Part shown: positions 1 through 59,760 of the stretch, in pieces | Numbering within the stretch: position 1 is the stretch's first letter | How the letters are laid out: each line of letters begins with the position of its first letter | IMG/VR virus record: IMGVR_UViG_3300036792_000097 | Span: 1 to 59,760 of that record | DNA from: a virus | Length of the DNA: 59,760 nt | Strand: one strand, 5' to 3' | Notes under the pieces: generated by a model | Told to the model about the DNA's origin: nothing | Seen by the model: the letters and a program-made list of their open reading frames with translations, nothing else | Database searches by the model: none | Translations under genes and position numbers: made by a program

Positions 1-125
1 CCCAGCCACTGAACGAGGGTGCACGCGGTCTCGTCTATGCAGACGGTTCCCTCGTCGTCAGCGATCTTCAGGTCCGTCAGCTCGCCGCCGCAGCGCACGC
101 ACAGCAGCACTCCCTCTAGCTTCAT
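1..125 (-). CDS. HNH-like zinc protein, N-terminal part (runs off base 1)
   Basis: The reading frame starts at ATG 125-123, overlapping the TGA of the primase-helicase (ATGA), and is still open at base 1. The visible 41 residues hold a CVRCGG zinc knuckle and a third Cys. If the window is circular, the next codon is completed by base 59760 and the frame continues in phase into a typical HNH C-terminus (KCDVRCANCH). The joined protein would be about 109 residues with two CxxC pairs. The active-site histidines are not obvious in the N-terminal half, so it may be a degenerate or small HNH nuclease. Confidence 0.6.
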   Translation of the reverse strand, partial: MKLEGVLLCVRCGGELTDLKIADDEGTVCIDETACTLVQWL

Positions 126-2404
126 GCCTCGTACTCTAGCGCAGCAGGGTCAAGGGCCGGCGACGGTGAACTCCCAGGCTCAGGCCGGTCAGGCAGGTCG
201 TACTTGCCCAGCTTGCCCTCTTCCTTGGTCAGCTTGCCCTTGGCCACCATCCGGCGGGCGAAGCTGTTAGCGGCGCTGGCGCTCACGAACAGGTCAGGGT
301 AGGCATTGAACAGGTCCCGTCCGAGTTCTCGGGTACCGAGAGCTAGACGGTTTTCCCTCACCAGGTCCAGCACAGCCAGCTCTTTCCTGCCCATCTCGGA
401 CTCGTCGGTGGTGTCCTCAAGGCTCATGGCGACCTCGGGAGCCCAGTTCCTCAGCTCGGGATACCTCGGGTAGGCAGTGATGCCGCGCTCGGCACCGTCC
501 CCGTCCGCTGGCACCCACAGGTAACCGACCGGCGTTCCCTCGTCAAAATGGCCGCCGCGCGCCTTGGTGAGGGTGAGCATCGAGTAGCCGCTGGTGCGCT
601 TGGAGAACGGGCACATCTTCTCGACCTTGATCACGTAGTCCGCCGCTGATTCCTTGCGCTCGGAACCGAACGTCCCCGCGTCACCCGTCTTGGACATGTG
701 GTCCAGCAGCACGATGTTAGCCCCGGCTTCCGCCACGGGCGTCAGGTACTCGGTGTACACCTGCTCAACAGCGTCGCCGTCATTGGCATTGGTCCCCGGC
801 ATAACCCTGCCCTGGAGCGCGCGGAACGCGTCAACGACTACCAGCACCCGGTGCGTGCCCTGCTCCGATGCCTCTGCCACTACCCGTACCAGTTGCTGCA
901 CGGGAGGGAGCGCTGAGGTATACCGGAGCTGGTTGTCGATGATGTGCGCGCCCACGCCCAGCATGCGCAGCTTGGAGGTGAGCTGGTCGTCCTGGCGCTC
1001 GAAGTCAATCCAGATCACCGTGTTCCCGGCGATCATCTCCTGCGCCGCCCACGCTGCCGTCACCCACGTCTTACCGCTCGACCTGTGGCCGGAGATAACC
1101 GTTACCTTGGCGCGCGCGATAACACTGGAGTACTTGCTGTCCTTGCCCACGATGCGCAGTGTCTCAGGCTCAGGGGGTTCAGGGAGGGAACCAATCTTCC
1201 GGTAGCCGGAAAAGGGAGCGGTAAGCAGCTCCGCTACGTCGGCTTCGGCAAGCTTGCGGATCAGATTGCGCTTTATCTCGTTGGTGAACTCAGGAAATCC
1301 TCGCGTGAGTTCCTTCAGGTAATCATTCCACGACTGGGTGGGCTGCTGCGGTTCGTCAACGTCAAGGGGCTGGGCCGGGAGCGGATTGTTCTGGGCAATG
1401 GTCTCGTAAATGCGCTGCTCGCGGAGCGCCGTCAGTTTCTGCTGCTGCTCGAATGCCTGAGTGGCTTCGCGGGAAATTCCCTGGAGCCTTTCCGGACTGC
1501 CCGCGAGCCCTTCATAAACCGACAGCTCCTGGTCCTCACGGGCAATAGCTGTCGCTGCCTTGGCCTGTGCCTGGCTCCGTACGTGGCGGTCAAAGTCCTC
1601 CCGCGACCACGGCCAGGATGGATCGTCGCTGCGGGAAACACGGAGCCAGTGTGTAAAGATCTCGTCCATGGGTACGCGAGACAGCATCATGTCGAACGCG
1701 AACATCGCCAACTCGGAATCGGACGACAGCGACTCGTCGGGCTGCATCAGCCACCACTGCGGGCCGTCACCGGGTCTGACGTACGAGCCGAGAGAGGGAG
1801 CGGACGGGGGATTTCGCAGGTATTCGGTCCAGCGGGCGGGCAGCTCGGGGATGTCCTTCACGTTCGGCAGCAGGCACGGCTCCCCGTCAGGGTCAAAGCA
1901 CTGGACGGTCCTACCGTTCTTGTGGTTGATGTCGCCTGGTGCCCAGCTAAATCGGTGCCCGGTTCGCAGGATCTCCACGCTGGTCTTGCCGTGGTCGTCG
2001 GCGAACTGCGCGAGCGCCCGGTCGGAGAAGTCAAGGTCAGCCGGCTTGCGGAACAGGTAGCGCCCTGAGGGGTCAGCCTCACCCCGGCTCGTGACTTTGT
2101 AGGTAGGGGGCAGATCGCCCAGCCATTCCTCGGCCCTGTCTATGGTGTCCGCGCCGCGCTTGGCGTCGTAGTGGTCCACGTCGATGATGACCACCTCGGG
2201 CGGCGGCCTGAACCCCAGGCGGTGCGAGCCAGGGGGCTGCGGCACCACGGTGGGGAACGGCGCGTCGTAGCCCGTCAGCCCTTCCATGGGGGAGAAGCCA
2301 CCTGATTGCCGCTGGAGGCACCACACCGGCTGCCAGCCCTTCATCACCAGATCCCTGGCGACGGTCATCAGAAGGTCGCGGGGGGCGACGGGGTGCTGAG
2401 CCAT
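122..2404 (-). CDS. Bifunctional primase-polymerase / replicative helicase
   Basis: This 760-residue protein has two parts. Residues about 1-200 look like a Prim-Pol (AEP) domain: a VIIDVDHYD acidic motif near residue 75 and an EILRTGHRFSW motif near residue 150. Residues about 430-640 are a RepA/DnaB-like RecA-fold ATPase: Walker A GHRSSGKT at 439-446, an IDFER segment near 467 and a Walker B VLVVVDAF near 520-526. The combination is known in phage and plasmid replication proteins that prime and unwind DNA. The gene is transcribed away from the repeat-rich region at 2461-2611. A TACCTT hexamer lies 8 bases before ATG and no clear Shine-Dalgarno is seen, so it may be leaderless. Confidence 0.88.
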   Translation of the reverse strand: MAQHPVAPRDLLMTVARDLVMKGWQPVWCLQRQSGGFSPMEGLTGYDAPFPTVVPQPPGSHRLGFRPPPEVVIIDVDHYDAKRGADTIDRAEEWLGDLPPTYKVTSRGEADPSGRYLFRKPADLDFSDRALAQFADDHGKTSVEILRTGHRFSWAPGDINHKNGRTVQCFDPDGEPCLLPNVKDIPELPARWTEYLRNPPSAPSLGSYVRPGDGPQWWLMQPDESLSSDSELAMFAFDMMLSRVPMDEIFTHWLRVSRSDDPSWPWSREDFDRHVRSQAQAKAATAIAREDQELSVYEGLAGSPERLQGISREATQAFEQQQKLTALREQRIYETIAQNNPLPAQPLDVDEPQQPTQSWNDYLKELTRGFPEFTNEIKRNLIRKLAEADVAELLTAPFSGYRKIGSLPEPPEPETLRIVGKDSKYSSVIARAKVTVISGHRSSGKTWVTAAWAAQEMIAGNTVIWIDFERQDDQLTSKLRMLGVGAHIIDNQLRYTSALPPVQQLVRVVAEASEQGTHRVLVVVDAFRALQGRVMPGTNANDGDAVEQVYTEYLTPVAEAGANIVLLDHMSKTGDAGTFGSERKESAADYVIKVEKMCPFSKRTSGYSMLTLTKARGGHFDEGTPVGYLWVPADGDGAERGITAYPRYPELRNWAPEVAMSLEDTTDESEMGRKELAVLDLVRENRLALGTRELGRDLFNAYPDLFVSASAANSFARRMVAKGKLTKEEGKLGKYDLPDRPEPGSSPSPALDPAALEYEA

Positions 2405-2460
2405 AGAAGATCAAGGTACCACTGTGACTCGCGGGGCTCCAGCAAGGTACTCGAACAGGG

Positions 2461-2611
2461 TGTGTCATATAGGGGTGTGTCAGGCGTGTCATGGTGTGTC
2501 AAAAACCCGGCCGGCCATCCTGTGTCCGTGTGTGTCATACCGCCTTTCTTTAGGAAGGCGGTGACACACGGCACGGTGACACACCCCATGTGCCACGACA
2601 CAGGTGACACA
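2461..2611. repeat. TGTGTCA iteron-like array, candidate origin or operator
   Basis: Ten copies of TGTGTCA or a one-base variant lie in 151 bases between the divergent primase-helicase and polymerase genes. Forward copies begin at 2461, 2476, 2485 (CGTGTCA), 2495, 2521 (TGTGTCC) and 2531. Inverted copies (TGACACA) begin at 2562, 2577, 2596 (CGACACA) and 2605. All forward copies are on the left of a central hairpin and all inverted copies on the right. Position between replication genes suggests a replication origin. A shared operator for both promoters is the main alternative. Confidence 0.75.
2540..2561. other. Central hairpin of the iteron array
   Basis: A 9-bp stem (CCGCCTTTC with GGAAGGCGG, one G-T pair) closes a TTTA loop. 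The innermost TGTGTCA/TGACACA pair flanks it, extending the dyad to 2531-2568. It sits between two divergent genes, not behind one, so it is unlikely to be a simple terminator. Confidence 0.7.
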
Positions 2612-2735
2612 GTAGGGGAGGATTTGGGAGAGCTGGTAGTGTTCTGGCGTGGATCATCCCGAGTGTTTCGAGCGGCTGGTAGCCCTCAACCGGGAGGGCG
2701 CTCTGGTAGACAGGGCGTGCATCAAGGAAGCTGGC

Positions 2736-5003
2736 ATGAGCACCGAGGACACGACGGCGCGGGCGGACGCCATAAGCCACCTGGACGGAAATCCGCCGAT
2801 GGCCCTGGAAGCGCCAGATCTGAAATCCCCCCTCCAGGCTGAAAACCCCATCGATCCTCCCAAGCGCAAGCGGCGCACGCCCGAAGAGGTAGCTGCGGAC
2901 AAGGCGGCCAAGTTGGAAGAGCGGCAGCGCAGGAAGGAAGAACGCGCCCTCGCGGTCGCGGCGGCCAAGGTCCAGCGGGCCAATGAGCGTGCCCAGGCCA
3001 AGATCGACGCCAAGCTCGCCAAGATCGCGGAAGCCGAACGCGGCCGGGTCGCGCTGCCCGCCGTGGTGTTCCGCAGCGGTGAAGTTCGCGCCATCAGCCT
3101 CACCGACGCGTGGGCCGTCGTTTCGATGTACCTGAAGCACCTGTTCCTGGACTGCGAGAACTCGGGCTACCCGATCGGGCACAAGTTCTACGAGTTGCGG
3201 ACGATTCAGCTCGGCGGCGAGGAAGCGGCTGTGGTCTTTGACGCCGCAGACGCTGAACAGCGCCAGGTGGCGTCGCTCGCGCTGGCCATGGCGGAGAAGA
3301 TCACGGCGCACAGCGCGGCGGCCGACGCCATCCCGGTGGTGCACGCGGGCCTTATCGGCTGGGACGAGATCTGGGCCAAGATGCACGATTCGGTGCTCTA
3401 CCTCAAGCTCACCGATCCCAAGCTTTCGGGTTCTGAGGCCAACAAGCTCAAGGAAGCCGCAAGCGACATGCTGCGCGGGTACGCCGTGAGCCCCCAGGCC
3501 GAAAAGGACAAGAACGCGCTTTTCAAGACCATGGGCTGCCTGATGGAAACCGACAACACGACGCCGCCGGAGAAAAGCGGCTGGATGCAGGTTTCCAAGA
3601 ACGCGGTCGTCATGGTGATTTACGCCGGAAGCGACGTTCTGGACCTGGCCGCCGTAATGCGCGTCCTCCCCCCTTTGCCCGTGGCCGATTCCGTCCTGGA
3701 GCGCGAAAGGTGGTTTGAGGCCAAATGCGCCCGAGTCGGCTATGACGGGTTCAAGCTCGATCCGGTCCAGATCAGCGGAAAGCTCACCGAGCACGAAACT
3801 GGCTTTATCAAGACCCAGCAGAATGCCGCCGTTTTGTCGGACGGGCTCATAACCAACCCGAAGTCGCCAGAAGTCATAAAAGTGCTCACAAGCCGGTACC
3901 CGCATATCGACTTCAAGGTCAAGGACAAGCAGACCAAGCAGTACAAGGACTCAGCGTCCAAGGCGGTCCTGGAGCGCGTCAAGGTCCAGGTGAAGGAAAC
4001 CGACCCGCTGCTGTGGCACCTCGCTGACCAGATCCTGGAGCACCGGCACCACTCGACCACCGCCAGCCTGCTGCTGAGGCCGCTGGAGAACCTGTGCCTG
4101 CACGGCGACGGCCGGATGCGCCCCACTGTGTACACGATCAACGCCGACACCGGCCGGTGCTCGTGCGTCCGTCCCAACGGCCAGCAGTTCAGCCGTCAGG
4201 GCGGCATCAGGGCGTGCGTGTGCGCCGACGACGGCTACGTGATGTGCAACGCCGACTTCGAGGGCTGCGAGATCCGGGTGGGCGCGGCGCTGTCCGGCGA
4301 CCGTGGGCTGTACGAGGCCGAGGTGTCGTCTCTGTGCTACCTCTGCAACGAGGACCCCTGCGGCTGCGGCGGCAAGCACATCGGCCTGCACTGGAAGACG
4401 GCGCATACCGCATTCGGCAAGGCGGCCACCAAGGAAAACCGCTACGGGGCCAAGCGCGGCACGTTCACCCGGCTGTTCGGCGGCGGGGCGGAGACGGCTG
4501 CGCAGCAGGTTGGCTGCCCGGTGCGGGACATGCAGGCGCTGTTCGAGGCGTTCAACGCAGTCGCGCCGGTCTACACCGCCTGGGACAACCAGCTCAAGGC
4601 TGCGTTCGAGGCCGGCACGCTGGTGTGGCGTGACTACACGACCGGCGAGAACCACTTCGAGCCGCTGGACGGCAAGCGCCGTGGAATCTACCGGACCTAC
4701 TCCGGCCGCCAGATCTACATCAACGCCCCGCACGCCTTCGGCAATTACGCCATCCAGGGCACCGCACGGGAGCTGCTGCTGGACGGGGTAATCCGCTGGA
4801 GCCAGACCCGGTGGGGCCACCTGCCGCTGCTCCCGATTCACGACGAGCTGCTGACATGGGTTAGGGACGCTGACTTCGAGGAGGCGACCGTCACGCTCCA
4901 GGCGTGCATGGAAACCCGCGTGCTGTCCTCGCCTGGCTTCGAAGTTCTCGTAGGCGCTGACCCCGAGCTGAAGCGCTACACGTACTGGCCGGACTCAAGC
5001 TGA
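2736..5003 (+). CDS. DNA polymerase I-like (family A) replicative polymerase
   Basis: The 755-residue protein copies DNA. Polymerase motifs are visible: motif A NADFEGCEIR with catalytic Asp about residue 507, motif B KRGTFTRLFGG with Lys about 573, and motif C HDE with Asp about 703. An LDCENSG segment near residue 139 and TAHSAAADA farther on resemble exonuclease motifs I and II, so 3'-5' proofreading may be kept in divergent form. A Lys/Arg/Glu-rich coiled segment precedes them. A Cys-rich insertion (CYLC, then CGCGGKH, from residue 534) interrupts the palm between motifs A and B and looks zinc-binding. ATG 2736 is chosen because AAGGA lies seven bases upstream. The frame is open back to GTG 2649, where no good ribosome site is seen. 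Confidence 0.9.
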   Translation: MSTEDTTARADAISHLDGNPPMALEAPDLKSPLQAENPIDPPKRKRRTPEEVAADKAAKLEERQRRKEERALAVAAAKVQRANERAQAKIDAKLAKIAEAERGRVALPAVVFRSGEVRAISLTDAWAVVSMYLKHLFLDCENSGYPIGHKFYELRTIQLGGEEAAVVFDAADAEQRQVASLALAMAEKITAHSAAADAIPVVHAGLIGWDEIWAKMHDSVLYLKLTDPKLSGSEANKLKEAASDMLRGYAVSPQAEKDKNALFKTMGCLMETDNTTPPEKSGWMQVSKNAVVMVIYAGSDVLDLAAVMRVLPPLPVADSVLERERWFEAKCARVGYDGFKLDPVQISGKLTEHETGFIKTQQNAAVLSDGLITNPKSPEVIKVLTSRYPHIDFKVKDKQTKQYKDSASKAVLERVKVQVKETDPLLWHLADQILEHRHHSTTASLLLRPLENLCLHGDGRMRPTVYTINADTGRCSCVRPNGQQFSRQGGIRACVCADDGYVMCNADFEGCEIRVGAALSGDRGLYEAEVSSLCYLCNEDPCGCGGKHIGLHWKTAHTAFGKAATKENRYGAKRGTFTRLFGGGAETAAQQVGCPVRDMQALFEAFNAVAPVYTAWDNQLKAAFEAGTLVWRDYTTGENHFEPLDGKRRGIYRTYSGRQIYINAPHAFGNYAIQGTARELLLDGVIRWSQTRWGHLPLLPIHDELLTWVRDADFEEATVTLQACMETRVLSSPGFEVLVGADPELKRYTYWPDSS

Positions 5004-5005
5004 GG

Positions 5006-5011
5006 TATGCT
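5006..5011 (+). promoter_or_regulatory. -10 element TATGCT for leaderless start at 5018
   Basis: TATGCT is followed by six bases and then ATG 5018. The same TANNNT-N6-ATG layout occurs before several other genes here. It starts three bases after the polymerase stop codon. Confidence 0.5.
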
Positions 5012-5017
5012 GGCGTC

Positions 5018-5341
5018 ATGGAACCGTAGGTACATCGCCTCTACACCGTGACCAGGGAAGACCTCCCTGCGGCGGTGCAGGCTGTTCAGTCGGCGCACGC
5101 CGCCGTGGAGTACGCGGCCCGCTACCCGGCCGTCGCCGGGTGCACGCTGGTCATGCTGACCGTTCCGGGCGAAGAAGCCCTGCGTCACCACTCGGCCATC
5201 CTCGGGTTGCACGGCATCGACGTTATCCAGTTCCGCGAACCGGACCTGGGGAATGAACTGACCGCCATCGCGGTTAGCCATCCTGGTGCCCTCCGCCGGC
5301 TGGCGAAGCTCCCCCTCCTGTTGCGAGAGGGGGTGATGTGA
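5018..5341 (+). CDS. Peptidyl-tRNA hydrolase (PTH2)-like protein with in-frame UAG at codon 4
   Basis: From the leaderless ATG the frame reads M-E-P-UAG and then VHRLYTVTREDLPAAVQAVQ, with HAAVEYAARYP and EPDLGNELTAIAV farther on. This pattern resembles PTH2-like hydrolases, which release peptides from stalled peptidyl-tRNA. The segment VHRLYTV would be the first beta strand of that fold and lies between the UAG (5027-5029) and the only later start, GTG 5048. Starting at GTG 5048 gives a 97-residue protein without this strand. Amber read-through would give 107 residues. A tRNA-like gene with anticodon CUA lies 270 bases downstream of the stop. The family assignment is from pattern recognition only, and a sequencing error at the UAG cannot be excluded. 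Confidence 0.6.
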
Positions 5342-5544
5342 TGGAAGAGAACATGTCATGGCTCCAGGCGAAGTGCGCTGCCCAGCGGCAGGCGAATGAC
5401 GCCCTGCACTCCACTGTGGTCCGCCAGCGCTTCGTGCTGCGGATCGCGGGTGAGCTGGGTCATCTCCCGACCCGCGAGGAGTTCATCAAGTACCGCGACG
5501 CGGAAAACGACCAGGCGCGCAAGCGCATTGGCGATCCCGAGTAA
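5341..5544 (+). CDS. Hypothetical 67-residue protein
   Basis: ATG 5341 overlaps the stop of the PTH2-like gene by one base (TGATG), with GAGAGGGGG about seven bases upstream, so the two are probably translationally coupled. GTG 5338 is an alternative start. The protein is helical and rich in Arg and Glu (RQRFVLRIAGELGHLPTREE). No family is recognised. Confidence 0.7.
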   Translation: MEENMSWLQAKCAAQRQANDALHSTVVRQRFVLRIAGELGHLPTREEFIKYRDAENDQARKRIGDPE

Positions 5545-5610
5545 CATCTACCTGGGCACGGCGACCTGAAGCCATGGGCCGGGTTGATCACCGGCCGCCG
5601 TGCCCCCTAT

Positions 5611-5684
5611 GTCCCCAGGACCCTTGAGGGAGGGGTGGCCGCCCCTAAAGCGGCTTGCTGCGGGTTCGAAACCCGTTGGGGACT
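5611..5684 (+). tRNA. tRNA-like gene, anticodon CUA (candidate amber suppressor)
   Basis: All four stems form. The acceptor GTCCCCA/TGGGGAC has 7 pairs, the D stem ACCC/GGGT 4, the anticodon stem GCCGC/GCGGC 5 and the T stem GCGGG/CCCGT 5, with a TTCGAAA loop and a 5-nt variable loop. The anticodon loop is CCCTAAA, so the anticodon (5645-5647) is CUA, which reads UAG. Odd points are C at position 33 instead of U, G at 8, A at 10 and T at 14, and CCA is not encoded. It could be a working suppressor, a degenerate tRNA or a decoy. The PTH2-like gene with an in-frame UAG just upstream supports suppression. Confidence 0.62.
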
Positions 5685-5686
5685 CT

Positions 5687-5701
5687 GTGTGGTATCTTCA
5701 C
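5687..5701 (+). promoter_or_regulatory. Promoter -10 (TATCTT) inside a weak GTG-N9-CAC dyad
   Basis: TATCTT (5693-5698) lies in GTGTG-GTATC-TTCAC, a half-matching version of the GTGAA-N5-TTCAC palindrome found in the late half of the genome. It follows the tRNA-like gene and would drive the gene at 5730. Confidence 0.35.
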
Positions 5702-5729
5702 ACCTAGAGCGACCGACAGGGAGGCCGAC

Positions 5730-6071
5730 GTGAGGTACACGCGCTACGAGATCCAGGCGTACACCCAGGTGGGCTGGCTGGACGCCGCCATGGACAAGGC
5801 ATCGTATGAGTGGATTCCGCTTCCCCGGCTCATGCTCTCGGACCTGGCGCAGCGAGAGCGCGTTGAGGCCCTGCGCGAGGACAACGGCCAGTTCCGGGAC
5901 CTCGGAGACGCCGAGTCGGTCTACCGCCTGGTCAAGCGCGAGCGGCCCGGTGCCGTGCTGCGCCTGCGGCGGATCGTCACGCAAGAGGTGTACACGACGC
6001 TGGACAGCGACCGGATTCCGGTTGAGCCCGCGCCCAGGGTCATGGAGTTTGTGCACGCCTGGCCCGAGTAG
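5730..6071 (+). CDS. Hypothetical 113-residue protein
   Basis: GTG 5730 is chosen because AGGGAGG lies five bases upstream. The frame is open farther upstream only through the tRNA-like gene. The sequence is charged (MLSDLAQRERVEALRED) with no recognised domain. It is probably transcribed from the TATCTT promoter just upstream. Confidence 0.7.
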   Translation: MRYTRYEIQAYTQVGWLDAAMDKASYEWIPLPRLMLSDLAQRERVEALREDNGQFRDLGDAESVYRLVKRERPGAVLRLRRIVTQEVYTTLDSDRIPVEPAPRVMEFVHAWPE

Positions 6072-6087
6072 TGGTAACGTGCGGCTT

Positions 6088-6429
6088 ATGAGCGAGTACC
6101 TGACCACTGAGCGCGTGTGCGGCCAGCTAGCCGCAGCGGGCGTTGACGAGGCCACGGTCGGCAAGGTCTTCGCCGCGCGCCTCCAGCCGACCAACCTGGG
6201 CGAGGACACCGAGCGCAAGTTCGTCCTGGGCGTTCCCGCCCCCGGCGGCCAGGTCTTCCTACTGGTCTACAGGTTCGGTCTCGGCCGGCCCCTGGTCAAG
6301 AAGCACCCCCTGGACGAGGGCGGCCCTGACTGGCGTCCCCGGTGGGTGTCCGTCGAGGGCCCGTTCGACCTCGCTGACCGCGAGGCAGTCGAGTCAAGGG
6401 CAGCGGAGCTGACCAGTGCCACCGGATGA
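6088..6429 (+). CDS. Hypothetical 113-residue protein
   Basis: TAACGT followed by seven bases precedes ATG 6088, suggesting a leaderless transcript. The protein has a compact alpha/beta look (RKFVLGVPAPGGQVFLLVYR). No family is recognised. Its 3' end overlaps the next gene by 14 bases. Confidence 0.68.
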   Translation: MSEYLTTERVCGQLAAAGVDEATVGKVFAARLQPTNLGEDTERKFVLGVPAPGGQVFLLVYRFGLGRPLVKKHPLDEGGPDWRPRWVSVEGPFDLADREAVESRAAELTSATG

Positions 6430-6637
6430 ATCGATCGTGCCACGGCGCTCCGAAGACATACTTCGCGAGCTGCGGGGTACCCCCATCCTGCGGGCAGACG
6501 CGACGGACGACCAGGATTTCGCTGAGGGCGGGCTTGTTGACCCACCGCAGGATGAGCCTGGTACCGTAGAGCTGGTTTGCCCCATTTGCGGCCTTCCGGA
6601 GTGCGGCCACAACCTAGCGAAGGTACCGAGGATATGA
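6416..6637 (+). CDS. Small zinc-ribbon-like protein, 73 residues
   Basis: GTG 6416 lies inside the end of the previous gene. The C-terminal CPICGLPECGHN segment has Cys/His spacing of a zinc knuckle. The stop overlaps the start of the wall hydrolase (ATGA), so the pair is probably co-translated. Confidence 0.6.
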   Translation: MPPDESIVPRRSEDILRELRGTPILRADATDDQDFAEGGLVDPPQDEPGTVELVCPICGLPECGHNLAKVPRI

Positions 6638-7860
6638 CTACCCCCACTGTCAACCGCGTACGGACCAAGGATTATTCCGGCAAGGCGTTCGGAGCGCCCA
6701 GCCCGTTCCTGCTCACCAAGGCGTGGCGCGTCAAGAACGGCGCGTCCTCCCTCGACAAGCTCTCGCGGGTCGCCGGAACCTCGATCCTGTTCGGCCAGGA
6801 CTCGACCAACGCCGCCGCGTGTACCAGGGGCCTGTCGGTCTACTGCGGGTACTACAACGGCACGTTCGCCAACCTGAACGCGTTCCGCGCCGACTTCCCG
6901 AACGCCGCGATCATCCTGTCGATCACGCCCAACGGCGTGTCCGGCGCGAGGTGCATCGACTGCGAGCCGGGTGACGCCACGCCGGCCCAGGCCGCGCAGT
7001 TCGTCAAGAACAACCTGCCTGAGGCAGGGGCGGGCGGCAAGAGCGACGGCGGCAAGCCGATGGTCTACTGCTCAGCGGGCGACGCCCAGGCAGTGATCAA
7101 CGAGGTTGCCGCGCTCGGCATCACCCGCGCCGAGTGGATTCTGTTCTCGGCCCACTGGATCGGCCAGCACATCTGCTCGAAGGCCGGCTGCGGCTACCCC
7201 GACGCGGACGCCACCCAGTACGACAGCAACAACAGCTTCGACAGCGACGCGTTCTACGGGTACTGCTTCGGTGCCGTCTCAGCCTGGCCGCTCCAGATCG
7301 GCAGCACGGGTGTGTACGTGAGTAACGTGCAGCAGTTCATCAACAACCGCGCTGCCGCGTTCGGCGTCAAGTCACCCCTGGTCGTGGACGGGATCTTCGG
7401 CGCGCTGACCGCTGCCGCTGCGGAGCTTGCCGCCCTGGCGTACAACTACACGGGCACCCCGGCCGGCACGATCGACGCCACGCTGTACTCCGACCTGGAA
7501 TACGTCGTACCAGGCGGCCCGCCTCCGCCGCCTCCCCCGCCCCCGGCGTGGGCCTACCAGCAGGTAGCCGACCTGAAGCTGCTGGGCGCTGGCGGGCACT
7601 CGGTCAAGTTCCAGTTCGTCGCTGACCCTCAGCCGCACGCCGGGCTCGCGAAGTTCGAGGTCGTCATCTCCAAGGGTGACCAGCTCACTACGAACATCGC
7701 CACCTACCCGCGCTACATCGACTTCCAGGCGACCGGCACCTACACCCAGCAGTTCGGCGGCGTCGAGCCAACCACTGGCTACACCATGGGCGTGCGGGGC
7801 ATGGCGCAGGACGGCTCGCACTCCAGCGAATGGGCCGTCCTCCACTTCCAGACGGCGTAG
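6634..7860 (+). CDS. Peptidoglycan hydrolase (candidate endolysin)
   Basis: The 408-residue protein probably cuts host cell wall. Residues about 30-220 resemble a glycoside-hydrolase TIM-barrel domain of the GH25-like kind: CIDCEPGDATPAQ with an acidic pair, AEWILFSAHWIG, and ATQYDSNNSFDSDAFYG near the end. Residues about 225-270 look like a peptidoglycan-binding domain (VQQFIN, VVDGIFGALT). A run of prolines then leads to a C-terminal beta domain of fibronectin type III character. No signal peptide is seen, so release would need a holin, and several small membrane proteins follow. A virion-associated wall enzyme is the alternative. The start overlaps the preceding stop (ATGA). Confidence 0.72.
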   Translation: MTTPTVNRVRTKDYSGKAFGAPSPFLLTKAWRVKNGASSLDKLSRVAGTSILFGQDSTNAAACTRGLSVYCGYYNGTFANLNAFRADFPNAAIILSITPNGVSGARCIDCEPGDATPAQAAQFVKNNLPEAGAGGKSDGGKPMVYCSAGDAQAVINEVAALGITRAEWILFSAHWIGQHICSKAGCGYPDADATQYDSNNSFDSDAFYGYCFGAVSAWPLQIGSTGVYVSNVQQFINNRAAAFGVKSPLVVDGIFGALTAAAAELAALAYNYTGTPAGTIDATLYSDLEYVVPGGPPPPPPPPPAWAYQQVADLKLLGAGGHSVKFQFVADPQPHAGLAKFEVVISKGDQLTTNIATYPRYIDFQATGTYTQQFGGVEPTTGYTMGVRGMAQDGSHSSEWAVLHFQTA

Positions 7861-7862
7861 CG

Positions 7863-8018
7863 GTGAAGACCCGGTACAAGTTCTCGCACCAGGCCGGCGG
7901 TTTTTACTACTGGTACTCGGTAGCACCCCTGGAGCGCGACTCAAGGCACGAGATGCTTTCCTGCCCGGTTGACTGGTTCTGGGGACGCCGCAGAGCAGAC
8001 TGCTTCTGGAGGCACTGA
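7863..8018 (+). CDS. Hypothetical 51-residue aromatic-rich protein
   Basis: GTG 7863 lies two bases after the hydrolase stop. The peptide is rich in Tyr and Trp (GGFYYWYSVAP, DWFWGRRRADCFWRH). No transmembrane segment or known domain is evident. Confidence 0.55.
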   Translation: MKTRYKFSHQAGGFYYWYSVAPLERDSRHEMLSCPVDWFWGRRRADCFWRH

Positions 8019-8020
8019 CT

Positions 8021-8683
8021 GTGAAGCCGGTTCATTACTACCACGTATGGGCGGGCGACCATTACCACCGCTCAGCCTGGTACAAGCCCGCCGAGGAGCA
8101 TTTCGATGCCCTGCGCGCGGCCAGGTACGACGGGCACGTGTTCGTGGGAATGGTGGGCGCTCCCACCAACTGCGGGTACGTGTACAAGTTCCTGAACGAG
8201 GCGTGGCCCAAGGCAAAGGTGGTCGTGCGGGCAGACGAGGGCTTCGAGCAGGTGACGATCGACTACATGCACCGCTGGTCGCAAGAGGCCGAGCCGGATA
8301 CGCCCGTTTACTACGCTCACACCAAGGGCGCGCTGAACAATGCCCCGGCCAATACCCGCTGGCGTCAGGCCATGGAGTCCGTGCTGACCGATCACTGGTT
8401 CGCGCGGGTGACTGACCTGATGGACTACGACGCAGTTGGCATGCACTGGCTCACGCACGAGAAGTTCCCCGAGCACATCAACCCGCGCCGTCCCATGTTC
8501 GCTGGTAACTTCTGGTGGGCGAACGCTGGCTATCTCGCGAAGCTGGAGCCGGTCGAGAGCGTTACCCGCTGGCACGCTGAAGGCTGGCTGGGCATGGGCT
8601 TTCCTAAGGTGCTCGACCTGATGCCGGGCTGGCCCGACTACGCGCGTGAAATCCCGGTGGCTCTCGGGTTAACGCAGGCGTAA
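8021..8683 (+). CDS. Glycosyltransferase-like protein, 220 residues
   Basis: The GTG start is two bases after the preceding stop. The motifs YYAHTKGA near residue 97, DYDAVGMHW near 138 and FAGNFWWANAGYL near 160 resemble glycosyltransferases of the capsular or rhamnan-polysaccharide type. This is judged from motif shape only. It is separated by 43 kb from the main sugar cluster at 51.7-56.4 kb but could work with it. Confidence 0.5.
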   Translation: MKPVHYYHVWAGDHYHRSAWYKPAEEHFDALRAARYDGHVFVGMVGAPTNCGYVYKFLNEAWPKAKVVVRADEGFEQVTIDYMHRWSQEAEPDTPVYYAHTKGALNNAPANTRWRQAMESVLTDHWFARVTDLMDYDAVGMHWLTHEKFPEHINPRRPMFAGNFWWANAGYLAKLEPVESVTRWHAEGWLGMGFPKVLDLMPGWPDYAREIPVALGLTQA

Positions 8684-8693
8684 CTTTGAGAGT

Positions 8694-9062
8694 GTGACCG
8701 CCGACCAGCTCGGTACCTTGCTCGCATATCCCTCGGGGACCGTGGTGCGAGACGCTTCCGGCTGCGTATGGGGCAAGAAATGGCAGCTCTGGCAGCGCTT
8801 CGGAAGCCTTGGCGAGTACGCCCCGACTGCACTCGTGTGGCCGTGTGAGGTTATCTGGAACCCAGGCGGGTACAGCGGTACGGTAGAACCCAGGGAGGTT
8901 TTAACCGTGATACTGCTCGGTCTCATACTGCTGGTCGTCGGTCTCGTGGCCGCGATCCACATCCTGTTTGTCATCGGCATCGTGCTGCTGATAATCGGGC
9001 TGATCCTGTTCTGCGTCGGCTACGCGGGCCACCCGGTGGCCGGCCGGAATCACTGGTGGTGA
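8694..9062 (+). CDS. Two-part protein: GTVV domain joined to DUF6131-like membrane segment
   Basis: Residues 1-70 (GTVVRDASGCVWGKKWQLW, GSLGEYAPTALVWP) resemble the 64-residue protein encoded at 58674-58868, so this is an internal paralogue. From residue 72 the sequence becomes a DUF6131-like hydrophobic protein (LLGLILLVVGLVAA, then GHPVAGRNHWW). An internal GTG at 8907 with AGGGAGG nine bases upstream could give the 51-residue membrane part alone, which is how DUF6131 proteins usually occur. Either fusion or internal initiation is possible. The membrane part could serve in lysis. Confidence 0.6.
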   Translation: MTADQLGTLLAYPSGTVVRDASGCVWGKKWQLWQRFGSLGEYAPTALVWPCEVIWNPGGYSGTVEPREVLTVILLGLILLVVGLVAAIHILFVIGIVLLIIGLILFCVGYAGHPVAGRNHWW

Positions 9063-9066
9063 CCTG

Positions 9067-9246
9067 ATGCCGCCCTATGCAGGCATTAAGTGGCTGTTCT
9101 GGCTGGCAGCGATCGTGCTCCTGCTGCTTGCCGTCCTCGTCGCTGCCACCGTCATCACCATCGCCAACTCAGCCTGGCTGTTCCCGGCAGGCGTCCTGGC
9201 GCTGACACTGGCGCTCGTTCCCGTCTGGGGACCGCCCGCCTCGTAA
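9067..9246 (+). CDS. Small membrane protein, 59 residues (holin candidate)
   Basis: Two hydrophobic segments (WLFWLAAIVLLLLAVLVA and SAWLFPAGVLALTLALVPV) with a short turn between them. Position 1.2 kb after the wall hydrolase and directly behind a DUF6131-like protein suits a holin, but small size and two segments are the only evidence. Confidence 0.55.
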   Translation: MPPYAGIKWLFWLAAIVLLLLAVLVAATVITIANSAWLFPAGVLALTLALVPVWGPPAS

Positions 9247-9252
9247 GCCGCT

Positions 9253-9258
9253 GCGCTA
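9253..9258 (+). promoter_or_regulatory. -10-like TATGCT upstream of the Ala-rich gene
   Basis: A TATGCT-type hexamer lies about 45 bases before ATG 9306, after the membrane-protein stop. No convincing -35 is seen. Confidence 0.3.
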
Positions 9259-9305
9259 TGCTGAACCCGCATGCGCAAACGCAGCTACAGCTTAGGAGTC
9301 TTACG

Positions 9306-9566
9306 ATGTCACTACCCAGCGAGATCCTGGGTGAGATCGAGAAGCTGATCCACCCCATCCAGGCAGCCGTCGAGACTGCCGTCACCGCTGCCGAGGCCAA
9401 GGCCAAGGCGGAAGCGGCGCAGATCGCCGCCGAGGTCCGGACTGTGGCTTCGGCTGCGGTCGCCGCCGTCAAGAACGACGCGCCGGAGGTCGAGGCTGCG
9501 GCCAAGGCAGCCGCGCAGGCGGTCCTGGCAGCCGTCGAGGCGGCTCTGGCGGCTCACGGCCTGTGA
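9306..9566 (+). CDS. Ala-rich helical protein, 86 residues
   Basis: TAGGAG lies eight bases before ATG. The protein is almost entirely Ala, Glu, Lys and Val in heptad-like order (AEAKAKAEAAQIAAEV), so it should form one long amphipathic helix or coiled coil. The function is unknown. The stop overlaps the next start (GTGA). Confidence 0.7.
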   Translation: MSLPSEILGEIEKLIHPIQAAVETAVTAAEAKAKAEAAQIAAEVRTVASAAVAAVKNDAPEVEAAAKAAAQAVLAAVEAALAAHGL

Positions 9567-9817
9567 GCGAGTCCTCAGGCGGCTCCGGGGCCCTCACGGG
9601 GCGCTCCGGGCCGCCTGACGGCCATTCTGGGTGCCGCATCCGGGAGTTCGCGCAGTGGGACCGGCTGATGCTGGAGCACGAGCGCGAGTACCTTAGCCGG
9701 TACATGGCGCACTTGAGCCCGTTCCTGAAGGACGCGGCCTCGACTGACCTCATGCACGACATAACCGATATTGATTACCTGCTCCAGCAGATGGCCCCGA
9801 GGGTAGAGGTCCCGTGA
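9563..9817 (+). CDS. Hypothetical 84-residue protein
   Basis: A Ser/Gly-rich N-terminus is followed by a helical region (QWDRLMLEHEREYLSRYM). It starts in the stop of the Ala-rich gene (GTGA) and ends in the start of the next one. No family is recognised. Confidence 0.6.
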   Translation: MSESSGGSGALTGRSGPPDGHSGCRIREFAQWDRLMLEHEREYLSRYMAHLSPFLKDAASTDLMHDITDIDYLLQQMAPRVEVP

Positions 9818-10059
9818 ATTTCGTCAAGGCGCTGTGGAATTACTACGTCGTCGGCACGTGGTACTACTTCTTCCCGCCGAAGAGCGAGAATGACCCCGGC
9901 GATGAGCAGTCGGCGGGCAAGGTCTACGCAGACGGGGACGAGATGTTTGACGACCTGAACAGCTCGGCGGACATTGCGGAGTACGGCCCGCCGTCGCAGA
10001 CTCGCCCGTCAGGGGGCGCAAAGGTCGAGTGGGGCCATGCCCAGGACCCGGAGACCTAA
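9814..10059 (+). CDS. Hypothetical 81-residue protein with hydrophobic N-terminus
   Basis: The N-terminus is aromatic and hydrophobic (KALWNYYVVGTWYYFFPP), possibly membrane-associated. The rest is acidic and looks disordered. It is coupled to the preceding gene by GTGA and overlaps the next by 23 bases. Confidence 0.55.
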   Translation: MNFVKALWNYYVVGTWYYFFPPKSENDPGDEQSAGKVYADGDEMFDDLNSSADIAEYGPPSQTRPSGGAKVEWGHAQDPET

Positions 10060-10402
10060 GCGGCCTGGTGGCGGACGGCAGGCGCAGCGGTACGCGAAGC
10101 TGGTAGTCCAGCGCGATCTCGGCAAGTGCCACCTGTGCGGCCACTACGGCGCGAAGTCCTGGGACCACCTGACGCCTTGCAGCGAGGACGAGTCACTGTT
10201 CTGGGACCTGGCCAACGCCAAGGCTGCCCACGCCTACCCCTATGGCTGCACCGACTGCTCGTACGCGGCTGGCTACCCGATCTACTGCAACGAGATCCGC
10301 CAGGACGACCCGGTGGAGAAGGGCCGCGCTCGCATAGCGGCCAAGACGGGACTCAAGATCGCGGGAGATAGCCCTGCGGCCCCCGAGGGGCGAGAATGGT
10401 GA
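10037..10402 (+). CDS. HNH endonuclease-like protein, 121 residues
   Basis: A basic N-terminus leads to CHLCGHYGAKSWDHLTPCSE, which combines a CxxC zinc pair with the DH of an HNH core. NAKAAHAYPYGCTDC follows with further Cys. Family members nick or cut DNA, and in HK97-type phages some assist the terminase, though this one is far from terL. ATG 10037 is preferred because the frame upstream overlaps the preceding gene. Confidence 0.65.
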   Translation: MPRTRRPKRPGGGRQAQRYAKLVVQRDLGKCHLCGHYGAKSWDHLTPCSEDESLFWDLANAKAAHAYPYGCTDCSYAAGYPIYCNEIRQDDPVEKGRARIAAKTGLKIAGDSPAAPEGREW

Positions 10403-11019
10403 GCATGATGAAGCTTGCCGCAGGTGCCGTCCTGGTCGTAGCCTCCCTAGCCGGGTGCTCAAGCGCGCCTGCCGTGCACGCCACCGCGCCACCACCCGTG
10501 ACGCACACCCGCACCGTGACCGCACCGCCTGTGACCCGTACTCACACTGCGCCGCCCGTCACCGTGACCGCTCCGTCGTCGCCGACGGGGATGGGTGAGT
10601 GCACTGTTCACGACCTGCTGGTCACCCACGGGTCGCCCAACGGCGCGGCCGGCTCGCTGTACCTGAACCTGAATTTCCAGAACGTCACGGCCTCCGACTG
10701 CGTGATGGAGGGCTTCCCCGGCGCGTCGCTGACCACGGCCATGACTCCCGGCTCGCAAGTCGGCAAGGCTGCCAGCCGCACGGGCAACCCGGACACCCCG
10801 GTGGCAGTTACCCTCGCTCCCGGCCAGGTCGCGACAGCAGTCTTCCGGGTCACAGACGCGGGCAACTACCCCCCTGCCGACTGCAACCCGGAAGCCACTT
10901 CGTACATTCAGGTGTACGAGCCTGACCAGACAGAGCCCGTGTACGTCTCGTACGCGTCCACGGGGTGCGCGGTCTCTTCTGTTAACCTGCTGAGCATCAG
11001 CGCCCTGTACCCGGCCTAG
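10396..11019 (+). CDS. Secreted lipoprotein (DUF4232-like), 207 residues
   Basis: An N-terminal hydrophobic segment ends in the lipobox LAGC, followed by a Thr/Pro-rich linker of repeated TVTAPPVT type. A beta-rich domain (LYLNLNFQNVTASDC and DTPVAVTLAPGQVATAVFRV) resembles DUF4232 of actinobacterial lipoproteins. It should be anchored outside the host membrane, where phage lipoproteins can block superinfection. The start has GAGGGG six bases upstream. Its UAG stop overlaps that of the convergent gene in a shared CTAG. Confidence 0.7.
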   Translation: MVSMMKLAAGAVLVVASLAGCSSAPAVHATAPPPVTHTRTVTAPPVTRTHTAPPVTVTAPSSPTGMGECTVHDLLVTHGSPNGAAGSLYLNLNFQNVTASDCVMEGFPGASLTTAMTPGSQVGKAASRTGNPDTPVAVTLAPGQVATAVFRVTDAGNYPPADCNPEATSYIQVYEPDQTEPVYVSYASTGCAVSSVNLLSISALYPA

Positions 11020-11231
11020 TCGTCTGCGTCGGTCACCAGCTTGCCGTTGGCAGAGAAGTAGACCGCGTGCACGTCTGAGAATTCGGCGACGAGCTTGGTG
11101 ATGTCGCGTACCTCTACAGCGACGCGCACGCTGTCGTTTTCCACGACATGGTTCTTGGCCCAGTGCGTGCCCTGCGTCTTGAAGGTCAGCATGGCCGTGG
11201 TGATGACCGTGATTTCCTCTCGCCCGCTCAC
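11016..11231 (-). CDS. Hypothetical 71-residue protein, last gene of the leftward block
   Basis: GTG 11231 overlaps the stop of the upstream DUF1707 gene (GTGA). The protein is a small beta-rich domain (NHVVENDSVRVAVEVRD, AVYFSANGKLV). It ends convergently with the lipoprotein gene in a shared CTAG. Confidence 0.65.
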   Translation of the reverse strand: MSGREEITVITTAMLTFKTQGTHWAKNHVVENDSVRVAVEVRDITKLVAEFSDVHAVYFSANGKLVTDADD

Positions 11232-11803
11232 TTCTCTTCCTCCCAGCGCCGCTCCTCGGGTGCGAACCCGATGCCGGCCACCAGCGTAAGGACCGCGCCG
11301 AAGATGATCAGCAGGATCGGGAGGGCCCCGGAGCCAGGTGCGTGATCGAGGCCGCCGGACGCGGCGGAGAACAGGGGGCCCGGCGCGATGATCAGCCCGA
11401 GGCCGAAGAACAGCCCGGTGATCCACCTCCACGCCTTGAACCGCACGTTGTAGCCGTCCGGGTCGGGCATCATCTGGTACCGGACTTCCACCTGCTTCTT
11501 GGCCGGGGGCTTGGCTGGTCCGGGCAGGGCGGGCAGGTCGGTGATCAGCTCTTCCAGCTCGGGCTTGGTCATCGCTGCCAGCGCCTTGTCGCGGCGCTCG
11601 TCGAACTCCTCGGGCTTGAGGAAGCCTTCCGCGACCATGTTGGACAGGTGCTCTGTGTAGCGGTCGCGCTCGGCGTTGCCTATGCGCTTAGCCGGAGGGC
11701 CCGGCGGCGGCTCGGGCATGGGGGGCACGGGCGGGTTGTAGGTGTCGCGCATGGCCCGCTGGTGGTCGTAAGTCATGTACCTGATGTCCTCTCGCTCGCT
11801 CAT
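11228..11803 (-). CDS. DUF1707-type membrane protein, 191 residues
   Basis: Residues about 40-90 match the actinobacterial DUF1707 pattern (IGNAERDRYTEHL, GFLKPEEFDERRDKAL, ELEELITDLP). A Pro-rich segment lies before it. Two transmembrane segments near residues 128-180 follow (WITGLFFGLGLIIAPG, LPILLIIFGAVLTLV). DUF1707 is common in actinobacterial membrane proteins of unknown function. The phage copy may act at the host envelope beside the two lipoproteins. Confidence 0.7.
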   Translation of the reverse strand: MSEREDIRYMTYDHQRAMRDTYNPPVPPMPEPPPGPPAKRIGNAERDRYTEHLSNMVAEGFLKPEEFDERRDKALAAMTKPELEELITDLPALPGPAKPPAKKQVEVRYQMMPDPDGYNVRFKAWRWITGLFFGLGLIIAPGPLFSAASGGLDHAPGSGALPILLIIFGAVLTLVAGIGFAPEERRWEEEK

Positions 11804-11813
11804 TCGCCGTCCT

Positions 11814-12416
11814 TTACGACACGTTCCAGGTGGCTGCTGCTGAGCCCATCATGCTGTTCGGGTTCCACTGTACGCTGGCCACTGTCACGCCTGACGGCAG
11901 TTCGAATGACACCCAGCCGCTGACCTGAGCGCCGTTCTGCACGGAGAAGTCGCCGTAGTTGAAGTTGGTCCCGTCCGTCACGTCGTTCACTGACGACGTG
12001 TAGTCCTGCCCGTCGCTGCCCACCGCTATCGCGTCGCTGTCGGCGTCGTCAGCCGCGAGTCCGGTGTCGTCCTTGATGACGAACCGGGCGGCGGCCATGT
12101 GGTCACCAGGGGTGCTCAGCGTCTCGTACTGGGCGAGCGTGGCGTGCTGGTCGATCGCGGTCATCGTCACGTCGTAGCTCATGGGGTTGCCGTTGTCGTC
12201 GGTCCCGGTCGCGGTGAACGTGGTGTACAGCGGGCCGGTGTTGGCGGGTGACGGCGTGGACGGCGCGGGTGCGGGAGCTGACGGCATGGCCGCTGGTTTA
12301 GAAGCTGCCGGGGGCGGCGCTGCCTTGCTGATAGTGGGGCTGGTGCAGGCAACCGCTCCCCCGAGCACGGCCAGTGAGGCAGCCGAGACGGCGGTAGCGG
12401 CGATTATCTTACGCAT
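11814..12416 (-). CDS. Secreted lipoprotein (DUF4352-like), 200 residues
   Basis: A signal peptide ends in a lipobox-like GGAVAC. An Ala/Pro/Ser-rich linker follows, then a beta domain (AARFVIKDDTG, DFSVQNGAQVSGWVSFELP) like DUF4352 extracellular domains. It is the second lipoprotein of the genome, encoded on the opposite strand 0.8 kb from the first. Surface display in the infected host is likely. Confidence 0.68.
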   Translation of the reverse strand: MRKIIAATAVSAASLAVLGGAVACTSPTISKAAPPPAASKPAAMPSAPAPAPSTPSPANTGPLYTTFTATGTDDNGNPMSYDVTMTAIDQHATLAQYETLSTPGDHMAAARFVIKDDTGLAADDADSDAIAVGSDGQDYTSSVNDVTDGTNFNYGDFSVQNGAQVSGWVSFELPSGVTVASVQWNPNSMMGSAAATWNVS

Positions 12417-12429
12417 GGTGTGTCTTCTC

Positions 12430-12801
12430 TCATTCTTCCCCGGTGGCCTCGATAATGGCGTCCAGGGCGTCTTCGGGTCGCTTGTTGATCAGGATGGTCA
12501 GGGCGATGGCTAGCTGCGGCGGGGTCAGGTCTGCCAGCAGCAGCCGGGCCCTGTCACGGGTGTGCCTGAACGGCTTGCCTACGGTCGGGTCGTTCGCGTC
12601 GTAGACGTGCTTGTTCTTCTTGTTCCAGTACTGGCCCGCACCCGGATCTACTGGTGCGACACCGGGGCAGTTGAGCGTCAGGCCGCGCATGACCACGTTG
12701 AAGTGCTGAGAGTGCGGCTTGGTGTTACCGCAGTTCTGCGGCTCGTAGGTCTGCCGGTCTACGCCCTGGTTGTCCAGGCTGCTGCCCTCGGGGATGCTCA
12801 C
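12430..12801 (-). CDS. Hypothetical 123-residue protein
   Basis: GTG 12801 overlaps the previous stop. The sequence is polar with a helical C-terminus (LLADLTPPQLAIALTILI). It contains no recognised domain. Confidence 0.65.
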   Translation of the reverse strand: MSIPEGSSLDNQGVDRQTYEPQNCGNTKPHSQHFNVVMRGLTLNCPGVAPVDPGAGQYWNKKNKHVYDANDPTVGKPFRHTRDRARLLLADLTPPQLAIALTILINKRPEDALDAIIEATGEE

Positions 12802-13112
12802 GCCGCCTTCTTCCAGATCGCTTTCCAGGCTGCGTCGTCAGGTCGGATGTCTTTCTCGCTGATCGAGACGTAGCCCATGAAGTTCTGCTGTGCCCTGGTT
12901 GCCCAGGGGAGCAGAGACAGGGCCTGCTTCATGTGGTCGGCAGAGGTCAGTACTACCTGCTTGCCGTACTGGCCGCTGAGGTTCTGGCAGGAGAACACGG
13001 TGGGGATGCGGTGGTCCCAGAGCAGTTTCACGTCTGCCCTGATCCCGTCGTCCACGGGTGCCTCCCACCCCGTCTCGGGGTGCCTGAGCTTGCGCTGGCT
13101 GTGCCTGTTCAC
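12798..13112 (-). CDS. Hypothetical 104-residue protein
   Basis: GTG 13112 overlaps the stop of the HTH gene. The core (ADVKLLWDHRIPTVFSCQNL, KQVVLTSADHMKQAL) looks like a small alpha/beta domain. No family is recognised. A co-transcribed position suggests shared control with the HTH protein. Confidence 0.65.
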   Translation of the reverse strand: MNRHSQRKLRHPETGWEAPVDDGIRADVKLLWDHRIPTVFSCQNLSGQYGKQVVLTSADHMKQALSLLPWATRAQQNFMGYVSISEKDIRPDDAAWKAIWKKAA

Positions 13113-13399
13113 GCCGCCCTCCCCCTCTTCTGCTTCTCCGGTATGTTCTGGTACCGCTGCTCCAGGTGGAGGTTGTGCCACTTGACCCACACCTTGAGCT
13201 GGGCCTGCCTCCACGCTTTCATGGGCTTCTTGCCCTTGCGGTACTGGATGTAAGTGGGCACCGGCAGCTTGCGCAGGTGCGAGTCCGGCGGCGACTCCTC
13301 GGCCCTCGCGAACCAGTTGGAGATCGCCTGGGATGTCACGCCAAGCTCCTCCGCCACTACCTCCTGGCCGATGAGATCGACCCTGTGAATCCCAGGCAC
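13109..13399 (-). CDS. Helix-turn-helix DNA-binding protein, 96 residues
   Basis: Residues about 12-33 read EVVAEELGVTSQAISNWFAR, a good helix-turn-helix match of the Cro/terminal-repeat type. The rest is basic (RKGKKPMKAWRQAQLKVWVK). GTG 13399 is preceded by AGGGAG at seven bases. A TAGGCT -10 lies at 13430-13435. It is the best candidate for a regulator in the leftward block and could bind the repeated palindromes elsewhere. That link is inference. Confidence 0.7.
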   Translation of the reverse strand: MPGIHRVDLIGQEVVAEELGVTSQAISNWFARAEESPPDSHLRKLPVPTYIQYRKGKKPMKAWRQAQLKVWVKWHNLHLEQRYQNIPEKQKRGRAA

Positions 13400-13429
13400 T
13401 GTTATCTCCCTTCACACCTCTCGTTGAGA

Positions 13430-13435
13430 AGCCTA
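13430..13435 (-). promoter_or_regulatory. -10 element TAGGCT for the HTH gene
   Basis: On the minus strand TAGGCT is followed by about 30 bases with AGGGAG and then GTG 13399. The hexamer matches those before genes at 33899 and 56402. Confidence 0.5.
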
Positions 13436-13708
13436 TCAGGTCATGTACATGCGTACGGCGAACTTGGAGTTGATGGCGTACATCCTGCGGCGGTGCTCCT
13501 CGAACTCGGCTTTCATCGCCTGGTTGTGCCGGTCCAGCTCCTCCCTGGTCAGCGCGCGGCGCTCGTTCTCCGTGGCCTCCAGCCGGGTGGTAACGCCGTC
13601 GATCATCAGCTCGTCGGCGCGGTGAGACTTGTGTTCCTTGGGTGCCGGCACGCCGTTCTCAAGAATCTGCTGGACTTCAGCCTGGCTTCGCGGTCCTGGC
13701 TTGGTCAT
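13436..13708 (-). CDS. Hypothetical 90-residue protein
   Basis: ATG 13708 overlaps the stop of the upstream gene (ATGA). The C-terminal half is a charged helix (ALTREELDRHNQAMKAEFEE), possibly coiled coil. No family is recognised. Confidence 0.65.
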   Translation of the reverse strand: MTKPGPRSQAEVQQILENGVPAPKEHKSHRADELMIDGVTTRLEATENERRALTREELDRHNQAMKAEFEEHRRRMYAINSKFAVRMYMT

Positions 13709-14049
13709 AGTGACTTCCTCACTTCCTCTGCCATCTCCGTCAGCCATTCGGGTACGGCGGAGCTGGTGGTGAATAGCTCTTCGCGTAGCGCGGACAGCCC
13801 CGGCGTGCCGTCTGCCTTTAGCCGGTAGCCGTGGATGGTGATGTGGCTCAGGTGCAGGCTCTCGTACGAGACGCGGCCCTCGTGCATGCGGGCTGTGCTG
13901 CTGAACTTGAGCGTTACCCACGTGGGGATGTACAGCGCGTTCGGGTTGGAGTTGGTCGGGTACGGGACGCTGCGTGCCTCCGCGTCTCGCACGTCGGCGT
14001 CCACCATGATGACGAGCGCGTGCGACTGGCCGGTGAGTGTGTAGTCCAT
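13705..14049 (-). CDS. Hypothetical 114-residue protein
   Basis: The sequence has a beta-rich start (SHALVIMVDADVRDAEAR, YIPTWVTLKFSS) and a helical end. It is coupled to its downstream neighbour by ATGA. No family is recognised. Confidence 0.65.
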   Translation of the reverse strand: MDYTLTGQSHALVIMVDADVRDAEARSVPYPTNSNPNALYIPTWVTLKFSSTARMHEGRVSYESLHLSHITIHGYRLKADGTPGLSALREELFTTSSAVPEWLTEMAEEVRKSL

Positions 14050-14059
14050 GCGTTGCCTC

Positions 14060-14242
14060 CTAGTGCGTGAGGTGCAGGGCGGCGAGGACCATGATGACCA
14101 CGATGGCCGCGTTGACGGCGACTATGGCGGACACCATTCCGGGCGTCAGCACGGTCCTGGGCTTTCCGGTCTCGTTGATGGTCATGAGCGTTGAGACGGT
14201 CACGATCCCGGCCATGACCAGGACGAGGATTGCGAGTACCAT
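14060..14242 (-). CDS. Small membrane protein, 60 residues
   Basis: Two transmembrane segments (VLAILVLVMAGIVTVSTLM and VSAIVAVNAAIVVIMVLAAL) flank a basic loop. The start shares one base with the previous stop (TGATG). Confidence 0.65.
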   Translation of the reverse strand: MVLAILVLVMAGIVTVSTLMTINETGKPRTVLTPGMVSAIVAVNAAIVVIMVLAALHLTH

Positions 14243-14535
14243 CAGGCTTCCCTCTTGGTGATCAGGTAGACGCCGGGCTCGATCGGCTTGTCGGTGTCGA
14301 ACAGCTCGATAGTCTCCGCGCCCCGGTCCTCGATGTCCCAGTACTCACCTGTGTGGTGCAGGAGGATGTTCGCGGGGTAGCTCGCGGTCTTCCCTATGAC
14401 GGTGATGTTGCCGACTTCGTAACTCTGACGGAACAGGCGGTTGGCGGCGCGGGCGAACGGGCAGTTACGCGCGCTGGTCCGTGTCGCGCCCTGGATGTCT
14501 TCCGCTGTGAGCTTGAGCATCTTGGTCTCGGGCAT
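14242..14535 (-). CDS. Hypothetical 97-residue protein
   Basis: Located directly downstream of Ku, sharing the last base of its stop codon. The sequence suggests a small globular domain (SYEVGNITVIGKTASY, IEPGVYLITK). No family is recognised. Its position makes it a possible Ku partner. Confidence 0.65.
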   Translation of the reverse strand: MPETKMLKLTAEDIQGATRTSARNCPFARAANRLFRQSYEVGNITVIGKTASYPANILLHHTGEYWDIEDRGAETIELFDTDKPIEPGVYLITKREA

Positions 14536-15356
14536 CAGGCGGCCCTTCCTCTCGGTGTGCGCTTGCGGGTGTCGGTGGTGCCCTTCTTGGCCTCGACTGC
14601 GGCCTTGAGGACGGCGGTCAGGTCAGCGGGCATGCCGCGCGGGGGAGCGCCCTCGGGTGCGTCCTTGGCCGCGATGACCTGCCCGGTCTCGATCTTGGCC
14701 TGGATGACTTCCATCACGGCCTCGCGCGAGTGATCGGTGTGCTGGCTGTGGTCGTACTTACCGTCCATGGTGGCGATCAGCTTCGCCGCCAGTGAGTGCT
14801 CGGCGTCGCTCGCGGTGTCGGCCGGGGCGGCGAAGTCAGGCCGGATCATGTCCGAGTCCCACTCCAGCGCCTCAAGGGCCAGGTACCCGTCGTGCGGGCG
14901 CAGCACGGCCACGGCCTCACGGTCGCGGATGGCGAAGGTGACGACGGCGACCTTGCCGGTCTCGTTCAGGATCTGCGCGAGCAGGGCGTAGGTCTTCTCG
15001 CCGCCGATGTCGGGCTGGACCCAGTAGGTCTTCTTCACGGCCATCGGGGGGATGTTCGACTCTTCGGTGAACATGAGCACGGTGGCTACCCGGCTCTTGG
15101 GCCCGTACACGCGCTCGAAGTCCGCACGGTCCATGAGCACGGTCGAGCCGTCAGGCGCGGCGTAGCCCTTGGACATGTCGTTCCAGTTGATTTCCTTGCC
15201 GTCGTCTTCGGTCACGCGGGTGAACTTGACGCGGGCACCGTCCGTCTTGCGGACCCAGTGCAGCTCCAGGGAGTTGTCCTTGACGGTGCTCCCGAGCTTG
15301 ACTGGCATGCTGAGCCCCGCGATCACTTGAATCGCGCCGGACCAGATTGATCTCAT
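14535..15356 (-). CDS. ku: Ku protein (bacterial NHEJ family)
   Basis: The 273-residue protein follows bacterial Ku from the first residue. It has MRSIWSGAIQVIAGLSMPVKL, ELHWVRKTDGARVKF, DMSKGYAAPDGSTVLM and then GGEKTYALLAQILNETGKVA and REAVAVLRPHDGYLALEAL. This covers the ring-forming Ku core. A Lys/Arg-rich tail ends in RKRTPRGRAA. Bacterial Ku binds double-strand ends and recruits LigD. A few mycobacteriophages (Corndog, Omega) carry Ku for end joining at infection. No LigD-like ligase was seen here, so host LigD would be needed. AGGAGA lies seven bases before ATG. The gene is embedded in a run of tiny unknown genes. Confidence 0.88.
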   Translation of the reverse strand: MRSIWSGAIQVIAGLSMPVKLGSTVKDNSLELHWVRKTDGARVKFTRVTEDDGKEINWNDMSKGYAAPDGSTVLMDRADFERVYGPKSRVATVLMFTEESNIPPMAVKKTYWVQPDIGGEKTYALLAQILNETGKVAVVTFAIRDREAVAVLRPHDGYLALEALEWDSDMIRPDFAAPADTASDAEHSLAAKLIATMDGKYDHSQHTDHSREAVMEVIQAKIETGQVIAAKDAPEGAPPRGMPADLTAVLKAAVEAKKGTTDTRKRTPRGRAA

Positions 15357-15419
15357 GGTGTCTCTCCTGGGGTTGTGCTTGTGGGGTGTGTACCTGCTAC
15401 AACCAGGGAGGACGGGGTT

Positions 15420-15659
15420 CTATTCCTGCTCTCCAAGGTCGGAGTAGGGTGTGATGTCATGTCCCGCCTGGAACACGCGGAGTGTGTCCTGGTGGCCGGC
15501 GTGGTGCCGGGTCAGGTAGATGATGTTGTCGGGCAGGAACCTGCTCGATGACACGCAGTCCTTCAGGGCCTGCTCCAGGCCGGCCAGCGTGTCGGGGTAG
15601 ATCTGCGGGATGGGACCGCCCCGGCGCACGTAGCGCCCGCGATTGCCCTCGGGCCTCAC
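15420..15659 (-). CDS. Hypothetical 79-residue protein
   Basis: Starts in the stop of the zinc-ribbon gene upstream. The middle reads LAGLEQALKDCVSSSRF and IIYLTRHHAGHQDTLRV, a small alpha/beta pattern. No family is recognised. Confidence 0.6.
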   Translation of the reverse strand: MRPEGNRGRYVRRGGPIPQIYPDTLAGLEQALKDCVSSSRFLPDNIIYLTRHHAGHQDTLRVFQAGHDITPYSDLGEQE

Positions 15660-15796
15660 AGCTCGGCCAGCTCGCGGTAGTCACGCAGGCACGGCTCGGA
15701 GCAGAAGTAGATCGTGTTGCCGGTCTCGTAGTGCTTCTCGCGCGGGGCGTGCTTGCCTACCTGGTGCCCGCACTTCCAGCAGTAGTAGACCGTCAC
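15656..15796 (-). CDS. Zinc-ribbon microprotein, 46 residues
   Basis: GTG 15796 overlaps the previous stop. CWKCGHQ and CSEPCLRDY form two CxxC-type knuckles about 25 residues apart, as in MYND/TRASH-like or rubredoxin-like zinc ribbons. Confidence 0.65.
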   Translation of the reverse strand: MTVYYCWKCGHQVGKHAPREKHYETGNTIYFCSEPCLRDYRELAEL

Positions 15797-16104
15797 GGGG
15801 TTGAATCTAGCAGGTTGCGGAAGTGACGCGCTGCCTGGCAAAGCCCCTGGTCCTTGCAGATGTACCTGCCCGACTCCGGGTGGGGTACCAGCTTGGTCCT
15901 GGTGCCGCCGCAGAACAGGCACTCCCGGCCGTGTGTAGCCAGTTCACGCCGCCACTTGCGGCGCTCCATCCACTTGCCGATGGGGCTGAAGATGGTGAAA
16001 AAGAAGACGGCAGCAGTCAGCAGGATCAAGCCGCACATTACGCCGGCTATCCCCATCGACGCTGCCATGTCTTCTCTCCGTTCCTGCGGAGTCCTCATGG
16101 TCAC
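15793..16104 (-). CDS. Membrane-anchored zinc-knuckle protein, 103 residues
   Basis: A transmembrane segment near residues 18-38 (AGVMCGLILLTAAVFFFTIF) is followed by a basic stretch and a CLFCGG...CKDQGLC zinc motif on the presumably cytoplasmic side. The function is unknown. Confidence 0.65.
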   Translation of the reverse strand: MTMRTPQERREDMAASMGIAGVMCGLILLTAAVFFFTIFSPIGKWMERRKWRRELATHGRECLFCGGTRTKLVPHPESGRYICKDQGLCQAARHFRNLLDSTP

Positions 16105-16307
16105 ACCTTAGGCGGTATGATCTGGTCCTTCCATGCGTACGTGCCGATCACCTGGCCGGCTGTGTTGCGCAGTGAGCCGCGCTCGATGGAGTTCCGGCCG
16201 CTCTGGAGGCCGCCGGCCAGTCGCATGAGCGCGGAGTTAAGCTCCAGCTCCGTCAGCCCCTCGGTCTCCGTAATCTCCACCACGAACTTCCTCTTCCCAC
16301 GTGGCAT
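16101..16307 (-). CDS. Hypothetical 68-residue basic protein
   Basis: ATG 16307 (PRGKRKFVVEITETEG) is preferred over ATG 16352, which would extend deep into the next gene. Even so, 71 bases overlap the upstream gene in another frame. The fold looks beta-alpha-beta. Confidence 0.55.
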   Translation of the reverse strand: MPRGKRKFVVEITETEGLTELELNSALMRLAGGLQSGRNSIERGSLRNTAGQVIGTYAWKDQIIPPKV

Positions 16308-16566
16308 CGTCTTCCAGCTCCCTTCTGAACTGGGCAATGACTTGTGCGTCATGCCATATCTTGGCGCGCTGCTCGGGCGTGAAGTGCTTGACCATCAGCT
16401 CGCGTACGTGCGCCTGGTTGTCTAGGGCGCGCTTGGCCGTCTGTATCTTGTTCATCGTCTCCCGCTGCATGGCGCGCATGTCCTTGACGACCTTGGCGAT
16501 GTAGGCCACGTACAGTACCAGGGCCACGGTCAGGGCGCACGCGATGACGATTTGCGCGGGTGTCAC
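16237..16566 (-). CDS. Single-pass membrane protein, 109 residues
   Basis: GTG 16566 overlaps the previous stop (GTGA). ATG 16587 is possible. One transmembrane helix at the N-terminus (IVIACALTVALVLYVAYIA) precedes a long charged coiled-coil-like region. The C-terminal part overlaps the next gene. Confidence 0.6.
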   Translation of the reverse strand: MTPAQIVIACALTVALVLYVAYIAKVVKDMRAMQRETMNKIQTAKRALDNQAHVRELMVKHFTPEQRAKIWHDAQVIAQFRRELEDDATWEEEVRGGDYGDRGADGAGA

Positions 16567-16760
16567 AGCGGGTTCTCCGGGTGCCACGACCAGGTGCCGT
16601 CATGGAAGATCATCCGGTGGTCCGGGCTGTCGGTGTACTCGCACTGGAGTACCTGGCCCTCGGTTGCTAGCTGGGCAGGACCGTCCGGGTACAGGTGGTC
16701 CACGCTGGTCAGGCAGCAGCGCATCAGGCCGCCCATCTTGATCTTGTCTGTGTTGTTCAC
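16563..16760 (-). CDS. Hypothetical 65-residue protein
   Basis: Ends HDGTWSWHPENPL and contains VLQCEYTDSPDHRMIF, a small beta-sheet pattern. It sits in the chain of overlapping starts and stops. No family is recognised. Confidence 0.6.
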   Translation of the reverse strand: MNNTDKIKMGGLMRCCLTSVDHLYPDGPAQLATEGQVLQCEYTDSPDHRMIFHDGTWSWHPENPL

Positions 16761-16948
16761 TTGCCCTCCAGCGTCGTTATCTTCTCCTGCATGTGCTTGA
16801 GCCCGGCTCGCACGCCGAGGTACACGCCATCGGTGAATACCACGCGCACCTGGCCGTCACCCGGCCGCGAGGTGTACAGGTAGTAGTCCTTGCCCGTCAT
16901 CCGGCGGTGCTGCTCATTGAGTGCTATCAGCTCTCGCCCCTTGCTCAC
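16757..16948 (-). CDS. Hypothetical 63-residue protein
   Basis: GTG 16948 overlaps the previous stop. Beta strands (DYYLYTSRPGDGQVRVVF) are followed by a helix (AGLKHMQEKITTLEGK). No family is recognised. Confidence 0.6.
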   Translation of the reverse strand: MSKGRELIALNEQHRRMTGKDYYLYTSRPGDGQVRVVFTDGVYLGVRAGLKHMQEKITTLEGK

Positions 16949-17070
16949 AGTGTTACCCCTTGCATGTCGCGGATGCGCATCATCACGTAGTGACGCAGGG
17001 CGATGATGTCCGGGTGGTCACTCCGGTCCTTGATCCTCTGGTGGAACTTGAGCTGCATGGGCTGTGTCAT
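16945..17070 (-). CDS. Hypothetical 41-residue protein
   Basis: A basic helical peptide (QLKFHQRIKDRSDHPDIIAL) linked by ATGA and GTGA overlaps to both neighbours, which supports real translation despite its size. Confidence 0.55.
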   Translation of the reverse strand: MTQPMQLKFHQRIKDRSDHPDIIALRHYVMMRIRDMQGVTL

Positions 17071-17321
17071 CGTCTGCCCTCTCGTTCTACGTATGCCTTG
17101 GCGTTGCCGAGCATTGACCAGCGCGGGCCGATGTCCTGGCCCCGGTAGAGCACCTGGTACGTGAACCGGGTGGCGTCGGTCTTAAAGGGCAGCCGGTCTA
17201 TGGCCCAGTCGCACCAGTCCTGCTGCGCGTTGTAGTACGACAGGATCGGCGTGTCCTGGCGGTCGGTAAGCATCATGGTTCGGTGCCACTTGATCGTGAG
17301 CTTGTAGTTGAGCTTGGTCAT
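17067..17321 (-). CDS. Hypothetical 84-residue protein
   Basis: ATG 17321 overlaps the stop of the next gene upstream. ATG 17333 is an in-frame alternative. The sequence reads KLTIKWHRTMMLTD and FTYQVLYRGQDIG. No family is recognised. Confidence 0.6.
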   Translation of the reverse strand: MTKLNYKLTIKWHRTMMLTDRQDTPILSYYNAQQDWCDWAIDRLPFKTDATRFTYQVLYRGQDIGPRWSMLGNAKAYVEREGRR

Positions 17322-17449
17322 TCGCCTCTCCATGCGTAGATCGTGATCTTCACCTCGTGCGGGTGTCTCTTAGCGAAGTCGTTGTCGATCTCGATGGTGT
17401 TGACGGTCAGTTCCTCGCCGTCTTCGGTCAGTACTACCTGGTAGTTCAT
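17318..17449 (-). CDS. Hypothetical 43-residue protein
   Basis: A beta-rich peptide (MNYQVVLTEDGEELTV, HEVKITIYAW) joined by ATGA overlaps on both sides. The function is unknown. Confidence 0.55.
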   Translation of the reverse strand: MNYQVVLTEDGEELTVNTIEIDNDFAKRHPHEVKITIYAWRGE

Positions 17450-17697
17450 AACTGGCTCCAGTTCAGCCACGTGCAGTTAGGGCAGGGCGGGTTAGGCCCG
17501 GCGGGCGTGTGGTGCAGGTAGTGGTCCTCGTCGTGCGGGGGCTCGATGGCTAGCTCGTCTTCCACGCTGAACCCGGCCAGCTTGAGCGCCCGCAGTACTT
17601 GATCTGCGAAGTCCCACGCGTACCTGGGTTCGGCTGATCTGCTGACCAGCTCGCGGTAGATCACCGCTTCCGGTGTGCGCTCGGTTTCCTTTGTCAC
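17446..17697 (-). CDS. Hypothetical 83-residue protein
   Basis: GTG 17697 in the preceding stop is preferred to ATG 17712. A helical N-terminal half (AEPRYAWDFADQVLRALKLA) ends in HHTPAGPNPPCPNCTW, a possible CxxC site. Confidence 0.55.
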   Translation of the reverse strand: MTKETERTPEAVIYRELVSRSAEPRYAWDFADQVLRALKLAGFSVEDELAIEPPHDEDHYLHHTPAGPNPPCPNCTWLNWSQL

Positions 17698-18404
17698 AGT
17701 GCTGTCTCCCATACTCCATCCGGCACGTTGCCGTCGAACTGTGCAACAACGTCAGCCACCTTGGCGATTCCCAGCTTGACTGACTTGCCGATCCGCGCGT
17801 CGTGCACCACGATCGAGCGCTCGCGGTCCAGCAGTGAGATAGCAACGTCGGGCAGGAACGTGCAGAACTCGGCTTCGCCCGCGTTGCAGGCCGGGCAGGG
17901 CGCGACCAGGATCGCGCCGATGCGCATCAGCCGCTCGTCCAGGTCATGGTCGGCAGCGAGCTGCTTGCGCGTCTTGACCACGCGCGGCGGCGGCACGGGC
18001 ACAGGTGTCACGGAACTCTTCCGCATGCGCAAGGGTTCCGTGACGCTAGTGTGTTCGAGCACCGCTGCCCGCTGTCGCATCGCGGCCATCTCGTTCTCGG
18101 GGTTGGGCAAGTCGGGCAGGCTGTCGAGCGTGCGCTGCTTCGCTTCCATGTCGTGCACGCCGCCCATGAACCACCCGGCCATGATCAGCACGGGGAAGCC
18201 GAAGACGCACCCGCCGATCGCCCAGTAGATCAGGTGGCCGCTGGCGACGCCGGCCAGGATTACGACCAGGGAGACCACAGCGATAATCGCCGTGATCCCC
18301 CCTGGCACGTAATTACCCTTGACCACTTCTTCTTGCGGCGCACTGGGCTTGCTGTTCGCTTTGCTAATGCCGTTGACTGCTGACCGCAGTGCCCAGAAGA
18401 TCAT
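17694..18404 (-). CDS. Membrane protein with Cys motif, 236 residues
   Basis: Two transmembrane segments near residues 37-82 (AIIAVVSLVVILAGVASGH, YWAIGGCVFGFPVLIMAGW) are followed by a soluble region. CPACNAGEAEFC near residue 172 may bind zinc. The DNA encoding residues near 125 forms a strong hairpin (18007-18044). No family is recognised. Confidence 0.65.
   Translation of the reverse strand: MIFWALRSAVNGISKANSKPSAPQEEVVKGNYVPGGITAIIAVVSLVVILAGVASGHLIYWAIGGCVFGFPVLIMAGWFMGGVHDMEAKQRTLDSLPDLPNPENEMAAMRQRAAVLEHTSVTEPLRMRKSSVTPVPVPPPRVVKTRKQLAADHDLDERLMRIGAILVAPCPACNAGEAEFCTFLPDVAISLLDRERSIVVHDARIGKSVKLGIAKVADVVAQFDGNVPDGVWETAL
18007..18044. repeat. Long inverted repeat inside a coding region
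   Basis: GTCACGGAAC at 18007-18016 pairs with GTTCCGTGAC at 18035-18044. Four more inner pairs (one G-T) make 14 pairs around a ten-base loop that contains GCATGC. It encodes a repeated SVT...SVT stretch. Confidence 0.6.
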
Positions 18405-18406
18405 GG

Positions 18407-18613
18407 TTACTTACGCTTCTTCCCGTTCTTGATGATGATCGACCCGTCGTTGCGGATCTCGATGTGGGTGTCGGTGTCCTTGGTCATCTCGTGTGCGAGC
18501 TTGAGCGCGGCGGGATTGACCTTGGTCACCTTGACCGGGTTCTTGTCGGGCTTGCGGCCCGGCTGTCGCTTCTTCGCGGCGGCCAGGCCGTGCACCTGGA
18601 ACTTGTCTGCCAT
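18407..18613 (-). CDS. Hypothetical 68-residue basic protein
   Basis: Lys/Arg-rich throughout (AAAKKRQPGRKPDKNPVKV, IEIRNDGSIIIKNGKKRK). A nucleic-acid-binding role is possible but unproven. Confidence 0.6.
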   Translation of the reverse strand: MADKFQVHGLAAAKKRQPGRKPDKNPVKVTKVNPAALKLAHEMTKDTDTHIEIRNDGSIIIKNGKKRK

Positions 18614-18614
18614 T

Positions 18615-19016
18615 TCACCTCCGTATGACTAGGTGCTGACCTGTGTAGATCAGGTTGGGGTCGGGGCCTATCACCGATCGGTTGGCCGCGTAAATCTTCT
18701 GCCACGCGATGTGGTAGTGCTGGCCGATCAGCCACAGGCAGTCCCCTGTCTTGACCGTGTAGGTCACTACAGCGGGCTTGGGTACCGGCTTGGTGACCGG
18801 CTTGGGTGCCTTGACGGGCGGCTTGGCCGTTGCCGTGGGCTTGACTGTTGCGTGCGGCGCGGGCCTGGTAGCCGTTGCCGAGGTGCTGCTCGCGGGCTTG
18901 CTCACGTTGAACGTGCCCGCCGCGCCCAGGATTCCGTAGATGAACGCGCCGATTAGCACGAACACGATCACTACTTCCCAGGCTTTGATGCCTTTCTTGC
19001 CCTGGCTGTGAGCCAT
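18615..19016 (-). CDS. Membrane-anchored LysM protein, 133 residues
   Basis: A transmembrane or signal-anchor helix near residues 13-33 (AWEVVIVFVLIGAFIYGIL) is followed by a Pro/Lys/Thr-rich linker. A C-terminal LysM domain (TYTVKTGDCLWLIGQ, IYAANRSVIG, IYTGQHLVI) binds peptidoglycan. It should face the host wall and could help lysis or change the wall. ATG 19016 gives the anchor at the right distance. Confidence 0.72.
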   Translation of the reverse strand: MAHSQGKKGIKAWEVVIVFVLIGAFIYGILGAAGTFNVSKPASSTSATATRPAPHATVKPTATAKPPVKAPKPVTKPVPKPAVVTYTVKTGDCLWLIGQHYHIAWQKIYAANRSVIGPDPNLIYTGQHLVIRR

Positions 19017-19050
19017 GGCTAACCTCCGTGCTGCGGAGGCATACCGTTGG

Positions 19051-19254
19051 TTACGGTTGTACCTCTCGCACATCCATCGCTAGCGAGTTCGCCAGCGTGT
19101 AAAGATCATCTTTGTGATTGATGTCGGCTGAGGCTATGAGTTTGTCGGGATTGATCTTGTTGCCGTCGTACAGGGAGAATCCCCATACGGTTGATATGAT
19201 CGTGCCCTGAGCACGGTCATTGCCTTTGTCGTCTACGATTCGCATGTTTGGCAC
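19051..19254 (-). CDS. Hypothetical 67-residue protein
   Basis: GTG 19254 lies one base after the ATPase stop. ATG 19245 is equally plausible. The sequence reads TIISTVWGFSLYDGNKINPD. No family is recognised. Confidence 0.5.
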   Translation of the reverse strand: MPNMRIVDDKGNDRAQGTIISTVWGFSLYDGNKINPDKLIASADINHKDDLYTLANSLAMDVREVQP

Positions 19255-19255
19255 G

Positions 19256-20488
19256 TCAGACCGCCGTTTCTGCAAGGTCGCGAATGGAAGGTTCTGACTT
19301 GGGGGCTGGACTTGGCTCGAAGGCAAGCTCTGCGTCCATTGGGTCATCTAGCTCACCTTGCATTTCAGGATAGAGAATTTCGCGCAGCTCGATTGCTGCA
19401 TTGAGTACGTGAAATGCGTCGTACCCCATGGCCGTGCCGTACTGGCCGGCGTGCTCGCCGTAGGCCATGTATCCCGTGACGCGCTGGGACGGTCCCAGTG
19501 CTCGCGGGAAGATTTTCTTGACCAGGTACTCGTCCTCGGCATCGCGGTAGAACTGGCCCGCTGGCATTTCGCGCAGCGCCTCGATCAGGTCGGACGTGAA
19601 CACGCTCCGGCCCTCGGTCTTGACCAGGTAGTTCGCGGTGTCGAGCAGGGTGAACTGGTCGGGTAGCAGCGGCGTCTTCTCCGACGCGTCGAGCGCCATG
19701 CCCACGAACGCCTCGAAGATCCACCGTGGCCACTGGCCGCCTGCTTCATAGGCCGCTGCGAAGATCGGACCCCAGATCTGGCGCTTGCGGCTGAACAGCT
19801 TGGGGTGAATGCGGCGGACACGGGACTTCATGAAAAGCTTCATGCCCGCACCGTGCTGGCCGGCCCACGCGTGAATCGCTTCCCTGAGTACCGTGGCCTC
19901 GGCCTCGGCGTTGTCGTCGTCGGTGGGCAGCAGGTTCTGCGCTATGCCCTCGGGTGCCGCTTCCATCTGCATCCAGATGCACCGGGTGAAGATGTCACCG
20001 GGCACCGCGTTGCGCAGTCCGTTCATGAACTGCATCCCGTAGGTGGGAACGCTGACCATGGTGCCGTTGCGCGACATCTTGGTGGTGGCGTTCTTCCGGT
20101 AGCTCTTGACGCCCAGTGTGTACACCGGGTGGAACTTGCCATTGGTCCCGTTGTCGCCGTAGATCTTGCCGATGTCGTCGAGCGCGAGGTTGGGGGTGAC
20201 GCGTTCTAGGTACATGGCGTTGAGCGCGGGCTGCGTGGTCATCTTGTCCACGGACTGCATGTTGAATCCCAGCATCATCGGGATGTCGAACGCGATGGTT
20301 GACTTACCCGATTCCGGCTTGTCGCCGGTCGCAAGGATGTAGGGCACCGTTCCGAAAAACTGGCGAGCGTGCGAGACGATCAGCGCCATGGTCATGACGT
20401 GCTTGTACTCGTCTCGGGCGTAGACCATCTGATCTATAAACGCCAGCGTCTTGTTTGGTACGTAGTCATTCGGAAGTCTGCTCGGCAT
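19256..20488 (-). CDS. P-loop ATPase (DUF3631-like), 410 residues
   Basis: The Walker A motif GDKPESGKST lies near residue 55 and a Walker B-like NLALDDIG near 100. Conserved basic positions follow (VKSYRKNATTKMSRNG). The arrangement resembles the DUF3631 ATPase domain found in phage and plasmid replication or primase-like proteins. GGAGG lies six bases before ATG 20488. No primase or helicase signature accompanies it here, so its substrate is unknown. It is the largest gene of the leftward block. Confidence 0.6.
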   Translation of the reverse strand: MPSRLPNDYVPNKTLAFIDQMVYARDEYKHVMTMALIVSHARQFFGTVPYILATGDKPESGKSTIAFDIPMMLGFNMQSVDKMTTQPALNAMYLERVTPNLALDDIGKIYGDNGTNGKFHPVYTLGVKSYRKNATTKMSRNGTMVSVPTYGMQFMNGLRNAVPGDIFTRCIWMQMEAAPEGIAQNLLPTDDDNAEAEATVLREAIHAWAGQHGAGMKLFMKSRVRRIHPKLFSRKRQIWGPIFAAAYEAGGQWPRWIFEAFVGMALDASEKTPLLPDQFTLLDTANYLVKTEGRSVFTSDLIEALREMPAGQFYRDAEDEYLVKKIFPRALGPSQRVTGYMAYGEHAGQYGTAMGYDAFHVLNAAIELREILYPEMQGELDDPMDAELAFEPSPAPKSEPSIRDLAETAV

Positions 20489-20717
20489 CGTTGCCTCCGT
20501 TCTTTTCAGTTGTGATAACGCTGAGGTCGTCGCCGGTATTCCCCCCTGACACCTGGTAGCCAAGGGCGCGGAGCAAGCGGTAACGCCTGCCCGCGTCCTT
20601 CGGGATGTACATGCCCATGGGGAACCCGTTGCGGATCTCGCCGTCTGCATCGCCCCGGTTGGGCGCGGCTAGCCGCTTGAACTGATCCTGGTTTTTCCCG
20701 ATGCGCTGCCTGATCAC
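20466..20717 (-). CDS. Hypothetical 83-residue protein
   Basis: GTG 20717 overlaps the previous stop, and the 3' end overlaps the ATPase start by 23 bases. It reads RNGFPMGMYIPKDAGRRYRLL. No family is recognised. Confidence 0.55.
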   Translation of the reverse strand: MIRQRIGKNQDQFKRLAAPNRGDADGEIRNGFPMGMYIPKDAGRRYRLLRALGYQVSGGNTGDDLSVITTEKNGGNDAEQTSE

Positions 20718-21172
20718 GGGTGGGCCCGTTCCCACGGGTGCCCGTCGAGCCTGGCGCGCGACCGGGTAAGCGTGAACTCCTGGTTTGTCTTCCGGTGGAA
20801 GTCGGCCTCATTGAAGTAGCCCCACCGCTTGTCGTCCCGGCCGTCATGGCGCGGGCGCGTCCCCCAGCGCGACTCTGGGTCCATGACGAACAGCTCGGCC
20901 ATGAACCACCCCCACTCGCGCCACGTGGCCGCCCAGCCCCCGTTCCGGGCCCGCCGGCGGGTCTTCTGCACCCGGCCGTACCTGTTCACCGGCTCGGGGA
21001 GCGGCACGTACTCGGGCGAGGTCAGTGAGATCTCGTAGGCGCGCGGGTGCGTCTGGGAGCCGGTCGCGAAGATGGGGTTGAATTCCACCATCTGAGCTAC
21101 ATGTCCGGCGTCCTTGGCTTGCTGGAGCGCGTGGTGGATGTCGTCCGCTGTCAAGCGGGTGTGAAGTCTCAT
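20714..21172 (-). CDS. Hypothetical 152-residue protein
   Basis: The N-terminal half (MRLHTRLTADDIHHALQQAK, VEFNPIFATGSQTHPRAYEI) looks like a small alpha/beta domain. The C-terminal half is rich in Trp and Arg. No family is recognised. Confidence 0.6.
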   Translation of the reverse strand: MRLHTRLTADDIHHALQQAKDAGHVAQMVEFNPIFATGSQTHPRAYEISLTSPEYVPLPEPVNRYGRVQKTRRRARNGGWAATWREWGWFMAELFVMDPESRWGTRPRHDGRDDKRWGYFNEADFHRKTNQEFTLTRSRARLDGHPWERAHP

Positions 21173-21177
21173 AACAG

Positions 21178-21315
21178 TTACTCGTACCTCTCGCATTCGT
21201 GCTGGTCGCCGTCGTCCTTGGCCGCCTGCTCATTGTCGTAACCTTTGCAGGTCGCGAAACATTCCTGGCAGGTCCAACCCCATTCGGCGTAGACCATGAT
21301 GTCGGGCTGGGTCAT
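21178..21315 (-). CDS. Cys-rich microprotein, 45 residues
   Basis: ATG 21315 overlaps the upstream stop. CQECFATC followed by HEC near the end suggests a zinc site. Confidence 0.55.
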   Translation of the reverse strand: MTQPDIMVYAEWGWTCQECFATCKGYDNEQAAKDDGDQHECERYE

Positions 21316-21893
21316 TCGGCCGCCTGCTCGCGCTGAGCCAGCCAGGTTACGGCTTGCACCACGCACGGTACCTCGCCTAGCCGCCTGGCCGCGAGCCGGT
21401 AGGCAAGCGCGAGCGTGGCGTAGCGTTTCTTGTTGGACAGGCCGAAGTCGTCGCTCATGCTGTTGTCCCGCGTGGCCACGCGGTAAGCGTGCCTGTCCAC
21501 GGTCACCGGGTCCGGGTCGGCGGGGTCCGCGATGTTGCGGAAGAAGTGGCCCGTCTTGGCCTCCGCCGGCAGGACAGACTCCGGGTCGCATCCTTCCAGG
21601 ATCTGCCTCACCACGCCTAGCGCGCGGGTGAAGTGACCGTGCACGTTGCCGTTGCCGGCGTCTTTCGCGAGCTTGATGTTGATGTCCCACGCCTTGTTTG
21701 GCGAGAGTGCCGCGATGATGCCGGCGCCCTTGCGCGCGTCGCCGTGACCAACCAGCTCGGCCAGGTCGTGCGCGACCGGGTACCATGCCCGGCCGCGCGC
21801 TACCTGGTCCGCTGTGGCAGCGGTGAACGCCTGCACGATGTTCAGGACGTAGCGTTCCAGCGTTTCGTCGTCGGCTGTGGTAGGTATCACCAC
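21312..21893 (-). CDS. DUF7178-like / HhH-GPD-like protein, 193 residues
   Basis: AGGAGG lies five bases before GTG 21893, which is preferred to GTG 21899 inside that ribosome site. The segments ARKGAGIIAALSPNKAWD, AKTGHFFRNI and VTVDRHAYRVA resemble phage proteins related to helix-hairpin-helix DNA glycosylases, with the Asp of VTVDRHA in the position of the catalytic Asp. A role in base excision or DNA modification is inferred from this pattern only. Confidence 0.55.
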   Translation of the reverse strand: MVIPTTADDETLERYVLNIVQAFTAATADQVARGRAWYPVAHDLAELVGHGDARKGAGIIAALSPNKAWDINIKLAKDAGNGNVHGHFTRALGVVRQILEGCDPESVLPAEAKTGHFFRNIADPADPDPVTVDRHAYRVATRDNSMSDDFGLSNKKRYATLALAYRLAARRLGEVPCVVQAVTWLAQREQAAE

Positions 21894-22357
21894 GGCCACC
21901 TCCTGCCCGTCTCTCGTAGGTCTTCCCGCGTGTACTCGCGGCGTCGCTGCGGCGGCACGTAGTGACTGCGGTACTCGCCTGAGTACTTGCGATCTGTGTA
22001 CTCGTACCTCGCGGTGATCTCGGCGCGCGTGTGCTCGGCTAGCTGCTCGGCAACGTGGCTGATCGTACGCCCCCGCTGGACTTCATCGTCGAGGAACAGC
22101 GTGCGGCGGCCGGCGTTCTGATGGTTCTCCACCGCGTGCGCGTGGTGGCACAGCGGGCCGGCCAGCTCCGTTTCCTTGCGGACGATGACCAGTTCCTTGC
22201 CAAGCGCGAGCGCGACGGGCGCGGCGACTACCAGGCCGGAGGTGCCGCATGTGGTGATGCTGTCGAACTCGTTCGCGTGCGGTCGTAGGTCTTCCACGGC
22301 GCGCGCTACTGTCCTCGGCAGGTCGCTTAGGCCGTTCTGCGTGTTGTAGTGAATCAA
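21887..22357 (-). CDS. Phosphoribosyltransferase-like protein, 156 residues
   Basis: TLFLDDEVQRGRTISH near residue 90 matches the type I PRTase PRPP-binding motif (two acidic residues then a small loop). The N-terminal SITTCGTSGLVVAAPVALAL fits the first str-helix of that fold. The substrate cannot be told. Salvage of a base or a regulatory role is possible. An Arg/Tyr-rich C-terminal tail is unusual. Confidence 0.65.
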   Translation of the reverse strand: MIHYNTQNGLSDLPRTVARAVEDLRPHANEFDSITTCGTSGLVVAAPVALALGKELVIVRKETELAGPLCHHAHAVENHQNAGRRTLFLDDEVQRGRTISHVAEQLAEHTRAEITARYEYTDRKYSGEYRSHYVPPQRRREYTREDLRETGRRWPW

Positions 22358-22593
22358 AGGGGCCTGCTTTCTACTCCGTAGTTCTCGGCCAGCCAGGCGT
22401 CGTACGCCTTATAGGTGGCCTTGGATGTCTTGATGTTCGTTCCCATGTACTCGTTGGCGATGGCGCGCGCTGACCGGCCGCCGCTTCGCTTGAGACCTTT
22501 AGTCTCCAGCTTCAGCGCGCCGCGTAGCGCGATCAGGCTAAAGAGTCTGATGTTTTCCTCGCCGGTGATGACGGTCGGGTGAATGTCGGTCAT
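22354..22593 (-). CDS. Hypothetical 79-residue protein
   Basis: Basic and helical (LIALRGALKLETKGLKRSGG, ATYKAYDAWLAENYG). It overlaps both neighbours by a few bases. No family is recognised. Confidence 0.6.
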   Translation of the reverse strand: MTDIHPTVITGEENIRLFSLIALRGALKLETKGLKRSGGRSARAIANEYMGTNIKTSKATYKAYDAWLAENYGVESRPL

Positions 22594-23159
22594 GCTGAAT
22601 ACCTCCGGCCCTTGCGGGCGTTCTCTATGTCGATAAGCCGCTGCATCTCGGCCTCGTCCTTGAGTGATAGCTTCTTGTCGCGGGCTTGCGAGTAGGCCAT
22701 CTTGGTCTCGCCCATCTTGCGGGCGAACGTCACGCCGGCGTCGTACGCGGGGCCCTCGCCGTATCCCAGGTAGTGCTGGAATTCGTGGACCAGCACCATC
22801 GCGGCGGTACGCGCGACGGAGGTTTCAAACTCCAGCGCGCCCTCATTGACTTGCGGCCACGCGACCCATGTCTGGTCTAGCAGCGCGGGCGGGATGTCGC
22901 TACGCGAGGTGCCCGGCCGTACCGCGTTGACCGTGATGCCCATCGTGCTAGGCAGCGTCAGACTGTGACCTAGCGCCGCGAGCATTCCGAACTTTATCTG
23001 ACCGTTGCGCGCGAGGTTGAATAGCGGTTCCAGGTCGTCCGGTTCGGCAACGACGTGCACTGTCCAGTTGCTTGCCTGCATCCTTGCCATGGTGGCGGGG
23101 TCGTAGTACGCGATCAGGCTAAGCGCCTGCTGTAGCCTTGCTGAGTCTTTGACGTGCAT
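22590..23159 (-). CDS. HExxH metallopeptidase-like protein A, 189 residues
   Basis: VLVHEFQHYLGYGEGPAYDAG near residue 125 gives an HExxH zinc motif with a downstream Glu/Asp, as in zincin peptidases. The N-terminal 100 residues contain YYDPATMARMQASNWTVHVV. The protein at 25929-26483 has the same layout (DTDPAVYRRM, VHEFRHIEGGDESQARDAG), so the two are paralogues. No secretion signal is seen, so action inside the host or virion is likely. GAGG lies upstream of ATG. Confidence 0.65.
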   Translation of the reverse strand: MHVKDSARLQQALSLIAYYDPATMARMQASNWTVHVVAEPDDLEPLFNLARNGQIKFGMLAALGHSLTLPSTMGITVNAVRPGTSRSDIPPALLDQTWVAWPQVNEGALEFETSVARTAAMVLVHEFQHYLGYGEGPAYDAGVTFARKMGETKMAYSQARDKKLSLKDEAEMQRLIDIENARKGRRYSA

Positions 23160-23163
23160 GCCT

Positions 23164-23289
23164 TTACCTCTTGTTTCCGTTTAGCGCGAGTATGATCGCG
23201 ATGACTCCCAGTAGGAGCACACCCGTAACGCCGAGAATGAACAGGCCGAAGATGCCGTGCATTATCTCGTTGAACTGCACAGCGTTCAT
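23164..23289 (-). CDS. Single-pass membrane peptide, 41 residues
   Basis: ATG 23289 overlaps the previous stop (ATGA). One strongly hydrophobic helix (GIFGLFILGVTGVLLLGVIA) makes up most of the protein. Confidence 0.6.
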   Translation of the reverse strand: MNAVQFNEIMHGIFGLFILGVTGVLLLGVIAIILALNGNKR

Positions 23290-23486
23290 TCCGTGCCCTC
23301 CTGACGGGTGGAACAACAGTACACAGCGTTGTATTCCGCCGGCGTACCGTGCACCTCTAGCAGCTCGAACGCGGACACGTCGAAGCCAAGCGCGGAGGTT
23401 GCCTCCGCCATGTCCACGGCGTAGTCTCCGGCGTGCTCCGAGCCGCCTGGCGGCACTGTGACGGTCACCTCGAACGTGAATTTCAC
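23286..23486 (-). CDS. Hypothetical 66-residue protein
   Basis: GTG 23486 overlaps the stop of the next small gene upstream. It reads KFTFEVTVTVPPGGSEHAGD followed by a helix, a ferredoxin-like small fold. No family is recognised. Confidence 0.6.
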   Translation of the reverse strand: MKFTFEVTVTVPPGGSEHAGDYAVDMAEATSALGFDVSAFELLEVHGTPAEYNAVYCCSTRQEGTE

Positions 23487-23569
23487 TTGTCGTCATCGTC
23501 CTTCCGCTCAGTGAGGTGGAAGAAGCGCAGGACGGGCAGCAAGACCCATCCGATCAGTTCGATTAGCAT
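23483..23569 (-). CDS. Very small membrane-associated peptide, 28 residues
   Basis: A hydrophobic start (LIELIGWVLLPVLRFFHL) ends in ERKDDDDK. Overlap with the next start supports translation, but the size leaves doubt. Confidence 0.4.
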   Translation of the reverse strand: MLIELIGWVLLPVLRFFHLTERKDDDDK

Positions 23570-23571
23570 GA

Positions 23572-23751
23572 TTAGTCTCCCGTGTGAATCAGGCCAGCGT
23601 CGAGCATGGCCATGGCGGTGCGTCCGTAGCTTCCCTGTAGTTGCCAGGCAAGGCCGCTATCGACTAGCGACTGGAACAGCGCGATCGTGTCTTCATCGGA
23701 CAACGCGCCCTGTTCGTACTGCATGATCAGTTCAACGTCGGGTGTCTCCAT
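23572..23751 (-). CDS. Conserved phage protein (DUF7417-like), 59 residues
   Basis: The segment IMQYEQGALSDEDTIALFQ, then LVDSGLAWQLQGSYGRTAMA, resembles a small protein common in actinobacteriophages. Its function is unknown. ATG 23751 is preferred. ATG 23775 would overlap the preceding gene by eight bases. Confidence 0.65.
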   Translation of the reverse strand: METPDVELIMQYEQGALSDEDTIALFQSLVDSGLAWQLQGSYGRTAMAMLDAGLIHTGD

Positions 23752-23767
23752 TGTCTTTTCCCATTCC

Positions 23768-23959
23768 TCACTCATGCGGGGCCGATCCGTAATTGCGGTA
23801 CCAGTCGGCCTCGGTCGGCTTGAGAGGTTGCACGTCGCGGTCGGGGTCAACCACCACCACAACCTCCGTCATGTATGCATTGATCCAAACGTCCTCAACC
23901 ATCTGAGGTATCCGCATCGCGTGGCGGAATTCATCCATCGTGAACTTGATTTCTTTCAT
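23768..23959 (-). CDS. Hypothetical 63-residue protein
   Basis: ATG 23959 is used. TTG 23968 lies in the upstream stop region. It reads KEIKFTMDEFRHAMRIPQMV, then INAYMTEVVVVVDPD. No family is recognised. Confidence 0.6.
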   Translation of the reverse strand: MKEIKFTMDEFRHAMRIPQMVEDVWINAYMTEVVVVVDPDRDVQPLKPTEADWYRNYGSAPHE

Positions 23960-23961
23960 GA

Positions 23962-24099
23962 TCAGCAACCCCCCCGGCGCTGGTATTCCGACAGTTCGAT
24001 CGGTCGGATGTAGTGCGTGTAGTCGTAGCGTATGTACGCGATCAGCGCGGCCAGGAACGCGACGGATAGCACGATGACGATGATTCCGGCGAGGTTCAT
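23962..24099 (-). CDS. Single-pass membrane peptide, 45 residues
   Basis: A hydrophobic helix (AGIIVIVLSVAFLAALIA) is followed by YIRYDYTHYIRP and a basic end. The stop overlaps the start region of the next gene. Confidence 0.55.
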   Translation of the reverse strand: MNLAGIIVIVLSVAFLAALIAYIRYDYTHYIRPIELSEYQRRGGC

Positions 24100-24224
24100 T
24101 AGACTATTTCTCCAATGTCGGGCGGGTAGGGCCCCTGGTCATCGGGCCCGTCTATGGTGTAAAGCATGTGATCAATGGCGGCGTCGATACCGCAACGGAC
24201 GTGATGCAGGAATGCGTGAAACAT
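24099..24224 (-). CDS. Hypothetical 41-residue protein
   Basis: His-rich start (MFHAFLHHVRCGIDAAIDHM), acidic end. The TAA shares one base with the next ATG. No family is recognised. Confidence 0.5.
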   Translation of the reverse strand: MFHAFLHHVRCGIDAAIDHMLYTIDGPDDQGPYPPDIGEIV

Positions 24225-24226
24225 GA

Positions 24227-24364
24227 TCACCCCAGAGTGTTGAGGATTTCTTCTGTCAGCTCTTCCGTCTCGCCGTCGTCGTGCTTGCGGACGGGTGCGG
24301 CGGTGAGCGCGATCAGGATGGTTGTCCGCTCGCGATGCGTGAACTTGTCCCAGCGGTCTACCAT
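24227..24364 (-). CDS. Hypothetical 45-residue protein
   Basis: Helical and charged (DRWDKFTHRERTTILIAL, DGETEELTEEIL). Starts within the end of the preceding gene. Confidence 0.5.
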   Translation of the reverse strand: MVDRWDKFTHRERTTILIALTAAPVRKHDDGETEELTEEILNTLG

Positions 24365-24483
24365 GGCAAATCCTGAGGTCCGGTCGGGCTGTCCGCGTCG
24401 CGCGTGCACGGTGCCCAGCGCTGGCGTCCGCACCATGACCAGTGGCACCAGCAGTAGCGCGGGTGCCTGTAGTCGTGCCTCAT
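24358..24483 (-). CDS. Trp/Cys-rich peptide, 41 residues
   Basis: The sequence RYCWCHWSWCGRQRWAPC has four Cys and four Trp in 18 residues, which suggests a metal site or a disulfide-rich peptide. Its small size makes it uncertain. Confidence 0.45.
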   Translation of the reverse strand: MRHDYRHPRYCWCHWSWCGRQRWAPCTRDADSPTGPQDLPW

Positions 24484-24492
24484 GATGCCCCC

Positions 24493-24666
24493 CTAGTTGA
24501 AGTAGCCGAACGTACCCGGCGGGGTGTCGGCCGTGTCATCCTCGCATTGCTCGCATGGCTTGGCGGCCGGCGTACGGTCCCAGTCAGCCAGCGCCACATC
24601 TTGCGCGAGGTGCGTGAGCGCGGCGGCGTTGAGCCGCTTGATGTCATTGAACAGTTGATTTGCCAT
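24493..24666 (-). CDS. Hypothetical 57-residue protein
   Basis: A helical N-terminus (LFNDIKRLNAAALTHLAQDV) and a CEQCEDD pair near the end. It overlaps the upstream gene by 23 bases. Confidence 0.55.
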   Translation of the reverse strand: MANQLFNDIKRLNAAALTHLAQDVALADWDRTPAAKPCEQCEDDTADTPPGTFGYFN

Positions 24667-24916
24667 GGTGCGTGGTCTCCGTCTCTTCTATGGTTTCGAC
24701 TTCATCGTCAACGACCTTGAGATCCTGGTCCGCGTCGGTGTCGAGCTTGACGCCGGCGGCTTTGGCGTCTGCTACCTCGCGCTTTGTGACGTAGCGCAGT
24801 TCGCGGGCGATGGCGACGCCTAGCCGCTGTGACCGGCGATTCGGCTTGAAGTAGAGCACGACGGACACGACGGACGCCACAAGCGATAGCAGGGATAGGA
24901 TCAAATCGAGTGTCAT
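24644..24916 (-). CDS. Single-pass membrane protein, 90 residues
   Basis: The N-terminal helix (LDLILSLLSLVASVVSVVLY) anchors an otherwise charged, acidic domain. The function is unknown. Confidence 0.6.
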   Translation of the reverse strand: MTLDLILSLLSLVASVVSVVLYFKPNRRSQRLGVAIARELRYVTKREVADAKAAGVKLDTDADQDLKVVDDEVETIEETETTHHGKSTVQ

Positions 24917-24982
24917 TGTGTGTTCCTTCCGGCCGGGCCGGCTAGCCACCACGGGAGGCGGCTAGCCGACGCGATTGGCGCT

Positions 24983-25186
24983 TTAGAGCTTGTCCCACCC
25001 GCCCGGCGTCTGGTCAGTGTAGGACTTGGGCAGGTTGTAGCGCGGGTCAACGAGACCTGCCTCCGCCCGCAAGATCTTGTCAATCCACGGGTGACGGTCG
25101 CCGCGTGCGGCCATCCAGACGCCGGCCGCGACCAGCGCGAGCACGGCAACGGTCACGCCGAGGATGATCAGGATTCCGATTAGCAT
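24983..25186 (-). CDS. Single-pass membrane protein, 67 residues
   Basis: An N-terminal hydrophobic helix (LIGILIILGVTVAVLALVAA) precedes a soluble tail with DPRYNLPKSYTDQTPGG. It is followed by two GGCTAGCC copies in the gap to the next gene. Confidence 0.6.
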   Translation of the reverse strand: MLIGILIILGVTVAVLALVAAGVWMAARGDRHPWIDKILRAEAGLVDPRYNLPKSYTDQTPGGWDKL

Positions 25187-25224
25187 GATTACCTCCTGGT
25201 TGGGTAGTTCCGGGGTTGGGCCGC

Positions 25225-25695
25225 TCAGTACTTGCGGAGGTACGCGTACACGGTCAGCAGCGCATCGGGCAGCGTGATAGCCAGCACCTCATAGGTCAAG
25301 AAGAACTTGGGCAGCAAGTGCATCCCGTAGAGGGTAGGAACGATCAGCTCCATGACCAGGACCGTGAGCAGGATGTAGATCCGGTTGCGGTTGCGGTGGT
25401 TGGCGCGGACATCTTCCACGGCCTGCCGTGACTCCAGCGCGCCCTTAACCAGCGTGAGCACGCGGTTGTCGAACTGACCGTGCGCCGAGTCATCGGTCTT
25501 TGTGTCAGTGTCGAAGGTCGTGCGGTTGCCGTGCACGTGCTCCTGAGTGTGCTCTTCCCGGTCAAGCTTGCGCACGTAGTCAGCCGGCACGTTGCCCGGC
25601 GTCACGGTGTCGGTGGTCACCGGCCGGATCTCGTTGTCGAGAGCGACGCGCGGCGCGGGCACCACGTTGTTGAGTTCGGTCTTCTGGTCAGCCAT
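25225..25695 (-). CDS. Two-pass membrane protein, 156 residues
   Basis: A polar N-terminal 95 residues are followed by two hydrophobic segments (IYILLTVLVMELIVPTLYG, FFLTYEVLAITLPDALLTVY). GAAAGGATC before ATG is a fair ribosome site. It is the first gene after a 230-base gap, so a promoter should lie upstream. Confidence 0.65.
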   Translation of the reverse strand: MADQKTELNNVVPAPRVALDNEIRPVTTDTVTPGNVPADYVRKLDREEHTQEHVHGNRTTFDTDTKTDDSAHGQFDNRVLTLVKGALESRQAVEDVRANHRNRNRIYILLTVLVMELIVPTLYGMHLLPKFFLTYEVLAITLPDALLTVYAYLRKY

Positions 25696-25928
25696 GATTG
25701 TGATCCTTTCAAGATCATCGGTGGTTGGCTTGTCTGCACAGATGGCGACGTTGGGCGCGGTGGTCCAACTACCCGGATAAAGCTCCGTAGCTAGCGGCGT
25801 TATGGCCGCCCCGGTGACGCCTAGAACGGAACAGAGTTCGTATCTGTGTGCCGGTTTTCAATTGTGGTCGCGCCACGTACGCGCGTGGCCACGGGACACA
25901 TTGTGTCCCGGACCATGCAGGTAGGTGA
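25696..25928. other. Intergenic control region with palindromes
   Basis: No gene is seen. It contains CCACG/CGTGG arms around 25873-25888 and an odd palindrome at 25892-25910 (listed separately). It separates two leftward sub-operons and probably holds the promoter of the gene ending at 25225. Confidence 0.5.
25892..25910. repeat. 19-base palindrome, arms CGGGACACA / TGTGTCCCG
   Basis: The nine-base arms are perfect around a single T. The layout (perfect arms, odd centre) is that of an operator. The hairpin could alternatively end transcription of the gene at 25929-26483, but its loop is too short and no T-run follows. Confidence 0.6.
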
Positions 25929-26483
25929 TCAGAATCCGAGGTCGTTATACTCGCCGGCCGCGAGCTTGGCCTTGAGGTCGCGGAGCATGGCTTCAATCTC
26001 CGCCCCCTGGCGGCCGGTTGCCGACAGTTCCACGATGGCCGGCTCGCCCAGCTTGCGACCGAATTCCTCGCCGGCGTCGCGTGCCTGGCTTTCGTCGCCG
26101 CCTTCAATGTGGCGGAATTCGTGGACAAGCACGTCGGCCGCGAGCTTGACCATGGGGATGCCGAGTTCGGCCGCTTTGCCCTCAATGTCCTTGCAGGCCA
26201 GCCACGTGTGCCGCTTGAGGATGTCCGGCATCGGGTTACTCGGGTCGTCGGGCATGTCCGGCTTGGGAGTGAGGGTTTCGCCGAACGATCCCTGTAGTTC
26301 CACAAGCACGTGGCCGGCGTCGGTCAGACTGTCCTGCTCGGCCACGTCGTCAACGTCATGCGGAGCGTCAACGGCGGTGACCTGCCAGTCGCTTGTGATC
26401 ATGCGCCGGTACACGGCGGGGTCAGTGTCGCGGATGACGGCGAACGCGGGACGGAACCATGACTGGTAGTTGCTGATACGCAC
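25929..26483 (-). CDS. HExxH metallopeptidase-like protein B, 184 residues
   Basis: ADVLVHEFRHIEGGDESQAR near residue 120 carries HExxH with acidic residues after it. Layout and neighbouring words match protein A at 22590-23159. The middle is acidic (KPDMPDDPSNPMPDIL). The start is GTG 26483. The two paralogues are only 2.8 kb apart, pointing to a local duplication that has diverged strongly. Confidence 0.65.
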   Translation of the reverse strand: MRISNYQSWFRPAFAVIRDTDPAVYRRMITSDWQVTAVDAPHDVDDVAEQDSLTDAGHVLVELQGSFGETLTPKPDMPDDPSNPMPDILKRHTWLACKDIEGKAAELGIPMVKLAADVLVHEFRHIEGGDESQARDAGEEFGRKLGEPAIVELSATGRQGAEIEAMLRDLKAKLAAGEYNDLGF

Positions 26484-26507
26484 GATGTGCTACCTTTCGG
26501 TTGGGTG

Positions 26508-26735
26508 CTACTTGGCGAGTGTTAGACGGAATGACTTGCAGGTTGGGTCGGACAGGAAATATGCCAGCGACGCGTTATCTTCGCTGGTCACCTCCGGCAT
26601 GAACGGGTCTTTGTATGCCTCACCCGCTAGCCGGTAGCGTGGTGGTGTGGTCGGCGCGGTTTGCCTCGCACGCCATAGCCGCATCTGAGTGCACTTGCGG
26701 CAGTTAGGGTCGTTGCATAGGTCGTATGGTGGCAT
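26508..26735 (-). CDS. Small Cys-motif protein, 75 residues
   Basis: The N-terminus has CNDPNCRKC, a compact zinc-like motif, followed by RRARQ-type basic residues. The rest is unremarkable. Confidence 0.6.
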   Translation of the reverse strand: MPPYDLCNDPNCRKCTQMRLWRARQTAPTTPPRYRLAGEAYKDPFMPEVTSEDNASLAYFLSDPTCKSFRLTLAK

Positions 26736-26737
26736 GG

Positions 26738-26884
26738 TCAGTTGCTCCGGTCCCGGTAGTCGCGCTCATTGGCCGCGCGCCGCTTGGCTTCGTTGCGGTC
26801 GTAGTGGTCATTGATCACTGGCACCACGCCATAGCCCACAATGGTGAACGCGGCGGCGAGGATGACGAAAATGGCGAGTAGCAT
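26738..26884 (-). CDS. Single-pass membrane peptide, 48 residues
   Basis: A hydrophobic helix (LLAIFVILAAAFTIVGYGVV) is followed by a highly charged tail (DRNEAKRRAANERDYRDR). Confidence 0.55.
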   Translation of the reverse strand: MLLAIFVILAAAFTIVGYGVVPVINDHYDRNEAKRRAANERDYRDRSN

Positions 26885-26887
26885 GAT

Positions 26888-27121
26888 TTACCTCTTTGGC
26901 TTGGCTGGCTTGATGGTTACGGTGCCCGCTAGGCGATTGAAGCGGAGCGTGACCGTGATGCCGCGCTGGTCGGCATCCTGCTTGTTGATGTAGCGTCCGT
27001 CCTCACCGGAGAACATGTCAGCGATGCGGAAGTCTTTGCCGGCGAGCCAATCCTCGCGGGCAGCTTTGCCGCTCTTGTAGTCGCGTCCGTACGCGGGAAT
27101 CACGGTCAGGTACATGGTCAC
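26888..27121 (-). CDS. Hypothetical 77-residue protein
   Basis: Small alpha/beta sequence ending in a basic beta hairpin (ITVTLRFNRLAGTVTIKPAK). It overlaps the upstream gene by ATGA. No family is recognised. Confidence 0.6.
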   Translation of the reverse strand: MTMYLTVIPAYGRDYKSGKAAREDWLAGKDFRIADMFSGEDGRYINKQDADQRGITVTLRFNRLAGTVTIKPAKPKR

Positions 27122-27303
27122 CCCTCATAGGTGAGTGTGTAGGTGGTCAGTGTGAACGCGACGGTACGGCCATGGCCGATATCCATCTTGAAGTCCGCGC
27201 GACTGATTGCCGCGTCAACTTCCGCCGGCGTCCATGCCGGGTAGGCTTCACTGACCAGGTTGGCGGTCAGTTGCTTGGAGATTGGCTTTGTGTAGGTGGT
27301 CAT
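27118..27303 (-). CDS. Hypothetical 61-residue protein
   Basis: ATG 27303 is chosen. It reads TANLVSEAYPAWTPAEVDAA and VAFTLTTYTLTYEG. No family is recognised. Confidence 0.6.
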   Translation of the reverse strand: MTTYTKPISKQLTANLVSEAYPAWTPAEVDAAISRADFKMDIGHGRTVAFTLTTYTLTYEG

Positions 27304-27311
27304 GCGCCCCC

Positions 27312-27554
27312 CTAGAATGGTGGCTGGATAGCCGGTCGGTTCGGGTTGAATGGTGCCCACGCGCGTACGGTCAGCTCCGCTATGGCAGGCACGTCAAACC
27401 GGCCGCACGATGTCCAGAGTGTGACGTAGCCGGCCGGCGTGAACTGGTCACGGGTTGGGTCGCGTTCGATGGTAGCTGTGGCGTACCCGGTATCGCCGGC
27501 GTACACGGTGACCAGATCGCCGGGTATCAGGACGTTCGGGTGAGCTAGGTTCAC
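27312..27554 (-). CDS. Hypothetical 80-residue beta-rich protein
   Basis: GTG 27554 overlaps the stop of the next small gene. The sequence (LIPGDLVTVYAGDTGYATAT, GYVTLWTSCG) suggests a small SH3-like barrel. This is only a guess from strand pattern. Confidence 0.55.
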   Translation of the reverse strand: MNLAHPNVLIPGDLVTVYAGDTGYATATIERDPTRDQFTPAGYVTLWTSCGRFDVPAIAELTVRAWAPFNPNRPAIQPPF

Positions 27555-27643
27555 GGTTGTCTCCAGTGGTCGCGGGTGAAGGCGTACACGATGGCCAGTG
27601 ACCAGATCACGGGCACCGCGAGCATGGGCAGGTAGGTGATCAT
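27551..27643 (-). CDS. Tiny membrane peptide, 30 residues
   Basis: One hydrophobic segment (YLPMLAVPVIWSLAIVYAF) and a basic end (TRDHWRQP). It is linked by overlaps at both ends. Confidence 0.45.
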   Translation of the reverse strand: MITYLPMLAVPVIWSLAIVYAFTRDHWRQP

Positions 27644-27870
27644 GGCCGGTTCACGTACCCGCCGGGCGGAGCGTCCCACGGGTTTGTGTGCAGTTGCGGG
27701 TACCGCCGGCGCGCGCTGTCGCGTTCGGCAACGCCCTGCTCATGCCAGCGCGCTAGCGTGGCCGCATCGTCGGCCGCCTCCGCATCGCGCGCCTGGTCAT
27801 CGGTCATCACCTCGCCGGGCCCGTAGGATGCCGCGAGGATGTGCAGGAAGGCGCTTTCGATGTCTGGCAT
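27640..27870 (-). CDS. Hypothetical 76-residue protein
   Basis: Helical and acidic (DDQARDAEAADDAATLARW), ending in a Pro/Gly-rich tail. No family is recognised. Confidence 0.6.
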   Translation of the reverse strand: MPDIESAFLHILAASYGPGEVMTDDQARDAEAADDAATLARWHEQGVAERDSARRRYPQLHTNPWDAPPGGYVNRP

Positions 27871-27874
27871 GAGG

Positions 27875-28051
27875 TCAGTTCCTTTCGGGTGAGCGGGTGC
27901 TGTACCGGAATTCGGACCAGGTGATCGGGCCCGCCTCCGCCGGCGTCACGCGCGCCGCTAGCGGCTTGGGTGCGAGTCTGGCGAGTGTGAGAGGCGACAC
28001 GCGCTGTATCCGGCCGGTGATGGGGTTGCGTTCGGTGGTGGGAACTTTCAT
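27875..28051 (-). CDS. Hypothetical 58-residue protein
   Basis: Basic and Pro-rich (ERNPITGRIQRVSPLTLARL). ATG 28051 overlaps the upstream stop. No family is recognised. Confidence 0.5.
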   Translation of the reverse strand: MKVPTTERNPITGRIQRVSPLTLARLAPKPLAARVTPAEAGPITWSEFRYSTRSPERN

Positions 28052-28218
28052 GGCAGATTCCAGCCCATCGTTTCGTAGATGCGGGTGAGTGATGTCTTGG
28101 GTGTGAAGTCCGCGCGGACGGGCATACGGTGATGCGCATACCAGAAGTCCAGGCAGACCACACAGAACGCGCCGCGATTGAGTAGCTGCCGGCGTCCGCA
28201 GTTGTGGCAGTAGTGCAT
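28048..28218 (-). CDS. Zinc-ribbon microprotein, 56 residues
   Basis: CHNCGRRQ and CVVCLDFW, 14 residues apart, form a clear two-knuckle zinc ribbon at the N-terminus. Confidence 0.6.
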   Translation of the reverse strand: MHYCHNCGRRQLLNRGAFCVVCLDFWYAHHRMPVRADFTPKTSLTRIYETMGWNLP

Positions 28219-28220
28219 GA

Positions 28221-28418
28221 CTACATCTTGCGCTGCGGGTGACGGTACACGTAACCCATATCGGCGCTGTCCGCGCGCCCGGTACGGAGCCAATCGAGCA
28301 TGACTCCCAGGTCATACACGGTCGCCGCGTGCTTCCCGTCCGTTGTGAGATGCCAGGCACGATGCCAGCTAGTCTCGCCATGGTTCGGGTCGCTTGACGT
28401 GATGTGAGTTTCCCACAT
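28221..28418 (-). CDS. Hypothetical 65-residue protein
   Basis: Trp/His-rich (HGETSWHRAWHLTTDGKH) with a short helix after it. No family is recognised. Confidence 0.55.
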   Translation of the reverse strand: MWETHITSSDPNHGETSWHRAWHLTTDGKHAATVYDLGVMLDWLRTGRADSADMGYVYRHPQRKM

Positions 28419-28577
28419 GATGACGCATCCCCTAGAGGGTAGGTTCGGGTTAAGGTCGCGCGCTTACCGCTGTGACGTGTGAGCTAGATTCGTAACGCGT
28501 TCGCGTGGTCACTAGTGCTCACAGTGGCCGCTAGCGCCGTTTCAGGCGCATCATTCTGGCTTTGCGCGCGGGTGCGG

Positions 28578-28901
28578 TTAGAAGTGCAGGTGATAGACGT
28601 TCGCCAGCCACGCGCGCCGTACGGGCGGCACAGTGGCTATCGCGAGCAACGTCACGGTGAGTAGCACGACTTTCATGCCGGGCAGGAACAGGACGGGAAC
28701 GACCGCCGGCCGCACGCGCGGGTGCATCGCGTGGAAGGCCATGTGAACGGTACCGAACGTGACGCGACGCGTCCGACGCTCGATAGACAGAAGTCCGAAC
28801 AGAGTGACCGTGTACCCGGTGATCCAGGCAAGCTCAACTAGCGAGGTGATACCGGGATGCGTGAACGCGGCCATGGTCGGGATTGGCGACGGGAACAACA
28901 C
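28578..28901 (-). CDS. Membrane protein, 107 residues
   Basis: Two or three hydrophobic stretches (LVELAWITGYTVTLFGLL, VVPVLFLPGMKVVLLTVTLL). The start may be ATG 28901 or the internal ATG ten codons later. A 159-base gap without a gene precedes the next leftward gene. Confidence 0.55.
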   Translation of the reverse strand: MLFPSPIPTMAAFTHPGITSLVELAWITGYTVTLFGLLSIERRTRRVTFGTVHMAFHAMHPRVRPAVVPVLFLPGMKVVLLTVTLLAIATVPPVRRAWLANVYHLHF

Positions 28902-28910
28902 GATGGGCCC

Positions 28911-29060
28911 CTAGCTGTAGGTGCGGGTGAACGTTCCGTTGGCGAGCTTGCGAACCTTGCACGGTCGGACGGTTGCGCCGTTGGCGTATGCCCGGCCGGC
29001 AACGTCCGCTGAATTGGTGAAGAACAGTCCGTCATTGGTCCGGATTTCGAATCCACGCAT
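28911..29060 (-). CDS. Hypothetical 49-residue protein
   Basis: Small beta-rich basic peptide (FEIRTNDGLFFTNSADVAG, KVRKLANGTFTRTY). No family is recognised. Confidence 0.5.
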   Translation of the reverse strand: MRGFEIRTNDGLFFTNSADVAGRAYANGATVRPCKVRKLANGTFTRTYS

Positions 29061-29062
29061 GG

Positions 29063-29161
29063 TCAGTCACCGTCCAAATCGGATCGCGAGTTGAGTTGAA
29101 GCGCTAGGCAGGAATAGGCCACATAGACCCGTTGGATGATCTCGTTTAGCCGGCTGCGCAT
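29063..29161 (-). CDS. Hypothetical 32-residue peptide
   Basis: Helical (RSRLNEIIQRVYVAYSCLAL). It lies in the regular two-base-gap chain of genes, which is the main support. Confidence 0.4.
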   Translation of the reverse strand: MRSRLNEIIQRVYVAYSCLALQLNSRSDLDGD

Positions 29162-29163
29162 GG

Positions 29164-29307
29164 TCAGTAGCCGCGTTGTCCGGCGTACGCCGGGTGAGTG
29201 CTTGGGAGGTCTGACCAGAACACATAGTAGGCATTCGCGTTGTCGCGATCCCACATGACGTTAGAGGAATGTGTGCAGGTGATTCCCCATGGGGTTTCGA
29301 TGATCAT
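29164..29307 (-). CDS. Hypothetical 47-residue protein
   Basis: Aromatic-rich (IETPWGITCTHSSNVMWD, NAYYVFWSDLP). No family is recognised. Confidence 0.5.
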   Translation of the reverse strand: MIIETPWGITCTHSSNVMWDRDNANAYYVFWSDLPSTHPAYAGQRGY

Positions 29308-29309
29308 GG

Positions 29310-29624
29310 TCAGTACCTCACCTTGAATAGTGAAGTGGCCGCGCTGAATTCACGCGCGCCGAATTGGTAGCCGGCATGGCTGATTGTGGCACCATGCGCG
29401 AACGCGTGGCCGAATTTCTCGGCATCCACCATTGCGTGAATGGTTTCCGGCGACGCGTCAACTGTCGTCGTGACCTGCTGTGGCGTAAGCGAGTCATGCA
29501 CTGTAACCACGCTCCCGTGACCTGTAGTAACTGGAGATTCCGCCACGCCGCAATTGCATGTTCGTGTTTTGCGCTCCCCATGTGTTGCGATTGCCAGCGT
29601 TGCCAGGGTTATGCGTTGGCGCAT
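29310..29624 (-). CDS. Hypothetical protein, first gene of the leftward block
   Basis: Open from ATG 29624 (104 residues), but the N-terminal 40 residues look less protein-like and a later start is possible. The C-terminal part reads AEKFGHAFAHGATISHAGYQ. A TACACT hexamer near 29660 on the minus strand is a promoter candidate for the whole block. Confidence 0.45.
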   Translation of the reverse strand: MRQRITLATLAIATHGERKTRTCNCGVAESPVTTGHGSVVTVHDSLTPQQVTTTVDASPETIHAMVDAEKFGHAFAHGATISHAGYQFGAREFSAATSLFKVRY

Positions 29625-30088
29625 TGCTGACTACAGGTTGCGACGTACGGTCAGTGTAGTGGTGCTTTTCGGCGCGCGAACGCGTCCGATTGCGAGGTGA
29701 ACGCATTAGCGTTTGCTCCGTTCTAGCATTGACGATTTATGCGCATGGCGTCCGTTATCAGCGGTTATGACTTATGTACCGATAGCGTAGCGATTCATGC
29801 GCATTAGTGCTTTCGGGTGATTCTGCCTCACTTGCCTACGTCTATTAGCTTCCAAAGCAATCCGCTGTGTCGTGCCATTAAGCACAATGCAGACTAATCA
29901 CTGAAGATTGCCCATTGTGCGGACTGTCACTGTATCGCGAATCGCTCATTAGCTTACGTATCCATTGCCGAAAGCGATGACTTTCTCTATTTAAACGTCG
30001 GAGAATTACAAGAGCGACAACGAAATTCGCTAGGCGAGACATCTGTCACTAATAGGCTGCTAACCTACCGTTTACCGTCTGCTAAATC

Positions 30089-30144
30089 CGCGTGCACAAT
30101 GTTGGATTGATCGCTATTCGCGTGCACAATGTCCAATTGATCGC
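30089..30144. repeat. 26-bp imperfect tandem repeat with GCACAATG box
   Basis: Two 26-base units begin at 30089 and 30119 (period 30). They differ at three adjacent bases (TGG versus CCA). Each holds GCACAATG. The same word occurs at 29882-29889 and inverted at 29913-29920, giving four copies in 250 bases. It is an origin- or operator-like arrangement. Confidence 0.6.
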
Positions 30145-30750
30145 AGCATACAGACGGTTGTGATGTGTCGTTCTGCCTAGCTACATTGACTGATTCCGGC
30201 TAGTCAATACGCCTCACACGTAATCCGCTTTCGCGCCGAATCGGTCTATCCCCTACCCGCGATATCTCTCACTATTGCCCATAATCATTAGGTGGTGCGC
30301 ACCCAACTAGGGAATCTGTTTCACTAGACGTAATCGGTGCCATGGCACTAGCTAGCGTTGCAGACGACTCAACAGCTACCCTTAGGCATTCTGTAGGTTA
30401 TCCCGTGTTCGCATACGTATGTCGATATTGCACGTCGCCCACGCGACTTTCGCCACGTCGTCGGCCATCACTAGCCTAGAAATTCGCGCGTATGCGCCAT
30501 GGCGCAAACCATTCGAATCGCTAGGCACTGTCGTGCCCCACAGCAAAGATATTCGCAAGCCACATGATCCGCCGGGACGCCGGCGACCGCTCCGCTTGCC
30601 TATCTGAATTTCAACTACAACCGCAACGCTACGCCTACCCAAAGTCGTACAATCTCGGCAAATCGGACGAACTAGGACACTGATTCGGACATTTCGTGAC
30701 AAAACTTTCAATAACTTTCCGGTTTGCTATCTTGTGTCCTAGTTTGTCCT

Positions 30751-30765
30751 GTGAACTGGCTTCAC
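30751..30765. promoter_or_regulatory. GTGAA-N5-TTCAC palindrome
   Basis: GTGAACTGGCTTCAC, flanked by T and A. A perfect member of the repeated late-region palindrome, here in the divergent control region. Confidence 0.65.
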
Positions 30766-30853
30766 ACTGCGCATGCGTACGCGACACGTGCACGCGCGCG
30801 CGTAGGCTTGCAAGCTCGCCAGAATGGTGTCTGTACGCGGCTAGCAGGTAGCT

Positions 30854-30868
30854 GTGAGGCTAGTTCAC
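30854..30868. promoter_or_regulatory. GTGAG-N5-TTCAC palindrome
   Basis: One-mismatch member of the family. Its outer arms extend to AGCTGTGA / TCACAGCT. It lies 103 bases from the copy at 30751. Confidence 0.55.
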
Positions 30869-30893
30869 AGCTATTAGGCAGAATCACCCGCCG

Positions 30894-30939
30894 GCGCTAG
30901 CTAGCGCGTTAGAATGCCGCTCTAAGTTACTCGCGAGTA
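30894..30939. repeat. Cluster of perfect palindromes
   Basis: GCGCTAGCTAGCGC (14 bp, 30894-30907) and TACTCGCGAGTA (12 bp, 30928-30939) are perfect palindromes within 46 bases, with a GC-alternating stretch just upstream. They may be protein-binding sites or extruding cruciforms. Confidence 0.55.
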
Positions 30940-31369
30940 GCTAGCGGCCGGGAATTCGGACATTTCGGTGCATGTCCTACTAAATGATGATAAAGCCTAT
31001 ATAATCGTAGATTAGTACGATATAAGTAGCGCTAGGCGACATATCACGATATGTCCGTTTCCAGTGCAGCTAGCGCGCGGATACGTGCTCCGTACAAACG
31101 GACATTCCAGACTAGTGTCTGTACGGTCCACACAGCGATTCTGAGAGACTTTCGGGCCCGACCCAAGCAATCACCCGCGCCGATCGTTTCGGAGATTTCG
31201 ACCGATTTGTCCCTGTACAATGTTATGCCTGCTCAGCGCGCTTATTCGTATGTACGCTTGCTAGACCAATCGTGTTCGATGATTCTGTGTACGTACATTC
31301 GAATATACGTGTCTGCCAGCAACGCCGTTACTGTGTAGTGCATACGCGTATACGACCTGGTTCACTACC

Positions 31370-31720
31370 AGCCAGTAACATACAGTGCACATATCGTTGT
31401 ATATGCGCACATATACGTACATACACATACATGTGTGTATATACCACCACACACAGTGCACATACAGCAATGTCGTACTATAGCAGTACATACACATACA
31501 TACAGTGCACATACGTACATGTGTGTACATACCACTGTGTATACGTACATACCACCACATACAGTGCCATACATACCATTACCACCACACACTATGACAT
31601 ATGCATACATACCATCATGTATGTGTACATACCATCACATGTGTGTACATGTGCATCATTACCACCACACACCATGACATACAGGCACATACGTGCACAT
31701 GCCATAGCATACAGGCACAT
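31370..31720. repeat. Alternating purine-pyrimidine low-complexity tract
   Basis: The tract is built from ACATAC, GTGTGTACAT and ACCACCACA words, with a TACAGTGCACATA-like unit near 31381, 31454, 31501 and 31561. Long stretches alternate purine and pyrimidine, favouring Z-DNA. G is scarce on the plus strand from here to about 31970. No protein is likely to be encoded. Confidence 0.65.
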
Positions 31721-32029
31721 AGCAGGCAATCCAGGCATCGGTTGCAATCCCTGGCACAATGGCACAATCCACCGCAAGCCATGCCAATCCACCCAGCCAT
31801 GGACAATCCGGACATTGCCAGCCCACCCCACCACTGCCTGCATTCTAGAATCAATTCCAGAATCGCATTCCACCACCCAGGCATTTCTAGAATTCCATTC
31901 CACCATTCCACCGCAATTCTAGAATCGCATTCCACCACCCCGCCGCAATCCGGACATTTCATAATTTAACCCTCTTTTTTATGACACGTAACGCAGGGGA
32001 CGACCTGGAGACCGAATTCTCTCCCCGAC

Positions 32030-32539
32030 GTGTTTGACCCGTCGATGTCGAAATGCCCGATCACGAACAAAACTTCGAAAAATCTCGTGACCTGCGGCGA
32101 CTGTGAGCTGAGTACACAACGGTCGGCCCGTTTTTGCTGGGATCGCTTCAGCAGACGTGGTATCGTCGCGTTTGTGGCGGATTGGTACGTGAACTGCGCT
32201 GGCGGGTGCGGAAACCTCCTGAAAATGGGCACCCGGCGCTTCGAGCCGCCTGTGTGCCTGGAGTGCCGACGCCGCAGGGCTGTGCTTCTGTGTGGCTGGT
32301 GCAACATGCCGTTCCGTTCTCGGAGCCGTAGCCTGACGGCGCAGTACTGCTGCCGGAGCCATGCTATGCGCGGGATCTGGCTCGGTAGGCGGTTTTTCGG
32401 CGAAACGGAATTAGTTAGTTCCCAGAAGTGTTGGAAGGTACAAGCCAACTTCCAACGGTTTGGCGAAGTTGTTGGAAGTTCTGAGGAGGTGCAGTATGGA
32501 GTGCTCGGAGGAAGGCTGCGTCGAGGTCAGGGACGATGA
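32030..32539 (+). CDS. Cys-rich zinc-finger protein, up to 169 residues
   Basis: Several Cys pairs (CGDC, CLEC, CGWC and QYCCRSH) form two or three zinc ribbons. The middle CGWCNMPFRSRSRSLTAQYC resembles the zinc-ribbon in small phage HNH or regulatory proteins. The start is uncertain (GTG 32030 or ATG 32045) and no ribosome site is visible. The 3' end overlaps the next gene by 44 bases. As first gene of the late block it may be a regulator. Confidence 0.55.
   Translation: MFDPSMSKCPITNKTSKNLVTCGDCELSTQRSARFCWDRFSRRGIVAFVADWYVNCAGGCGNLLKMGTRRFEPPVCLECRRRRAVLLCGWCNMPFRSRSRSLTAQYCCRSHAMRGIWLGRRFFGETELVSSQKCWKVQANFQRFGEVVGSSEEVQYGVLGGRLRRGQGR
32431..32478. promoter_or_regulatory. TTGGAAG repeats upstream of gene at 32496
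   Basis: TTGGAAG at 32431 and 32472 and its inverse CTTCCAA at 32449 lie just before the start at 32496. Possible operator, inside the end of the preceding frame. Confidence 0.4.
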
Positions 32540-32945
32540 CGACGCCGCGCTGCGCGAGGGCTGGGACATGATCGAGGAGCAGCCGTTCTGCCCCCTTCAC
32601 AAGGCTCCGGCTGCTCATACGGCCCTGCTCAAGGCTGAAGACGACCGCTTGCGCGAGCGCGTTGCGGAACTTCGGGTGAGGAAAAACGCCGAGGCGGCCA
32701 AAAAGCACCTGAACCGCACGGAGTACCACGAATGGGATAAGTTCCAGGAGTCTCTGGCCGATTACCACAAGAAGCACGGAAAACTCGCGCCGAGGTCGCT
32801 CCGGACGATGGACCCGCGCCATTTCCTCGTGAACTTCAGGGTCAGCGGCCCGATCGACGTGGAGCTGGTGGCTGAAGCGCTGGAGAAGGCTGAAAAGGCG
32901 GCTGACGAGACCCGGAAGTGGCTGCTGGGGCGAATTGAGGGCTAG
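32496..32945 (+). CDS. Hypothetical 149-residue protein
   Basis: GAGGAGG lies six bases before ATG, a very strong ribosome site. The N-terminus has ECSEEGCVEV and QPFCPLHKAP, which may bind zinc. The middle is a charged coiled-coil-like helix (ADDRLRERVAEL-type). A terminator follows at once, so this unit is short. Confidence 0.68.
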   Translation: MECSEEGCVEVRDDDDAALREGWDMIEEQPFCPLHKAPAAHTALLKAEDDRLRERVAELRVRKNAEAAKKHLNRTEYHEWDKFQESLADYHKKHGKLAPRSLRTMDPRHFLVNFRVSGPIDVELVAEALEKAEKAADETRKWLLGRIEG

Positions 32946-32949
32946 ACGC

Positions 32950-32989
32950 GCGTAAGCCCCCTAACCACGGATGGTTAAGGGGCTTACGC
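32950..32989. terminator. Strong hairpin terminator
   Basis: An 11-bp stem (GCGTAAGCCCC / GGGGCTTACGC), one mismatch, then six more pairs close a CGGA loop. There is no T-run, so it may act with Rho. It follows the stop at 32945 and faces a leftward gene, so it can serve both directions. Confidence 0.7.
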
Positions 32990-33120
32990 TAGGGCCTCCT
33001 GAGTTGCCTACAGCTTCAATGCATCAGGAATTCCTTCCGCTGGGAGGCTTAGTGTCGCCTTCTCTTGCGACGCCTCCTGCATTGATGGGGTTTAGACCTC
33101 ACGTACTACTTCCTGTTCTG

Positions 33121-33360
33121 CTAGACGGTGTACTCGCTGGGCTCGTCGAGCACCCGGATGTCAAGGTTCCGTACCAGCTTGATGCCGCGCTGGCTGATCT
33201 GGTAGGTCTTCTTGCTCCAGCCGACGTGGACCAGGTACTTGGTTCCCGTGTTGACGGTTTCGTCGTCACCTACCTGGGCCTCGCCAGCGATCCGGCCGAC
33301 CACCTGGATAAGGGGCACATCCTGGTCTGCCAGCTTGCCGCTCCGTGCGGGTGGGGTCAT
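33121..33360 (-). CDS. Hypothetical 79-residue protein, isolated leftward gene
   Basis: GGAGG lies seven bases before ATG 33360. GTG 33363 and 33369 are alternatives. It reads VVGRIAGEAQVGDDETVNTG and TKYLVHVGWSKKTYQISQRG, a small beta domain. A direct repeat GTTACCTG lies upstream within 25 bases. Being a single gene opposed to the late block, it could be a regulator. Confidence 0.6.
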   Translation of the reverse strand: MTPPARSGKLADQDVPLIQVVGRIAGEAQVGDDETVNTGTKYLVHVGWSKKTYQISQRGIKLVRNLDIRVLDEPSEYTV

Positions 33361-33510
33361 CACTTTCACCTCCTCTCTTACTCTGGTACAGGTAACAACC
33401 AGGTAACGACGGAGAGCATTCCCCGGTCCCGGAAAATTTTTTCATGGGGTACAGTAGACGCATACCCGGCTGGCGGACACGCCCTGAGCACGGACGGCGG
33501 CTGGGGACAA

Positions 33511-33584
33511 CGCGGGATGGCGCAGTTCGGTAGCGCGGCGGGCTCATAACTCGCAGGTCACGGGTTCAAATCCCGTTCCCGCAA
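33511..33584 (+). tRNA. tRNA-Met (CAU), initiator-like
   Basis: All stems form: acceptor CGCGGGA/TCCCGCA, D stem GCGC/GCGC, anticodon stem GCGGG/CTCGC, T stem ACGGG/CCCGT. The anticodon is CAT at 33545-33547. C1 faces A72 without pairing, the hallmark of bacterial initiator tRNA. G29-G31 face C41, T40 and C39, close to the three G-C pairs of initiators. The typical A11-U24 pair is not present. CCA is not encoded. A TACAGT -10-like word lies about 60 bases upstream. Confidence 0.88.
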
Positions 33585-33585
33585 C

Positions 33586-33681
33586 GGTGCCAGTCAGTGC
33601 TCTTCGGGAGTACGCCGGAGACCGCGCTTCAAATGGGCGGGTGAAGGCTAGCGCGTAGCGGGCGCTCCGGTGGCTGGTACC
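33586..33681 (+). ncRNA. Folded RNA segment between tRNA and tmRNA-like RNA
   Basis: GGTGCCAG (33586-33593) pairs with CTGGTACC (33674-33681) over eight bases, one G-T. Inside are a hairpin GTGCTC-TTCGG-GAGTAC, a stem CCGGAG/CTCCGG, and a T-arm-like hairpin with a TTCAAAT loop near 33628-33634. It does not fold as a normal tRNA. It may be a remnant of one, part of a tRNA-like precursor or a separate small RNA. Confidence 0.4.
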
Positions 33682-33801
33682 ATGAGCGTTAGCCGGGGTT
33701 GGGACATCCTCGTGCGGCAAGCCGGACAAGGCAGACTCCCGGCCCCGCGAAAGCTAGCCACCGTGATCTGCCAGGTGAAACCGGCTAGCTGAAATCCCCA
33801 A

Positions 33802-33882
33802 GGGTCTGACGGGTTTTGACTGAGCGGAAGACCGCACGCGGAACGACTCAGGACCCCGGTTCGACTCCGGGCAGATCCACCA
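33802..33882 (+). ncRNA. Miniature tmRNA-like RNA (tRNA-like domain only)
   Basis: The 5' end GGGTCTGACGGGTTTTGAC resembles the start of actinobacterial tmRNA (GGGGCTGAACGGTTTCGAC in Mycobacterium). The 3' end, GGAC followed by a T-arm CCCGG-TTCGACT-CCGGG and CAGATCC-A-CCA, matches the tmRNA end, with CCA encoded. GGGTCTG pairs with CAGATCC (one G-T). As in tmRNA there is no D stem. CTGAG (33820-33824) and CTCAG (33847-33851) make a short P2-like helix. Only 22 bases lie between them, so the tag reading frame and pseudoknots are missing. No longer tmRNA with a matching 5' end is visible upstream. Confidence 0.65.
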
Positions 33883-33885
33883 TGG

Positions 33886-33891
33886 TAGGCT
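33886..33891 (+). promoter_or_regulatory. -10 element TAGGCT for leaderless gene at 33899
   Basis: TAGGCT starts four bases after the tmRNA-like CCA end and is followed by seven bases, then ATG 33899. Confidence 0.5.
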
Positions 33892-33898
33892 CCAGCGC

Positions 33899-34234
33899 AT
33901 GGGTAACACCTTTGACTTCGCCTGGGACTCTGCGCACCCGGCGTTCCGCATGAAGGAAGCACTGGACTACCTCAAGCGCCATACCACCAAGCCAGAGCAC
34001 ACGCGTTTCGTGCACCGCGTGGAGTTCTACAAAGGCGGCGGCTTCACCGGCGAGGACGGCAAGACTCTCTCCGGCTGTCACATGGTGGTCTACAGGTACG
34101 CGGCGAACGAGGACGGCCACAGGTTCATCTGCTGGCACGGGCTCAACGGCGAGGAAGGTCACCACGCTGCTATGGCCAAGCCGCTGACTTTCCCGCTGCC
34201 CGCCGGCCTGCCCTACAACCTGGACTTCCGCTGA
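33899..34234 (+). CDS. Hypothetical 111-residue protein
   Basis: Probably translated from a leaderless message (TAGGCT-N7-ATG). It is His/Phe-rich (FDFAWDSAHPAFRMKEALDY, HRFICWHGLNGEEGHH). No family is recognised. The stop shares a base with the next ATG (TGATG). Confidence 0.68.
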   Translation: MGNTFDFAWDSAHPAFRMKEALDYLKRHTTKPEHTRFVHRVEFYKGGGFTGEDGKTLSGCHMVVYRYAANEDGHRFICWHGLNGEEGHHAAMAKPLTFPLPAGLPYNLDFR

Positions 34235-34458
34235 TGTGCGTCAACTGCGGCCCCACGAACGGGTGCACGCCTGAGTGCGAGGCTGACCGCGCGAAGGTCG
34301 TGCAGGAAGTGCTCGCCCTGAGCATGGTCAGGCTGGCCGCCGAGCGAATCGGGAAGCTACAGGCCGGCCACCGGCTAGACCGCCTGGACCTGGCGGCACG
34401 GGACTTCCTGTTGCAGTTCGTCTACCAGATCCTGGACACAGCGGAGAACAAGCCGTGA
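34234..34458 (+). CDS. Small zinc-knuckle protein, 74 residues
   Basis: N-terminal CVNCGPTNGCTPEC is a four-Cys knuckle. The remainder is a long helix (LALSMVRLAAERIGKLQAG). The function is unknown. Confidence 0.6.
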   Translation: MCVNCGPTNGCTPECEADRAKVVQEVLALSMVRLAAERIGKLQAGHRLDRLDLAARDFLLQFVYQILDTAENKP

Positions 34459-34640
34459 GCGACGAGATCCGCAAGGCGGAGGCCGAGTTCAACGCAGCCG
34501 GAGCTGAAGTTAAGAAGGCGCTGCCCGGTAAGCCTGGGTTCGGGATCGAGAACCGTTACGGGCAGGCGTACCAGAAGCTGGTCAGGCTCGGCGTCAGGCC
34601 GCAGCTACGGCTGAAGCACCGGGAGGCGTCGCATGGCTGA
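34455..34640 (+). CDS. Hypothetical 61-residue basic protein
   Basis: GTG 34455 overlaps the preceding stop. Helical, Lys-rich (EAEFNAAGAEVKKALPGKPG). No family is recognised. Confidence 0.55.
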   Translation: MSDEIRKAEAEFNAAGAEVKKALPGKPGFGIENRYGQAYQKLVRLGVRPQLRLKHREASHG

Positions 34641-35106
34641 CACGATCAATCACCCGGACCACTACGGGGGCGACGAGCCGTACGAGGTGATCAAGGTGCT
34701 GCGTGCCTGGGACCTCGAACTCGCGCGCGGCTTCTGCTGGGGCAACCTGATCAAGTACACCGCCCGCGCCGGCAAGAAGGGCTCAGCGGTCGAGGACCGC
34801 AAGAAAGCCCAGTGGTACGCCGACGAGCTGGTGTCGATCGAAGCGGAGCTGGCAGGCAAGCCCTCCAAGATCGTCCGGGTCGCGGTTGACTACTCCCTGG
34901 TCACGATCGACTGGGTGAAGCGGACGTACCAGGTCGAGCGTGTCGGCGGCGGCGGTGCTGGCGGTGGTGGCGTGGGCACGATAACCATGACTAACGGCGG
35001 CAACACGGGAAGCTCGCACATCACCCACCACAATCACTCATTTCTTAATAACTGCGACCCCGGCTGTCCAGGCTGGGTAAACGGAGGGATGTATGGTGAA
35101 CTTTGA
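34633..35106 (+). CDS. DUF3310-domain protein, 157 residues
   Basis: The N-terminal 75 residues match DUF3310 of phages (NHPDHYGGDEPYEVIKVLRA, FCWGNLIKYTARAGKKG). DUF3310 proteins are sometimes called nucleotide kinase-like, but without firm proof. A Gly-rich linker (GGGGAGGGGVG) leads to a C-terminal tail with HITHHNHSFLNNC. Its place before DUF6378 and NDT-like genes suggests nucleotide metabolism. Confidence 0.72.
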   Translation: MADTINHPDHYGGDEPYEVIKVLRAWDLELARGFCWGNLIKYTARAGKKGSAVEDRKKAQWYADELVSIEAELAGKPSKIVRVAVDYSLVTIDWVKRTYQVERVGGGGAGGGGVGTITMTNGGNTGSSHITHHNHSFLNNCDPGCPGWVNGGMYGEL

Positions 35107-35695
35107 AGACTCGATCGCGCACGAGGCGCACAGCCTGGTCCACGGCGACCGCGCCAAGTCCTACGGGCACCCCAGGTTCGACTTCCGCATCATCGCGAAG
35201 GTCTGGTCGGGCCTGATGCAGGATCTGCTGAAGGACGGCGCGGAGTTGGACGAGTACCGGGTCGCGGTGATGATGTCCGGGCTCAAGCTCTGCCGCCTGG
35301 TAAAGTCCCCTGCGCACCACGACTCGCGGGTAGACACCATCGGCTACATGCTGACGATGGAGCGCCTGGACGAGCCTGACCTGGAAGACCCTGCCGTCGT
35401 TGACGCTGCTATCAAGGCGTACACGACTGGGGAGTACGGCAGCACGCCCGTGGATGACGGCCCGAGTGTGGAGTACAAGCACGAGCCCCCGGTCGCGTTC
35501 ACCTACATTGCGCCTGACGGGCGCGAGTACAAGAGCGACTTCAAGCTCCAGGAAGACCAGGCCGTATGGTCAGGAAACCTGGGTAACCCCAGTGAAAACG
35601 ACGTGGCTGTCGCCCAGGATGTCCTTGCCCGGCGGCAGGCGTTCCACGACCAGGAGGCAGCGAAGCTGCTGAAGAAGGGCCCGCGCAATGGGTAA
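35093..35695 (+). CDS. DUF6378-like protein, 200 residues
   Basis: GGAGGG lies upstream of ATG. The N-terminal 90 residues (LVHGDRAKSYGHPRFDF, VAVMMSGLKLCRLVKSP and DTIGYMLTMERL) match a small helical phage domain that commonly lies beside DUF3310 genes. The C-terminal half is acidic and looks flexible. The function is unknown. Confidence 0.68.
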   Translation: MVNFEDSIAHEAHSLVHGDRAKSYGHPRFDFRIIAKVWSGLMQDLLKDGAELDEYRVAVMMSGLKLCRLVKSPAHHDSRVDTIGYMLTMERLDEPDLEDPAVVDAAIKAYTTGEYGSTPVDDGPSVEYKHEPPVAFTYIAPDGREYKSDFKLQEDQAVWSGNLGNPSENDVAVAQDVLARRQAFHDQEAAKLLKKGPRNG

Positions 35696-36227
35696 GTACC
35701 AGATCTGGCTCGACGCGCCGCTGATGCCGGGGAACTTCCGGCCGATATCGGGCACCTACTACTCATGGAACAACCTCTACCTCGGCAACAAGATGACCGG
35801 CAAGCCGTTCTTCAATGCGCCCTGGTTCGACGCCTCTACTAAGGTGCTGCTGTCGTTCCCCACCGTGCAAGCCGTGTTCAACCCGGCGCAGCATGACAGG
35901 GACCTCGGGCTCGACCCGATGAAGTGCCCTACCGGCTCGCCGGAGGAGTCCCGCGTGTTCGGTATCCCGGTGGGCAAGTGCCTGGCCGATGACTGGGCGT
36001 GGATCGCGGCATCGAGCAGCGGCATGATCGCCGGGCCCTCCTGGCACGACAGCCCCGGTACCATCAGCGAGATCGCCTGCCACCAGGCACTGCGGCTCCC
36101 GGTCTGGGAGTACCAGGTCTTCTGTGCCTACTGGGACAAGGACCACTTGTACGAGATGGCGCTCCCGCCGATTATGGAGCTAGGAGGGCCTAAGCCTTCT
36201 GCCAAGTACTCCCGCGCGAGGGTGTAA
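35688..36227 (+). CDS. DUF4406 / nucleoside 2-deoxyribosyltransferase-like protein
   Basis: The segment CLADDWAWIAASSSGMIAGP, then WHDSPGTISEIACHQALRLP, has the D-W...S.G...E pattern of DUF4406/NDT-like proteins, which transfer or hydrolyse deoxyribose from nucleosides. The N-terminal 100 residues are not recognised. With the DUF3310, DUF6378 and MazG-like genes it would adjust nucleotide pools. Confidence 0.55.
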   Translation: MGKYQIWLDAPLMPGNFRPISGTYYSWNNLYLGNKMTGKPFFNAPWFDASTKVLLSFPTVQAVFNPAQHDRDLGLDPMKCPTGSPEESRVFGIPVGKCLADDWAWIAASSSGMIAGPSWHDSPGTISEIACHQALRLPVWEYQVFCAYWDKDHLYEMALPPIMELGGPKPSAKYSRARV

Positions 36228-36421
36228 TGGACGACGACTACGACGGGCTGGTATGCGAGTGCCTGAGCGGGATGACAAGTTCCACGCCGAGTACATTCCG
36301 CCCCCTCCGCCGGCTCCGGGCAAGATTGTCGTCCGGGCTCCCATTGACAGCAGGGGCCGTCCGATCTGCCCTGACCTCCATCTGTTGCCGGAACAAGCCG
36401 ACCAGCTTAGGAATGCGCTAG
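36227..36421 (+). CDS. Short frame starting MDDDYDGLVCECLSG, possibly frameshifted
   Basis: ATG 36227 shares a base with the previous TAA and has GAGGGTG upstream, so it should be initiated. After about 15 residues the sequence becomes Arg/Ser/Leu-rich and unlike a natural protein, while the +2 frame (36253-36465) becomes convincing. Either two overlapping genes or a frameshifted single gene is present. Confidence 0.4.
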   Translation: MDDDYDGLVCECLSGMTSSTPSTFRPLRRLRARLSSGLPLTAGAVRSALTSICCRNKPTSLGMR

Positions 36422-36465
36422 ACCAGGCACTGCTGGACTATCTCGAAAGCACTACCAAGTCGTAG
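36253..36465 (+). CDS. Hypothetical 70-residue protein
   Basis: The body (DKFHAEYIPPPPPAPGKIVV, LHLLPEQADQLRNALDQALL) looks natural, but ATG 36253 lacks a ribosome site. The real N-terminus may come from the frame starting at 36227. The stop UAG is the TAG of the TAGCCT -10 element of the next gene. Confidence 0.5.
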   Translation: MRVPERDDKFHAEYIPPPPPAPGKIVVRAPIDSRGRPICPDLHLLPEQADQLRNALDQALLDYLESTTKS

Positions 36466-36468
36466 CCT
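36463..36468 (+). promoter_or_regulatory. -10 element TAGCCT overlapping a UAG stop
   Basis: TAGCCT is followed by six bases and ATG 36475. Its first three bases are the stop codon of the preceding gene. Confidence 0.5.
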
Positions 36469-36474
36469 TGGGCT

Positions 36475-36918
36475 ATGGCTAATTACCCGCGCTGGGATCA
36501 GGCGACAGGCCCGGTTAAGTGCTGCTCATGCCGTCAGCCGATCGCGCCGGGTCAGGACATCTACCTCAAGTCCAAGGGCGTCTACTACTGCGCCAGTGCC
36601 GACTGCGGCTTCGCCCAGGAGAACGCCGGGGACGGTGTTAAGCAGGGGGGCATCGAGGAGGCGCTGCTGCGTGACCTGGAGGAGTTTCCGGGTGAGGCAG
36701 CGGACACCACGCTCGCCAAGTCAGCGCTGTACATGGCGCGGCAACTGGACGGCGGCGAGGTCGGCCCTCGTGAGGTCACCCAGTACACCAAGGAAATCCG
36801 GCTGAACCTCCTCCAGATCCGTGACCTGTACCCGCCGGCTGAGGACGGGGACGACACCGAGGACCGCCGCGAGAGGCTGGCCGAGCGTCGGCGTCGCGAG
36901 AACGGGTCAGGAATATAA
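36475..36918 (+). CDS. Candidate small terminase subunit, 147 residues
   Basis: An N-terminal zinc ribbon (CCSCRQPIAPG, YYCASADCGF) is followed by helices ending in LYMARQLDGGEVGPREVTQY and IRLNLLQIRDLYPP with an Arg-rich tail. The C-terminal helices recall the assembly region of actinophage small terminases. It is 2 kb before terL. A different zinc-binding role is equally possible. Confidence 0.4.
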   Translation: MANYPRWDQATGPVKCCSCRQPIAPGQDIYLKSKGVYYCASADCGFAQENAGDGVKQGGIEEALLRDLEEFPGEAADTTLAKSALYMARQLDGGEVGPREVTQYTKEIRLNLLQIRDLYPPAEDGDDTEDRRERLAERRRRENGSGI

Positions 36919-36945
36919 CCTCACGTCCCAGGCGTTATCTGGACT

Positions 36946-37167
36946 ATGACAAGTGAGGAGATAATCACCTGGCTGCGCACACCGGACGGTGAGGCGTGGT
37001 CCAGGCAACGCATAAAGCTCGCCAGGAAACTGGGCGCTGAGGTTGTAGAGGACGAGCTGTACCCGTTCCTCAACTCCGGCCCTGTGGACTACGGCGACGA
37101 CGAGGAGTACGACCGCGTGCTCGGGTTCTTCTCCCTCAAGGAACCGGACCCGGAGGAGTGCTCATGA
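36946..37167 (+). CDS. Hypothetical 73-residue acidic protein
   Basis: TTATCT with five bases before ATG suggests a leaderless start. The sequence is helical at first (EIITWLRTPDGEAWSRQR), then acidic. No family is recognised. Confidence 0.6.
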   Translation: MTSEEIITWLRTPDGEAWSRQRIKLARKLGAEVVEDELYPFLNSGPVDYGDDEEYDRVLGFFSLKEPDPEECS

Positions 37168-37370
37168 GCGACTTCGACTTCACGGACGCTGACGTACTGC
37201 CCTGTCCCTGCCACGGTACGGGCTTCCTCGGCCGTGAGTGGCTGGAGAGCCGCGATCCGAGGTGCACGTGCTACGTCCAGAGCGATGACTTTGTGAACTT
37301 GCTTCACACCATAGACTGCGACTCGATCCCCTGCCCGTTCTGTCCCGCAGAGAAAGGCAACGATGCCTAG
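37164..37370 (+). CDS. Cys-rich zinc protein, 68 residues
   Basis: GGAGGAG precedes ATG 37164, which overlaps the previous stop. CPCHGTGFLG and CPFCPAEKG are DnaJ-like zinc knuckles. A GTGAA-N5-TTCAC palindrome lies inside the gene at 37293. Confidence 0.62.
   Translation: MSDFDFTDADVLPCPCHGTGFLGREWLESRDPRCTCYVQSDDFVNLLHTIDCDSIPCPFCPAEKGNDA
37293..37307. promoter_or_regulatory. GTGAA-N5-TTCAC palindrome inside gene
   Basis: GTGAACTTGCTTCAC flanked by T and A. Perfect family member within the coding region, 70 bases before the next gene starts. Confidence 0.6.
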
Positions 37371-37527
37371 CTTCACGGCGGACCTTACGCCCTCCTGGAC
37401 GATGAACCGTCACCCCTGGTGCGTGTTCCAGCACACGGCGCAGGGTACTGAGTTCCCCATCCTTTACCTGAATTCGCCGGAAGCCGCTATCAAGATTGCG
37501 ATGATACTGAATGATGACCAGTCTTAG
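37363..37527 (+). CDS. Hypothetical 54-residue protein
   Basis: ATG 37363 overlaps the previous gene by eight bases. The sequence HPWCVFQHTAQGTEFPILYL has a small beta-domain look. No family is recognised. Confidence 0.55.
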   Translation: MPSFTADLTPSWTMNRHPWCVFQHTAQGTEFPILYLNSPEAAIKIAMILNDDQS

Positions 37528-37810
37528 GACGCGCCGGCTGCTGATCTGCGTCTACTACCAGAGCCCGTGGGACCGCCTGTCCGGCTTCTTCTGGGGTGTG
37601 AAGAAAGATAACACCTTGCGCTGGGAGATCCCCGCTAACCCGCGCGGCGTGAAGTGGGTGCTCGCCAAGCTCGGTGACTGGACGGACAAGCGTGATCATG
37701 CCTGGCGGGAGAAGTATGCTCAAGCTAGCAAGAACCCTCCGGACAGGTGGAAGAGGCGCACGGGCGATGATCGAGAAGCATGTCGTTTACCGGGCCGTGC
37801 GGCGCATTGA
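37514..37810 (+). CDS. Hypothetical 98-residue basic protein
   Basis: Two ATGs (37511, 37514) start in the end of the previous gene. LLICVYYQSPWDRLSGFFWG is followed by a Lys/Arg-rich second half. The C-terminal 15 residues overlap the next gene. No family is recognised. Confidence 0.55.
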   Translation: MTSLRTRRLLICVYYQSPWDRLSGFFWGVKKDNTLRWEIPANPRGVKWVLAKLGDWTDKRDHAWREKYAQASKNPPDRWKRRTGDDREACRLPGRAAH

Positions 37811-37991
37811 GAAGAGGGCAGCGGTGCCGCTGGTAGGAGGATGCCTGTACGAGGCGGTAGCCCTTACCTTCAGGCATCCCCGGACGCCCCCGATCACACG
37901 CTGGGCGCACAACCACAAGGTCACGGCTTCCGTCGCCGGCATCCTGCTCGTCCTGCACATCTGGTTCTACGAGCCCCCGGCCGATGTTTAA
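37767..37991 (+). CDS. Single-pass membrane protein, 74 residues
   Basis: A basic N-terminal half (YRAVRRIEKRAAVPLVGG) precedes one C-terminal hydrophobic helix (VTASVAGILLVLHIWFY). No family is recognised. Confidence 0.55.
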   Translation: MIEKHVVYRAVRRIEKRAAVPLVGGCLYEAVALTFRHPRTPPITRWAHNHKVTASVAGILLVLHIWFYEPPADV

Positions 37992-38316
37992 CGGGTCAGG
38001 CTGGACTCAGGCAGAGAAAGACGCGATCCTCGCCAACCCGGCCATGAGCGCCCCGCAGCTCACCGCCCTGCTGCCCTCGCGGTCCACGCAGGCGATCGGG
38101 AACATGAAGCGCCAGCTCCTCGGGCACAAGAGCGCGGTTTCCGTTGACGAGCCCATGACGCGGGCCGCCGGGGACTACGTGGAGACGCTGAGCCACTACC
38201 TGGTAGACGAGTGGGAGTGCCTGGCCATCTGGCTGAAGTGGAATGGCTATCATACCTACAGGGAACTGTGCCGTGACCCGCGAGGCTGGGTGACCATCCT
38301 CTGCACGGCGAAGTGA
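37984..38316 (+). CDS. Myb/SANT-like DNA-binding protein, 110 residues
   Basis: Residues 5-45 (GWTQAEKDAILANPAMSAPQ, ALLPSRSTQAIGNMKRQL) match the Myb/SANT helix pattern: Trp, acidic first helix, R-S-x-x-A-I. The C-terminal half is unrecognised. Close to terL, it could be a regulator or DNA-packaging helper. Confidence 0.6.
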   Translation: MFNGSGWTQAEKDAILANPAMSAPQLTALLPSRSTQAIGNMKRQLLGHKSAVSVDEPMTRAAGDYVETLSHYLVDEWECLAIWLKWNGYHTYRELCRDPRGWVTILCTAK

Positions 38317-38322
38317 GGACGC

Positions 38323-38568
38323 ATGATTTACCTGATCATCGGTGCGCTTACCTTCAGCTCGGTTGTGTGGGCCGCCATCTGGTGGATGCGGCAGGCGGGC
38401 TGGAAGTGCATCAAGGTTCACGATCTCTCCCCGCACAACCCGATGGTGAGCTGCCCCACCTGCGAGCAGACGATCAAGAGCTGCCGCAAGCTCGACTACG
38501 GCCTGACCGAGTGGCAAGAGGACATGCTGCGACGCAACTGCCCGGACAGGAAGCGCCATGCCTCTTGA
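38323..38568 (+). CDS. Membrane-anchored zinc protein, 81 residues
   Basis: N-terminal transmembrane helix (LIIGALTFSSVVWAAIWWM) followed by a soluble part with CPTCEQTIKSC. The function is unknown. Confidence 0.58.
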   Translation: MIYLIIGALTFSSVVWAAIWWMRQAGWKCIKVHDLSPHNPMVSCPTCEQTIKSCRKLDYGLTEWQEDMLRRNCPDRKRHAS

Positions 38569-38893
38569 GGGGTACCACACGCACCGTGCCGACCAGTACC
38601 GGAGCGAGCTGCTGGGCGATGCCGTCAACAGGATCTGCCGTGAACTCCCAGGCCGCATCGAGGTAGTGCCCTGTGACCTCGGCTGGTACTGGCACGCTTA
38701 CATCGGGGACAAGCGCGTCAACGGCGGCTTGTGTGAAGTGAGTTCACAGCAGGCGAGCTATGACGCCCGGTGGGCCATCACCTGCTTCCGGAGCAGCGAG
38801 TACATGCGCGTGCGGGACGAGTACGTGCGGTCCCATTACTGGGACGAGGAAACCGAGCAGTGGATAAAGAACGGGGAATTGCCGCCACTGTGA
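38558..38893 (+). CDS. Hypothetical 111-residue protein
   Basis: Overlaps the previous gene by 11 bases. It reads RIEVVPCDLGWYWHAYIGDK and ARWAITCFRSSEYMRVRDEY. A palindrome of the late family lies inside at 38733, and its stop codon is part of the one before terL. Confidence 0.6.
   Translation: MPLEGYHTHRADQYRSELLGDAVNRICRELPGRIEVVPCDLGWYWHAYIGDKRVNGGLCEVSSQQASYDARWAITCFRSSEYMRVRDEYVRSHYWDEETEQWIKNGELPPL
38733..38747. promoter_or_regulatory. GTGAA-N5-TTCAC palindrome inside gene
   Basis: GTGAAGTGAGTTCAC flanked by T and A. Perfect family member 175 bases before terL. Confidence 0.6.
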
Positions 38894-38907
38894 TGTAACA
38901 TCACAGT
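38887..38907 (+). promoter_or_regulatory. Operator-promoter palindrome abutting terL
   Basis: Arms ACTGTGATGT and ACATCACAGT flank one central A and end immediately before ATG 38908. The inner 15 bases (38890-38904) fit the late family as GTGAT-N5-ATCAC. TAACAT inside it is six bases from ATG, so the -10 element, operator and preceding stop codon overlap. Confidence 0.72.
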
Positions 38908-40590
38908 ATGGGTAACAGGCTAACCGAGCGCGTTGACCTGCCGGACGGCACGTCCATGGCAGGGCCGCTGCTTGGCTCGCAGGTCCCGCGCTTCTCCAAC
39001 ATCCCCGACCGCCACCAGCTCCAGGTCCCCGACTGCCCCATGTGCGCGATCGAGCGCCTGGAGGAGAAGCACGACCACGGCTGCGGCGACCACGTAAGCA
39101 CTGAAGTCCTTGAGTGGGCTGAGGGCTTCGGCTACATGCTCGACCCCTGGCAGAAGTGGACCCTGCGGCACATGATGGGCCGCTTGCCAGACGGGCTGTG
39201 GGCTGCGCCTGACGTGGTGATGATCGTGGCCCGCCAGAACGGCAAGGGAACGGTCCTCGAAGTCCGCGAGCTGGCCGGGGTGTTCCTGCTGGGCGAAGAA
39301 CTCATAATCCACACCTCGCACCAGCTCAAGACATCCCTGAACCACCTCCAGCGGCTGACCGACACCATCAAGTCCTACCCGTCGCTGGAGAAGAAGGTCG
39401 CCAGCATCGTCACGGGCAACGGCAAGGAAGCCATCAAGCTCAAGCCCCGGCGCACTATCATCTTCGGCTCCGGCGGCAAGGAAATCAGTGCACGGCGAAC
39501 TTCCAAGATCGAGTTCCACGCCCGCTCCGGCGCGGCGACCTCCCGAGGCTTCTCCTGTGACTGCCTGGTCTATGACGAGGCCATGATCCTCTCGAACGAG
39601 CAGGTCGGTGCCTCTATGCCTACCATGCGCGCGCGGCCCAACCCCCAGATGATCTACGCGGCCTCAGCCGGCCTGGAAGACGGGTCGGTGTCCCAGCAGC
39701 TCGCCGTCATGCGCTCGCTGATGATCAAGGGCGACCCGCAGACGTTCGGCCTGGAGTTCTCCGCCAACCCCCACGACGAGGGCTGCCCGCGCGACGAGCT
39801 GAAGGGCCGGGAGACCAACTACTTCTACGTGTGCGACAAGCACGACGACCGCGACGACCCGCGCACCTGGGCCAAGGCCAACCCCGGCATGGGCGAGCGC
39901 ATTACCCTCGCCACCACGCGCCGTGAACTCGCCAAGATGCCCCCGGCGAAGTTCGACATCGAGATCCTGTCCATCGGCAACTGGCCTTCGGCGGAAGAGC
40001 CCTGGGAGACCATCAGCAAGCCCGCGTGGAAGCTCCTGGTCAACGAGGACCCCGGCTTCCCGACGCCGCCACTGGTGTTCGCGTTCGACGTGTCCGAGGA
40101 CGGCAAGTCGGCAACGGTCATGGGCGCGTGGGAGCACAAGCAGAAGCGCATCGTGATCGAGATGCCGCGTGACGGCCACCGGCAGGGCACCAAGTGGGTG
40201 ATCGAGTACCTGCACGCCAAGTACATGAAGCGCCGCCCGCTCGCCATCGCCATACCCAAGGCAGGCCCGGCCGCCGGCCTCCTGGACGATGCCGTTCGCA
40301 AGTGGGGCGACCGCGTGTACCCGGTGGGGCCCGCTGAGGAGGCTGCCGCGTTCGCGTTCATGCTCCAGCAGGTCAAGGAACAGAAGCTCTGGCACTTCGG
40401 CCAGGAGCTGGCCCCGACGCTGTGGCAGGCAGTGGGCCGCGCAGGTACTAGAGTGGTGGGCGACGGGGGCAAGGCGTGGTCCAGGCGGGATGCCGAGTCG
40501 GATATCTCACCGATCACAGCGGCTACACTAGCGGCCTACGTACTCAACAAGAAGCGCAGGTCGTACGACCTCTCCAATACCGTTGCCTAG
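38908..40590 (+). CDS. terL: Terminase large subunit
   Basis: The 560-residue protein drives DNA packaging. The ATPase domain has a Walker A-like VARQNGKG at residues 107-114 and Walker B CLVYDEA at 219-225. The nuclease domain has FAFDVSEDG with Asp near 395 and ends with SDISPITAATLAAYV. Before the ATPase lies an unusual CPMC...HDHGCGDH cluster (residues 43-62) that looks zinc-binding. The start is fixed by the palindrome directly upstream. The UAG stop is followed in the same frame, five codons later, by the GTG of the vWA gene. Confidence 0.92.
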   Translation: MGNRLTERVDLPDGTSMAGPLLGSQVPRFSNIPDRHQLQVPDCPMCAIERLEEKHDHGCGDHVSTEVLEWAEGFGYMLDPWQKWTLRHMMGRLPDGLWAAPDVVMIVARQNGKGTVLEVRELAGVFLLGEELIIHTSHQLKTSLNHLQRLTDTIKSYPSLEKKVASIVTGNGKEAIKLKPRRTIIFGSGGKEISARRTSKIEFHARSGAATSRGFSCDCLVYDEAMILSNEQVGASMPTMRARPNPQMIYAASAGLEDGSVSQQLAVMRSLMIKGDPQTFGLEFSANPHDEGCPRDELKGRETNYFYVCDKHDDRDDPRTWAKANPGMGERITLATTRRELAKMPPAKFDIEILSIGNWPSAEEPWETISKPAWKLLVNEDPGFPTPPLVFAFDVSEDGKSATVMGAWEHKQKRIVIEMPRDGHRQGTKWVIEYLHAKYMKRRPLAIAIPKAGPAAGLLDDAVRKWGDRVYPVGPAEEAAAFAFMLQQVKEQKLWHFGQELAPTLWQAVGRAGTRVVGDGGKAWSRRDAESDISPITAATLAAYVLNKKRRSYDLSNTVA

Positions 40591-40602
40591 CTAGGAGCCG
40601 GC

Positions 40603-41631
40603 GTGGACACCTCGAACTACATCAACCACATCGCCATTGTCGGAGACGCGTCGTCGTCCATGACCAAGCACACGGCGAGCGTGGTCCAGGTCATCGACAA
40701 CACCGTTGCCTACCTGGCCGACAGGTCTAAGGTCCACGACCAGGAGACCCGCGTCACGTTCTACCAGTTCTCCAGCAAGCGCCGCGAAGAGTGCGTGTAC
40801 TACGACAAGGACGTGCTGCGCATGCCGTCCGTCAAGGGCAAGTACCACCCGGCGGGCATGACGGCGCTGATCGACGCCACCCTCCTGGCGATCGAAGACC
40901 TCAAGCAGGTCCCGCAGAAGTACGGGCAGCACGCGTTCCTGATCTACGTGGTCAGCGACGGCGGCGAGAACGACAGCATCCGCAAGGACCCGTACTTCCT
41001 GGCGTCGGTGATCAACGCCCTGCCTGACAACTGGACCCTGGCGGCGTTCGCGCCTAACCAGCAGGCGGTCTTCGCCCTCAAGCAGTCCGGGTTCCCGAAG
41101 GACAACGTGTCCATCTGGGACACCACGTCAGCGGCCGGCGTCGAGGACGTGGGCCAGGTCTTGCGGACGGCGACCGAGAACTTCATGGAAGGCCGCAAGC
41201 ACGGCGTCCACGGCTACAACCTCCGCTCGGCCCCTACCCGTGGCGGCCTGTTCCAGACCAGGCAGTTTTCCGCGTCTGAGGTCAAGGCGGCGGCTATCCC
41301 GCTGACCACGGGCAGCTACTTCACCCTGGACGTGAAGGAAGACTCGCGCATTGACGAGTTCGTGGCGCGGGAGACGGGCAAGCCGTACATCCTCGGCCGG
41401 GCGTACTATCAGTTCACGAAGACCGAGACCATCCAGCCACAGAAGAACATCGCGGTCATGCTGAACAGCCAGGTCTACAGCGGTCCCGCTGCGCGCACCA
41501 TCCTCGGCCTGCCGGCCGATCACTCCGTCCGCGTGAAGCCGGACCAGATGAACGGCGCAGTCATCTTCGTGCAGTCCACGTCCAACAACCGCAAGCTGCT
41601 TTCGGGCACGCGGCTCCTGGTTATGAGGTAA
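40603..41631 (+). CDS. von Willebrand factor A domain protein, 342 residues
   Basis: The MIDAS metal site is complete: DASSSM at residues 15-20, Thr near 87 (GMTALID) and SDGGEND near 118-124. The domain covers about 200 residues and a C-terminal 140-residue part (GSYFTLDVKEDSRI, AVMLNSQVYSG) is unrecognised. vWA domains bind partner proteins through Mg. No MoxR ATPase partner is nearby. AGGAG lies five bases before GTG. It could be a virion or packaging cofactor. Confidence 0.82.
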   Translation: MDTSNYINHIAIVGDASSSMTKHTASVVQVIDNTVAYLADRSKVHDQETRVTFYQFSSKRREECVYYDKDVLRMPSVKGKYHPAGMTALIDATLLAIEDLKQVPQKYGQHAFLIYVVSDGGENDSIRKDPYFLASVINALPDNWTLAAFAPNQQAVFALKQSGFPKDNVSIWDTTSAAGVEDVGQVLRTATENFMEGRKHGVHGYNLRSAPTRGGLFQTRQFSASEVKAAAIPLTTGSYFTLDVKEDSRIDEFVARETGKPYILGRAYYQFTKTETIQPQKNIAVMLNSQVYSGPAARTILGLPADHSVRVKPDQMNGAVIFVQSTSNNRKLLSGTRLLVMR

Positions 41632-41633
41632 GA

Positions 41634-42194
41634 GTGAGCTTCAACGGTATCTCCGGCGTTGAGCACGCTGCCAACCAGGAGTACGTGCACCGCGTCAACG
41701 TCGATCGCGGTTGGTACGACAAGCCGGTCAGCTTCCTGGAGGCCATGGCGCTGCTGATGACCGAGGTGGTCGAGGTCAGTGACGCCCACGCTGAGGAAGG
41801 GCTGCTAGGCGGCTGGGCCGCACGGGGGCAGATGACCAGCGAGTTCGCCGACTGCTACATCCGCCTGGTGGACGACTCGTCACGGTTCATGGTGGACCTG
41901 GGCATCGCGGTGGACACCTACCGGCACAGTTACGAGCAGCGCAAGTCCAGCTCGTTCGACGGCGTGTGCATGCAACTGATTAGGCGCATCCGGGACGCCA
42001 TCGAGTCTTACCGCATCGAGGGGCTGGGCATCCACGGCGAGGTGTCTGGTGAGACCAAGAAGCACCTGGCGTACTTCTTCCTCCAGCTCCAGGACACCTG
42101 CGACGAGTTCGGCGTCAACCTCATGTCGGCGTTCAACCTCAAGATGGCGATCAACGAGACCAGGCCGTACAGGCACGGGAACAAGCATGCCTGA
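41634..42194 (+). CDS. MazG-like NTP pyrophosphohydrolase, 186 residues
   Basis: GWYDKPVSFLEAMALLMTEV, then VEVSDAHAEEG, and after about 25 residues EFADCYIRLVDD give the E-x-x-E...E-x-x-D arrangement of all-alpha MazG/dUTPase enzymes, which clean up NTPs or dNTPs. The first acidic pair is partly changed. GTG 41634 lies two bases after the vWA stop. Confidence 0.65.
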   Translation: MSFNGISGVEHAANQEYVHRVNVDRGWYDKPVSFLEAMALLMTEVVEVSDAHAEEGLLGGWAARGQMTSEFADCYIRLVDDSSRFMVDLGIAVDTYRHSYEQRKSSSFDGVCMQLIRRIRDAIESYRIEGLGIHGEVSGETKKHLAYFFLQLQDTCDEFGVNLMSAFNLKMAINETRPYRHGNKHA

Positions 42195-42321
42195 GCACGT
42201 CTGCATCTGGATCACGGTTGGCGTGGCTGTCCGGAACGGCGAGATCTGCGGCGAGGAGCAGCGCTGTTACGGCTGCGACAGCTACATGACCAGGCTGGGA
42301 ATAGACGCGCGCACTCCGTAG
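42187..42321 (+). CDS. Cys-containing microprotein, 44 residues
   Basis: ATG 42187 overlaps the previous gene. The Cys positions (HVC, GEIC, QRCYGC) suggest a zinc knuckle. The function is unknown. Confidence 0.55.
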   Translation: MPEHVCIWITVGVAVRNGEICGEEQRCYGCDSYMTRLGIDARTP

Positions 42322-42332
42322 TTGGAGCAGGC

Positions 42333-42500
42333 ATGACTAATTTCAAGTTCACACTCAAGGACGACGAGCACTGCCCGGAATGCGATGGGCCACTGGTCTT
42401 CGTGAGCAGCAACGGCATTTCGTCCTCGTACCGCTGCGCCGACCCGAGCCGCCACGGCGATCAGGACGCTATCTACATGTTCCCGGTGGAGGAGTGGTGA
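42333..42500 (+). CDS. Zinc-knuckle microprotein, 55 residues
   Basis: CPECDGPLVFVSSNG followed by YRCADPSRH makes a small zinc ribbon. The stop overlaps the next GTG. Confidence 0.55.
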   Translation: MTNFKFTLKDDEHCPECDGPLVFVSSNGISSSYRCADPSRHGDQDAIYMFPVEEW

Positions 42501-42679
42501 AGCTAGTCATCGAGGTAGAAGACAACATAGACGAGGCTGTCCGGCTGATCTCATGGATCAGGGGCCGCAAGATGAACTCCGAAGGCGAGGTCGTCCGCAT
42601 CGGGTACAAAGACCGGACCCGTGCCCCGCAGGAGTTCGCATCGCGCATCATGGGGCTGACTGTGGAGTTCGAAGCATGA
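42497..42679 (+). CDS. Hypothetical 60-residue protein
   Basis: GTG 42497 is coupled to the preceding stop. It reads KLVIEVEDNIDEAVRLISWI, a ferredoxin-like start, then a basic segment. It precedes the Thg1-like gene by a four-base overlap. Confidence 0.6.
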   Translation: MKLVIEVEDNIDEAVRLISWIRGRKMNSEGEVVRIGYKDRTRAPQEFASRIMGLTVEFEA

Positions 42680-43380
42680 CCACCGACAAGGCTGTTACGC
42701 CCGGTGACAGCCTGGGTGACCGGATCAAGAAATACGAGGCCGTCACCCGGCCGTTCCTGACGCCTAACCAGCCCGTGTTCGTCCGGGTTGACGGCAAGGC
42801 ATTCCACACCTGGACTCGGCACATGGACAAGCCGTTCGACATGGCACTTGTCCAGGCGATGCAAGATGCCGCCGTGTTTACCGCGAGGCAAATGCAGGGG
42901 TTCAAGCTCGCGTACGTCCAGAGCGACGAGGCGACGTTCATGATTACCGACACGGACTCGATCGAGTCCCAGCCGTGGCTCGGGAACAATGCCAACAAGA
43001 TCGTGTCCATTACCGCGAGCATGTTCACCTGCTACTTCAACGGGGCGTTCCGCCGGGCACTTCCCGGCGCTGAAGTGGCTCCCGCGTTCTTTGATGCCCG
43101 CGCGTTCAGCGTGCCGTACGAGGACGCGGCTAACGTGTTCATCTGGCGGCAGCGTGACTGGGAGCGCAATTCCCTGTCCATGCTCGGCTATCACGTGGCC
43201 GGCCACAGTCGCATGCAGAATCAGAAGCGCCGCGACGTGCACGACCTGCTGCACCAGTTCGGGGTGAACTGGGCGGACCTTGAGCCGGTACTGAAGAACG
43301 GCACATGGGTGCACGCAGACGGGAAGCTGACGCACGACAAGCTTATCTACGCAGACATATCGGAGCTGATCGGTGCCTAA
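42676..43380 (+). CDS. Thg1-like protein (tRNA 3'-5' polymerase family), 234 residues
   Basis: VFVRVDGKAFHTWTR places an Asp at residue 39. YVQSDEATFMI places Asp-Glu at 84-85, the spacing of the two metal-binding carboxylates of Thg1. WRQRDWERNSLSMLGYHVAG matches the conserved family segment. Thg1 adds G to the 5' end of tRNA-His, and Thg1-like proteins repair truncated tRNA 5' ends in 3'-5' direction. With the phage's initiator-like tRNA, CUA tRNA and tmRNA-like RNA, tRNA repair or 5' editing is a likely role. The start overlaps the previous stop (ATGA). Confidence 0.82.
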   Translation: MTTDKAVTPGDSLGDRIKKYEAVTRPFLTPNQPVFVRVDGKAFHTWTRHMDKPFDMALVQAMQDAAVFTARQMQGFKLAYVQSDEATFMITDTDSIESQPWLGNNANKIVSITASMFTCYFNGAFRRALPGAEVAPAFFDARAFSVPYEDAANVFIWRQRDWERNSLSMLGYHVAGHSRMQNQKRRDVHDLLHQFGVNWADLEPVLKNGTWVHADGKLTHDKLIYADISELIGA

Positions 43381-43582
43381 GCACGACAACGGCTGGCACT
43401 TCACTGACGGGCCCGCCACCTACATTCACGACGAGCCGCACATGACCGTCGCTGAGTACCAGTCCTACCGGCTGATGTGGATCGCGGTGTACAGCAACCA
43501 CGGCTTCTGCGAGCGCCAGGTGTGCTACCTCTGTAGAATCCAGCCGCCCGAAACACGACCGAATGAGCCGCGTTCCGTATAG
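43373..43582 (+). CDS. Hypothetical 69-residue protein
   Basis: GTG 43373 overlaps the Thg1-like gene. His/Tyr-rich (NGWHFTDGPATYIHDEPH) with CERQVCYLC near the end. It ends with tandem UAG codons that lie in the -10 region of the next gene. Confidence 0.58.
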   Translation: MPKHDNGWHFTDGPATYIHDEPHMTVAEYQSYRLMWIAVYSNHGFCERQVCYLCRIQPPETRPNEPRSV

Positions 43583-43583
43583 T
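43578..43583 (+). promoter_or_regulatory. -10 element TATAGT for leaderless gene at 43590
   Basis: TATAGT is followed by six bases and ATG 43590. It overlaps the UAG stop of the preceding gene. Confidence 0.55.
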
Positions 43584-43589
43584 AGTGGC

Positions 43590-43952
43590 ATGACGGCTAA
43601 CACTGAGATCATGGCGCGGGCTACCGAGATGGCTACCGCCAATCCCCCGCACGTGTCCTTCGCCAAGCTCGGTGAGCTGCTGGAGAACATGTTCTTCGGC
43701 GTCTTCAAGATCATCGGCTGGCTTATCGGCCGCGCCTGGTTTCACGGCACCCGCGTTCTCTACGTGGTCGGCCTTGCATTCGCTGACGGGTACAGGAATG
43801 GCGTGAAGGCCCCGCCGGAAGTCCCGCCGCAGCTCACCCAGCCCGCGCAGCCGGGCATGCCGCCGCTCCTGGACGACAACCGCACCATCAGCGCGTACGA
43901 GACCCCGTTCGGCATTCCGTTCGGCCCGAACGTTCAGGCCAGCCACGACTGA
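43590..43952 (+). CDS. Membrane-associated protein, 120 residues
   Basis: Residues about 20-60 are hydrophobic and amphipathic (GELLENMFFGVFKIIGWLIG, GTRVLYVVGLAFADGY). The C-terminal half is Pro-rich and flexible. It directly precedes the portal promoter. Confidence 0.6.
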   Translation: MTANTEIMARATEMATANPPHVSFAKLGELLENMFFGVFKIIGWLIGRAWFHGTRVLYVVGLAFADGYRNGVKAPPEVPPQLTQPAQPGMPPLLDDNRTISAYETPFGIPFGPNVQASHD

Positions 43953-43984
43953 TCGCTCGTGCGTGTAGCGAGTTCACGCTACTC

Positions 43985-44013
43985 TTGACCGTGAGGACAC
44001 TTCACGGTAGGGG
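43985..44013 (+). promoter_or_regulatory. Portal operon promoter with operator in the spacer
   Basis: TTGACC (43985-43990), a 17-base spacer and TAGGGG (44008-44013) form a good promoter. The spacer begins with GTGAGGACACTTCAC (43991-44005), a one-mismatch member of the late palindrome, so bound protein would sit between -35 and -10. A second dyad (GTAGCG / CGCTAC) lies just upstream. Confidence 0.7.
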
Positions 44014-44020
44014 GTAACAG

Positions 44021-45835
44021 GTGGCGCGGTACCGCGATCGGCTGCTCTCTTCGGCCCAGGTAGAGCAGCGCGTGATCGGCGGCGTGCCCTGGCGGCCCTG
44101 GGATTCCTGGCAGTGGCGCTTTGACTCCGGCGGCCCCGCGCACCCCTCGCGGCAGTTCATGGGCGCGGATGCCGCGCTTGGCCTTCCGGCGCTCTACGCT
44201 GCCATCAATCTGATCGCAGACAACGTGGCGTCGATGCCGCTGCGTGTCTACCTCCAGAGCATGGGGCGCGACGGCTACCCCGGCAAGCGGCTGTGGACTG
44301 GCCCGTCCATTTTTGACGAGCCCTCCTACAACACCACGCAGTTCGAGTGGATCAAGATGGCGCTAGCCTGCGTGCTGCTCCAGGGTAACGCGTGGGGATT
44401 CATTACCGGCCGTGACAACTACGGGTACCCCACGGGCGTGCAATGGCTGCCCCCGCAGGACGTGTACGTTCACGAGGCGAGTGACGAGAATACCTGGAAT
44501 CCCCTGGCCGCCAAGGTGTTCATGTTCGGTCGCGAAGTTCAGTGGCACGGGCCTGACGCCGAGGTCTTCCACATTAAGGGCCTGCCTATCAATGGCAGGC
44601 TTGAGGGCATTTCTCCGCTTAGGAGTTTCGCGCTGCTGTACACCAGCGGCGTCGAGGCAATGCGCTTCGGCAATGACTGGTTTGCCTCCGGCGGTTTCCC
44701 CTCGGGCACATTCCAGAACGCCGAGATTGAGGTGGACAAGCAGCAGGCCGCTGAAATGCGTGCTGAGCTGGTTAAGTCCCTGCGCCGCCATGAGCCGCTG
44801 GTCTACGGGCGTGACTGGGATTACAAGCCGGTAACCGTCCCGCCGGCCGAGGCGCAGTTCCTGGAGACCATCCAGATGAACGCGACTCAGGTCGCTGCGA
44901 TCTACAACGTGCCGCCTGACCGCATCGGCGGTACCCGTGGCGACTCGCTGACTTATAACACGGTCGAGCAGTCCACACTCCAGATCATCGAGGCGTGCCG
45001 CCCGTGGCTGGTGAACTTCGAGCAGCGGTTCTCAATGCTCCTGCTGCCGCGCAACCGCATGTGCAAGTTCTACACCGACGCGCTGCTCAAGACTGACCTT
45101 GAAGCCCGTATGACCATGTACCAGATCATGAGGAACATCGGACTGGTCAGCATCAACGAGCTACGCGACATGGAAGACCGGCCGCCTATCGCAGGCGCTA
45201 TCGGTAACGAGTACCTGCCGCTGACCACCATGAACGCCATGGGCACCAGGGCCGGCGTCATTCCCAAGTCATTTATCCCGGCTGTGGAATTCGAGATGGA
45301 CCGCGCGGCCGACAAGCTGATCGCGCTTGAGAAGTACATCATCCCGTCGCTGGTCAAGCAGGGCTATCCCGTTCAGGGTGTAGCGCCAGCTCCCGGCGGG
45401 GCCGGGGCATTCGGTGGCACTTCGGCAGGCAGTAACGCAGGGTCTAGCTCAGCGGGAGGTGGTTCAGGTGGAGGATCGGCAGGAGGCGCAGGAGGAGCGC
45501 CCAGCCCCTACCCCATCACGGTCAACGGGCGTACGGGCACTCCTATCGGCCGTCCGAACGCGCCTCTCCCGCTGGCTCAGGACCCGGCGAGCTTCCTGGC
45601 CTCTCTGATCTCAGTCCAGCGCAACGCCGATGTTCCGTATGAGGCCCGGCTGGCTGCACAGCAGATCCTGGTGTCGGTGTGCGAGACCAATGACCGCATC
45701 GTTTCCGATAACCCCGGCATTAACGACGAGGCCGACTCGCGCCTTGTTCCGGGTCTCACCACCTACATGCCTGACGCCAAGCTGGCGCGGGACATGATCA
45801 CCAGCACTAACGGAAAGGGAAGGGGACATCTGTAA
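44021..45835 (+). CDS. Portal protein
   Basis: The 604-residue protein forms the DNA entry ring of the head. HK97-type portal features are seen: ALYAAINLIADNVASMPLRV near residue 55, GNAWGFITGRDNYGYP near 125 and IYNVPPDRIGGTRGDSLTYN near 300. After residue 460 a Gly/Ser-rich linker (GGGSGGGSAGGAGGAP) joins an extra C-terminal domain of about 110 residues. Family members are usually 400-500 residues. GTG is the start, and transcription may begin within a few bases of it. Confidence 0.88.
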   Translation: MARYRDRLLSSAQVEQRVIGGVPWRPWDSWQWRFDSGGPAHPSRQFMGADAALGLPALYAAINLIADNVASMPLRVYLQSMGRDGYPGKRLWTGPSIFDEPSYNTTQFEWIKMALACVLLQGNAWGFITGRDNYGYPTGVQWLPPQDVYVHEASDENTWNPLAAKVFMFGREVQWHGPDAEVFHIKGLPINGRLEGISPLRSFALLYTSGVEAMRFGNDWFASGGFPSGTFQNAEIEVDKQQAAEMRAELVKSLRRHEPLVYGRDWDYKPVTVPPAEAQFLETIQMNATQVAAIYNVPPDRIGGTRGDSLTYNTVEQSTLQIIEACRPWLVNFEQRFSMLLLPRNRMCKFYTDALLKTDLEARMTMYQIMRNIGLVSINELRDMEDRPPIAGAIGNEYLPLTTMNAMGTRAGVIPKSFIPAVEFEMDRAADKLIALEKYIIPSLVKQGYPVQGVAPAPGGAGAFGGTSAGSNAGSSSAGGGSGGGSAGGAGGAPSPYPITVNGRTGTPIGRPNAPLPLAQDPASFLASLISVQRNADVPYEARLAAQQILVSVCETNDRIVSDNPGINDEADSRLVPGLTTYMPDAKLARDMITSTNGKGRGHL

Positions 45836-46038
45836 TGTGGCCCGACACTGTTCACATCAGCGAAATCCAGTCGTTCCTGCTGCACGACGGGGTGCCAGTC
45901 GAGCGTGCCATGCGGATCACGTCTGAACTCGGTCCTCTTCCGCCAGGCGACAGCTACCGCATCCAGCGCGAGCAGGGTGACATCTACCTGCACCGGACGG
46001 TTGTCCCTGGTTACTTTCAGGTTAGTGCTGCCGCGTAG
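45835..46038 (+). CDS. Hypothetical 67-residue protein between portal and protease
   Basis: ATG shares a base with the portal TAA. It reads ISEIQSFLLHDGVPVERAMR and IYLHRTVVPGYFQV. It could be a small head-assembly factor. No family is recognised. Confidence 0.6.
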   Translation: MWPDTVHISEIQSFLLHDGVPVERAMRITSELGPLPPGDSYRIQREQGDIYLHRTVVPGYFQVSAAA

Positions 46039-46043
46039 CACTG

Positions 46044-46091
46044 TTGCTGGACTTCACACCACCCTCTACGCTGGTCGTGAAGACTCTTAAC
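46044..46091 (+). promoter_or_regulatory. Protease gene promoter with downstream operator
   Basis: TTGCTG (46044-46049), 17 bases, TACGCT (46067-46072). GTGAAGACTCTTAAC (46077-46091), a one-mismatch member of the late palindrome, covers the expected start of transcription. Confidence 0.6.
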
Positions 46092-46108
46092 ACTGAAGGG
46101 TGTAAGTA

Positions 46109-47506
46109 ATGTCGGAAGACCGCGCTAAGCTCAGCTCGGGCGGCAGGAGCGCTCTGCCGGACTCGGCATTCGCTTACATCGAGCCAGGCCACCAGGTAAA
46201 CGGTAAGACCCCTGACAAGTTCCGGCACTTCCCGGTTCACGACGCGGCTCACGCCCGCAACGCCCTGGCCCGCATTGCCCAGGGTGCCCGCTTCGGTGCC
46301 CAGGCGAAGGCGAAGGTAATGGCTGCTGCCAAGAAGTTCGGCGTCCACCACGACGCTGACGACACCGGCCGCTCACTGGAGTCGATGTTCCCTGAGGTCC
46401 GCTACATCGCTGACAAGCCGGAGCTGCGCAGCGCGGGCGAAGGCCACCCGACCCACATCACGGGCTACGCGGCAGTGTTCAACAAGGTCTCCCGGCGTCT
46501 CGGCAACTTCCACGAGAAGGTCATGGACACCGCGTTCACTGAGGCGCTGCGGTCCATCGAGCGCGGGGACACCAATCTTGTCTGCCGGTACAACCACAAG
46601 GACGACATGCTGCTCGGCACCTCACTTGCCGGCACGCTGAAGGTCACCGTGGACGAGAAGGGCCTGCCGTACGACGTTGTTCCGCCGAGCTGCCGCGCCG
46701 ACGTGCTTGAGTACGTTGACCGTGGCGACGTGCGATACTCCAGCTTCGCGTTCCGCGTTCCCGAGCCCGGCACCGACGACTCCTGGGGTGAGTCCGAGTA
46801 CGGGCTGCCGATGCGGTCGCTGCATAACGTCGAGCTGGTAGACGTTGCGCCGGTTCTCGACCCCGCGTACAAGGACACCGTGGCTTCGGCCCGGAACCTG
46901 ACCGGCGCGATCGAGTCGCTGGCGGCCTGGGTGGACGGCGACCCGACTGAAGTCCGGCAGATGCTCGAAGCGGGCCAGGCTAGCCGGTTCTTCCGGCGCA
47001 CCGACCGCCCGAGTGTTCCGGTGGTTACCCCGTCTGCCGCTGTGAACCGCGAGGAGTCCCGTGTCCTGGACGACCCGGCTGTCGCGCTGCGCCGCTGGGT
47101 TATCGCGGAAGAGCCCGCGCCTGAGGGCGACGACATGGTGCCCGAGGACGACCGCTCGGTTCGCACCGAGGACGAGATCCGCGCCGCCAAGGGCAAGGAA
47201 TTCGGCCAGATGTGCCGCAAGTACATCGCTGGCGAGCCCTGCGTCCGCCCGGCCGGCCATGACGGTCACGAAGACGGCTCTGGCTGCAAGGGCCTTTGCT
47301 GGGGCCGCCACAACGGCCTGCCTTGCAATCAGGAGCAGGACCACGAGGGCCCGCACACCCCGATCCGGGTGGACAGCCGCTCGGAAGAGGGCGAGCCTTC
47401 CGAGGAGCGTCAGGAAGAGGCCGAGCCTGTCACCATGACGGGCCCCGAGGCAATGCGGAAGATGTTCGAGCGCAAGAAGGCGCTAACCGCCCTTCCCGAG
47501 GACTGA
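46109..47506 (+). CDS. Prohead protease (S78 family) with extra domains
   Basis: The 465-residue protein matures the capsid. Residues about 110-270 are the HK97-type serine protease: HITGYAAVFNKVSRRLG, catalytic His in YNHKDDMLLG (residue 163), Ser in VRYSSFAF (about 211) and VELVDVAPVLDPAY. It has an added N-terminal domain (SAFAYIEPGHQVNGKTPDKF, RNALARIAQG; DUF6582-like). The Cys/His-rich C-terminal tail holds CRKYIAGEPC, CKGLCWGRHNGLPC and similar motifs. No separate scaffold gene is seen, so the tail or the capsid N-terminus may scaffold. Confidence 0.85.
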   Translation: MSEDRAKLSSGGRSALPDSAFAYIEPGHQVNGKTPDKFRHFPVHDAAHARNALARIAQGARFGAQAKAKVMAAAKKFGVHHDADDTGRSLESMFPEVRYIADKPELRSAGEGHPTHITGYAAVFNKVSRRLGNFHEKVMDTAFTEALRSIERGDTNLVCRYNHKDDMLLGTSLAGTLKVTVDEKGLPYDVVPPSCRADVLEYVDRGDVRYSSFAFRVPEPGTDDSWGESEYGLPMRSLHNVELVDVAPVLDPAYKDTVASARNLTGAIESLAAWVDGDPTEVRQMLEAGQASRFFRRTDRPSVPVVTPSAAVNREESRVLDDPAVALRRWVIAEEPAPEGDDMVPEDDRSVRTEDEIRAAKGKEFGQMCRKYIAGEPCVRPAGHDGHEDGSGCKGLCWGRHNGLPCNQEQDHEGPHTPIRVDSRSEEGEPSEERQEEAEPVTMTGPEAMRKMFERKKALTALPED

Positions 47507-47512
47507 CAAAGA

Positions 47513-47551
47513 TTAAAGGGGACTGTTGCACGAAGTAACAGTCCCCTTTAA
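47513..47551. terminator. Hairpin between protease and capsid genes
   Basis: Perfect 15-bp arms TTAAAGGGGACTGTT and AACAGTCCCCTTTAA flank a nine-base loop, right after the protease stop. It should stop or attenuate read-through and so separate capsid expression from protease expression. An odd palindrome (CGCAACG-T-CGTTGCG, 47575-47589) follows. Confidence 0.75.
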
Positions 47552-47625
47552 CCTGGAAACTGAACTACTGAGGTCGCAACGTCGTTGCGGAGCCAGTGTC
47601 CAATTCTCGTAAGAGAGGAAAGACA

Positions 47626-48984
47626 GTGGCATCCGAAGTTGCAAAGCGCCTGCACGAGCAGGTTCAGCGCACCTGGCACGAGATTGAGCAGCTTACGCTC
47701 AAGGCCAGCGATGAGCACCGGAACTTCAACTCCGACGAGCAGGCGAAGCACGACGCCCTGCACGTGGAGCTGGACACCAACGACAAGCGCCTCCGCGAAG
47801 TTCTCGACACTGAGAAGCGCGCCAAGGAAACCGATGACCTCTTCAACGCGGCTGCGTCGCGGCCCGAGGTTCCCGGTACCCGCAAGGCTGAGGGCTTCGA
47901 GGCTGAGGCCCGTGCGTTCTTCGGCCCGAACCCGCCTCGCGATGAGCGCGGTCGCCCGGCGCTGGAGATCCCGAGCCTGAACTCGCGGCTCATGCACAAG
48001 CTCTCGACCGGGCGTCCCATGAGCCCGACCGAAGTTCGTGTTCTGACGGACGGTTACCTGGGTAGCGGCAACTACACCAACCCGACCAACTCCGGCATCG
48101 TCCCGATCGACTTCTACGACCAGCTCCTGAGCTACCTCATTGAGGTCTCCGGCGTGATGCAGACCGGCCCGACCGTCCTGAACACCACGGGCGGCGAGCC
48201 GATCCAGATCCCGATCGTCAACCAGCACACGGGCCTCTCGTCCGCGACGCAGGTTGCCGTCTCGGCCGGCCAGGGCGCGGTCCTCCCGTCCGCCGACCCG
48301 GTGTTCGCGCAGAAGACCCTGACGGCGAACAAGTTCGGCATCATGATCCAGGTCTCGCGGGAACTGATCGACGACTCCGGCGTCAACCTGCTCGGCTACC
48401 TCGCGATGTCGGCGGGCCGCGCGCTCGGTAACTTCCTGGGCAACGAGCTGGTCAACGGCGGGTCCGGCATCTCGGCGGGCATCCTGACCGCGCCTGTCGC
48501 GATCACCGGCGGTTCCTCCACGGCGGCTACGGCCACCAACCAGGTTCTCGGCGGGCCCAGCTACAACAACCTGGTGGACATGGAGTACTCCGTGATCGCC
48601 CCCTACCGTCAGAGCCGGTCCTGCTACTGGCTGGCGGCGGACAAGACCCTCGGCGTCCTGCGCAAGCTGACTGACACCGTGGGCCGGCCGATCTGGGAGC
48701 CTTCCACGGTGCTCGGTGCGCCTGACCTGCTGCTCGGCAAGCCCCTGGTGGCGGACCCATTCATGCCGGCCATTGGCTCCGGGCACACGGCGATCGTCTT
48801 CGGCGACTTCGCGCAGTACTTCATCCGGATGGTCGGCGGAGTGCGGTTCGAGCGGTCGGACGACTTCGCCTTCAACACGGACCTGGTGTCCTTCCGGGCC
48901 ATCATCCGTGCTGACGGCAACCTGATGAACCCGCCTTCCTACGCGCCGCAGCCCCTCGCGGTGTTCCAGGGCGGTACTACCTGA
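47626..48984 (+). CDS. Major capsid protein (HK97 fold)
   Basis: GTG 47626 has GAGAGGAAA upstream. Of the 452 residues, the first 110 are a charged helical delta-domain-like scaffold region. The shell domain follows, with SGIVPIDFYDQLLSYLIEVS, QTGPTVLNTTGGEPIQIPIV, GIMIQVSRELIDDSGVNLLG and FGDFAQYFIRMVGGVRFERS, a typical HK97-type series. Cleavage by the prohead protease would fall after the helical region. Confidence 0.9.
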   Translation: MASEVAKRLHEQVQRTWHEIEQLTLKASDEHRNFNSDEQAKHDALHVELDTNDKRLREVLDTEKRAKETDDLFNAAASRPEVPGTRKAEGFEAEARAFFGPNPPRDERGRPALEIPSLNSRLMHKLSTGRPMSPTEVRVLTDGYLGSGNYTNPTNSGIVPIDFYDQLLSYLIEVSGVMQTGPTVLNTTGGEPIQIPIVNQHTGLSSATQVAVSAGQGAVLPSADPVFAQKTLTANKFGIMIQVSRELIDDSGVNLLGYLAMSAGRALGNFLGNELVNGGSGISAGILTAPVAITGGSSTAATATNQVLGGPSYNNLVDMEYSVIAPYRQSRSCYWLAADKTLGVLRKLTDTVGRPIWEPSTVLGAPDLLLGKPLVADPFMPAIGSGHTAIVFGDFAQYFIRMVGGVRFERSDDFAFNTDLVSFRAIIRADGNLMNPPSYAPQPLAVFQGGTT

Positions 48985-48999
48985 TCCTTCGGGACCGGA

Positions 49000-49041
49000 C
49001 GAATCGCTCATCAGCTATGCTGGTGGGCGATTCGCCTTTTC
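49000..49041 (+). terminator. Hairpin terminator after the capsid gene
   Basis: CGAATCGC/GCGATTCG arms with an inner CATCAGC/GCTGGTG stem are followed by CCTTTTC. The T-run makes it a fair intrinsic terminator. It overlaps the leader of the next gene. Confidence 0.7.
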
Positions 49042-49056
49042 AGGAGAGGTAACCAG

Positions 49057-49446
49057 ATGAAGCGCGTAAGACTTACTCGTGCCATGAAGACGGATGAAGT
49101 AACGGGGGGCATAGGCGCTATCCTGCATCTGCCTGATCTCACGGCACACGGCGTAGTTATCCTCGGGAACGGCGTGCTCCTGGACGACGGCGGTCGTGAT
49201 GTTCAGCCGCCTGCTCCGGCAGGGTCGGCTCCGGGTACTCTCACCCACGTCGGTGAAGAGACTTCACAGCCGGAGCCCGAAGAAGAAAAGGACGAATCTT
49301 CTGAGCCGCCGAAGCGCCCGTACGGTAACGCGCCTAAGTCGGCCTGGGTGGAGTACGCCGTCGCGGCCGATTCCAAGATGACCAAAGAGCGCGCCGAGGG
49401 CATGACTAAGGTCGATCTCATGTCGCGCTACGGGGAACCGCTGTAG
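49057..49446 (+). CDS. Hypothetical 129-residue protein after capsid
   Basis: GAGAGG precedes ATG. The N-terminal 45 residues form a small beta domain (GIGAILHLPDLTAHGVVILG). An acidic flexible middle and a helical end (SKMTKERAEGMTKVDLMSRY) follow. By position it could be a head decoration or connector protein, but no family is recognised. A late-family palindrome lies inside at 49253. Confidence 0.62.
   Translation: MKRVRLTRAMKTDEVTGGIGAILHLPDLTAHGVVILGNGVLLDDGGRDVQPPAPAGSAPGTLTHVGEETSQPEPEEEKDESSEPPKRPYGNAPKSAWVEYAVAADSKMTKERAEGMTKVDLMSRYGEPL
49253..49267. promoter_or_regulatory. GTGAA-N5-TTCAC palindrome inside gene
   Basis: GTGAAGAGACTTCAC, perfect arms, within the acidic-linker coding region of the gene at 49057. 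Confidence 0.6.
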
Positions 49447-49511
49447 CTTCCCTGTTAACCGCCGCAGTCCTACACTGGAGCTTGAACACTCTTGTGTGAA
49501 AGGACAACACA

Positions 49512-50045
49512 GTGGCAACTGTTAGCGACGGGCAGAACCCAGGGCGCAGCGCTACGCCGCAGCGTCAGTCGCCGGCCCCGGCACGTAGCGGCCACGGTGC
49601 TGGCTCCGACCCCACCAACCAGGACGGCCAGACTCCCAGCGAGATCTTCGGCTTCCACCAGTCGTACTCCACAGGCGCTTCCGGCTCACAGGGAAAGCCC
49701 ACGGGCAACGACGACGTTACGGTCCAGGCAGGCCAGCTTGACGACGGCCTCTCCGGCGTTAGCCGCGAGGAGATCACCTCGACGGGCATGCACGGCTCTA
49801 CGGGTGCCAGCCCGCACGCCGGCGGGGAGTCGGTTCGCTACACTGACCCCTTCGGCTACATGGGCAACGACCACCGTGACTCGCACGCGAGCATGGCGAT
49901 CAGCGGCCCCGGCGACTCCACCGCGTGGGGTAACGACAACGGCTTCACCGGCCCGACTCTCCCCGTGCTTGAGGGCAACCGCCCGACCGACACGGGCGTC
50001 GGCCAGGGGCACGTCTCCGCGAAGCACCCTAACTCCGGAGCCTGA
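49512..50045 (+). CDS. Gly/Ser-rich, probably disordered protein, 177 residues
   Basis: Dominated by Gly, Ser, Thr, Asp and His (GNDDVTVQAGQLDDGLSG, GYMGNDHRDSHASM). The GTG start has a weak GAAAGGACA upstream. By position it may be a virion protein, for instance a glycosylated head surface protein. That is inference. Confidence 0.55.
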   Translation: MATVSDGQNPGRSATPQRQSPAPARSGHGAGSDPTNQDGQTPSEIFGFHQSYSTGASGSQGKPTGNDDVTVQAGQLDDGLSGVSREEITSTGMHGSTGASPHAGGESVRYTDPFGYMGNDHRDSHASMAISGPGDSTAWGNDNGFTGPTLPVLEGNRPTDTGVGQGHVSAKHPNSGA

Positions 50046-50047
50046 CC

Positions 50048-50245
50048 GTGAAGGACGTTCCGGCCGTGAAGATGCCGATGCCGCTGGCTGACCTGTGTCA
50101 TCCGGCGCACTGGCCGATGCGCGGCCGGAACGACCCTCCGCTTGGCCTTATGGGCGAGGCGGTTCCCACGCCGTCCGCAGACGCACCTGAGGAGGTGGCG
50201 GAAGATGTCGTTCCCGGAGAAGCCGACGACGAAGGACCTGAGTGA
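50048..50245 (+). CDS. Hypothetical 65-residue Pro-rich protein
   Basis: Begins KDVPAVKMPMPLADLCHPAH and ends in an acidic stretch. It overlaps the next gene by 41 bases. No family is recognised. Confidence 0.5.
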   Translation: MKDVPAVKMPMPLADLCHPAHWPMRGRNDPPLGLMGEAVPTPSADAPEEVAEDVVPGEADDEGPE

Positions 50246-50507
50246 CACCAAGGAACTCAAGTCTTTTCCGTCGTACTACAGTTCTATGGCGGCGGGTAAC
50301 ACCGTCACCGACAAGGACCCCAATTTCGCTGGCCAGGGCACGCCTTCTGAGGCAACTCAGGATGTCATTGCCAAGAACGTCAGCTACGTCGGTTACGCCC
50401 ATGAGCCGCCAGTACTCCCTGGTCCTGATGCAGAAACCGGCGACGTGAATACAGATGTGAAGGACAGCGGTTACACGCCGTCTGCCCTAACCTGGAAGGA
50501 ATGCTGA
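50205..50507 (+). CDS. Hypothetical 100-residue protein
   Basis: ATG 50205 has GAGGTGGCGG upstream. It reads KELKSFPSYYSSMAAGNTVT, then NVSYVGYAHEPP, probably extended structure. It is one of a set of four polar proteins after the capsid. Confidence 0.58.
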   Translation: MSFPEKPTTKDLSDTKELKSFPSYYSSMAAGNTVTDKDPNFAGQGTPSEATQDVIAKNVSYVGYAHEPPVLPGPDAETGDVNTDVKDSGYTPSALTWKEC

Positions 50508-50761
50508 TGGCACGTACCTGGGGCCCGGTTGAGAAGCCAGAGGGCCATCACGATGACGAAAGCGGTACCGTCGAGCAGCCGAACGAGCACGGCTCTGCGA
50601 GTGGCCGCAATGAGAACTACAATGCCACTGACGGACGGCACAACAAGGCCGACCACCAGGGCTGGCCAAGCGTTGACGGGAATTCCGGGGAGGATGTGGA
50701 CGAGAGCGGACATGCTACTCGGCGCTTCCCGGATGGTCCGGGAAAATGGCGTCAGACCTGA
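50507..50761 (+). CDS. Hypothetical 84-residue polar protein
   Basis: ATG shares a base with the preceding stop. Very rich in Asn, Asp, His and Gly (HHDDESGTVEQPNEHGSASG) and likely disordered. Confidence 0.55.
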   Translation: MARTWGPVEKPEGHHDDESGTVEQPNEHGSASGRNENYNATDGRHNKADHQGWPSVDGNSGEDVDESGHATRRFPDGPGKWRQT

Positions 50762-50773
50762 TCGGAGACCCCA

Positions 50774-51553
50774 GTGGTCCTCATGACCAGCTATAACCGC
50801 CCGCAGCCACGGCCTGCCGGCAAGCTGGGCTGTCTTCCCGGCTACGTACCAAACGGCCTTTACGACCTGACCTGGTACGTAGCTGGAGCCCTGCCCAAGG
50901 CCCCGCTGTCCGTCAAGCCGCCAACACCCCCGGCGAACTCTGACGGCACGCCATGGGGCATGGACGGCAACGACTCCTACGGTGACTGCGGTGTTGCGGG
51001 TAACAACCACGGCGAGATGTGCGTGGACGTGGACACCAAGACCTCGCTGCTCCCGCTGACCTCTGCCCAGATCGTCCAGTACTACCTGACGTACACGGGT
51101 GGCCAGGACAACGGCGTGGTACTCGCGGACTTCCTTGCCTACGTGAAGAAGACCGGGTGGTTCGGCCGCAAGCTGGCCGCCTACGCGCCGGTCTCGATCA
51201 CCGACTACAAGACCCTCCAGTTCGCCATCAACGCCTACGGCTACGCCTACACGGGCATCGCGGTCACCGACCTGATGATGAACGCGTTCCAGGAGGGCCA
51301 GCCGTGGACGGCGGCCGACTTCCAGAACGGCAGCGTCGAGGGCGGTCACTGCATCCCGCTTGTCGGGTACGACAGCGAATACCTCTACTGCGTCACCTGG
51401 GGCGGCGTTCAGCCTATCCAGTACTCGGCGTGGCACCTCATGTCCTCTGAGGCGTGGGCGTGCATCTGGGGCGAAGTCCCCTCCACCGGCCTTGACGGGC
51501 ACGGCGTCAACCTCGCCGCCCTTCAGTCGGACCTGGCCAACCTCCGCAAGTGA
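50774..51553 (+). CDS. Papain-like cysteine peptidase-fold protein, 259 residues
   Basis: GGAG lies six bases before GTG. The pattern SYGDCGVAGNNHG near residue 66, then EGGHCIPLVGYDSEYLYCVT and WGG near 197-220, is that of papain-like enzymes: Cys after a turn, His in GGH, and a final aromatic-Gly strand. It may process virion proteins or the host surface. In some phage relatives the fold serves structurally. Confidence 0.62.
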   Translation: MVLMTSYNRPQPRPAGKLGCLPGYVPNGLYDLTWYVAGALPKAPLSVKPPTPPANSDGTPWGMDGNDSYGDCGVAGNNHGEMCVDVDTKTSLLPLTSAQIVQYYLTYTGGQDNGVVLADFLAYVKKTGWFGRKLAAYAPVSITDYKTLQFAINAYGYAYTGIAVTDLMMNAFQEGQPWTAADFQNGSVEGGHCIPLVGYDSEYLYCVTWGGVQPIQYSAWHLMSSEAWACIWGEVPSTGLDGHGVNLAALQSDLANLRK

Positions 51554-51723
51554 CCTGCGAGGACTGCCGGGTCGCCGTCTACATCGCGTATGAACTCCGG
51601 TTCTTCGGCGACGGCGACCCGGCAGTTCCTGCTATCCAGGCCAAAGTCCGGAAATGGCACCGCAAGTGCCTGAACTGGCGTGGTAAGAACCGCAGGGACT
51701 GTACCTGCACTCACGCTGTGTAG
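51550..51723 (+). CDS. Zinc-knuckle microprotein, 57 residues
   Basis: GTG overlaps the previous stop. CEDCRVAVYIAYEL near the start and CTCTH at the end, with a basic middle. The UAG stop forms the first bases of the TAGACT -10 element of the next gene. Confidence 0.55.
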   Translation: MTCEDCRVAVYIAYELRFFGDGDPAVPAIQAKVRKWHRKCLNWRGKNRRDCTCTHAV

Positions 51724-51726
51724 ACT
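51721..51726 (+). promoter_or_regulatory. -10 element TAGACT overlapping a UAG stop
   Basis: TAGACT, six bases, ATG 51733. It sits inside GTGTA-GACTG-CTCAC (51718-51732), a weak version of the late palindrome, with ATG next to it as at terL. Confidence 0.5.
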
Positions 51727-51732
51727 GCTCAC

Positions 51733-52800
51733 ATGCGAATCTACGCCTCCCATGACGGCGGTTCAGGGTGTGCCTGGTACCGGATGCTGGTACCGCTTCG
51801 CGCGGTGAACAAACTCGCGGACGACGTAACCGTTAAGTTCTTCAAGGGCGGCCCTAAGCTGATGCGCGGCGAGCCTGATCCGCCGTTGCTCATACCAGAT
51901 GCCCCTGAAGCTGACGTGATTGTTGCCCAGCGGGCGAACTCATTCGACGGCATGGGTGTCTGGCGGCGCTTCGCGACTCCTACCTGCCGCACGGTGTACG
52001 AGAACGATGACGATATCTGGCATATCACCCGCGACAACACGCAGGCGTACGACAGCTACGCTGAAGGCGGGGAAGCCCGCGAGGTAGTGCTGCGCCTGTG
52101 CGCGACCGCCAACATGGTGACCTGCTCGACTCCGTACCTGGGTGACATGCACCGCGAGCTGACGCCGCTGACGCCCGTTGTAGTCCTGCCGAACTACATC
52201 CCCGAGTTCGTCCTGGACCTCAAGCACGACGACCGCAAGGGCAGGGGTCGGCTGGGCTGGATGGGCGGTGCGTCGCACGGCAGGGATATTCACATGGCTA
52301 CCTCGGCAGTCAGGCGCTTCATGAAGCGGTTCCCGGACTGGGACCTGTACCTGTCCGGTGTTGACTACCGCAGGGAGTTCAAGTGCCCGCCGGAGCGTTC
52401 CTTCCACATCCCGTGGATTCACGTCTGCGATGACTCCGATATCTTCTACCGGGCGATCGACTTCGATATCGGGATCTGCCCGCTGCTCGATACCCAGTTC
52501 GCGCGCTCGAAGAGCCACATCAAGGCACTGGAGTACATGGCGCGCGGGATGCCGGTGATCGCCAGCGACGTTGAGCCGTACCGGAAGTTCATCAAGCACG
52601 GCGAGAACGGCTTCCTGGTCAAGCACGAGCACGAGTGGCTGAGCGCTCTGTCGGAGCTGGCCAGCGATGATAAGCTGCGGCAGGAGATGGGCGCGAACGC
52701 TCATGCCTGGGCTGCCGAGCACACGATCGAGAAGCACTACACGGAATGGGTGAACGCGTACAAGATGCTGTTCCCCGGAGGGTGGGAGTTCAAGGGATGA
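51733..52800 (+). CDS. Glycosyltransferase family 1/4-like, 355 residues
   Basis: N-terminal Rossmann half (GCAWYRMLVPLRAVNKLADD, DVIVAQRANSFDGMGVW) and C-terminal half with GICPLLDTQFARSKSHIKAL, EYMARGMPVIASDVEPYRKF and HGENGFLVKHEHEWLSAL, the classic GT-B donor-binding region with its Glu. It transfers a sugar from a nucleotide donor. It is first of a sugar block of five genes that mostly overlap by a few bases. Confidence 0.85.
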   Translation: MRIYASHDGGSGCAWYRMLVPLRAVNKLADDVTVKFFKGGPKLMRGEPDPPLLIPDAPEADVIVAQRANSFDGMGVWRRFATPTCRTVYENDDDIWHITRDNTQAYDSYAEGGEAREVVLRLCATANMVTCSTPYLGDMHRELTPLTPVVVLPNYIPEFVLDLKHDDRKGRGRLGWMGGASHGRDIHMATSAVRRFMKRFPDWDLYLSGVDYRREFKCPPERSFHIPWIHVCDDSDIFYRAIDFDIGICPLLDTQFARSKSHIKALEYMARGMPVIASDVEPYRKFIKHGENGFLVKHEHEWLSALSELASDDKLRQEMGANAHAWAAEHTIEKHYTEWVNAYKMLFPGGWEFKG

Positions 52801-52952
52801 GGTACACGATCGACCGGGTGATCAGCCTGGAACAGTTCGATGCCTTCGCCGGCGACCCGGCCTGGCTGCTTATCAGGCAGCTTCGCGAGATGCGCGAGGA
52901 ACTGCCGACTGCCCAGTACCTGATGCTGCGCCTTGAGGCAAACGATGAATGA
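52797..52952 (+). CDS. Hypothetical 51-residue protein
   Basis: Overlaps the GT stop (ATGA) and the next start. Helical (SLEQFDAFAGDPAWLLIRQL). Perhaps an accessory peptide of the sugar block. Confidence 0.55.
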   Translation: MRYTIDRVISLEQFDAFAGDPAWLLIRQLREMREELPTAQYLMLRLEANDE

Positions 52953-53553
52953 GCCGCTGGTCACCGTAGTCACGTCATCGTGGCAGCGGCCCACCACCGT
53001 CCTGCGCCACGCCGGGGCGAGCGTTAACCGGCAGACCTACCCGCGCATCGAGCACCTGGTGGTCATCGACGGGGACGACCCGGCGACCGTGAACTCCCTG
53101 GACGAGGCCGGCTACTCGTTCGGGCTGTCCATGCGCCGGATGATCTCCCTCGGCCGCAACTGGTCCTCGTTCTCCGGCGACGAGGGCTACGGTGCTACCG
53201 CCCGCCTGGTGGGCGCGTGGTGCGCGCAGGGTGACCTGATCGCCTACCTGGATGACGACAACGACTACGACCCGGCCCACATCGCGGAGATGGCAGCGCT
53301 GTTCGAGGACCCCCTGATCGACTTCGCCACCAACGGCCCGGCGTTCCCTCCCGGCACCGGCCGCACGGACACCAGCGGAATAATGCACCGCGCTGAAGTG
53401 CTGAAGAGGGCAGGCGGCTTTCACCCGGACGGGTACGAGAGCGACGGGCACATGATTGACCGCTGGATAGCCGCCGGGCTCATATACGCGAACAAGCACA
53501 ACCCCACGTTCTGCCTCACTACCGGATACCACCACGGAGCACCCCTCGGATGA
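52945..53553 (+). CDS. Glycosyltransferase family 2-like, 202 residues
   Basis: A GT-A fold with VTVVTSSWQRPTTVLRHAGA at the start and LIAYLDDDNDYDPAHIAEMA, where DDD is the metal/nucleotide site. SGIMHRAEVLKRAGGFHPDG matches the acceptor side. It transfers sugars from UDP- or GDP-sugars. Confidence 0.8.
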   Translation: MNEPLVTVVTSSWQRPTTVLRHAGASVNRQTYPRIEHLVVIDGDDPATVNSLDEAGYSFGLSMRRMISLGRNWSSFSGDEGYGATARLVGAWCAQGDLIAYLDDDNDYDPAHIAEMAALFEDPLIDFATNGPAFPPGTGRTDTSGIMHRAEVLKRAGGFHPDGYESDGHMIDRWIAAGLIYANKHNPTFCLTTGYHHGAPLG

Positions 53554-54605
53554 TCGCACCCGCTACTCTCGCCGTGGTAATCGCCACGTGCCGCCCCGAG
53601 TCGTTCAAGCGCTGGTTCGAAGCCTGGAAGGACAAGCTGGACGGCGTTGCCGTCTACGTAGTAGAAGACCAGCCCAAGAAGACCGAAGACCTCCAGATTA
53701 TTGAGAGGATCATCGGCTGGCACCACTACTCCTGGGAAGAGATAGACGCTGACCTCGGCAAGAAGTCCTGGGTCATCCCGCGCCGCACGAGCGCCATCAA
53801 GAGCTACGGGTTCCTGAAGGCTTGGCAGGACGGCCACGACTACATCTGGACCCTGGACGACGACTGCTTCCCTGAGCCGCATGTCAGCTACGTAGATGAC
53901 ATCAAGTGGGAACTGCGCAACACGCACCCGGACGACTCCTGGCACAACACCATCTACTGGACCGGCCTGTATCCAAGGGGATACCCCTACGGCATCCGGC
54001 AGCAGCAGCAGCCGGTGATGATCCACCACGGCCTGTGGTCAGGCGTCCCCGACCTGGACGGCATCACGGCGCTGGAGCACTCCAAGCTGCGCATGGACCC
54101 CGTGCACGGGGTGAGGCGCGTGCCGACCGGCCAGTTTTTCCCGATGTGCGGCATGAACCTGGCGTTCCAGCGTGAGATGGCCCCGGCGATGCACTTCGGC
54201 CTCCAGGGCAGGATGCGCGACGATGCCTACGATCACGTGCTGGGCCCCGGCCAGACCAACCCGCTGCCGTTCGACAGGTTCGATGACATCTGGGCGGGCC
54301 TGTTCGCCAAGAAGATCTGCGATCACCGGGGCTACGCCGTCACCTCGGGCGGCCCGAGCATCATCCACACCAAGGAATCCGACCCGACGATGCGCGTCAT
54401 CAAGGAAGGGCCGGGCATCGCTGTCCACGAGAAGCTGTGGGAGCACATCAGGGACACTAAGCTGACCGTTACGACAGTGGCTGACTGCTACCGGCAGCTT
54501 GCCAGGAGCGTGCGTGAGTTCTCAGTGCTTGACCCTGACCGCTCGGAGTACTGGAAGCTTCTGGCGCGGGCCATGTTTATCTGGACGGAGTTCTTCGATG
54601 AATAA
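53550..54605 (+). CDS. RGP-like protein (UDP-arabinopyranose mutase family), 351 residues
   Basis: IWTLDDDCFPEP near residue 93 and FPMCGMNLAFQREMAPAMHF near 200, followed by RFDDIWAGLFAKKICDHRGY, closely follow reversibly glycosylated polypeptides, known best from plants. Those enzymes interconvert UDP-arabinopyranose and UDP-arabinofuranose and self-glycosylate on an Arg. A related glycosyltransferase function is possible. Its place between two glycosyltransferases and an epimerase/dehydratase suggests supply of an unusual sugar donor. Confidence 0.75.
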   Translation: MIAPATLAVVIATCRPESFKRWFEAWKDKLDGVAVYVVEDQPKKTEDLQIIERIIGWHHYSWEEIDADLGKKSWVIPRRTSAIKSYGFLKAWQDGHDYIWTLDDDCFPEPHVSYVDDIKWELRNTHPDDSWHNTIYWTGLYPRGYPYGIRQQQQPVMIHHGLWSGVPDLDGITALEHSKLRMDPVHGVRRVPTGQFFPMCGMNLAFQREMAPAMHFGLQGRMRDDAYDHVLGPGQTNPLPFDRFDDIWAGLFAKKICDHRGYAVTSGGPSIIHTKESDPTMRVIKEGPGIAVHEKLWEHIRDTKLTVTTVADCYRQLARSVREFSVLDPDRSEYWKLLARAMFIWTEFFDE

Positions 54606-55692
54606 GACGATCCTGATCACGGGCGCTGGTGGCTTCGTAGGCCACCACTTCCTTGAGCACGTTCTCGCCACTACTGACTGGAACGTGGTAGCCACCGACT
54701 CGTTCCGGCACAAGGGGCGTACCGACCGGATCGCGCAGGTACTGGACGCCCAGCCCCTTCACGACTGGAATGCCCCGGAGAAGCCGAGCTACGTCAACTG
54801 GAAGAAGCGCGTCAAGGTAGTCACCCATGACCTGTGTGCGCCGTTCACAGCCCAGCAGGTGCGCGAGCTACAGGCGACAGGTATCGACTACATAGCCGCG
54901 TTCGCCTCGGAGAGCCACGTGGACCGCTCTATCTCCGACCCTGTGAACTTCTGCCGGAACAACATCGAAATCGCCTATACGACCCTGGAGCTGGCTCGCA
55001 AGCTGCGTCCTACGGCAATCGTCTGGGTGTCCACCGACGAAGTGTACGGCCCGGTGGCGGCGAATGACTTCCGTGGCCACCCGGAGTGGGCCTCCATCCT
55101 GCCCAGCAACCCCTACAGTGCCTCCAAGGCCGCGCAGGAAGCTCTCGCCATCTCCTACTGGCGCACGTACGGCCTGCCAGTGGTGATCGTGAACTGCATG
55201 AACATGATCGGGGAGCGCCAGGATCTGGAGAAGTACATCCCGCTGGTGATCTCCAAGGTCTACAAGGGTGAGGAAGTCACCATCCACGGCACGCCGGGAA
55301 ACGTCGGCACGCGCCATTACCTGCACGCCCGCAACCTCGCGGACGCAATGTGCTTCATCTTCAAGCGCGAGCAGACCCCGGCGCTGTTCCATTCTCACGT
55401 TCCGGCCTACGATGTTCATTCTGCGGACAGGCCCGACCGCTACAACATCGCCTCGCCGGACAGGATCGACAACCTGACGCTCGCCCGGATGATCGCGGAT
55501 GACATCGGCAAGCCGCTGAAGTTCAAGCTGGAGGACTTCCACTCCACGCGGCCGGGCCATGACCCGCACTACGGGCTCGACCCGTCCAAGCTGTACAACC
55601 TCGGCTGGTCAATGCCGGTGCCGTTCCGGGAGTCCCTGGCCAAGACAGTGGCGTGGACGCTGGAGCACCCCGAGTGGCTGCTGCCCGACTGA
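54598..55692 (+). CDS. NAD-dependent nucleotide-sugar epimerase/dehydratase
   Basis: The 364-residue protein is an extended SDR. It has ITGAGGFVGHHF (NAD-binding GxxGxxG), SESHVDRSI, VSTDEVYG and YSASK with catalytic Tyr and Lys. RHYLHARNLADAM follows. It resembles dTDP-glucose or GDP-mannose 4,6-dehydratases and UDP-sugar epimerases. The donor is not determined. It overlaps both neighbours by a few bases. Confidence 0.85.
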   Translation: MNKTILITGAGGFVGHHFLEHVLATTDWNVVATDSFRHKGRTDRIAQVLDAQPLHDWNAPEKPSYVNWKKRVKVVTHDLCAPFTAQQVRELQATGIDYIAAFASESHVDRSISDPVNFCRNNIEIAYTTLELARKLRPTAIVWVSTDEVYGPVAANDFRGHPEWASILPSNPYSASKAAQEALAISYWRTYGLPVVIVNCMNMIGERQDLEKYIPLVISKVYKGEEVTIHGTPGNVGTRHYLHARNLADAMCFIFKREQTPALFHSHVPAYDVHSADRPDRYNIASPDRIDNLTLARMIADDIGKPLKFKLEDFHSTRPGHDPHYGLDPSKLYNLGWSMPVPFRESLAKTVAWTLEHPEWLLPD

Positions 55693-56384
55693 TGCGCACC
55701 GTAGCGTTCATCCCGTATTTTGGCGGCGAGGGCCCCAAGGCACCGTCTCCCAGCGGCAAGCGCCCGGAATACTTCCGAAAGACTGTGAACTCACTTCACG
55801 ACTTCGCGGACGATATCTGGGTGGGCGTGTGCCAGGCGGAGGACTACGCTCCTATACGGGGCATCAGCTATCTCAAAACGGTACTGCTGGACTGCGAGCC
55901 GCATGAGATTCCCCTGGAGCTGGTGAAGTTCGGTCAGGAGGACGGGGTGCTCACCAAGGCTGACTTCGTGTACGTGACCGAGGCCGACCAGATCATGCAC
56001 CTGGACATCGACCTGCTGGCCGAAGTTCACGGTAACGACTACCTTGTCCCGCACCGGCTGGAGCAGCTAGGGCCGAACGACCAGGGAGCTGACCGGGGTC
56101 CTGTCGTAGAACATGACAACCGGCAGTTCGTACTCGCAAACGGCTGGCCGCAGGGTCCGCCTCCGTTGTACCACCCGGAGACCTGGGGTTTCGGTTACGG
56201 CGGCGCGTTCCTGTCTACGGCTGATTTCTTCCGCAGCCTGCGTTTCAACCTGCACCCCGACTTCTGCGTTGAGAACATTACCGGCCGCACTGCGTACTTT
56301 GCGGGCAACGGGTACAAGTCATCAGACTGGCGGAAGTTCTTTGTGGAACACCTGTCTGGCTATGACTACCACTGCAAGCTGTAG
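55692..56384 (+). CDS. Candidate glycosyltransferase, 230 residues
   Basis: Begins RTVAFIPYFGGEGPKAPSPS and contains DFVYVTEADQIMHLDIDLLA, where the acidic triplet could be a GT-A metal site, and ETWGFGYGGAFLSTADFFRS. Position after the epimerase/dehydratase supports a sugar role. The late-family palindrome at 55785 lies near its 5' end. Confidence 0.5.
   Translation: MRTVAFIPYFGGEGPKAPSPSGKRPEYFRKTVNSLHDFADDIWVGVCQAEDYAPIRGISYLKTVLLDCEPHEIPLELVKFGQEDGVLTKADFVYVTEADQIMHLDIDLLAEVHGNDYLVPHRLEQLGPNDQGADRGPVVEHDNRQFVLANGWPQGPPPLYHPETWGFGYGGAFLSTADFFRSLRFNLHPDFCVENITGRTAYFAGNGYKSSDWRKFFVEHLSGYDYHCKL
55785..55799. promoter_or_regulatory. GTGAA-N5-TTCAC palindrome inside gene
   Basis: GTGAACTCACTTCAC, perfect arms, 93 bases into the candidate glycosyltransferase gene. 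Confidence 0.6.
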
Positions 56385-56388
56385 CGGG

Positions 56389-56395
56389 GTAGGCT
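56389..56395 (+). promoter_or_regulatory. -10 element TAGGCT for leaderless gene at 56402
   Basis: TAGGCT lies just after the glycosyltransferase stop and six bases before ATG 56402. Confidence 0.5.
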
Positions 56396-56401
56396 GCGCC
56401 C

Positions 56402-56596
56402 ATGAGCGAACCAGAGCCAGTTGACGAGGGCAAACCCGCACCTGAGATCCGTGGCGGCGACCGCCCAGAGGATTACGTTCCCGGTTCCGGTGGCTTCGGC
56501 CATCTCGGCTGGGTAGAGACGGGCGGCTTTCCTCCGGGCACATTCACCGGCGACAAGGAAGCCGTGGACGAAGAGGCCGATGGCGATCCAGCTTGA
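56402..56596 (+). CDS. Hypothetical 64-residue acidic protein
   Basis: Leaderless by the TAGGCT-N6-ATG layout. Disordered, acidic and Gly-rich (GGDRPEDYVPGSGGFGHLGW). No family is recognised. Confidence 0.55.
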   Translation: MSEPEPVDEGKPAPEIRGGDRPEDYVPGSGGFGHLGWVETGGFPPGTFTGDKEAVDEEADGDPA

Positions 56597-56810
56597 GCCT
56601 GGCTTCGAGGGCCCGTACAACGCGGGCTACTACGACGTGATCCTGAACGGGAAGAAGTTCCGCGTGCGGGGCAAGGAAGCCAGCCTGATCTCGATGCTGA
56701 TCTCCGGCTACAAGTGCCGGGAAGACTTCCACCCGTTCGACGCGTTCACCAGCCAGGAGCTTGCCGAGAACCCGGTGAGCATGAAGGTAGTGGAGAAAGC
56801 CGATGGGTAA
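56580..56810 (+). CDS. Hypothetical 76-residue protein
   Basis: Overlaps the previous gene by 17 bases. Small alpha/beta sequence (AGYYDVILNGKKFRVRGKEA). No family is recognised. Confidence 0.58.
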   Translation: MAIQLEPGFEGPYNAGYYDVILNGKKFRVRGKEASLISMLISGYKCREDFHPFDAFTSQELAENPVSMKVVEKADG

Positions 56811-57162
56811 CCCGTGGCGTCCGTGGGAGAAGTACCGGGACAAGAAGCCGTACACAGGACCGATGAAGGGCCAGCACGTGGTAGTTCCCCCGCCTGAGCC
56901 CAAGCGAGTTCCCGCGTTCGCCCCGCGCCACAACTACGGCGGCAACGGCACCATCCACCGCACGAGCACCATCGACGTGGTACTGGACGAGAACGGCGAC
57001 GTGAAGCAGGTGTGGTTCCGGTGCCTGGAGCTGCCGTTCACGGTAGACAAGCGCGATCACGATCCCGGCTACTACAACCCCGGTGATGACGGCTACGAGC
57101 GCAAGATTGCCATCGAGGAGATCACGTACGTGGACCTCCCTAGTGAAGAGAGTTCACAGTGA
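56803..57162 (+). CDS. Hypothetical 119-residue protein
   Basis: A basic Pro-rich N-terminus is followed by a beta region (TIDVVLDENGDVKQVWFRCL). The end of the gene contains the palindrome at 57143. Confidence 0.58.
   Translation: MGNPWRPWEKYRDKKPYTGPMKGQHVVVPPPEPKRVPAFAPRHNYGGNGTIHRTSTIDVVLDENGDVKQVWFRCLELPFTVDKRDHDPGYYNPGDDGYERKIAIEEITYVDLPSEESSQ
57143..57157. promoter_or_regulatory. GTGAA-N5-TTCAC palindrome at a gene junction
   Basis: GTGAAGAGAGTTCAC ends one base before the GTG of the methyltransferase gene at 57159. Confidence 0.62.
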
Positions 57163-57746
57163 AGATCGAGAAGCTGTCCAAGCTTGTAGCGGATGTTCAG
57201 CACGTCGAGCACCAGTTCAGCCTGCAAGGCATGGCCGACCGGACGTACAACCCCTGGATGCCCTACCAGCCCGCCGATTTCATCGGCATCATCTGGGAGT
57301 GCCTGCCCGAGCTGACCGGGAAGCACTTCCTGGACATCGGCTGCGGCCCCGGCACCAAGATGCAGATCGCGCAGGATCTGTTCGGCTTCGAAGTTCACGG
57401 CATTGAGGTCGATCCGGCCATGGCTGAGGAGGCACGCAAGCGCTTCTCTGGCGCGGGCACAGTGGTTACCGGCGACGCGCTTGACCTTCAGCCGGCCTAC
57501 CACCCGCTCGACGTGTTCGACCTGATCTGGCTGTACCGGCCGTTCCGCGACCCGGCGGCGGAGTACAAGCTGGAGCAGCAGATCATCGAGGCGATGAAGC
57601 CCGGCGCGATCCTGGCCGGCGGCATGTGGGACACCGACGTATCCTGCCTCGGCTGGCAGGTCATCGTGGACGACTGCATTATCTCGCCGGACGGCGCGAC
57701 CCAGATCGTCCGTGGTGCCTGGCAAAAGCCTGCGCCCGTGGAATAA
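57159..57746 (+). CDS. SAM-dependent methyltransferase, 195 residues
   Basis: HFLDIGCGPGTKMQIA (motif I) near residue 57, EVHGIEVDPAMAEEARKRF (acidic end of strand 2) and FDLIWLYRPF (motif IV region) mark a class I methyltransferase. No DNA-methylase DPPY/NPPY motif is present, so a sugar or small-molecule target is more likely, in keeping with the sugar genes upstream. Confidence 0.75.
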   Translation: MKIEKLSKLVADVQHVEHQFSLQGMADRTYNPWMPYQPADFIGIIWECLPELTGKHFLDIGCGPGTKMQIAQDLFGFEVHGIEVDPAMAEEARKRFSGAGTVVTGDALDLQPAYHPLDVFDLIWLYRPFRDPAAEYKLEQQIIEAMKPGAILAGGMWDTDVSCLGWQVIVDDCIISPDGATQIVRGAWQKPAPVE

Positions 57747-57759
57747 GCACGGTGCTTAT
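57743..57759. promoter_or_regulatory. Odd palindrome upstream of the WhiB-like gene
   Basis: ATAAGCAC and GTGCTTAT arms flank one G. TATACC (57766-57771) and ATG 57775 follow, so this is a good operator-promoter candidate. Confidence 0.5.
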
Positions 57760-57774
57760 GGGGTTATACCGGGC

Positions 57775-58086
57775 ATGAGTGACTTCAACTACGCGCCCTG
57801 CGTTCAGCTCGTCCAGCGAGGGCTGAAGAACTTCTGGCTGTCCGAGACCCCCTCTGACCAGGTGCAGGCTGTTACCCTGTGCCGCCGCTCGTGCCCCGTT
57901 CGCACTGAGTGTCTGATCTACGCGCAGACCGTCAAGCCTACGGCCGGGATCTGGCACGGCATGTCGTACGGGAACCCGAACACCGAAGGCAACGACCAGC
58001 GCAAGGGCCAGGGCCTCGGCAGCCGCAAGGCGCTCCGCACGCTGAAGGCCATATCGGCTTCCGGCGATATCGCCAAGAAGCACTAA
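57775..58086 (+). CDS. WhiB-like iron-sulfur regulator, 103 residues
   Basis: Four Cys fit the WhiB cluster: APC near residue 8, then LCRRSCPVRTEC near 37-48, followed by AGIWHGMSYG, the WhiB G-I/V-W-G turn. WhiB proteins bind a 4Fe-4S cluster and act with the main sigma factor. Phage copies can shut off host genes or block superinfection. The middle pair is C-x3-C instead of the usual C-x2-C, and the turn is GIWHG rather than GIWGG. The start is probably leaderless. Confidence 0.75.
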   Translation: MSDFNYAPCVQLVQRGLKNFWLSETPSDQVQAVTLCRRSCPVRTECLIYAQTVKPTAGIWHGMSYGNPNTEGNDQRKGQGLGSRKALRTLKAISASGDIAKKH

Positions 58087-58124
58087 GAGCCTCCGTTGCC
58101 AACCCTTTTGGCGGCCCCGCAGCA

Positions 58125-58134
58125 GGCTTACCCT
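58125..58134 (+). promoter_or_regulatory. -10 element TACCCT for leaderless gene at 58141
   Basis: TACCCT is followed by six bases (AGCTTC) and ATG 58141. Confidence 0.4.
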
Positions 58135-58140
58135 AGCTTC

Positions 58141-58677
58141 ATGACTTCCACAGATCCTCCCGCAGGTCTCATTGGCCTGACCTCCATCTCCGGCGATGTC
58201 GGCAAGCTGATCGAGCTAGGGCAGTTCTTCAACGGCGACGGCTTCAAGGCGTGGGAGCACGCTTTCATGTCCATCGGCAACGGCCTGATCGTCGAGGCTG
58301 AGCCCGGTGGCGCGCGCGTCCGCGCCTACACCGAGTACGGCGTCATCTACTGGTGCCACGGCCTGTACAGCCTCGGCACCGCCGTCCAGAACCAGGCAGC
58401 GGCCGACGCCGCCAAGAAGTACACCATGGCCGGCCCGTGGGGACCGCACGGTGTTCCCTACAGCGCCCTTGACTACTTCGCCCTGGCCACCCACCGGCTG
58501 CACATCCCGGCCCCCGGCCTCCAGGCGTACATCAAGTCAACGCAGCACATGATCTGCTCGCAGCTCGTTGACCAGGCGGACCAGGACGCGGGCATTCACC
58601 TGTTCACCGACAACCGCTGGCCCGGCTACGTTGACCCCCTGTCGCTGTACAACCGGGACCTGGAGCTGACGAAGTGA
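58141..58677 (+). CDS. NlpC/P60-like (permuted papain fold) hydrolase, 178 residues
   Basis: WEHAFMSIGNGLIVEAEPGG near residue 39 carries the His strand. PYSALDYFALATHRL and MICSQLVDQADQ near 140 carry the Cys. This order is that of circularly permuted NlpC/P60 or YiiX-like enzymes, which cleave amide or ester bonds, often in cell wall or lipids. The reversed order makes this family more likely than a standard endolysin peptidase. Confidence 0.65.
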   Translation: MTSTDPPAGLIGLTSISGDVGKLIELGQFFNGDGFKAWEHAFMSIGNGLIVEAEPGGARVRAYTEYGVIYWCHGLYSLGTAVQNQAAADAAKKYTMAGPWGPHGVPYSALDYFALATHRLHIPAPGLQAYIKSTQHMICSQLVDQADQDAGIHLFTDNRWPGYVDPLSLYNRDLELTK

Positions 58678-58868
58678 GCGAAGACCGTCCGGGCATGTGG
58701 CTGAACTTCCTCAACGCGTGCAAGCTCGGCACCGTGGTGGAGGCAGCAGACACAATCGTCTGGCAGAAGTGCGACTCCTGGACGTGGCGGCGCATCGGGG
58801 CGAGCGGGGAGTATATCCCCGAGTCAATCTCCTGGCCAGTACAGGTACTCAGCAACGGCATCAGCTAA
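58674..58868 (+). CDS. GTVV-domain protein, paralogue of 8694 gene, 64 residues
   Basis: The pattern GTVVEAADTIVWQKCDSWTW, then ASGEYIPESISWPVQVL, parallels residues 15-55 of the protein at 8694. Here it stands alone, without the DUF6131-like membrane part. GTG overlaps the previous stop. Confidence 0.62.
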   Translation: MSEDRPGMWLNFLNACKLGTVVEAADTIVWQKCDSWTWRRIGASGEYIPESISWPVQVLSNGIS

Positions 58869-58869
58869 C

Positions 58870-59100
58870 ATGAGCCACATGAGGCCGTATACGTACGACG
58901 TGGAGAGCACGGACCTGACAGACGAGGAAGTTAGCGCCTTTGCGCACCTCGTCCAGTTCACGTGCCACCGCGACTACCAGCACGACCTCTCGACCTGGCT
59001 CTCCCAGGTGGCCCGCAAGCTCCCGGCGAGTGTGTGCGATTACACAGCTCGTCAAGTAGAGGCAATGTGGCGGGTGGAATCTAGGCTGTTAGGCAGGTAA
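58870..59100 (+). CDS. Hypothetical 76-residue protein, last late gene
   Basis: Helical (TDEEVSAFAHLVQFTCHRDY, VARKLPASVCDYTARQVEAM). ATG 58879 with TAACAT seven bases upstream is an alternative leaderless start. Confidence 0.6.
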   Translation: MSHMRPYTYDVESTDLTDEEVSAFAHLVQFTCHRDYQHDLSTWLSQVARKLPASVCDYTARQVEAMWRVESRLLGR

Positions 59101-59626
59101 CCAACCCCAGGAGGTGGTGGAGATGAACCTGATCTTCAGCTTGACCTGGGAGGTGGTCCGCTTCTAACCGAAAAGCGGGAGTCGGCGTAACTGGAGTGAG
59201 TTGCGTCGGCCCCGCTTTTCGTATGAGATGCCGTGTTAGCCGGGCGAGCTGGGCAGGGTCGTCTAGCCCTAGAACACCCATTGCTACATTGCATCCCACA
59301 CAGACAATCCCTCGAACGCACGCTTTACATCCGTACTGTCCTGGGCAACAGCGATGATCGTGGTCGATGTGCGCAGAGTACCGCTGCTTGGGTTCCAGGG
59401 TGAGTTCATGCAGGCAGACGGCGCACTTGTAGTCCTGAGCCGCGAGCATGTGCAGGAACTCTGCTTCAGTCAGCCCGTGTCGTGTCCAGCGTTTCGGCAC
59501 CATGTAGCTTCGCCAGCGTGTTTTGCGACGAGTACGAGCTGCGGCGGTTTCGCACTTACCCGTCTGATGCGGCGGGCGGGCACAGTACTCCTGCGCCTTC
59601 GGCATCCAGTGGTTGCAGGTCTCCAC
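59081..59626 (-). CDS. Recombination endonuclease VII-like protein, 181 residues
   Basis: The core matches endonuclease VII. It contains YKCAVCLHELTL, SAHIDHDHRCCPGQYGCKAC, VRGIVCVGCNVAMGVLGLDD and PAQLARLTRHLI, which supply four zinc Cys and the catalytic DHDH. Such enzymes resolve branched DNA before packaging. GTG 59626 is used. TATAGACT lies just upstream and internal Met starts exist. The last 40 residues, past HLIRKAGP, cover a terminator hairpin and look like an extension. Confidence 0.82.
   Translation of the reverse strand: METCNHWMPKAQEYCARPPHQTGKCETAAARTRRKTRWRSYMVPKRWTRHGLTEAEFLHMLAAQDYKCAVCLHELTLEPKQRYSAHIDHDHRCCPGQYGCKACVRGIVCVGCNVAMGVLGLDDPAQLARLTRHLIRKAGPTQLTPVTPTPAFRLEADHLPGQAEDQVHLHHLLGLVTCLTA
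59123..59167 (+). CDS. 14-residue peptide gene with strong ribosome site
   Basis: CCAGGAGGTGGTGGAG lies immediately upstream of ATG. The peptide is MNLIFSLTWEVVRF and ends two bases before a terminator. It may be a tiny hydrophobic protein or a leader that couples translation to termination. Confidence 0.4.
   Translation: MNLIFSLTWEVVRF
59169..59221. terminator. Terminator of the late rightward block
   Basis: CGAAAAGCGGG pairs with CCCGCTTTTCG (11 bp). An inner stem GCGTAACT/AGTTGCGT forms within the 31-base loop. The T-rich right arm serves the rightward block and the mirrored A-rich left arm gives T-rich RNA leftward. Confidence 0.75.
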
Positions 59627-59760
59627 CCGCTGAGTCTATAGGCCCGTTACTAACATCAGTGTTAGTAACGGGCCTTCGTCGGTTATGCGTGATTATCCGG
59701 TGGCAATTTGCGCAGCGTACGTCGCACTTGTCCAGCTCAGCCTGGAGCCTGGCGAGTGGT
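59556..59760 (-). CDS. HNH-like protein, C-terminal part (enters at base 59760)
   Basis: The frame entering from base 59760 reads LARLQAELDKCDVRCANCHR and IITHNRR, the standard end of small HNH endonucleases. It is in phase with the frame leaving base 1. After HNRR the frame stays open through the hairpin at 59640-59675 to TAA 59558-59556, overlapping the endonuclease VII-like gene. The last 55 or so residues are probably not part of the fold. Confidence 0.6.
   Translation of the reverse strand, partial: PLARLQAELDKCDVRCANCHRIITHNRRRPVTNTDVSNGPIDSAGGDLQPLDAEGAGVLCPPAASDG
59640..59675. terminator. Perfect 16-bp hairpin terminator
   Basis: AGGCCCGTTACTAACA and TGTTAGTAACGGGCCT enclose a TCAG loop. 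It lies between the HNH-like core and the endonuclease VII-like gene on the leftward unit, and only one base separates it from TATAGACT, the likely promoter of the latter. Confidence 0.75.

Follow-up and report, generated by a model that had tools for sequence, protein, structure and literature searches.

The 244-bp gap (2405-2648) that separates the divergent primase-helicase and DNA polymerase genes of a 59,760-base virus record, analysed here as a whole and referred to as the window, contains an array of short repeats that probably serves as a replication origin of the iteron type, or as one of a pair of origin sites, bound by the C-terminal winged helix of the phage's own primase-helicase. 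The array is non-random, it recurs in related phages with different repeat words, and at one or two loci the word diverges together with the C-terminal domain of the primase-helicase.

The repeat array and its surroundings

Genes for terminase, portal, head protein and Ku, together with actinobacterial DUF domains, point to an actinophage-like tailed virus as the source of the window, which comes from an uncultured soil phage and is probably a fragment of a larger genome; its terminase relatives include contigs of 84-122 kb and its polymerase relatives reach up to 190 kb. These relatives were recovered via the terminase and then via a polymerase profile. Scans of viral contigs for close relatives with the window primase or polymerase alone returned no matches, as did profile scans of bacterial and archaeal genomes, and a raw scan of viral contigs for pairs of TGTGTCA was dropped as a relative finder, being too unspecific. 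Besides the gene for a Ku-like DNA end-binding protein (14535-15356), the window carries a tRNA-Pyl-like gene with a CTA anticodon (5611-5685; ARAGORN), possibly an amber-reading tRNA, and an AT-rich, gene-poor stretch (29000-32500; GC 0.41-0.53) with opposing gene blocks on either side, in which TACATAC repeats (31378-31714) and other tandem repeats are found.

The preliminary description had placed the array between a primase-helicase and a DNA polymerase, which Pfam bears out (Table 1); it did not state that the two genes are divergent. The Prim-Pol domain forms the N-terminal part of the primase-helicase. In the window and in G027, G026, G019, G020, G012 and G025, a TANNNT hexamer precedes the polymerase start codon by 6-7 nt, which suggests a conserved, putatively leaderless promoter at the polymerase gene in the window and these six relatives. 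In G027, the family-A motif of the polymerase gene (L156:5950-9060) is interrupted between QQF and SRQGG by an intein-like insertion.

The ten TGTGTCA-like repeats reported earlier, six of them forward and four inverted, are all present: seven exact (2461, 2476, 2495 and 2531 on the plus strand; 2562, 2577 and 2605 on the minus strand) and three with one mismatch (CGTGTCA at 2485 and TGTGTCC at 2521, plus strand; TGTGTCG at 2597, minus strand). The seven copies of the most frequent 7-mer in the gap compare with a mean of 2.1 and a maximum of 3 in dinucleotide shuffles (0/300 shuffles). No further TGTGTCA clusters were found elsewhere in the 59.8-kb window, and an unbiased k-mer cluster scan of the whole window returned two clusters, the array and TACATAC at 31.4-31.7 kb; the same scan on a Markov control of the window returned none. 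The separation of forward copies to the left and inverted copies to the right, described as strict, holds in the window (P about 0.01 under random ordering) but not as a general rule, since one inverted copy falls within the left half of the array in each of G019 and G020.

The 9-bp stem with a TTTA loop was also found as described, with a T.G pair in addition to nine Watson-Crick pairs. By itself the stem is modestly unusual (matched by 5/200 base shuffles), and the hairpin was rejected as the key element, since it barely exceeds chance expectation and an AT-rich centre replaces it in Santhid-type arrays. The gap has a GC content of 0.57 versus 0.63 overall and its A/T runs are short; no long AT-rich unwinding element was seen in the array region of the window, the AT-rich centre being clearer in G012 and the Santhid group.

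Table 1. Features of the window and of the repeat arrays in related genomes
Feature	Position	Strand	Remarks
Prim-Pol primase and AAA_25 (RecA-like) helicase, 760 aa, proposed initiator	122..2404	-	PF09250 E 2e-8, PF13481 E 4e-8; phrog_1156 DNA primase
C-terminal domain, residues about 661-760, proposed iteron reader	122..424	-	predicted winged-helix core about residues 662-737
Forward iteron 1, GTGTGTCA	2460..2467	+	exact word
Forward iteron 2, GTGTGTCA	2475..2482	+	exact word
Forward iteron 3, degenerate, GCGTGTCA	2484..2491	+	one mismatch
Forward iteron 4, GTGTGTCA	2494..2501	+	exact word
Forward iteron 5, degenerate, CTGTGTCC	2520..2527	+	one mismatch
Forward iteron 6, GTGTGTCA	2530..2537	+	exact word
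Central hairpin ACCGCCTTTC-TTTA-GGAAGGCGGT	2539..2562	.	nine Watson-Crick pairs and one T.G, loop TTTA
Inverted iteron 1, TGACACAC	2562..2569	-	exact word
Inverted iteron 2, TGACACAC	2577..2584	-	exact word
Inverted iteron 3, degenerate, CGACACAG	2596..2603	-	one mismatch
Inverted iteron 4, TGACACAG	2605..2612	-	exact word
Probable -10 element TAGTGT, leaderless polymerase promoter	2637..2642	+	6 nt before GTG; predicted from sequence only
Family-A DNA polymerase (DNA_pol_A), 784 aa	2649..5003	+	PF00476 E 6e-29
G019 arrays, word GGTGTGC	87,485 and 164,858-164,994
G020 arrays, word TGGGTCA	83,534 and 149,172-149,426
Exact array word, L160/G019			GTGTGCT
Exact array word, L161/G020			TGGGTCA
Exact array word, L159/G026			GGGGTCA
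Exact array word, G012			ACTGTCA
Exact array word, L162/G021			TGGAGGG
Exact array word, L164/G022 and L168/G024			TGAAGGG

Arrays in relatives and in cultured actinophages

The region between helicase and polymerase was examined in 12 relatives, giving 13 genomes with the window. A significant exact-word array was detected there in eight of the 13, the window included (each 0/300 shuffles), and the words differ in most of these eight genomes, L164 and L168 sharing one. The conservation in relatives proposed earlier as a check was found in part: arrays occupy the same place in 7/12 relatives, mostly with different words, and the other five (L156/G027, L163/G025, L165/G023, G006 and G010) have no clear exact-word array. 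Among the latter is G027, the closest relative with the divergent layout of the window, which has a hairpin and two TGTGTC sites and no significant array.

The genes that flank the array are divergent in the window and G027 and co-directional in G019 and G020. In three relatives the array lies inside a single open frame (L162:2110-6897 in G021, L164:2065-7731 in G022 and L168:2113-7968 in G024; 1595, 1888 and 1951 aa), which in G021 is a fusion of Prim-Pol, a DUF5906 helicase-like domain and a family-A polymerase with the array in the coding linker; G006 likewise has DUF5906 instead of AAA_25. That the array persists within coding sequence speaks for a function at the DNA level that is not promoter control.

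Two further repeat clusters were seen in this set of genomes. A weak second cluster of G012 (CACTGAC/TGTCACT; L140:3287-3390, about 62.1-62.3 kb) lies in an AT-rich gap and has three CTGTCA copies in common with the polymerase-adjacent array, and the ends of the G025 contig (1-235 and 118613-118922) carry related short tandem repeats, possibly terminal repeats or an assembly effect.

Arrays were also found in cultured actinophages. Santhid, Jojo24, Reyja, Tarzan, Hibiscus, TinyDot and BetterKatz (Gordonia) and P3.1 (Nocardia) resemble the window in having an array of 6-14 iterons in both orientations beside the Prim-Pol gene, at the same position after that gene in P3.1; unlike in the window, the array is downstream of the primase and there is no divergent gap, and the Santhid and Tarzan groups have an AT-rich centre where the window has its hairpin. 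No origin is annotated in these array stretches, and the hypothetical proteins annotated as overlapping the array (Santhid gp52, Jojo24 gp54, Tarzan gp55 and similar) may not be genes. In the Prim-Pol neighbourhoods of Jflix2, REQ1, P1201 and Dylan, no array with four or more exact 7-mers was seen beside the gene.

The repeat word and the C-terminal domain diverge together

The primase-helicases of G019 and G020 are 88-100% identical per 50-residue block up to residue 649 and then only 52% and 36%, the divergent segment being the C-terminal ~100 residues. At the DNA level, identity is ~90% in both flanks and about 50% across roughly 490 bp that comprise the C-terminus and the array. When 79 ortholog pairs of these genomes (minimum 150 columns) are ranked by their local drop in identity, this one comes third, after two in long proteins near 50-69 kb that, judged by their size and position, are probably tail proteins.

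Both genomes have a second, syntenic array, 66-77 kb from the first and with the same genome-specific word (Table 1), and neither GGTGTGC nor TGGGTCA clusters in the other genome of the pair. Between the switched repeats, the second arrays have GGTAAAACCGCAGGTCAGG in common. The element GCAGGTCA was noted in or near the centre of arrays with differing words, namely the second arrays of G019 and G020 and those of G021, G022, G024 and the Santhid and Tarzan groups; neither the window array nor the first arrays of G019 and G020 contain it.

A second case is provided by the Gordonia phages. In Santhid, Jojo24 and Reyja, a CCTGGAA array follows just after the Prim-Pol gene and the C-termini are 93-100% identical, whereas in Tarzan and Hibiscus the word is CGTGGACA and Prim-Pol is 85-100% identical to that of Santhid over residues 1-718 and 61-62% over 719-772. 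Santhid-type and Tarzan-type DNAs are about 95% identical in both flanks and 50-78% across the C-terminus and array, the array centre being partly conserved between the two groups (TTAGAATATCTAACTA in most). In the control pair, BetterKatz and Parada, the word is the same and so is the C-terminus.

Since the C-terminal domain adjoins the first array in G019/G020 and in the Gordonia pair, a single recombination event could move both. What argues against such hitch-hiking is the second array, and it does so in one pair only: because both loci switch their word, a trans-acting reader of both explains the data better than local recombination. The two-locus switch is a single event in a single pair and not a rule.

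The C-terminal domain of the proposed initiator

AlphaFold2 predicts a three-helix winged helix (core pLDDT 80-90) for the C-terminal fragment of the window protein; a model of the full-length protein was discarded (mean pLDDT 52). The top VIA-align rows for the fragment are winged-helix domains of many kinds (Z about 8-9), and for this reason only a fold class is assigned to the model. Foldseek with the fragment model gave no match at E below 0.05, a Pfam search of the fragment returned no family, and PDB sequences gave no match to a whole-protein profile. This predicted fold, and the divergence of the homologous C-terminal segment along with the repeat word, make the domain the probable reader of the repeats.

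Origin function and alternative explanations

By analogy with P4 alpha, pRN1, SaPI Rep, Cch2 and PLE RepA, the C-terminal winged helix of the Prim-Pol/helicase would bind the TGTGTCA iterons directly, and the opposed half-arrays would each load or position one helicase, so that two helicases stand back to back and flank the central element. The DNA would then open between the two half-arrays, the Prim-Pol domain would prime and the adjacent family-A polymerase would extend, with bidirectional firing and divergent forks as the expected outcome. GC skew, suggested earlier as a check, neither supports nor refutes an origin, since GC3 and AT3 skew track the gene strand to the left and right of the arrays and show no switch of their own there. 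Skew minima near the arrays in 5-kb tables were dropped as an origin sign, as they follow gene orientation once genes are split by strand.

P4 requires two iteron sites, ori and crr. Two separate iteron loci are also present in G019 and G020, the window fragment having one and G012 the weak second cluster described above. With one array only in the fragment, the window array could be an accessory site like crr instead of the start site, the start being a second array outside the 59.8 kb. Such a role for the first, hairpin-type array is a sub-case that overlaps with the origin model and that we regard as rather unlikely. The distribution of GCAGGTCA, found in the second arrays and in several arrays of other phages and lacking in first arrays and the window, would fit it. 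On the other hand, the first array has the symmetric two-arm form expected for a bidirectional start and the second is nearly one-directional, most other relatives have a single array, beside the replication genes, and the fragment itself holds no second array.

The preliminary description had left open a choice between a replication origin and a bidirectional operator. An operator would mean that the primase-helicase or another protein autoregulates the divergent primase and polymerase promoters, the array having no role in initiation. The divergent genes of the window and G027, the probable polymerase promoter that abuts the window array and the position of the second G019 array directly upstream of a small gene are compatible with this, and for the window the promoter leaves room for an operator role. 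However, like arrays lie between co-directional genes in G019/G020 and, in Gordonia phages, downstream of the primase gene, 10-14 copies exceed a typical operator, and no promoter is needed within the continuous coding frames of G021, G022 and G024. Because of this embedding in three relatives, the operator is the weaker, though compatible, reading, and a purely regulatory array is unlikely; the origin is the better half of the earlier choice, given the word that changes with the C-terminal domain and the varied gene layouts. Autoregulation and origin function can coexist in the same array.

It is more improbable still that the repeats are read by a different protein, from the host or a separate phage DNA-binding protein, as in stoperators or partition sites, with the divergence of the primase C-terminus coincidental or linked. 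The C-terminal domain neighbours the first array in both divergent pairs, and local recombination could link them, but the same restricted divergence is seen in two independent pairs, pairs with identical words keep identical C-termini, and the array 66-77 kb away switches too. Moreover, no other large local divergence in the 79 ortholog pairs, for which gene annotation is non-exhaustive, indicates another regulator. Finally, functionless chance or low-complexity repeats deserve almost no credence: the words are short and G+T-rich and some large GC-rich relatives have many coding k-mer clusters, but the shuffles in eight genomes, the two clusters in the whole window with none in its Markov control and an architecture that recurs while the word changes refute this explanation.

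Comparison with known systems

The components and the logic of the proposed origin are already known from satellites, islands and plasmids. As far as our limited searches of the open-access literature reach, the new points are that they apply to this phage group, that two loci switch together and that arrays are embedded in a replicase coding frame; these searches found no described origin for Prim-Pol phages, the cultured Gordonia terrae phages included. The array and the C-terminal domain offer a concrete, testable candidate origin and initiator-specificity domain for such phages, cultured ones among them, and the paired switch of word and DNA-binding domain amounts to a swap experiment made by nature, which points to residues to test. 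It suggests that phage origins diversify in the manner of those of plasmids and satellites, which would keep related phages or parasites from borrowing each other's replication machinery. More tentatively, large actinophages may have a module for replication specificity that is divided between two distant loci and consists of the initiator winged helix and two arrays lying about 70 kb from each other. The word of the whole module would switch at once between near-identical phages, the pressure to do so presumably coming from satellites, from nucleases that target origins or from rivals in co-infection.

In pRN1 ORF904 and phage BIP-1, an archaeo-eukaryotic primase, a helicase and a C-terminal winged helix are combined and the origin is downstream of the gene, with a stem-loop of variable sequence between conserved flanks (PMC4234260). 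The origin of pRN1 has been described as an iteron-free stem-loop of 100 nt, whereas in the window iterons dominate and the stem has 10 pairs with a 4-nt loop; the window array has no long (~100 nt) stem-loop of the pRN1 type. The C-terminal domain of SaPI Rep binds iterons directly downstream of rep, and SCCmec Cch2 does likewise (PMC7581432). These self-loading initiator helicases, with a C-terminal domain that binds iterons next to their own gene, resemble the window protein, for which binding is predicted, but they belong to staphylococcal islands with separate or different primases.

Covariation of an initiator DNA-binding domain with its iterons, the remainder of the protein being conserved, is known from RepA of the Vibrio cholerae PLE, where cognate pairs work as a module that can be exchanged and swaps prove cognate specificity (PMC8263062); here the pairing is known from sequence comparison. 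PLE RepA_N belongs to an unrelated family of initiators; its binding domain is N-terminal, the origin is single and the iterons are about 30 bp long. Like the window protein, whose fold comes from the fragment model, P4 alpha has primase, helicase and C-terminal winged helix in one polypeptide, and its winged helix binds origin repeats (PMC4234260). P4 alpha combines a Toprim primase with an SF3 helicase, whereas the window protein combines an archaeo-eukaryotic Prim-Pol with a RecA-like AAA_25 domain, and what the phages described here have in addition to P4 is the switching of the repeat word between near-identical genomes.

What the first reader, a model, noticed from the sequence alone, without database searches (positions are those of the whole stretch)
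5018..5684. PTH2-like gene with in-frame UAG next to a phage tRNA with anticodon CUA
Seen: leaderless-type -10, ATG, GAA, CCG, UAG, then seven codons (VHRLYTV) before the first later start GTG 5048. Those seven residues fit the first strand of the PTH2 fold. A tRNA-like gene with four intact stems and anticodon CUA lies 270 bases downstream of the stop. Inference: the phage makes its own amber suppressor and this gene needs it, so full-length hydrolase appears only after the tRNA is made. PTH2 acts on peptidyl-tRNA, so the target and the switch belong to the same process. Most other genes end normally, some at UAG, so this is selective read-through and not a recoded genome.
Basis: partly seen in the sequence, partly recalled or inferred. 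Interest (0 to 1): 0.9.

Follow-up and report, generated by a model that had tools for sequence, protein, structure and literature searches.

The report
Phage hydrolase gated by suppressor tRNA
Many unrelated bacterial viruses place a stop codon two to four codons into the gene of a tRNA-processing enzyme and also carry a tRNA able to read that stop, so the enzyme should be made only when the virus's own tRNA is present; this looks like a natural genetic switch that I could not find described.

Summary
In the window, ATG-GAA-CCG-TAG precedes a reading frame that folds as peptidyl-tRNA hydrolase 2 (PTH2), and a CUA tRNA lies 270 bases downstream. Related phage genes from IMG/VR and GenBank (86 clusters at 90% identity) show the same design: ATG, usually zero to three codons, in-frame TAG, then PTH2 with no other usable start. 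Gate and CUA tRNA go together (60 clusters with both, 4 gate only, 4 tRNA only, 18 neither; uncorrected Fisher p=3e-11). Elsewhere TAG behaves as an ordinary stop, so this is not a recoded code. The base after the gating TAG is a purine in 61 of 62 cases, against 34 of 72 at real TAG terminators: the context known to favour suppression. Cultured phages have it too: XacN1, RAS14, GAP32, XbC2, ME3, pT24. XacN1's authors sought a target for their CUA tRNAs and found none; ORF364 is a strong candidate. A neighbouring HD-domain gene is often amber-gated as well. Read-through itself, the inserted amino acid, enzyme activity and the benefit of the switch are inferred, not shown. The window's own tRNA is divergent (C33, G8).

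The parts
5006..5011 (+). -10-like hexamer TATGCT, placing a transcription start at or near the ATG (leaderless-type)
   Evidence: sequence; not tested further
5018..5341 (+). amber-gated PTH2-like gene: M-E-P-[UAG]-VHRLYTVTRED...
5027..5029 (+). in-frame amber codon (codon 4), followed by a purine (G)
   Evidence: conserved position in relatives; purine context
5048..5050 (+). GTG, the only later start near the N terminus; lies inside predicted strand 1 and is GTC in the closest relative
5338..5544 (+). small ORF between PTH2 and tRNA (weak HNH-repeat match); a similar-sized ORF sits in the same place in L127
5611..5685 (+). tRNA with anticodon CUA (5645-5647), candidate amber suppressor; divergent (C33, G8)

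Best explanation
This is a translational gate. Ribosomes that start at ATG 5018 reach UAG after three codons and stop. When the phage's CUA tRNA is present and charged, a fraction reads through and makes the PTH2-like hydrolase, which has no other good start. One genome carries both lock (UAG) and key (tRNA), so the enzyme appears only where the phage's tRNA has been expressed: a coherent feed-forward (AND) switch. The products gated this way are tRNA-directed: PTH2, which by family releases peptidyl-tRNA, and often an HD-domain protein most like the HD domain of tRNA nucleotidyltransferases. Shown by sequence: conserved UAG position, conserved partner tRNA, lack of alternative starts, TAG as an ordinary stop elsewhere, suppression-favouring context. 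Inferred: read-through, charging, inserted residue, hydrolase activity, benefit of the switch.
For: (1) ATG-X(0-3)-TAG precedes PTH2 in 62 of 86 clusters by script, plus two longer cases by eye (L048, L086). The background for other long frames in the same loci is about 5% per stop type. (2) Gate and CUA tRNA co-occur: 60/4/4/18 after whole-genome checks, Fisher p=2.8e-11; labels change 12-14 times on the PTH2 tree. (3) Natural contrast: GAP32, XbC2 and SNUABM_19 are gated with CUA tRNA; their relative RaK2 is ungated, no CUA tRNA was found in it, and its paper lists none among functional tRNAs (PMC3622015). (4) 56 of 60 gated genes have no ATG/GTG/TTG between TAG and the domain. (5) The base after the gate is a purine in 61/62 versus 34/72 at TAG terminators, p=4e-12. 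(6) TAG ends 55 of 579 long ORFs in gated loci, and the in-frame extension after it is as short as after TAA or TGA (medians 9, 7, 8 codons). (7) The anticodon loop CTCTAAA is the commonest although tRNA bodies differ widely. (8) The HD gene beside PTH2 has its own start-proximal TAG in L026, L058, L059, L061, L064, L067, L073, L089, or an internal TAG in GAP32-like phages. (9) In RAS14 and XacN1 an HD-PTH2 fusion begins ATG AAG TAG.
Against: No experiment. The window's tRNA lacks U33 and U8 and scores below Rfam's cut-off, so it may be weak or decayed. Four ungated clusters have a CUA tRNA (L071, L095, L131, L133), and one large gated genome (LR745206) has none that I found. In mycobacteriophages the TAG lies between a Shine-Dalgarno-like sequence and the annotated GTG start (GGAGGC GTG TAG GTG), so it may not be read there. 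Fisher values ignore shared ancestry, and the purine context is partly inherited.
Confidence: 0.85

Rival explanations
1. Genome-wide recoding: UAG is simply a sense codon (code 15) and the one in PTH2 is nothing special.
For: CUA tRNAs occur in code-15 phages (PMC11210395). L025 (735 kb) and L060 have a second in-frame TAG inside PTH2, and Lak phages are relatives, so a few members may be recoded.
Against: TAG terminates long ORFs normally in the window (14 of 63) and in gated loci (55 of 579), with short in-frame extensions. Apart from L025 and L060 no stop lies in the first 80 domain codons of 62 gated genes. Recoding would scatter TAG, not fix it at codons 2-5.
Confidence: 0.04
2. Termination and restart: ribosomes stop at UAG and re-initiate on the next codon, often the near-cognate AUU (as infC starts at AUU), so no suppressor is needed.
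For: The codon after TAG is ATT in 30, another ATH in 6 and GTN in 16 of 62. Mycobacteriophages have GTG there with a well-spaced Shine-Dalgarno-like sequence.
Against: Does not explain the CUA tRNA association. GAP32 has AAT and RAS14 and XacN1 ACC, none of them start codons; window and L127 have GTA.
Confidence: 0.08
3. The gene starts at GTG 5048 (or further in) and the upstream frame is untranslated.
For: GTG 5048 is the first start codon after the TAG and gives an open frame of 97 aa.
Against: It cuts the first strand. The skipped residues align with conserved strand 1 in relatives. The closest relative has GTC there and no nearby start; 56 of 60 gated genes lack any start in this interval.
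Confidence: 0.04
4. Sequencing error or pseudogene in a metagenome contig.
For: The window is one IMG/VR contig.
Against: Same architecture in finished genomes of cultured phages and in dozens of contigs; the frame after the TAG is intact and conserved.
Confidence: 0.01

Closest known systems
Synthetic suppressor-tRNA feed-forward 'leak dampener' (Ho et al. 2020, PMC7969014)
   Same: A suppressor tRNA enables read-through of a stop placed in a regulated gene, giving AND-type control and low leak
   Different: Engineered in E. coli; here a natural arrangement conserved across phages, with the stop at codons 2-5 of a tRNA-directed enzyme
Code-15 recoded phages with suppressor tRNAs (crAss-like, Lak and others; PMC11210395, PMC13037316)
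   Same: A phage-encoded CUA tRNA reads UAG
   Different: There UAG is sense in many genes; here UAG is an ordinary terminator elsewhere and is read in one module
PTH2 of jumbo phages (Iyer et al. 2021, PMC7824862)
   Same: Phage PTH2 proposed for rescue of peptidyl-tRNA after tRNA attack
   Different: No mention of stop codons, suppressors or read-through in that paper
RF2 (prfB) and IF3 (infC) autoregulation (own knowledge)
   Same: A translation-factor gene controlled by an unusual codon early in its own frame
   Different: Those use frameshifting at UGA or an AUU start, not a dedicated suppressor tRNA
Pyrrolysine decoding (own knowledge)
   Same: CUA tRNA and selective in-frame UAG; ARAGORN labels any CUA tRNA 'Pyl'
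   Different: Here the tRNA bodies are varied and mostly canonical in the D and T arms, and the UAG lies outside the folded domain; no PylRS was looked for

Membership tests
PTH2 (PF01981) | PTH2 fold | tested here: met
   Window model: all 10 PDB hits at E<=0.001 are PTH2 structures, probability 1.00, TMq 0.62-0.70
PTH2 (PF01981) | sequence profile match | tested here: inconclusive
   Window alone no Pfam hit; several relatives pass the cut-off, GAP32 and RAS14 fall below it; family profile finds 2zv3 at 4.5e-10
PTH2 (PF01981) | conserved Q-x-x-H and C-terminal acidic/Thr motif | tested here: inconclusive
   Q and H invariant; E-P-D...T conserved in place of the canonical D-A-G-x-T-Q
PTH2 (PF01981) | peptidyl-tRNA hydrolase activity | not testable with these tools
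   -
amber suppressor tRNA | CUA anticodon in a cloverleaf | tested here: met
amber suppressor tRNA | conserved tRNA bases (U8, U33) | tested here: not met
   Window has G8 and C33; 60/67 and 62/67 CUA tRNAs in the set have U8 and U33
amber suppressor tRNA | charging and decoding of UAG | not testable with these tools
   -
code-15 recoded phage | UAG used as sense across the genome | tested here: not met
pyrrolysine system | PylRS and Pyl biosynthesis genes | not tested
   no search run
HD domain of tRNA nucleotidyltransferase (partner gene, other phages) | HD motif and similarity | tested here: inconclusive
   PF01966 below cut-off; PDB 3wfp HD region E=2e-4; fold search gave nothing; no HD gene found in the window

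The most novel reading that the evidence does not exclude
A self-limiting suppressor circuit. The CUA tRNA switches on, through the gates, the very enzymes (PTH2 and the HD protein) that act on acylated or damaged tRNA ends, and these in turn strip or process the suppressor, holding read-through to a safe level. The tiny open frame ATG-X-UAG may also act as a minigene that sheds short peptidyl-tRNA, the substrate of PTH2, so the unread message would report on the need for the enzyme. This would be a natural closed feedback loop between a stop codon, its suppressor and a peptidyl-tRNA hydrolase.
Probability: 0.25. Interest if true: 0.97.

Novelty: new variant of a known kind. Interest (0 to 1): 0.92.

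Why it matters
Phages with the standard code often carry CUA tRNAs with no known purpose; XacN1's authors searched for a target and found none (PMC5852040). This gives a strong candidate target, conserved across phages of enterobacteria, Xanthomonas, Stenotrophomonas, Acinetobacter, Tenacibaculum and uncultured giants, and in altered form in Mycobacterium phages. It suggests that dedicated suppressor tRNAs can serve as on-switches for single modules, an intermediate between no suppression and whole-genome recoding, and one way recoding could begin. It also shows that annotation pipelines miss or break these genes, and it can be tested now in cultured phages.

Tried and rejected
DNA-level search of the window against the phage collection: nothing. 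Profile scan with 17 diverse proteins: too divergent to seed; a smaller set worked. Recoding, downstream start and sequencing error were each tested and rejected as the main explanation. XacN1 ORF295, its annotated peptidyl-tRNA hydrolase, has no gate and is a second, more canonical PTH2; the gated gene is ORF364. Apparent gated genomes without CUA tRNA mostly had one far away or missed by ARAGORN. Fold search with the HD model was uninformative. Literature searches found no description of the arrangement; only open-access PMC papers were searched.

Full report
What is there. The window is one IMG/VR virus record of 59,760 bases with phage terminase, portal and head protease genes. After a family A DNA polymerase gene ending at 5003, ATG 5018 is followed by GAA, CCG and TAG, then an open frame to TGA 5341. 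That frame is a peptidyl-tRNA hydrolase 2: its predicted structure hits only PTH2 enzymes at E<=0.001 in the PDB, and the family profile finds M. jannaschii Pth2 at 4.5e-10. The later GTG at 5048 falls inside strand 1. A CUA tRNA lies at 5611-5685.

The arrangement is conserved. The first distant homologue (L002, 42% identical, a 362-kb AT-rich phage) reads ATG ACT TAG ATT AAC..., with a CUA tRNA 60 bases upstream. Its relatives and the 462-kb LR756500 show the same wherever the 5' end is present. Wider scans gave 130 loci in 86 clusters. 62 clusters have ATG (rarely GTG or TTG), zero to three codons, TAG, then PTH2; L048 and L086 are longer versions by eye. The closest relative of the window, L127 (50% identical), has ATG TTC TAG GTA ACT, then a small ORF and a CUA tRNA in the same order.

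Cultured phages. XacN1 ORF364 and RAS14 encode an HD-PTH2 fusion starting ATG AAG TAG, with CUA tRNAs elsewhere in the genome. GAP32, XbC2 and SNUABM_19 read ATG GCA CAA TAG, ATG GCT CAC TAG and M-T-H-TAG, and their separate HD gene has an internal TAG (ELDTG-TAG-GDP); all have a CUA tRNA 3-4 kb downstream. Acinetobacter ME3 and Tenacibaculum pT24 are the same kind. XacN1's authors noted two CUA suppressors and no target.

Association with the tRNA. With whole-genome checks the table is 60 gate and tRNA, 4 gate only (three are fragments under 17 kb), 4 tRNA only, 18 neither; Fisher 2.8e-11, uncorrected for kinship. Several ungated loci have 16 to 21 other tRNAs but no CUA. Labels change 12 to 14 times on the PTH2 tree. 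Within the RaK2-like phages, RaK2 itself has neither gate nor CUA tRNA.

Not a recoded genome. TAG ends 14 of 63 long ORFs in the window and 55 of 579 in gated loci, and in gated loci reading past it gains no more sequence than past TAA or TGA. Inside the PTH2 domain a TAG occurs in only two of 62. Start-proximal ATG-X-stop before other long frames is about 5% per stop type, and many of the TAG cases turned out to be the HD partner gene or PTH2 fragments.

Context. The base after the gate is A or G in 61 of 62, against 34 of 72 at TAG terminators; a 3' purine is the classical favourable context for amber suppression (own knowledge). The CUA loops are mostly CTCTAAA, as in efficient amber suppressors (own knowledge), while tRNA bodies differ, so the anticodon, not one tRNA lineage, is what is kept.

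How it probably works. Without charged CUA tRNA, initiation at ATG yields a tiny peptide; with it, hydrolase is made. Because lock and key are both phage-encoded and usually close together, this is a feed-forward AND switch. Early drop-off of short peptidyl-tRNA is known to be recycled by Pth (PMC10192219, abstract), so the aborted mini-frame might itself create substrate; this is speculation. Why PTH2 and the HD protein are chosen is unknown; both are tRNA-directed by family, which invites the feedback model in the section on the most novel reading.

Limits. Nothing here shows read-through directly. The window tRNA is among the most divergent (C33, G8), so in this phage the pair could be weakening. 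In mycobacteriophages (Cane17, Myrna, Phabba) TAG sits between a Shine-Dalgarno-like sequence and the annotated GTG, so read-through may have been replaced by an ordinary start although the CUA tRNA is still adjacent; these three are counted as gated in the table.

Noticed in passing
window 33802-33882: Rfam tmRNA match of only 81 bases that spans model positions 1-374 (53.7 bits), ending in CCA: looks like a tmRNA reduced to its tRNA-like ends, beside a tRNA-Met at 33511. Sequence read only.
   Followed up: no
window 42553-43377: tRNA-His guanylyltransferase (Thg1) homologue, PHROG 4717, E=5e-76, between terminase and portal genes.
   Followed up: no
L032 5330-5870, L036, L037 (GAP32-like phages): HD-domain gene downstream of PTH2 interrupted by a conserved internal TAG (ELDTG-TAG-GDP), annotated as separate hypothetical proteins.
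   Followed up: partly
L074:1717-2449 and L109:2106-3117: A second PTH2 N terminus with its own gate (MT-TAG-INHKLIIITRRDLHPGYQ...) running into unrelated sequence upstream of the full gene: duplication, intron or mobile element.
   Followed up: no
L022, L024 (Myrna, Phabba): The CUA tRNA is annotated as tRNA-Ser or tRNA-Arg in the public records; ARAGORN reads anticodon CUA.
   Followed up: partly
L025 (LR756501, 735 kb) and L060: Gated PTH2 with a second TAG inside the domain; L025 has two CUA tRNAs. Possibly partly recoded genomes.
   Followed up: no
L030 (XacN1 ORF295): XacN1 carries a second, more canonical PTH2 without a gate, so one phage can have both kinds; RaK2's paper also names a Pth2 under another ORF number, ORF188.
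   Followed up: partly

What the first reader, a model, noticed from the sequence alone, without database searches (positions are those of the whole stretch)
53550..54605. Plant-like reversibly glycosylated polypeptide / UDP-arabinopyranose mutase homologue
The MCGMNLAF and RFDDIWAG motifs and the DDDC site closely match RGPs, enzymes known chiefly for making UDP-arabinofuranose in plant walls. In a phage, with glycosyltransferases and an epimerase/dehydratase, it may build an arabinofuranose-type sugar on virion proteins or mimic actinobacterial arabinan.
Basis: partly seen in the sequence, partly recalled or inferred. Interest (0 to 1): 0.77.

Follow-up and report, generated by a model that had tools for sequence, protein, structure and literature searches.

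The report
Phage sugar-ring mutase in glycosylation cassette
An uncultured phage carries an intact-looking enzyme of the plant UDP-arabinose mutase family, set inside a block of sugar-making and sugar-attaching genes beside its capsid gene, so it may decorate something, most likely its own particle, with a five-membered-ring sugar whose identity is still unknown.

Summary
ORF 53550-54605 (+, 351 aa) matches Pfam RGP at 2.4e-43. Its AlphaFold model (pLDDT 85) matches only the two solved GT75 proteins, rice UAM2 and MtdL, at whole-fold level. The catalytic residues mapped in MtdL are present: DDD 103-105, nucleophile Arg143, Asp168, Arg243, base Asp246 and metal His273.

The protein is not specifically plant-like: its nearest kin are other phages and uncultured bacteria. 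Arabinose is not shown. The nucleotide-contact residues match neither plant nor MtdL enzymes, and the next gene is a hexose 4,6-dehydratase relative with intact TDE and YxxxK, which cannot lead to a pentose.

The anatomy is a late, overlapping cassette beside the capsid gene: GT4, GT2, RGP, dehydratase, orphan ORF, then methyltransferase. It recurs in four other phage contigs. A cousin has GT4-GT2-dehydratase without RGP, and others carry DegT aminotransferase or an SDR near that place. So RGP looks like an add-on donor-tailoring step.

Best reading: an NDP-pyranose/furanose mutase feeding a phage glycosyltransferase. Substrate and glycan target are inferred. GT75 in phages has been mentioned in print.

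The parts
53550..54605 (+). RGP / GT75 NDP-pyranose mutase homologue, 351 aa; DDD 103-105, Arg143, Asp168, Gly201-Met202, Arg243, Asp246, His273
52945..53553 (+). GT2-family glycosyltransferase (ATG 52945, upstream TTG 52933), overlapping RGP by 4 nt; relatives directly before RGP in 5 other contigs (L002, L003, L006, L007, L008)
54598..55692 (+). RmlB-like nucleotide-sugar 4,6-dehydratase relative (TDE and YxxxK intact), overlapping RGP by 8 nt
51733..52800 (+). GT4-family glycosyltransferase; 43-93% identical relatives in the same cassette of 4 other phage contigs; also next to the dehydratase in Streptomyces phage Zuko
52746..52952 (+). small ORF between GT4 and GT2, found also in L002 (start uncertain)
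55692..56384 (+). orphan ORF, 230 aa, no family and no viral relative found; perhaps a divergent glycosyltransferase (guess)
57159..57746 (+). class I SAM methyltransferase, kept in all five cassettes
47596..48984 (+). HK97-type major capsid protein, upstream of the cassette on the same strand
44021..45835 (+). HK97-type portal protein (context)
46109..47506 (+). prohead protease (context; family assigned from the pooled scan and by position)
38908..40590 (+). terminase large subunit (context; relatives mostly in phages of Actinomycetota)

Best explanation
The gene encodes a catalytically competent GT75 NDP-pyranose mutase. By the mechanism proposed for MtdL, Mn2+ held by Asp105 and His273 carries the diphosphate, Asp246 activates Arg143, and Arg143 attacks C1 of the bound sugar. 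The ring reopens and closes on O4, giving the NDP-furanose. The phage makes this donor late in infection, in one translationally coupled block with a GT2 enzyme (overlapping start/stop), a GT4 enzyme and a 4,6-dehydratase relative, and the glycosyltransferases put the furanose on a cytosolic acceptor, most likely a virion protein. The sugar is most likely a 6-deoxyhexose from the dehydratase branch or a hexose taken from the host, rather than arabinose. Shown here: the gene, family, fold, catalytic residues, cassette, and its recurrence and modularity. Inferred: activity, nucleotide and sugar, which GT uses the product, timing and the acceptor.
For: Family and fold. Residues essential in MtdL mutants (PMC9937993 text parts 1-4) are kept in the window, in 22 of 22 other viral rows, 34 of 34 bacterial and 31 of 31 archaeal rows for R159, D195, R257, D260, H287, D109 and D111 (D110: 33 of 34 bacterial). 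Purifying selection. Cassette capsid-GT4-GT2-RGP-dehydratase-MT in the window and 4 of 13 viral loci. GT2-RGP pair without the dehydratase or GT4 in L008 (58.9 kb record). Other phage RGPs sit next to GT2, TOD1/MUCI70 or GT17 enzymes. Tailoring slot: RGP absent from L288 with GT4-GT2-dehydratase kept (19.6 kb record); DegT in L284 and L303; SDR plus methyltransferase in L278. RGP-linked dehydratases and GT2s of the five phages each form one clade (SH-aLRT 86 and 86). GT4 plus RGP downstream of head genes (by eye) also in L329 and L339. Precedent: passages state that mycobacteriophages glycosylate capsid and tail tube proteins.
Against: No activity data. The dehydratase product is a 4-ketosugar, which cannot close on O4 until reduced, and no ketoreductase was recognised in the window, so the host or an unrecognised ORF must supply one, or RGP uses another sugar. 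In L101, another dehydratase-linked phage, the substrate-site residues differ from those of the cassette phages. The dehydratase is below the NCBIfam dTDP-glucose 4,6-dehydratase cut-off (213.8 against 365.1). L329 and L339 have DTD and Gln in place of the phosphate-binding Arg, so phage RGPs can decay or change. Nothing shows that any virion is glycosylated.
Confidence: 0.6

Rival explanations
1. It is a true UDP-L-arabinopyranose mutase as in plants, making UDP-L-Araf for an arabinofuranosylated virion.
For: Same family. Ser81 matches AtRGP2 Ser91 and Gly201 matches Gly216, positions where the swap to the MtdL residue hurts AtRGP2 (S91D no UDP-Galf product, G216S about half).
Against: At MtdL Ser86, where the plant Asp blocks GDP, the window has Thr; at Thr13 (plant Pro) Ala; at Asn42 (plant Asp) Pro. 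No UDP-xylose synthase or UDP-xylose 4-epimerase was seen; the neighbour is a 4,6-dehydratase relative, a hexose enzyme.
Confidence: 0.12
2. It modifies the host envelope (seroconversion or superinfection exclusion) rather than the virion.
For: Phage glycosyltransferases often serve this end (general knowledge); the furanose-rich walls of mycolic-acid actinobacteria offer acceptors.
Against: No flippase or polyprenol-phosphate GT was recognised beside it; the GTs have no noted membrane part (by eye). The cassette sits among late head genes, not early or lysogeny genes.
Confidence: 0.17
3. The mutase and GT2 serve glycosylation of phage DNA, as the arabinosyl-hmC of RB69 does.
For: Phage nucleotide-sugar genes can serve DNA modification (RB69, passages).
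Against: No base-hydroxymethylating enzyme was seen among the families shown for 35 larger proteins (all 15 Pfam families, but only 25 of 50 PHROG families were shown). The main text on RB69 holds no occurrence of 'mutase' or 'furanose'. The cassette lies beside the capsid gene.
Confidence: 0.05
4. The protein only autoglycosylates or binds nucleotide sugar, or is a decaying passenger gene without mutase activity.
For: Some plant members are inactive (PMC9937993); L329 and L339 have lost the phosphate-binding Arg.
Against: The residues lost in the inactive plant type (Arg257, His287) are kept here; reading frame, overlaps and purifying selection are intact.
Confidence: 0.1

Closest known systems
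MtdL (and Hyg20), GT75 GDP-pyranose mutases of actinobacterial antibiotic pathways
   Same: Fold, DDD, Arg nucleophile, Asp base, metal His; both belong to sugar-transfer pathways (MtdL from the paper)
   Different: 22-24% identity; Ser, Gly and Met replace MtdL sugar contacts Asp87, Ser228 and Gln229; Ala12, Pro42 and Thr80 replace its guanine contacts Thr13, Asn42 and Ser86; Ser277 replaces His292
Plant UAM/RGP (rice UAM2, 8cid; AtRGP2 from the paper)
   Same: Fold; AtRGP2-like Ser and Gly at two sugar-site positions; glycosylated Arg
   Different: 26% identity to UAM2; not the plant residues at base-contact positions; phage operon; has the third Asp of DDD and the phosphate and metal residues that UAM2 itself lacks
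Uncultured bacterial GT75 proteins (Patescibacteria, Planctomycetota, Acidobacteriota)
   Same: Up to 42% identity, same catalytic set
   Different: Cellular; no TDE-type dehydratase was found within the fetched flanks
Phage GT4 + 4,6-dehydratase sets (Streptomyces phages Zuko and KimJongPhill; Arthrobacter phage Mimi)
   Same: Homologous GT4 and dehydratase, adjacent in Zuko
   Different: No RGP in Zuko or Mimi and no match to this GT2 in the phages collection
Mycobacteriophage virion glycosylation (Che8, Corndog, Myrna; primary paper not held)
   Same: Actinophage glycosyltransferases acting on head and tail proteins (passages)
   Different: A pyranose-furanose mutase is not mentioned in the passages seen; glycosylation here is untested

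Membership tests
GT75 / RGP (PF03214) | Profile match over curated cut-off, full length | tested here: met
   149.1 against 23.8 bits, residues 7-349
GT75 / RGP (PF03214) | GT-A plus GT75 core and C-terminal helices | tested here: met
   query TM 0.76-0.77 to 8cid and MtdL, all other listed chains 0.44 or less
GT75 / RGP (PF03214) | DDD motif and metal-binding His | tested here: met
   D103-D105, H273
GT75 / RGP (PF03214) | Autoglycosylated/nucleophilic Arg, Asp pair around it, phosphate-binding Arg | tested here: met
   R143, D168, D246, R243
GT75 / RGP (PF03214) | Metal-dependent NDP-pyranose/furanose mutase activity | not testable with these tools
   needs the purified protein
GT75 / RGP (PF03214) | Conserved hydrophobic dimer interface (MtdL L295/L298/V302) | not tested
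   -
Plant UDP-arabinopyranose mutase | Plant residues at the base-contact sites (Pro, Asp, Asp at MtdL 13, 42, 86) | tested here: not met
   Ala, Pro, Thr (plant residues from PMC9937993)
Plant UDP-arabinopyranose mutase | Groups with active plant UAMs in a tree | not tested
   only rice UAM2, of inactive type, was at hand; it forms a long branch of unsure place
dTDP-glucose 4,6-dehydratase (RmlB), neighbour gene | TDE and YxxxK catalytic motifs | tested here: met
   T148-D149-E150, Y175-K179, invariant in 8 of 8 phage rows; motif roles recalled
dTDP-glucose 4,6-dehydratase (RmlB), neighbour gene | NCBIfam equivalog cut-off TIGR01181 | tested here: not met
   213.8 against 365.1 bits
Phage virion glycosylation system | Phage-encoded glycosyltransferases in the late region | tested here: met
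   GT4 and GT2 downstream of the capsid
Phage virion glycosylation system | Glycan on virion proteins | not testable with these tools
   needs particles

The most novel reading that the evidence does not exclude
A lineage of actinophages inserted a cation-dependent pyranose-furanose mutase once into an existing GT4-GT2-dehydratase cassette and so carries 6-deoxyhexofuranosyl (or other furanosyl) glycans of its own making on its capsid; the RGP-less cousin L288 would carry the pyranose or unmutated form.
Probability: 0.3. Interest if true: 0.7.

Novelty: new variant of a known kind. Interest (0 to 1): 0.45.

Why it matters
If true, phages not only attach host sugars to their particles but reshape the sugar ring first, which would give virions a glycan the host may not make. 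It also offers natural with/without pairs (window-type against L288-type cassettes) to test what a furanose does for a phage, and perhaps a further substrate class for GT75, whose only characterised bacterial members were two antibiotic-pathway enzymes when the MtdL paper was written.

Tried and rejected
Rejected: 'plant-derived gene' (nearest kin are phage and uncultured bacteria); DNA glycosylation; a strict GT2-RGP partnership, which looked attractive after but fell when L288 and L292 showed GT2 relatives without RGP; 'the dehydratase always goes with RGP' (1 of 80).

A pattern that I could not settle: the five dehydratase-linked cassette phages have Ala, Lys and Gly at MtdL positions 13, 90 and 228, while their four sister phages without that dehydratase (L004, L008, L009, L097) have Pro, Arg and Ile or Val. 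It would fit a substrate change linked to the dehydratase, but it is a single split in the tree, and L101 does not follow it.

Led nowhere: single-sequence fold of ORF 55692-56384 (pLDDT 31; not searched further) and a viral scan for its relatives (none); PADLOC (no hit); near-identity DNA search against named phages (none); 8CID in the literature (none; the rice origin came from the Foldseek title); MtdL with GDP-fucose and mutase in the literature (none).

Limits: viral scans use short peptide patterns and keep at most 80 loci; contigs may be fragments; the trees are quick ones with SH-aLRT only; dN/dS is a plain NG86 count.

Full report
1. Observation. Pfam RGP matches at 2.4e-43 over residues 7-349. 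PHROGs and NCBIfam have no matching model at the thresholds used. In the PDB only GT75 chains match strongly over the whole protein: rice UAM2 (8cid) and MtdL. The gene overlaps the GT2 gene before it by ATGA and the dehydratase after it by 8 nt, has coding-type GC by position, and is under purifying selection (dN/dS about 0.32 against L002, 0.13-0.56 among the other pairs, one pair saturated).

2. Fold and active site. AlphaFold2 with twelve phage sequences gives pLDDT 85.1 and pTM 0.87; only residues 220-242 are poor. Foldseek ranks 8cid and six MtdL entries first (E 9e-22 to 7e-21, query TM 0.76-0.77), then general GT-A enzymes at E 9e-7 or worse. With the MtdL residue roles from PMC9937993 (I read text parts 1-4 of 7), the window keeps Asp109-111 as D103-105, Arg159 as R143, Asp195 as D168, Arg257 as R243, Asp260 as D246 and His287 as H273. 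Apart from one bacterial row at D110, these are invariant in the 22 other viral, 34 bacterial and 31 archaeal rows aligned there. Three phage homologues found later and not in that count vary: L329 and L339 have DTD and Gln for Arg257, and L327 is MtdL-like in several motifs.

3. Which sugar? The paper ties base choice to Thr13 and Ser86 of MtdL, with a moderate effect of Asn42; active plant enzymes have Pro, Asp and Asp at 13, 86 and 42. The window has Ala12, Thr80 and Pro42, so it is neither type. At sugar contacts it has Ser81 and Gly201, as AtRGP2 does (Ser91, Gly216), where MtdL has Asp87 and Ser228. This fits neither a GDP-fucose enzyme nor a plain plant UAM. The next gene is a relative of dTDP-glucose 4,6-dehydratase (TIGR01181 213.8 bits, below the 365.1 cut-off; best PDB hits are RmlB-type) with TDE and YxxxK intact in 8 of 8 phage rows. 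Such enzymes act on hexoses, so they do not lead to arabinose. Their 4-keto product cannot itself be closed on O4; a reductase is needed and none was recognised.

4. Cassette. In the window and in L002, L003, L006 and L007 (4 of the 13 viral loci) the order is capsid, GT4, GT2, RGP, dehydratase, methyltransferase. The terminase has its relatives chiefly in phages of Mycobacterium, Gordonia, Propionibacterium, Arthrobacter and kin, and a WhiB-like gene is present, so the host is likely an actinomycete (inference). In other phages RGP lies next to a GT2 (L008, L088), TOD1/MUCI70 (L004), GT17 (L097), or a GT2-like enzyme and a dehydratase (L101).

5. Modularity. Whole-record searches of 13 records show RGP in 11, the dehydratase in 8, GT4 in 7 and GT2 in 5; Zuko and Mimi have GT4 and dehydratase without RGP, and L008 has GT2 and RGP without the others. 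Scans seeded with GT2 and GT4 (best 80 loci each, of 258 and 451 relatives) found RGP nearby in 5 and 7. L288 has GT4-GT2-dehydratase with RGP missing from its place, and its 19.6 kb record has no RGP; L284 and L303 carry a DegT aminotransferase and L278 an SDR and a methyltransferase between GT4 and dehydratase. On quick trees the RGP-linked dehydratases and GT2s of the five cassette phages each form one group with support 86, near L288. One insertion of RGP into a standing cassette explains this most simply; a loss in L288 is not excluded.

6. Origin. In a tree of 90 GT75 proteins nine phage proteins including the window form a group (92), joined by a Patescibacteria-group protein (97); the virus label needs seven changes over the whole tree (at least three forced by starred branches), so phages took up GT75 several times or exchanged it with hosts. 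Rice UAM2 and MtdL are long branches of unsure place. Of 50,697 phage records one, an uncultured 595-kb phage, has a match. A prokaryote scan gave 66 loci, nearly all titled as metagenome-assembled genomes of uncultured bacteria and archaea and none titled as Actinomycetota (a pattern scan, so absence is not shown).

7. Mechanism and destination. By analogy with MtdL the reaction runs through an Arg143-sugar adduct (proposed, not settled, even for MtdL). The product would feed the overlapping GT2 or the GT4. Position among late head genes and published virion glycosylation in mycobacteriophages (passages; the primary paper is not held) make virion proteins the likeliest acceptor. No direct evidence was found.

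8. Novelty. Searches for phage with 'UDP-arabinopyranose mutase' (1 paper), bacteriophage with 'reversibly glycosylated polypeptide' (4), 'phage-encoded' with 'galactopyranose mutase' (6, 5 listed) and phage with GT75 (2) showed no paper on such an enzyme's role by their listings; I opened only one of these, PMC12016548 (passages and references). It states in one sentence that phage-encoded GT75 was identified in soil microbiomes, citing a PNAS 2024 paper that is not held. So phage GT75 as a gene is already on record; the cassette anatomy, the intact active site and the add-on reading are what this report adds, as far as these searches reach.

Noticed in passing
window 5611-5685 (+): ARAGORN calls a tRNA with CUA (amber-reading) anticodon, labelled tRNA-Pyl; a suppressor tRNA in a phage would be of interest.
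   Followed up: no
window 33511-33585 (+): tRNA-Met(CAT) gene.
   Followed up: no
window, pooled scan of 35 larger ORFs: The phage encodes a Thg1-type tRNA-His guanylyltransferase and a Ku protein; exact ORFs not assigned.
   Followed up: no
window 50774-51553 (+): ORF matching phrog_19005 (unknown function), kept at 92% in L002; by eye it has a papain-like Cys/His layout (recalled, not tested).
   Followed up: no
window 59081-59626 (-): ORF with spaced Cys pairs and an HIDHDH motif, looks like a recombination endonuclease VII (from recall).
   Followed up: no
window 55692-56384 (+): Orphan ORF in the cassette with no family, no viral relative and no usable fold.
   Followed up: partly
window 53550-54605, protein residues 220-242: A longer loop before the Arg243 motif than in other GT75 proteins, shared only with L002 among the 12 rows compared (42 and 41 residues against 29-34).
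   Followed up: partly
L329 6131-7144; L339 5641-7059: Phage RGPs near a GT4 with DTD for DDD and Gln for the phosphate-binding Arg: natural variants of a site that is essential in MtdL.
   Followed up: partly
L327 2105-3295: A third RGP near a GT4 relative in a viral contig, of MtdL-like type (SQN motif), apart from the main phage clade.
   Followed up: no
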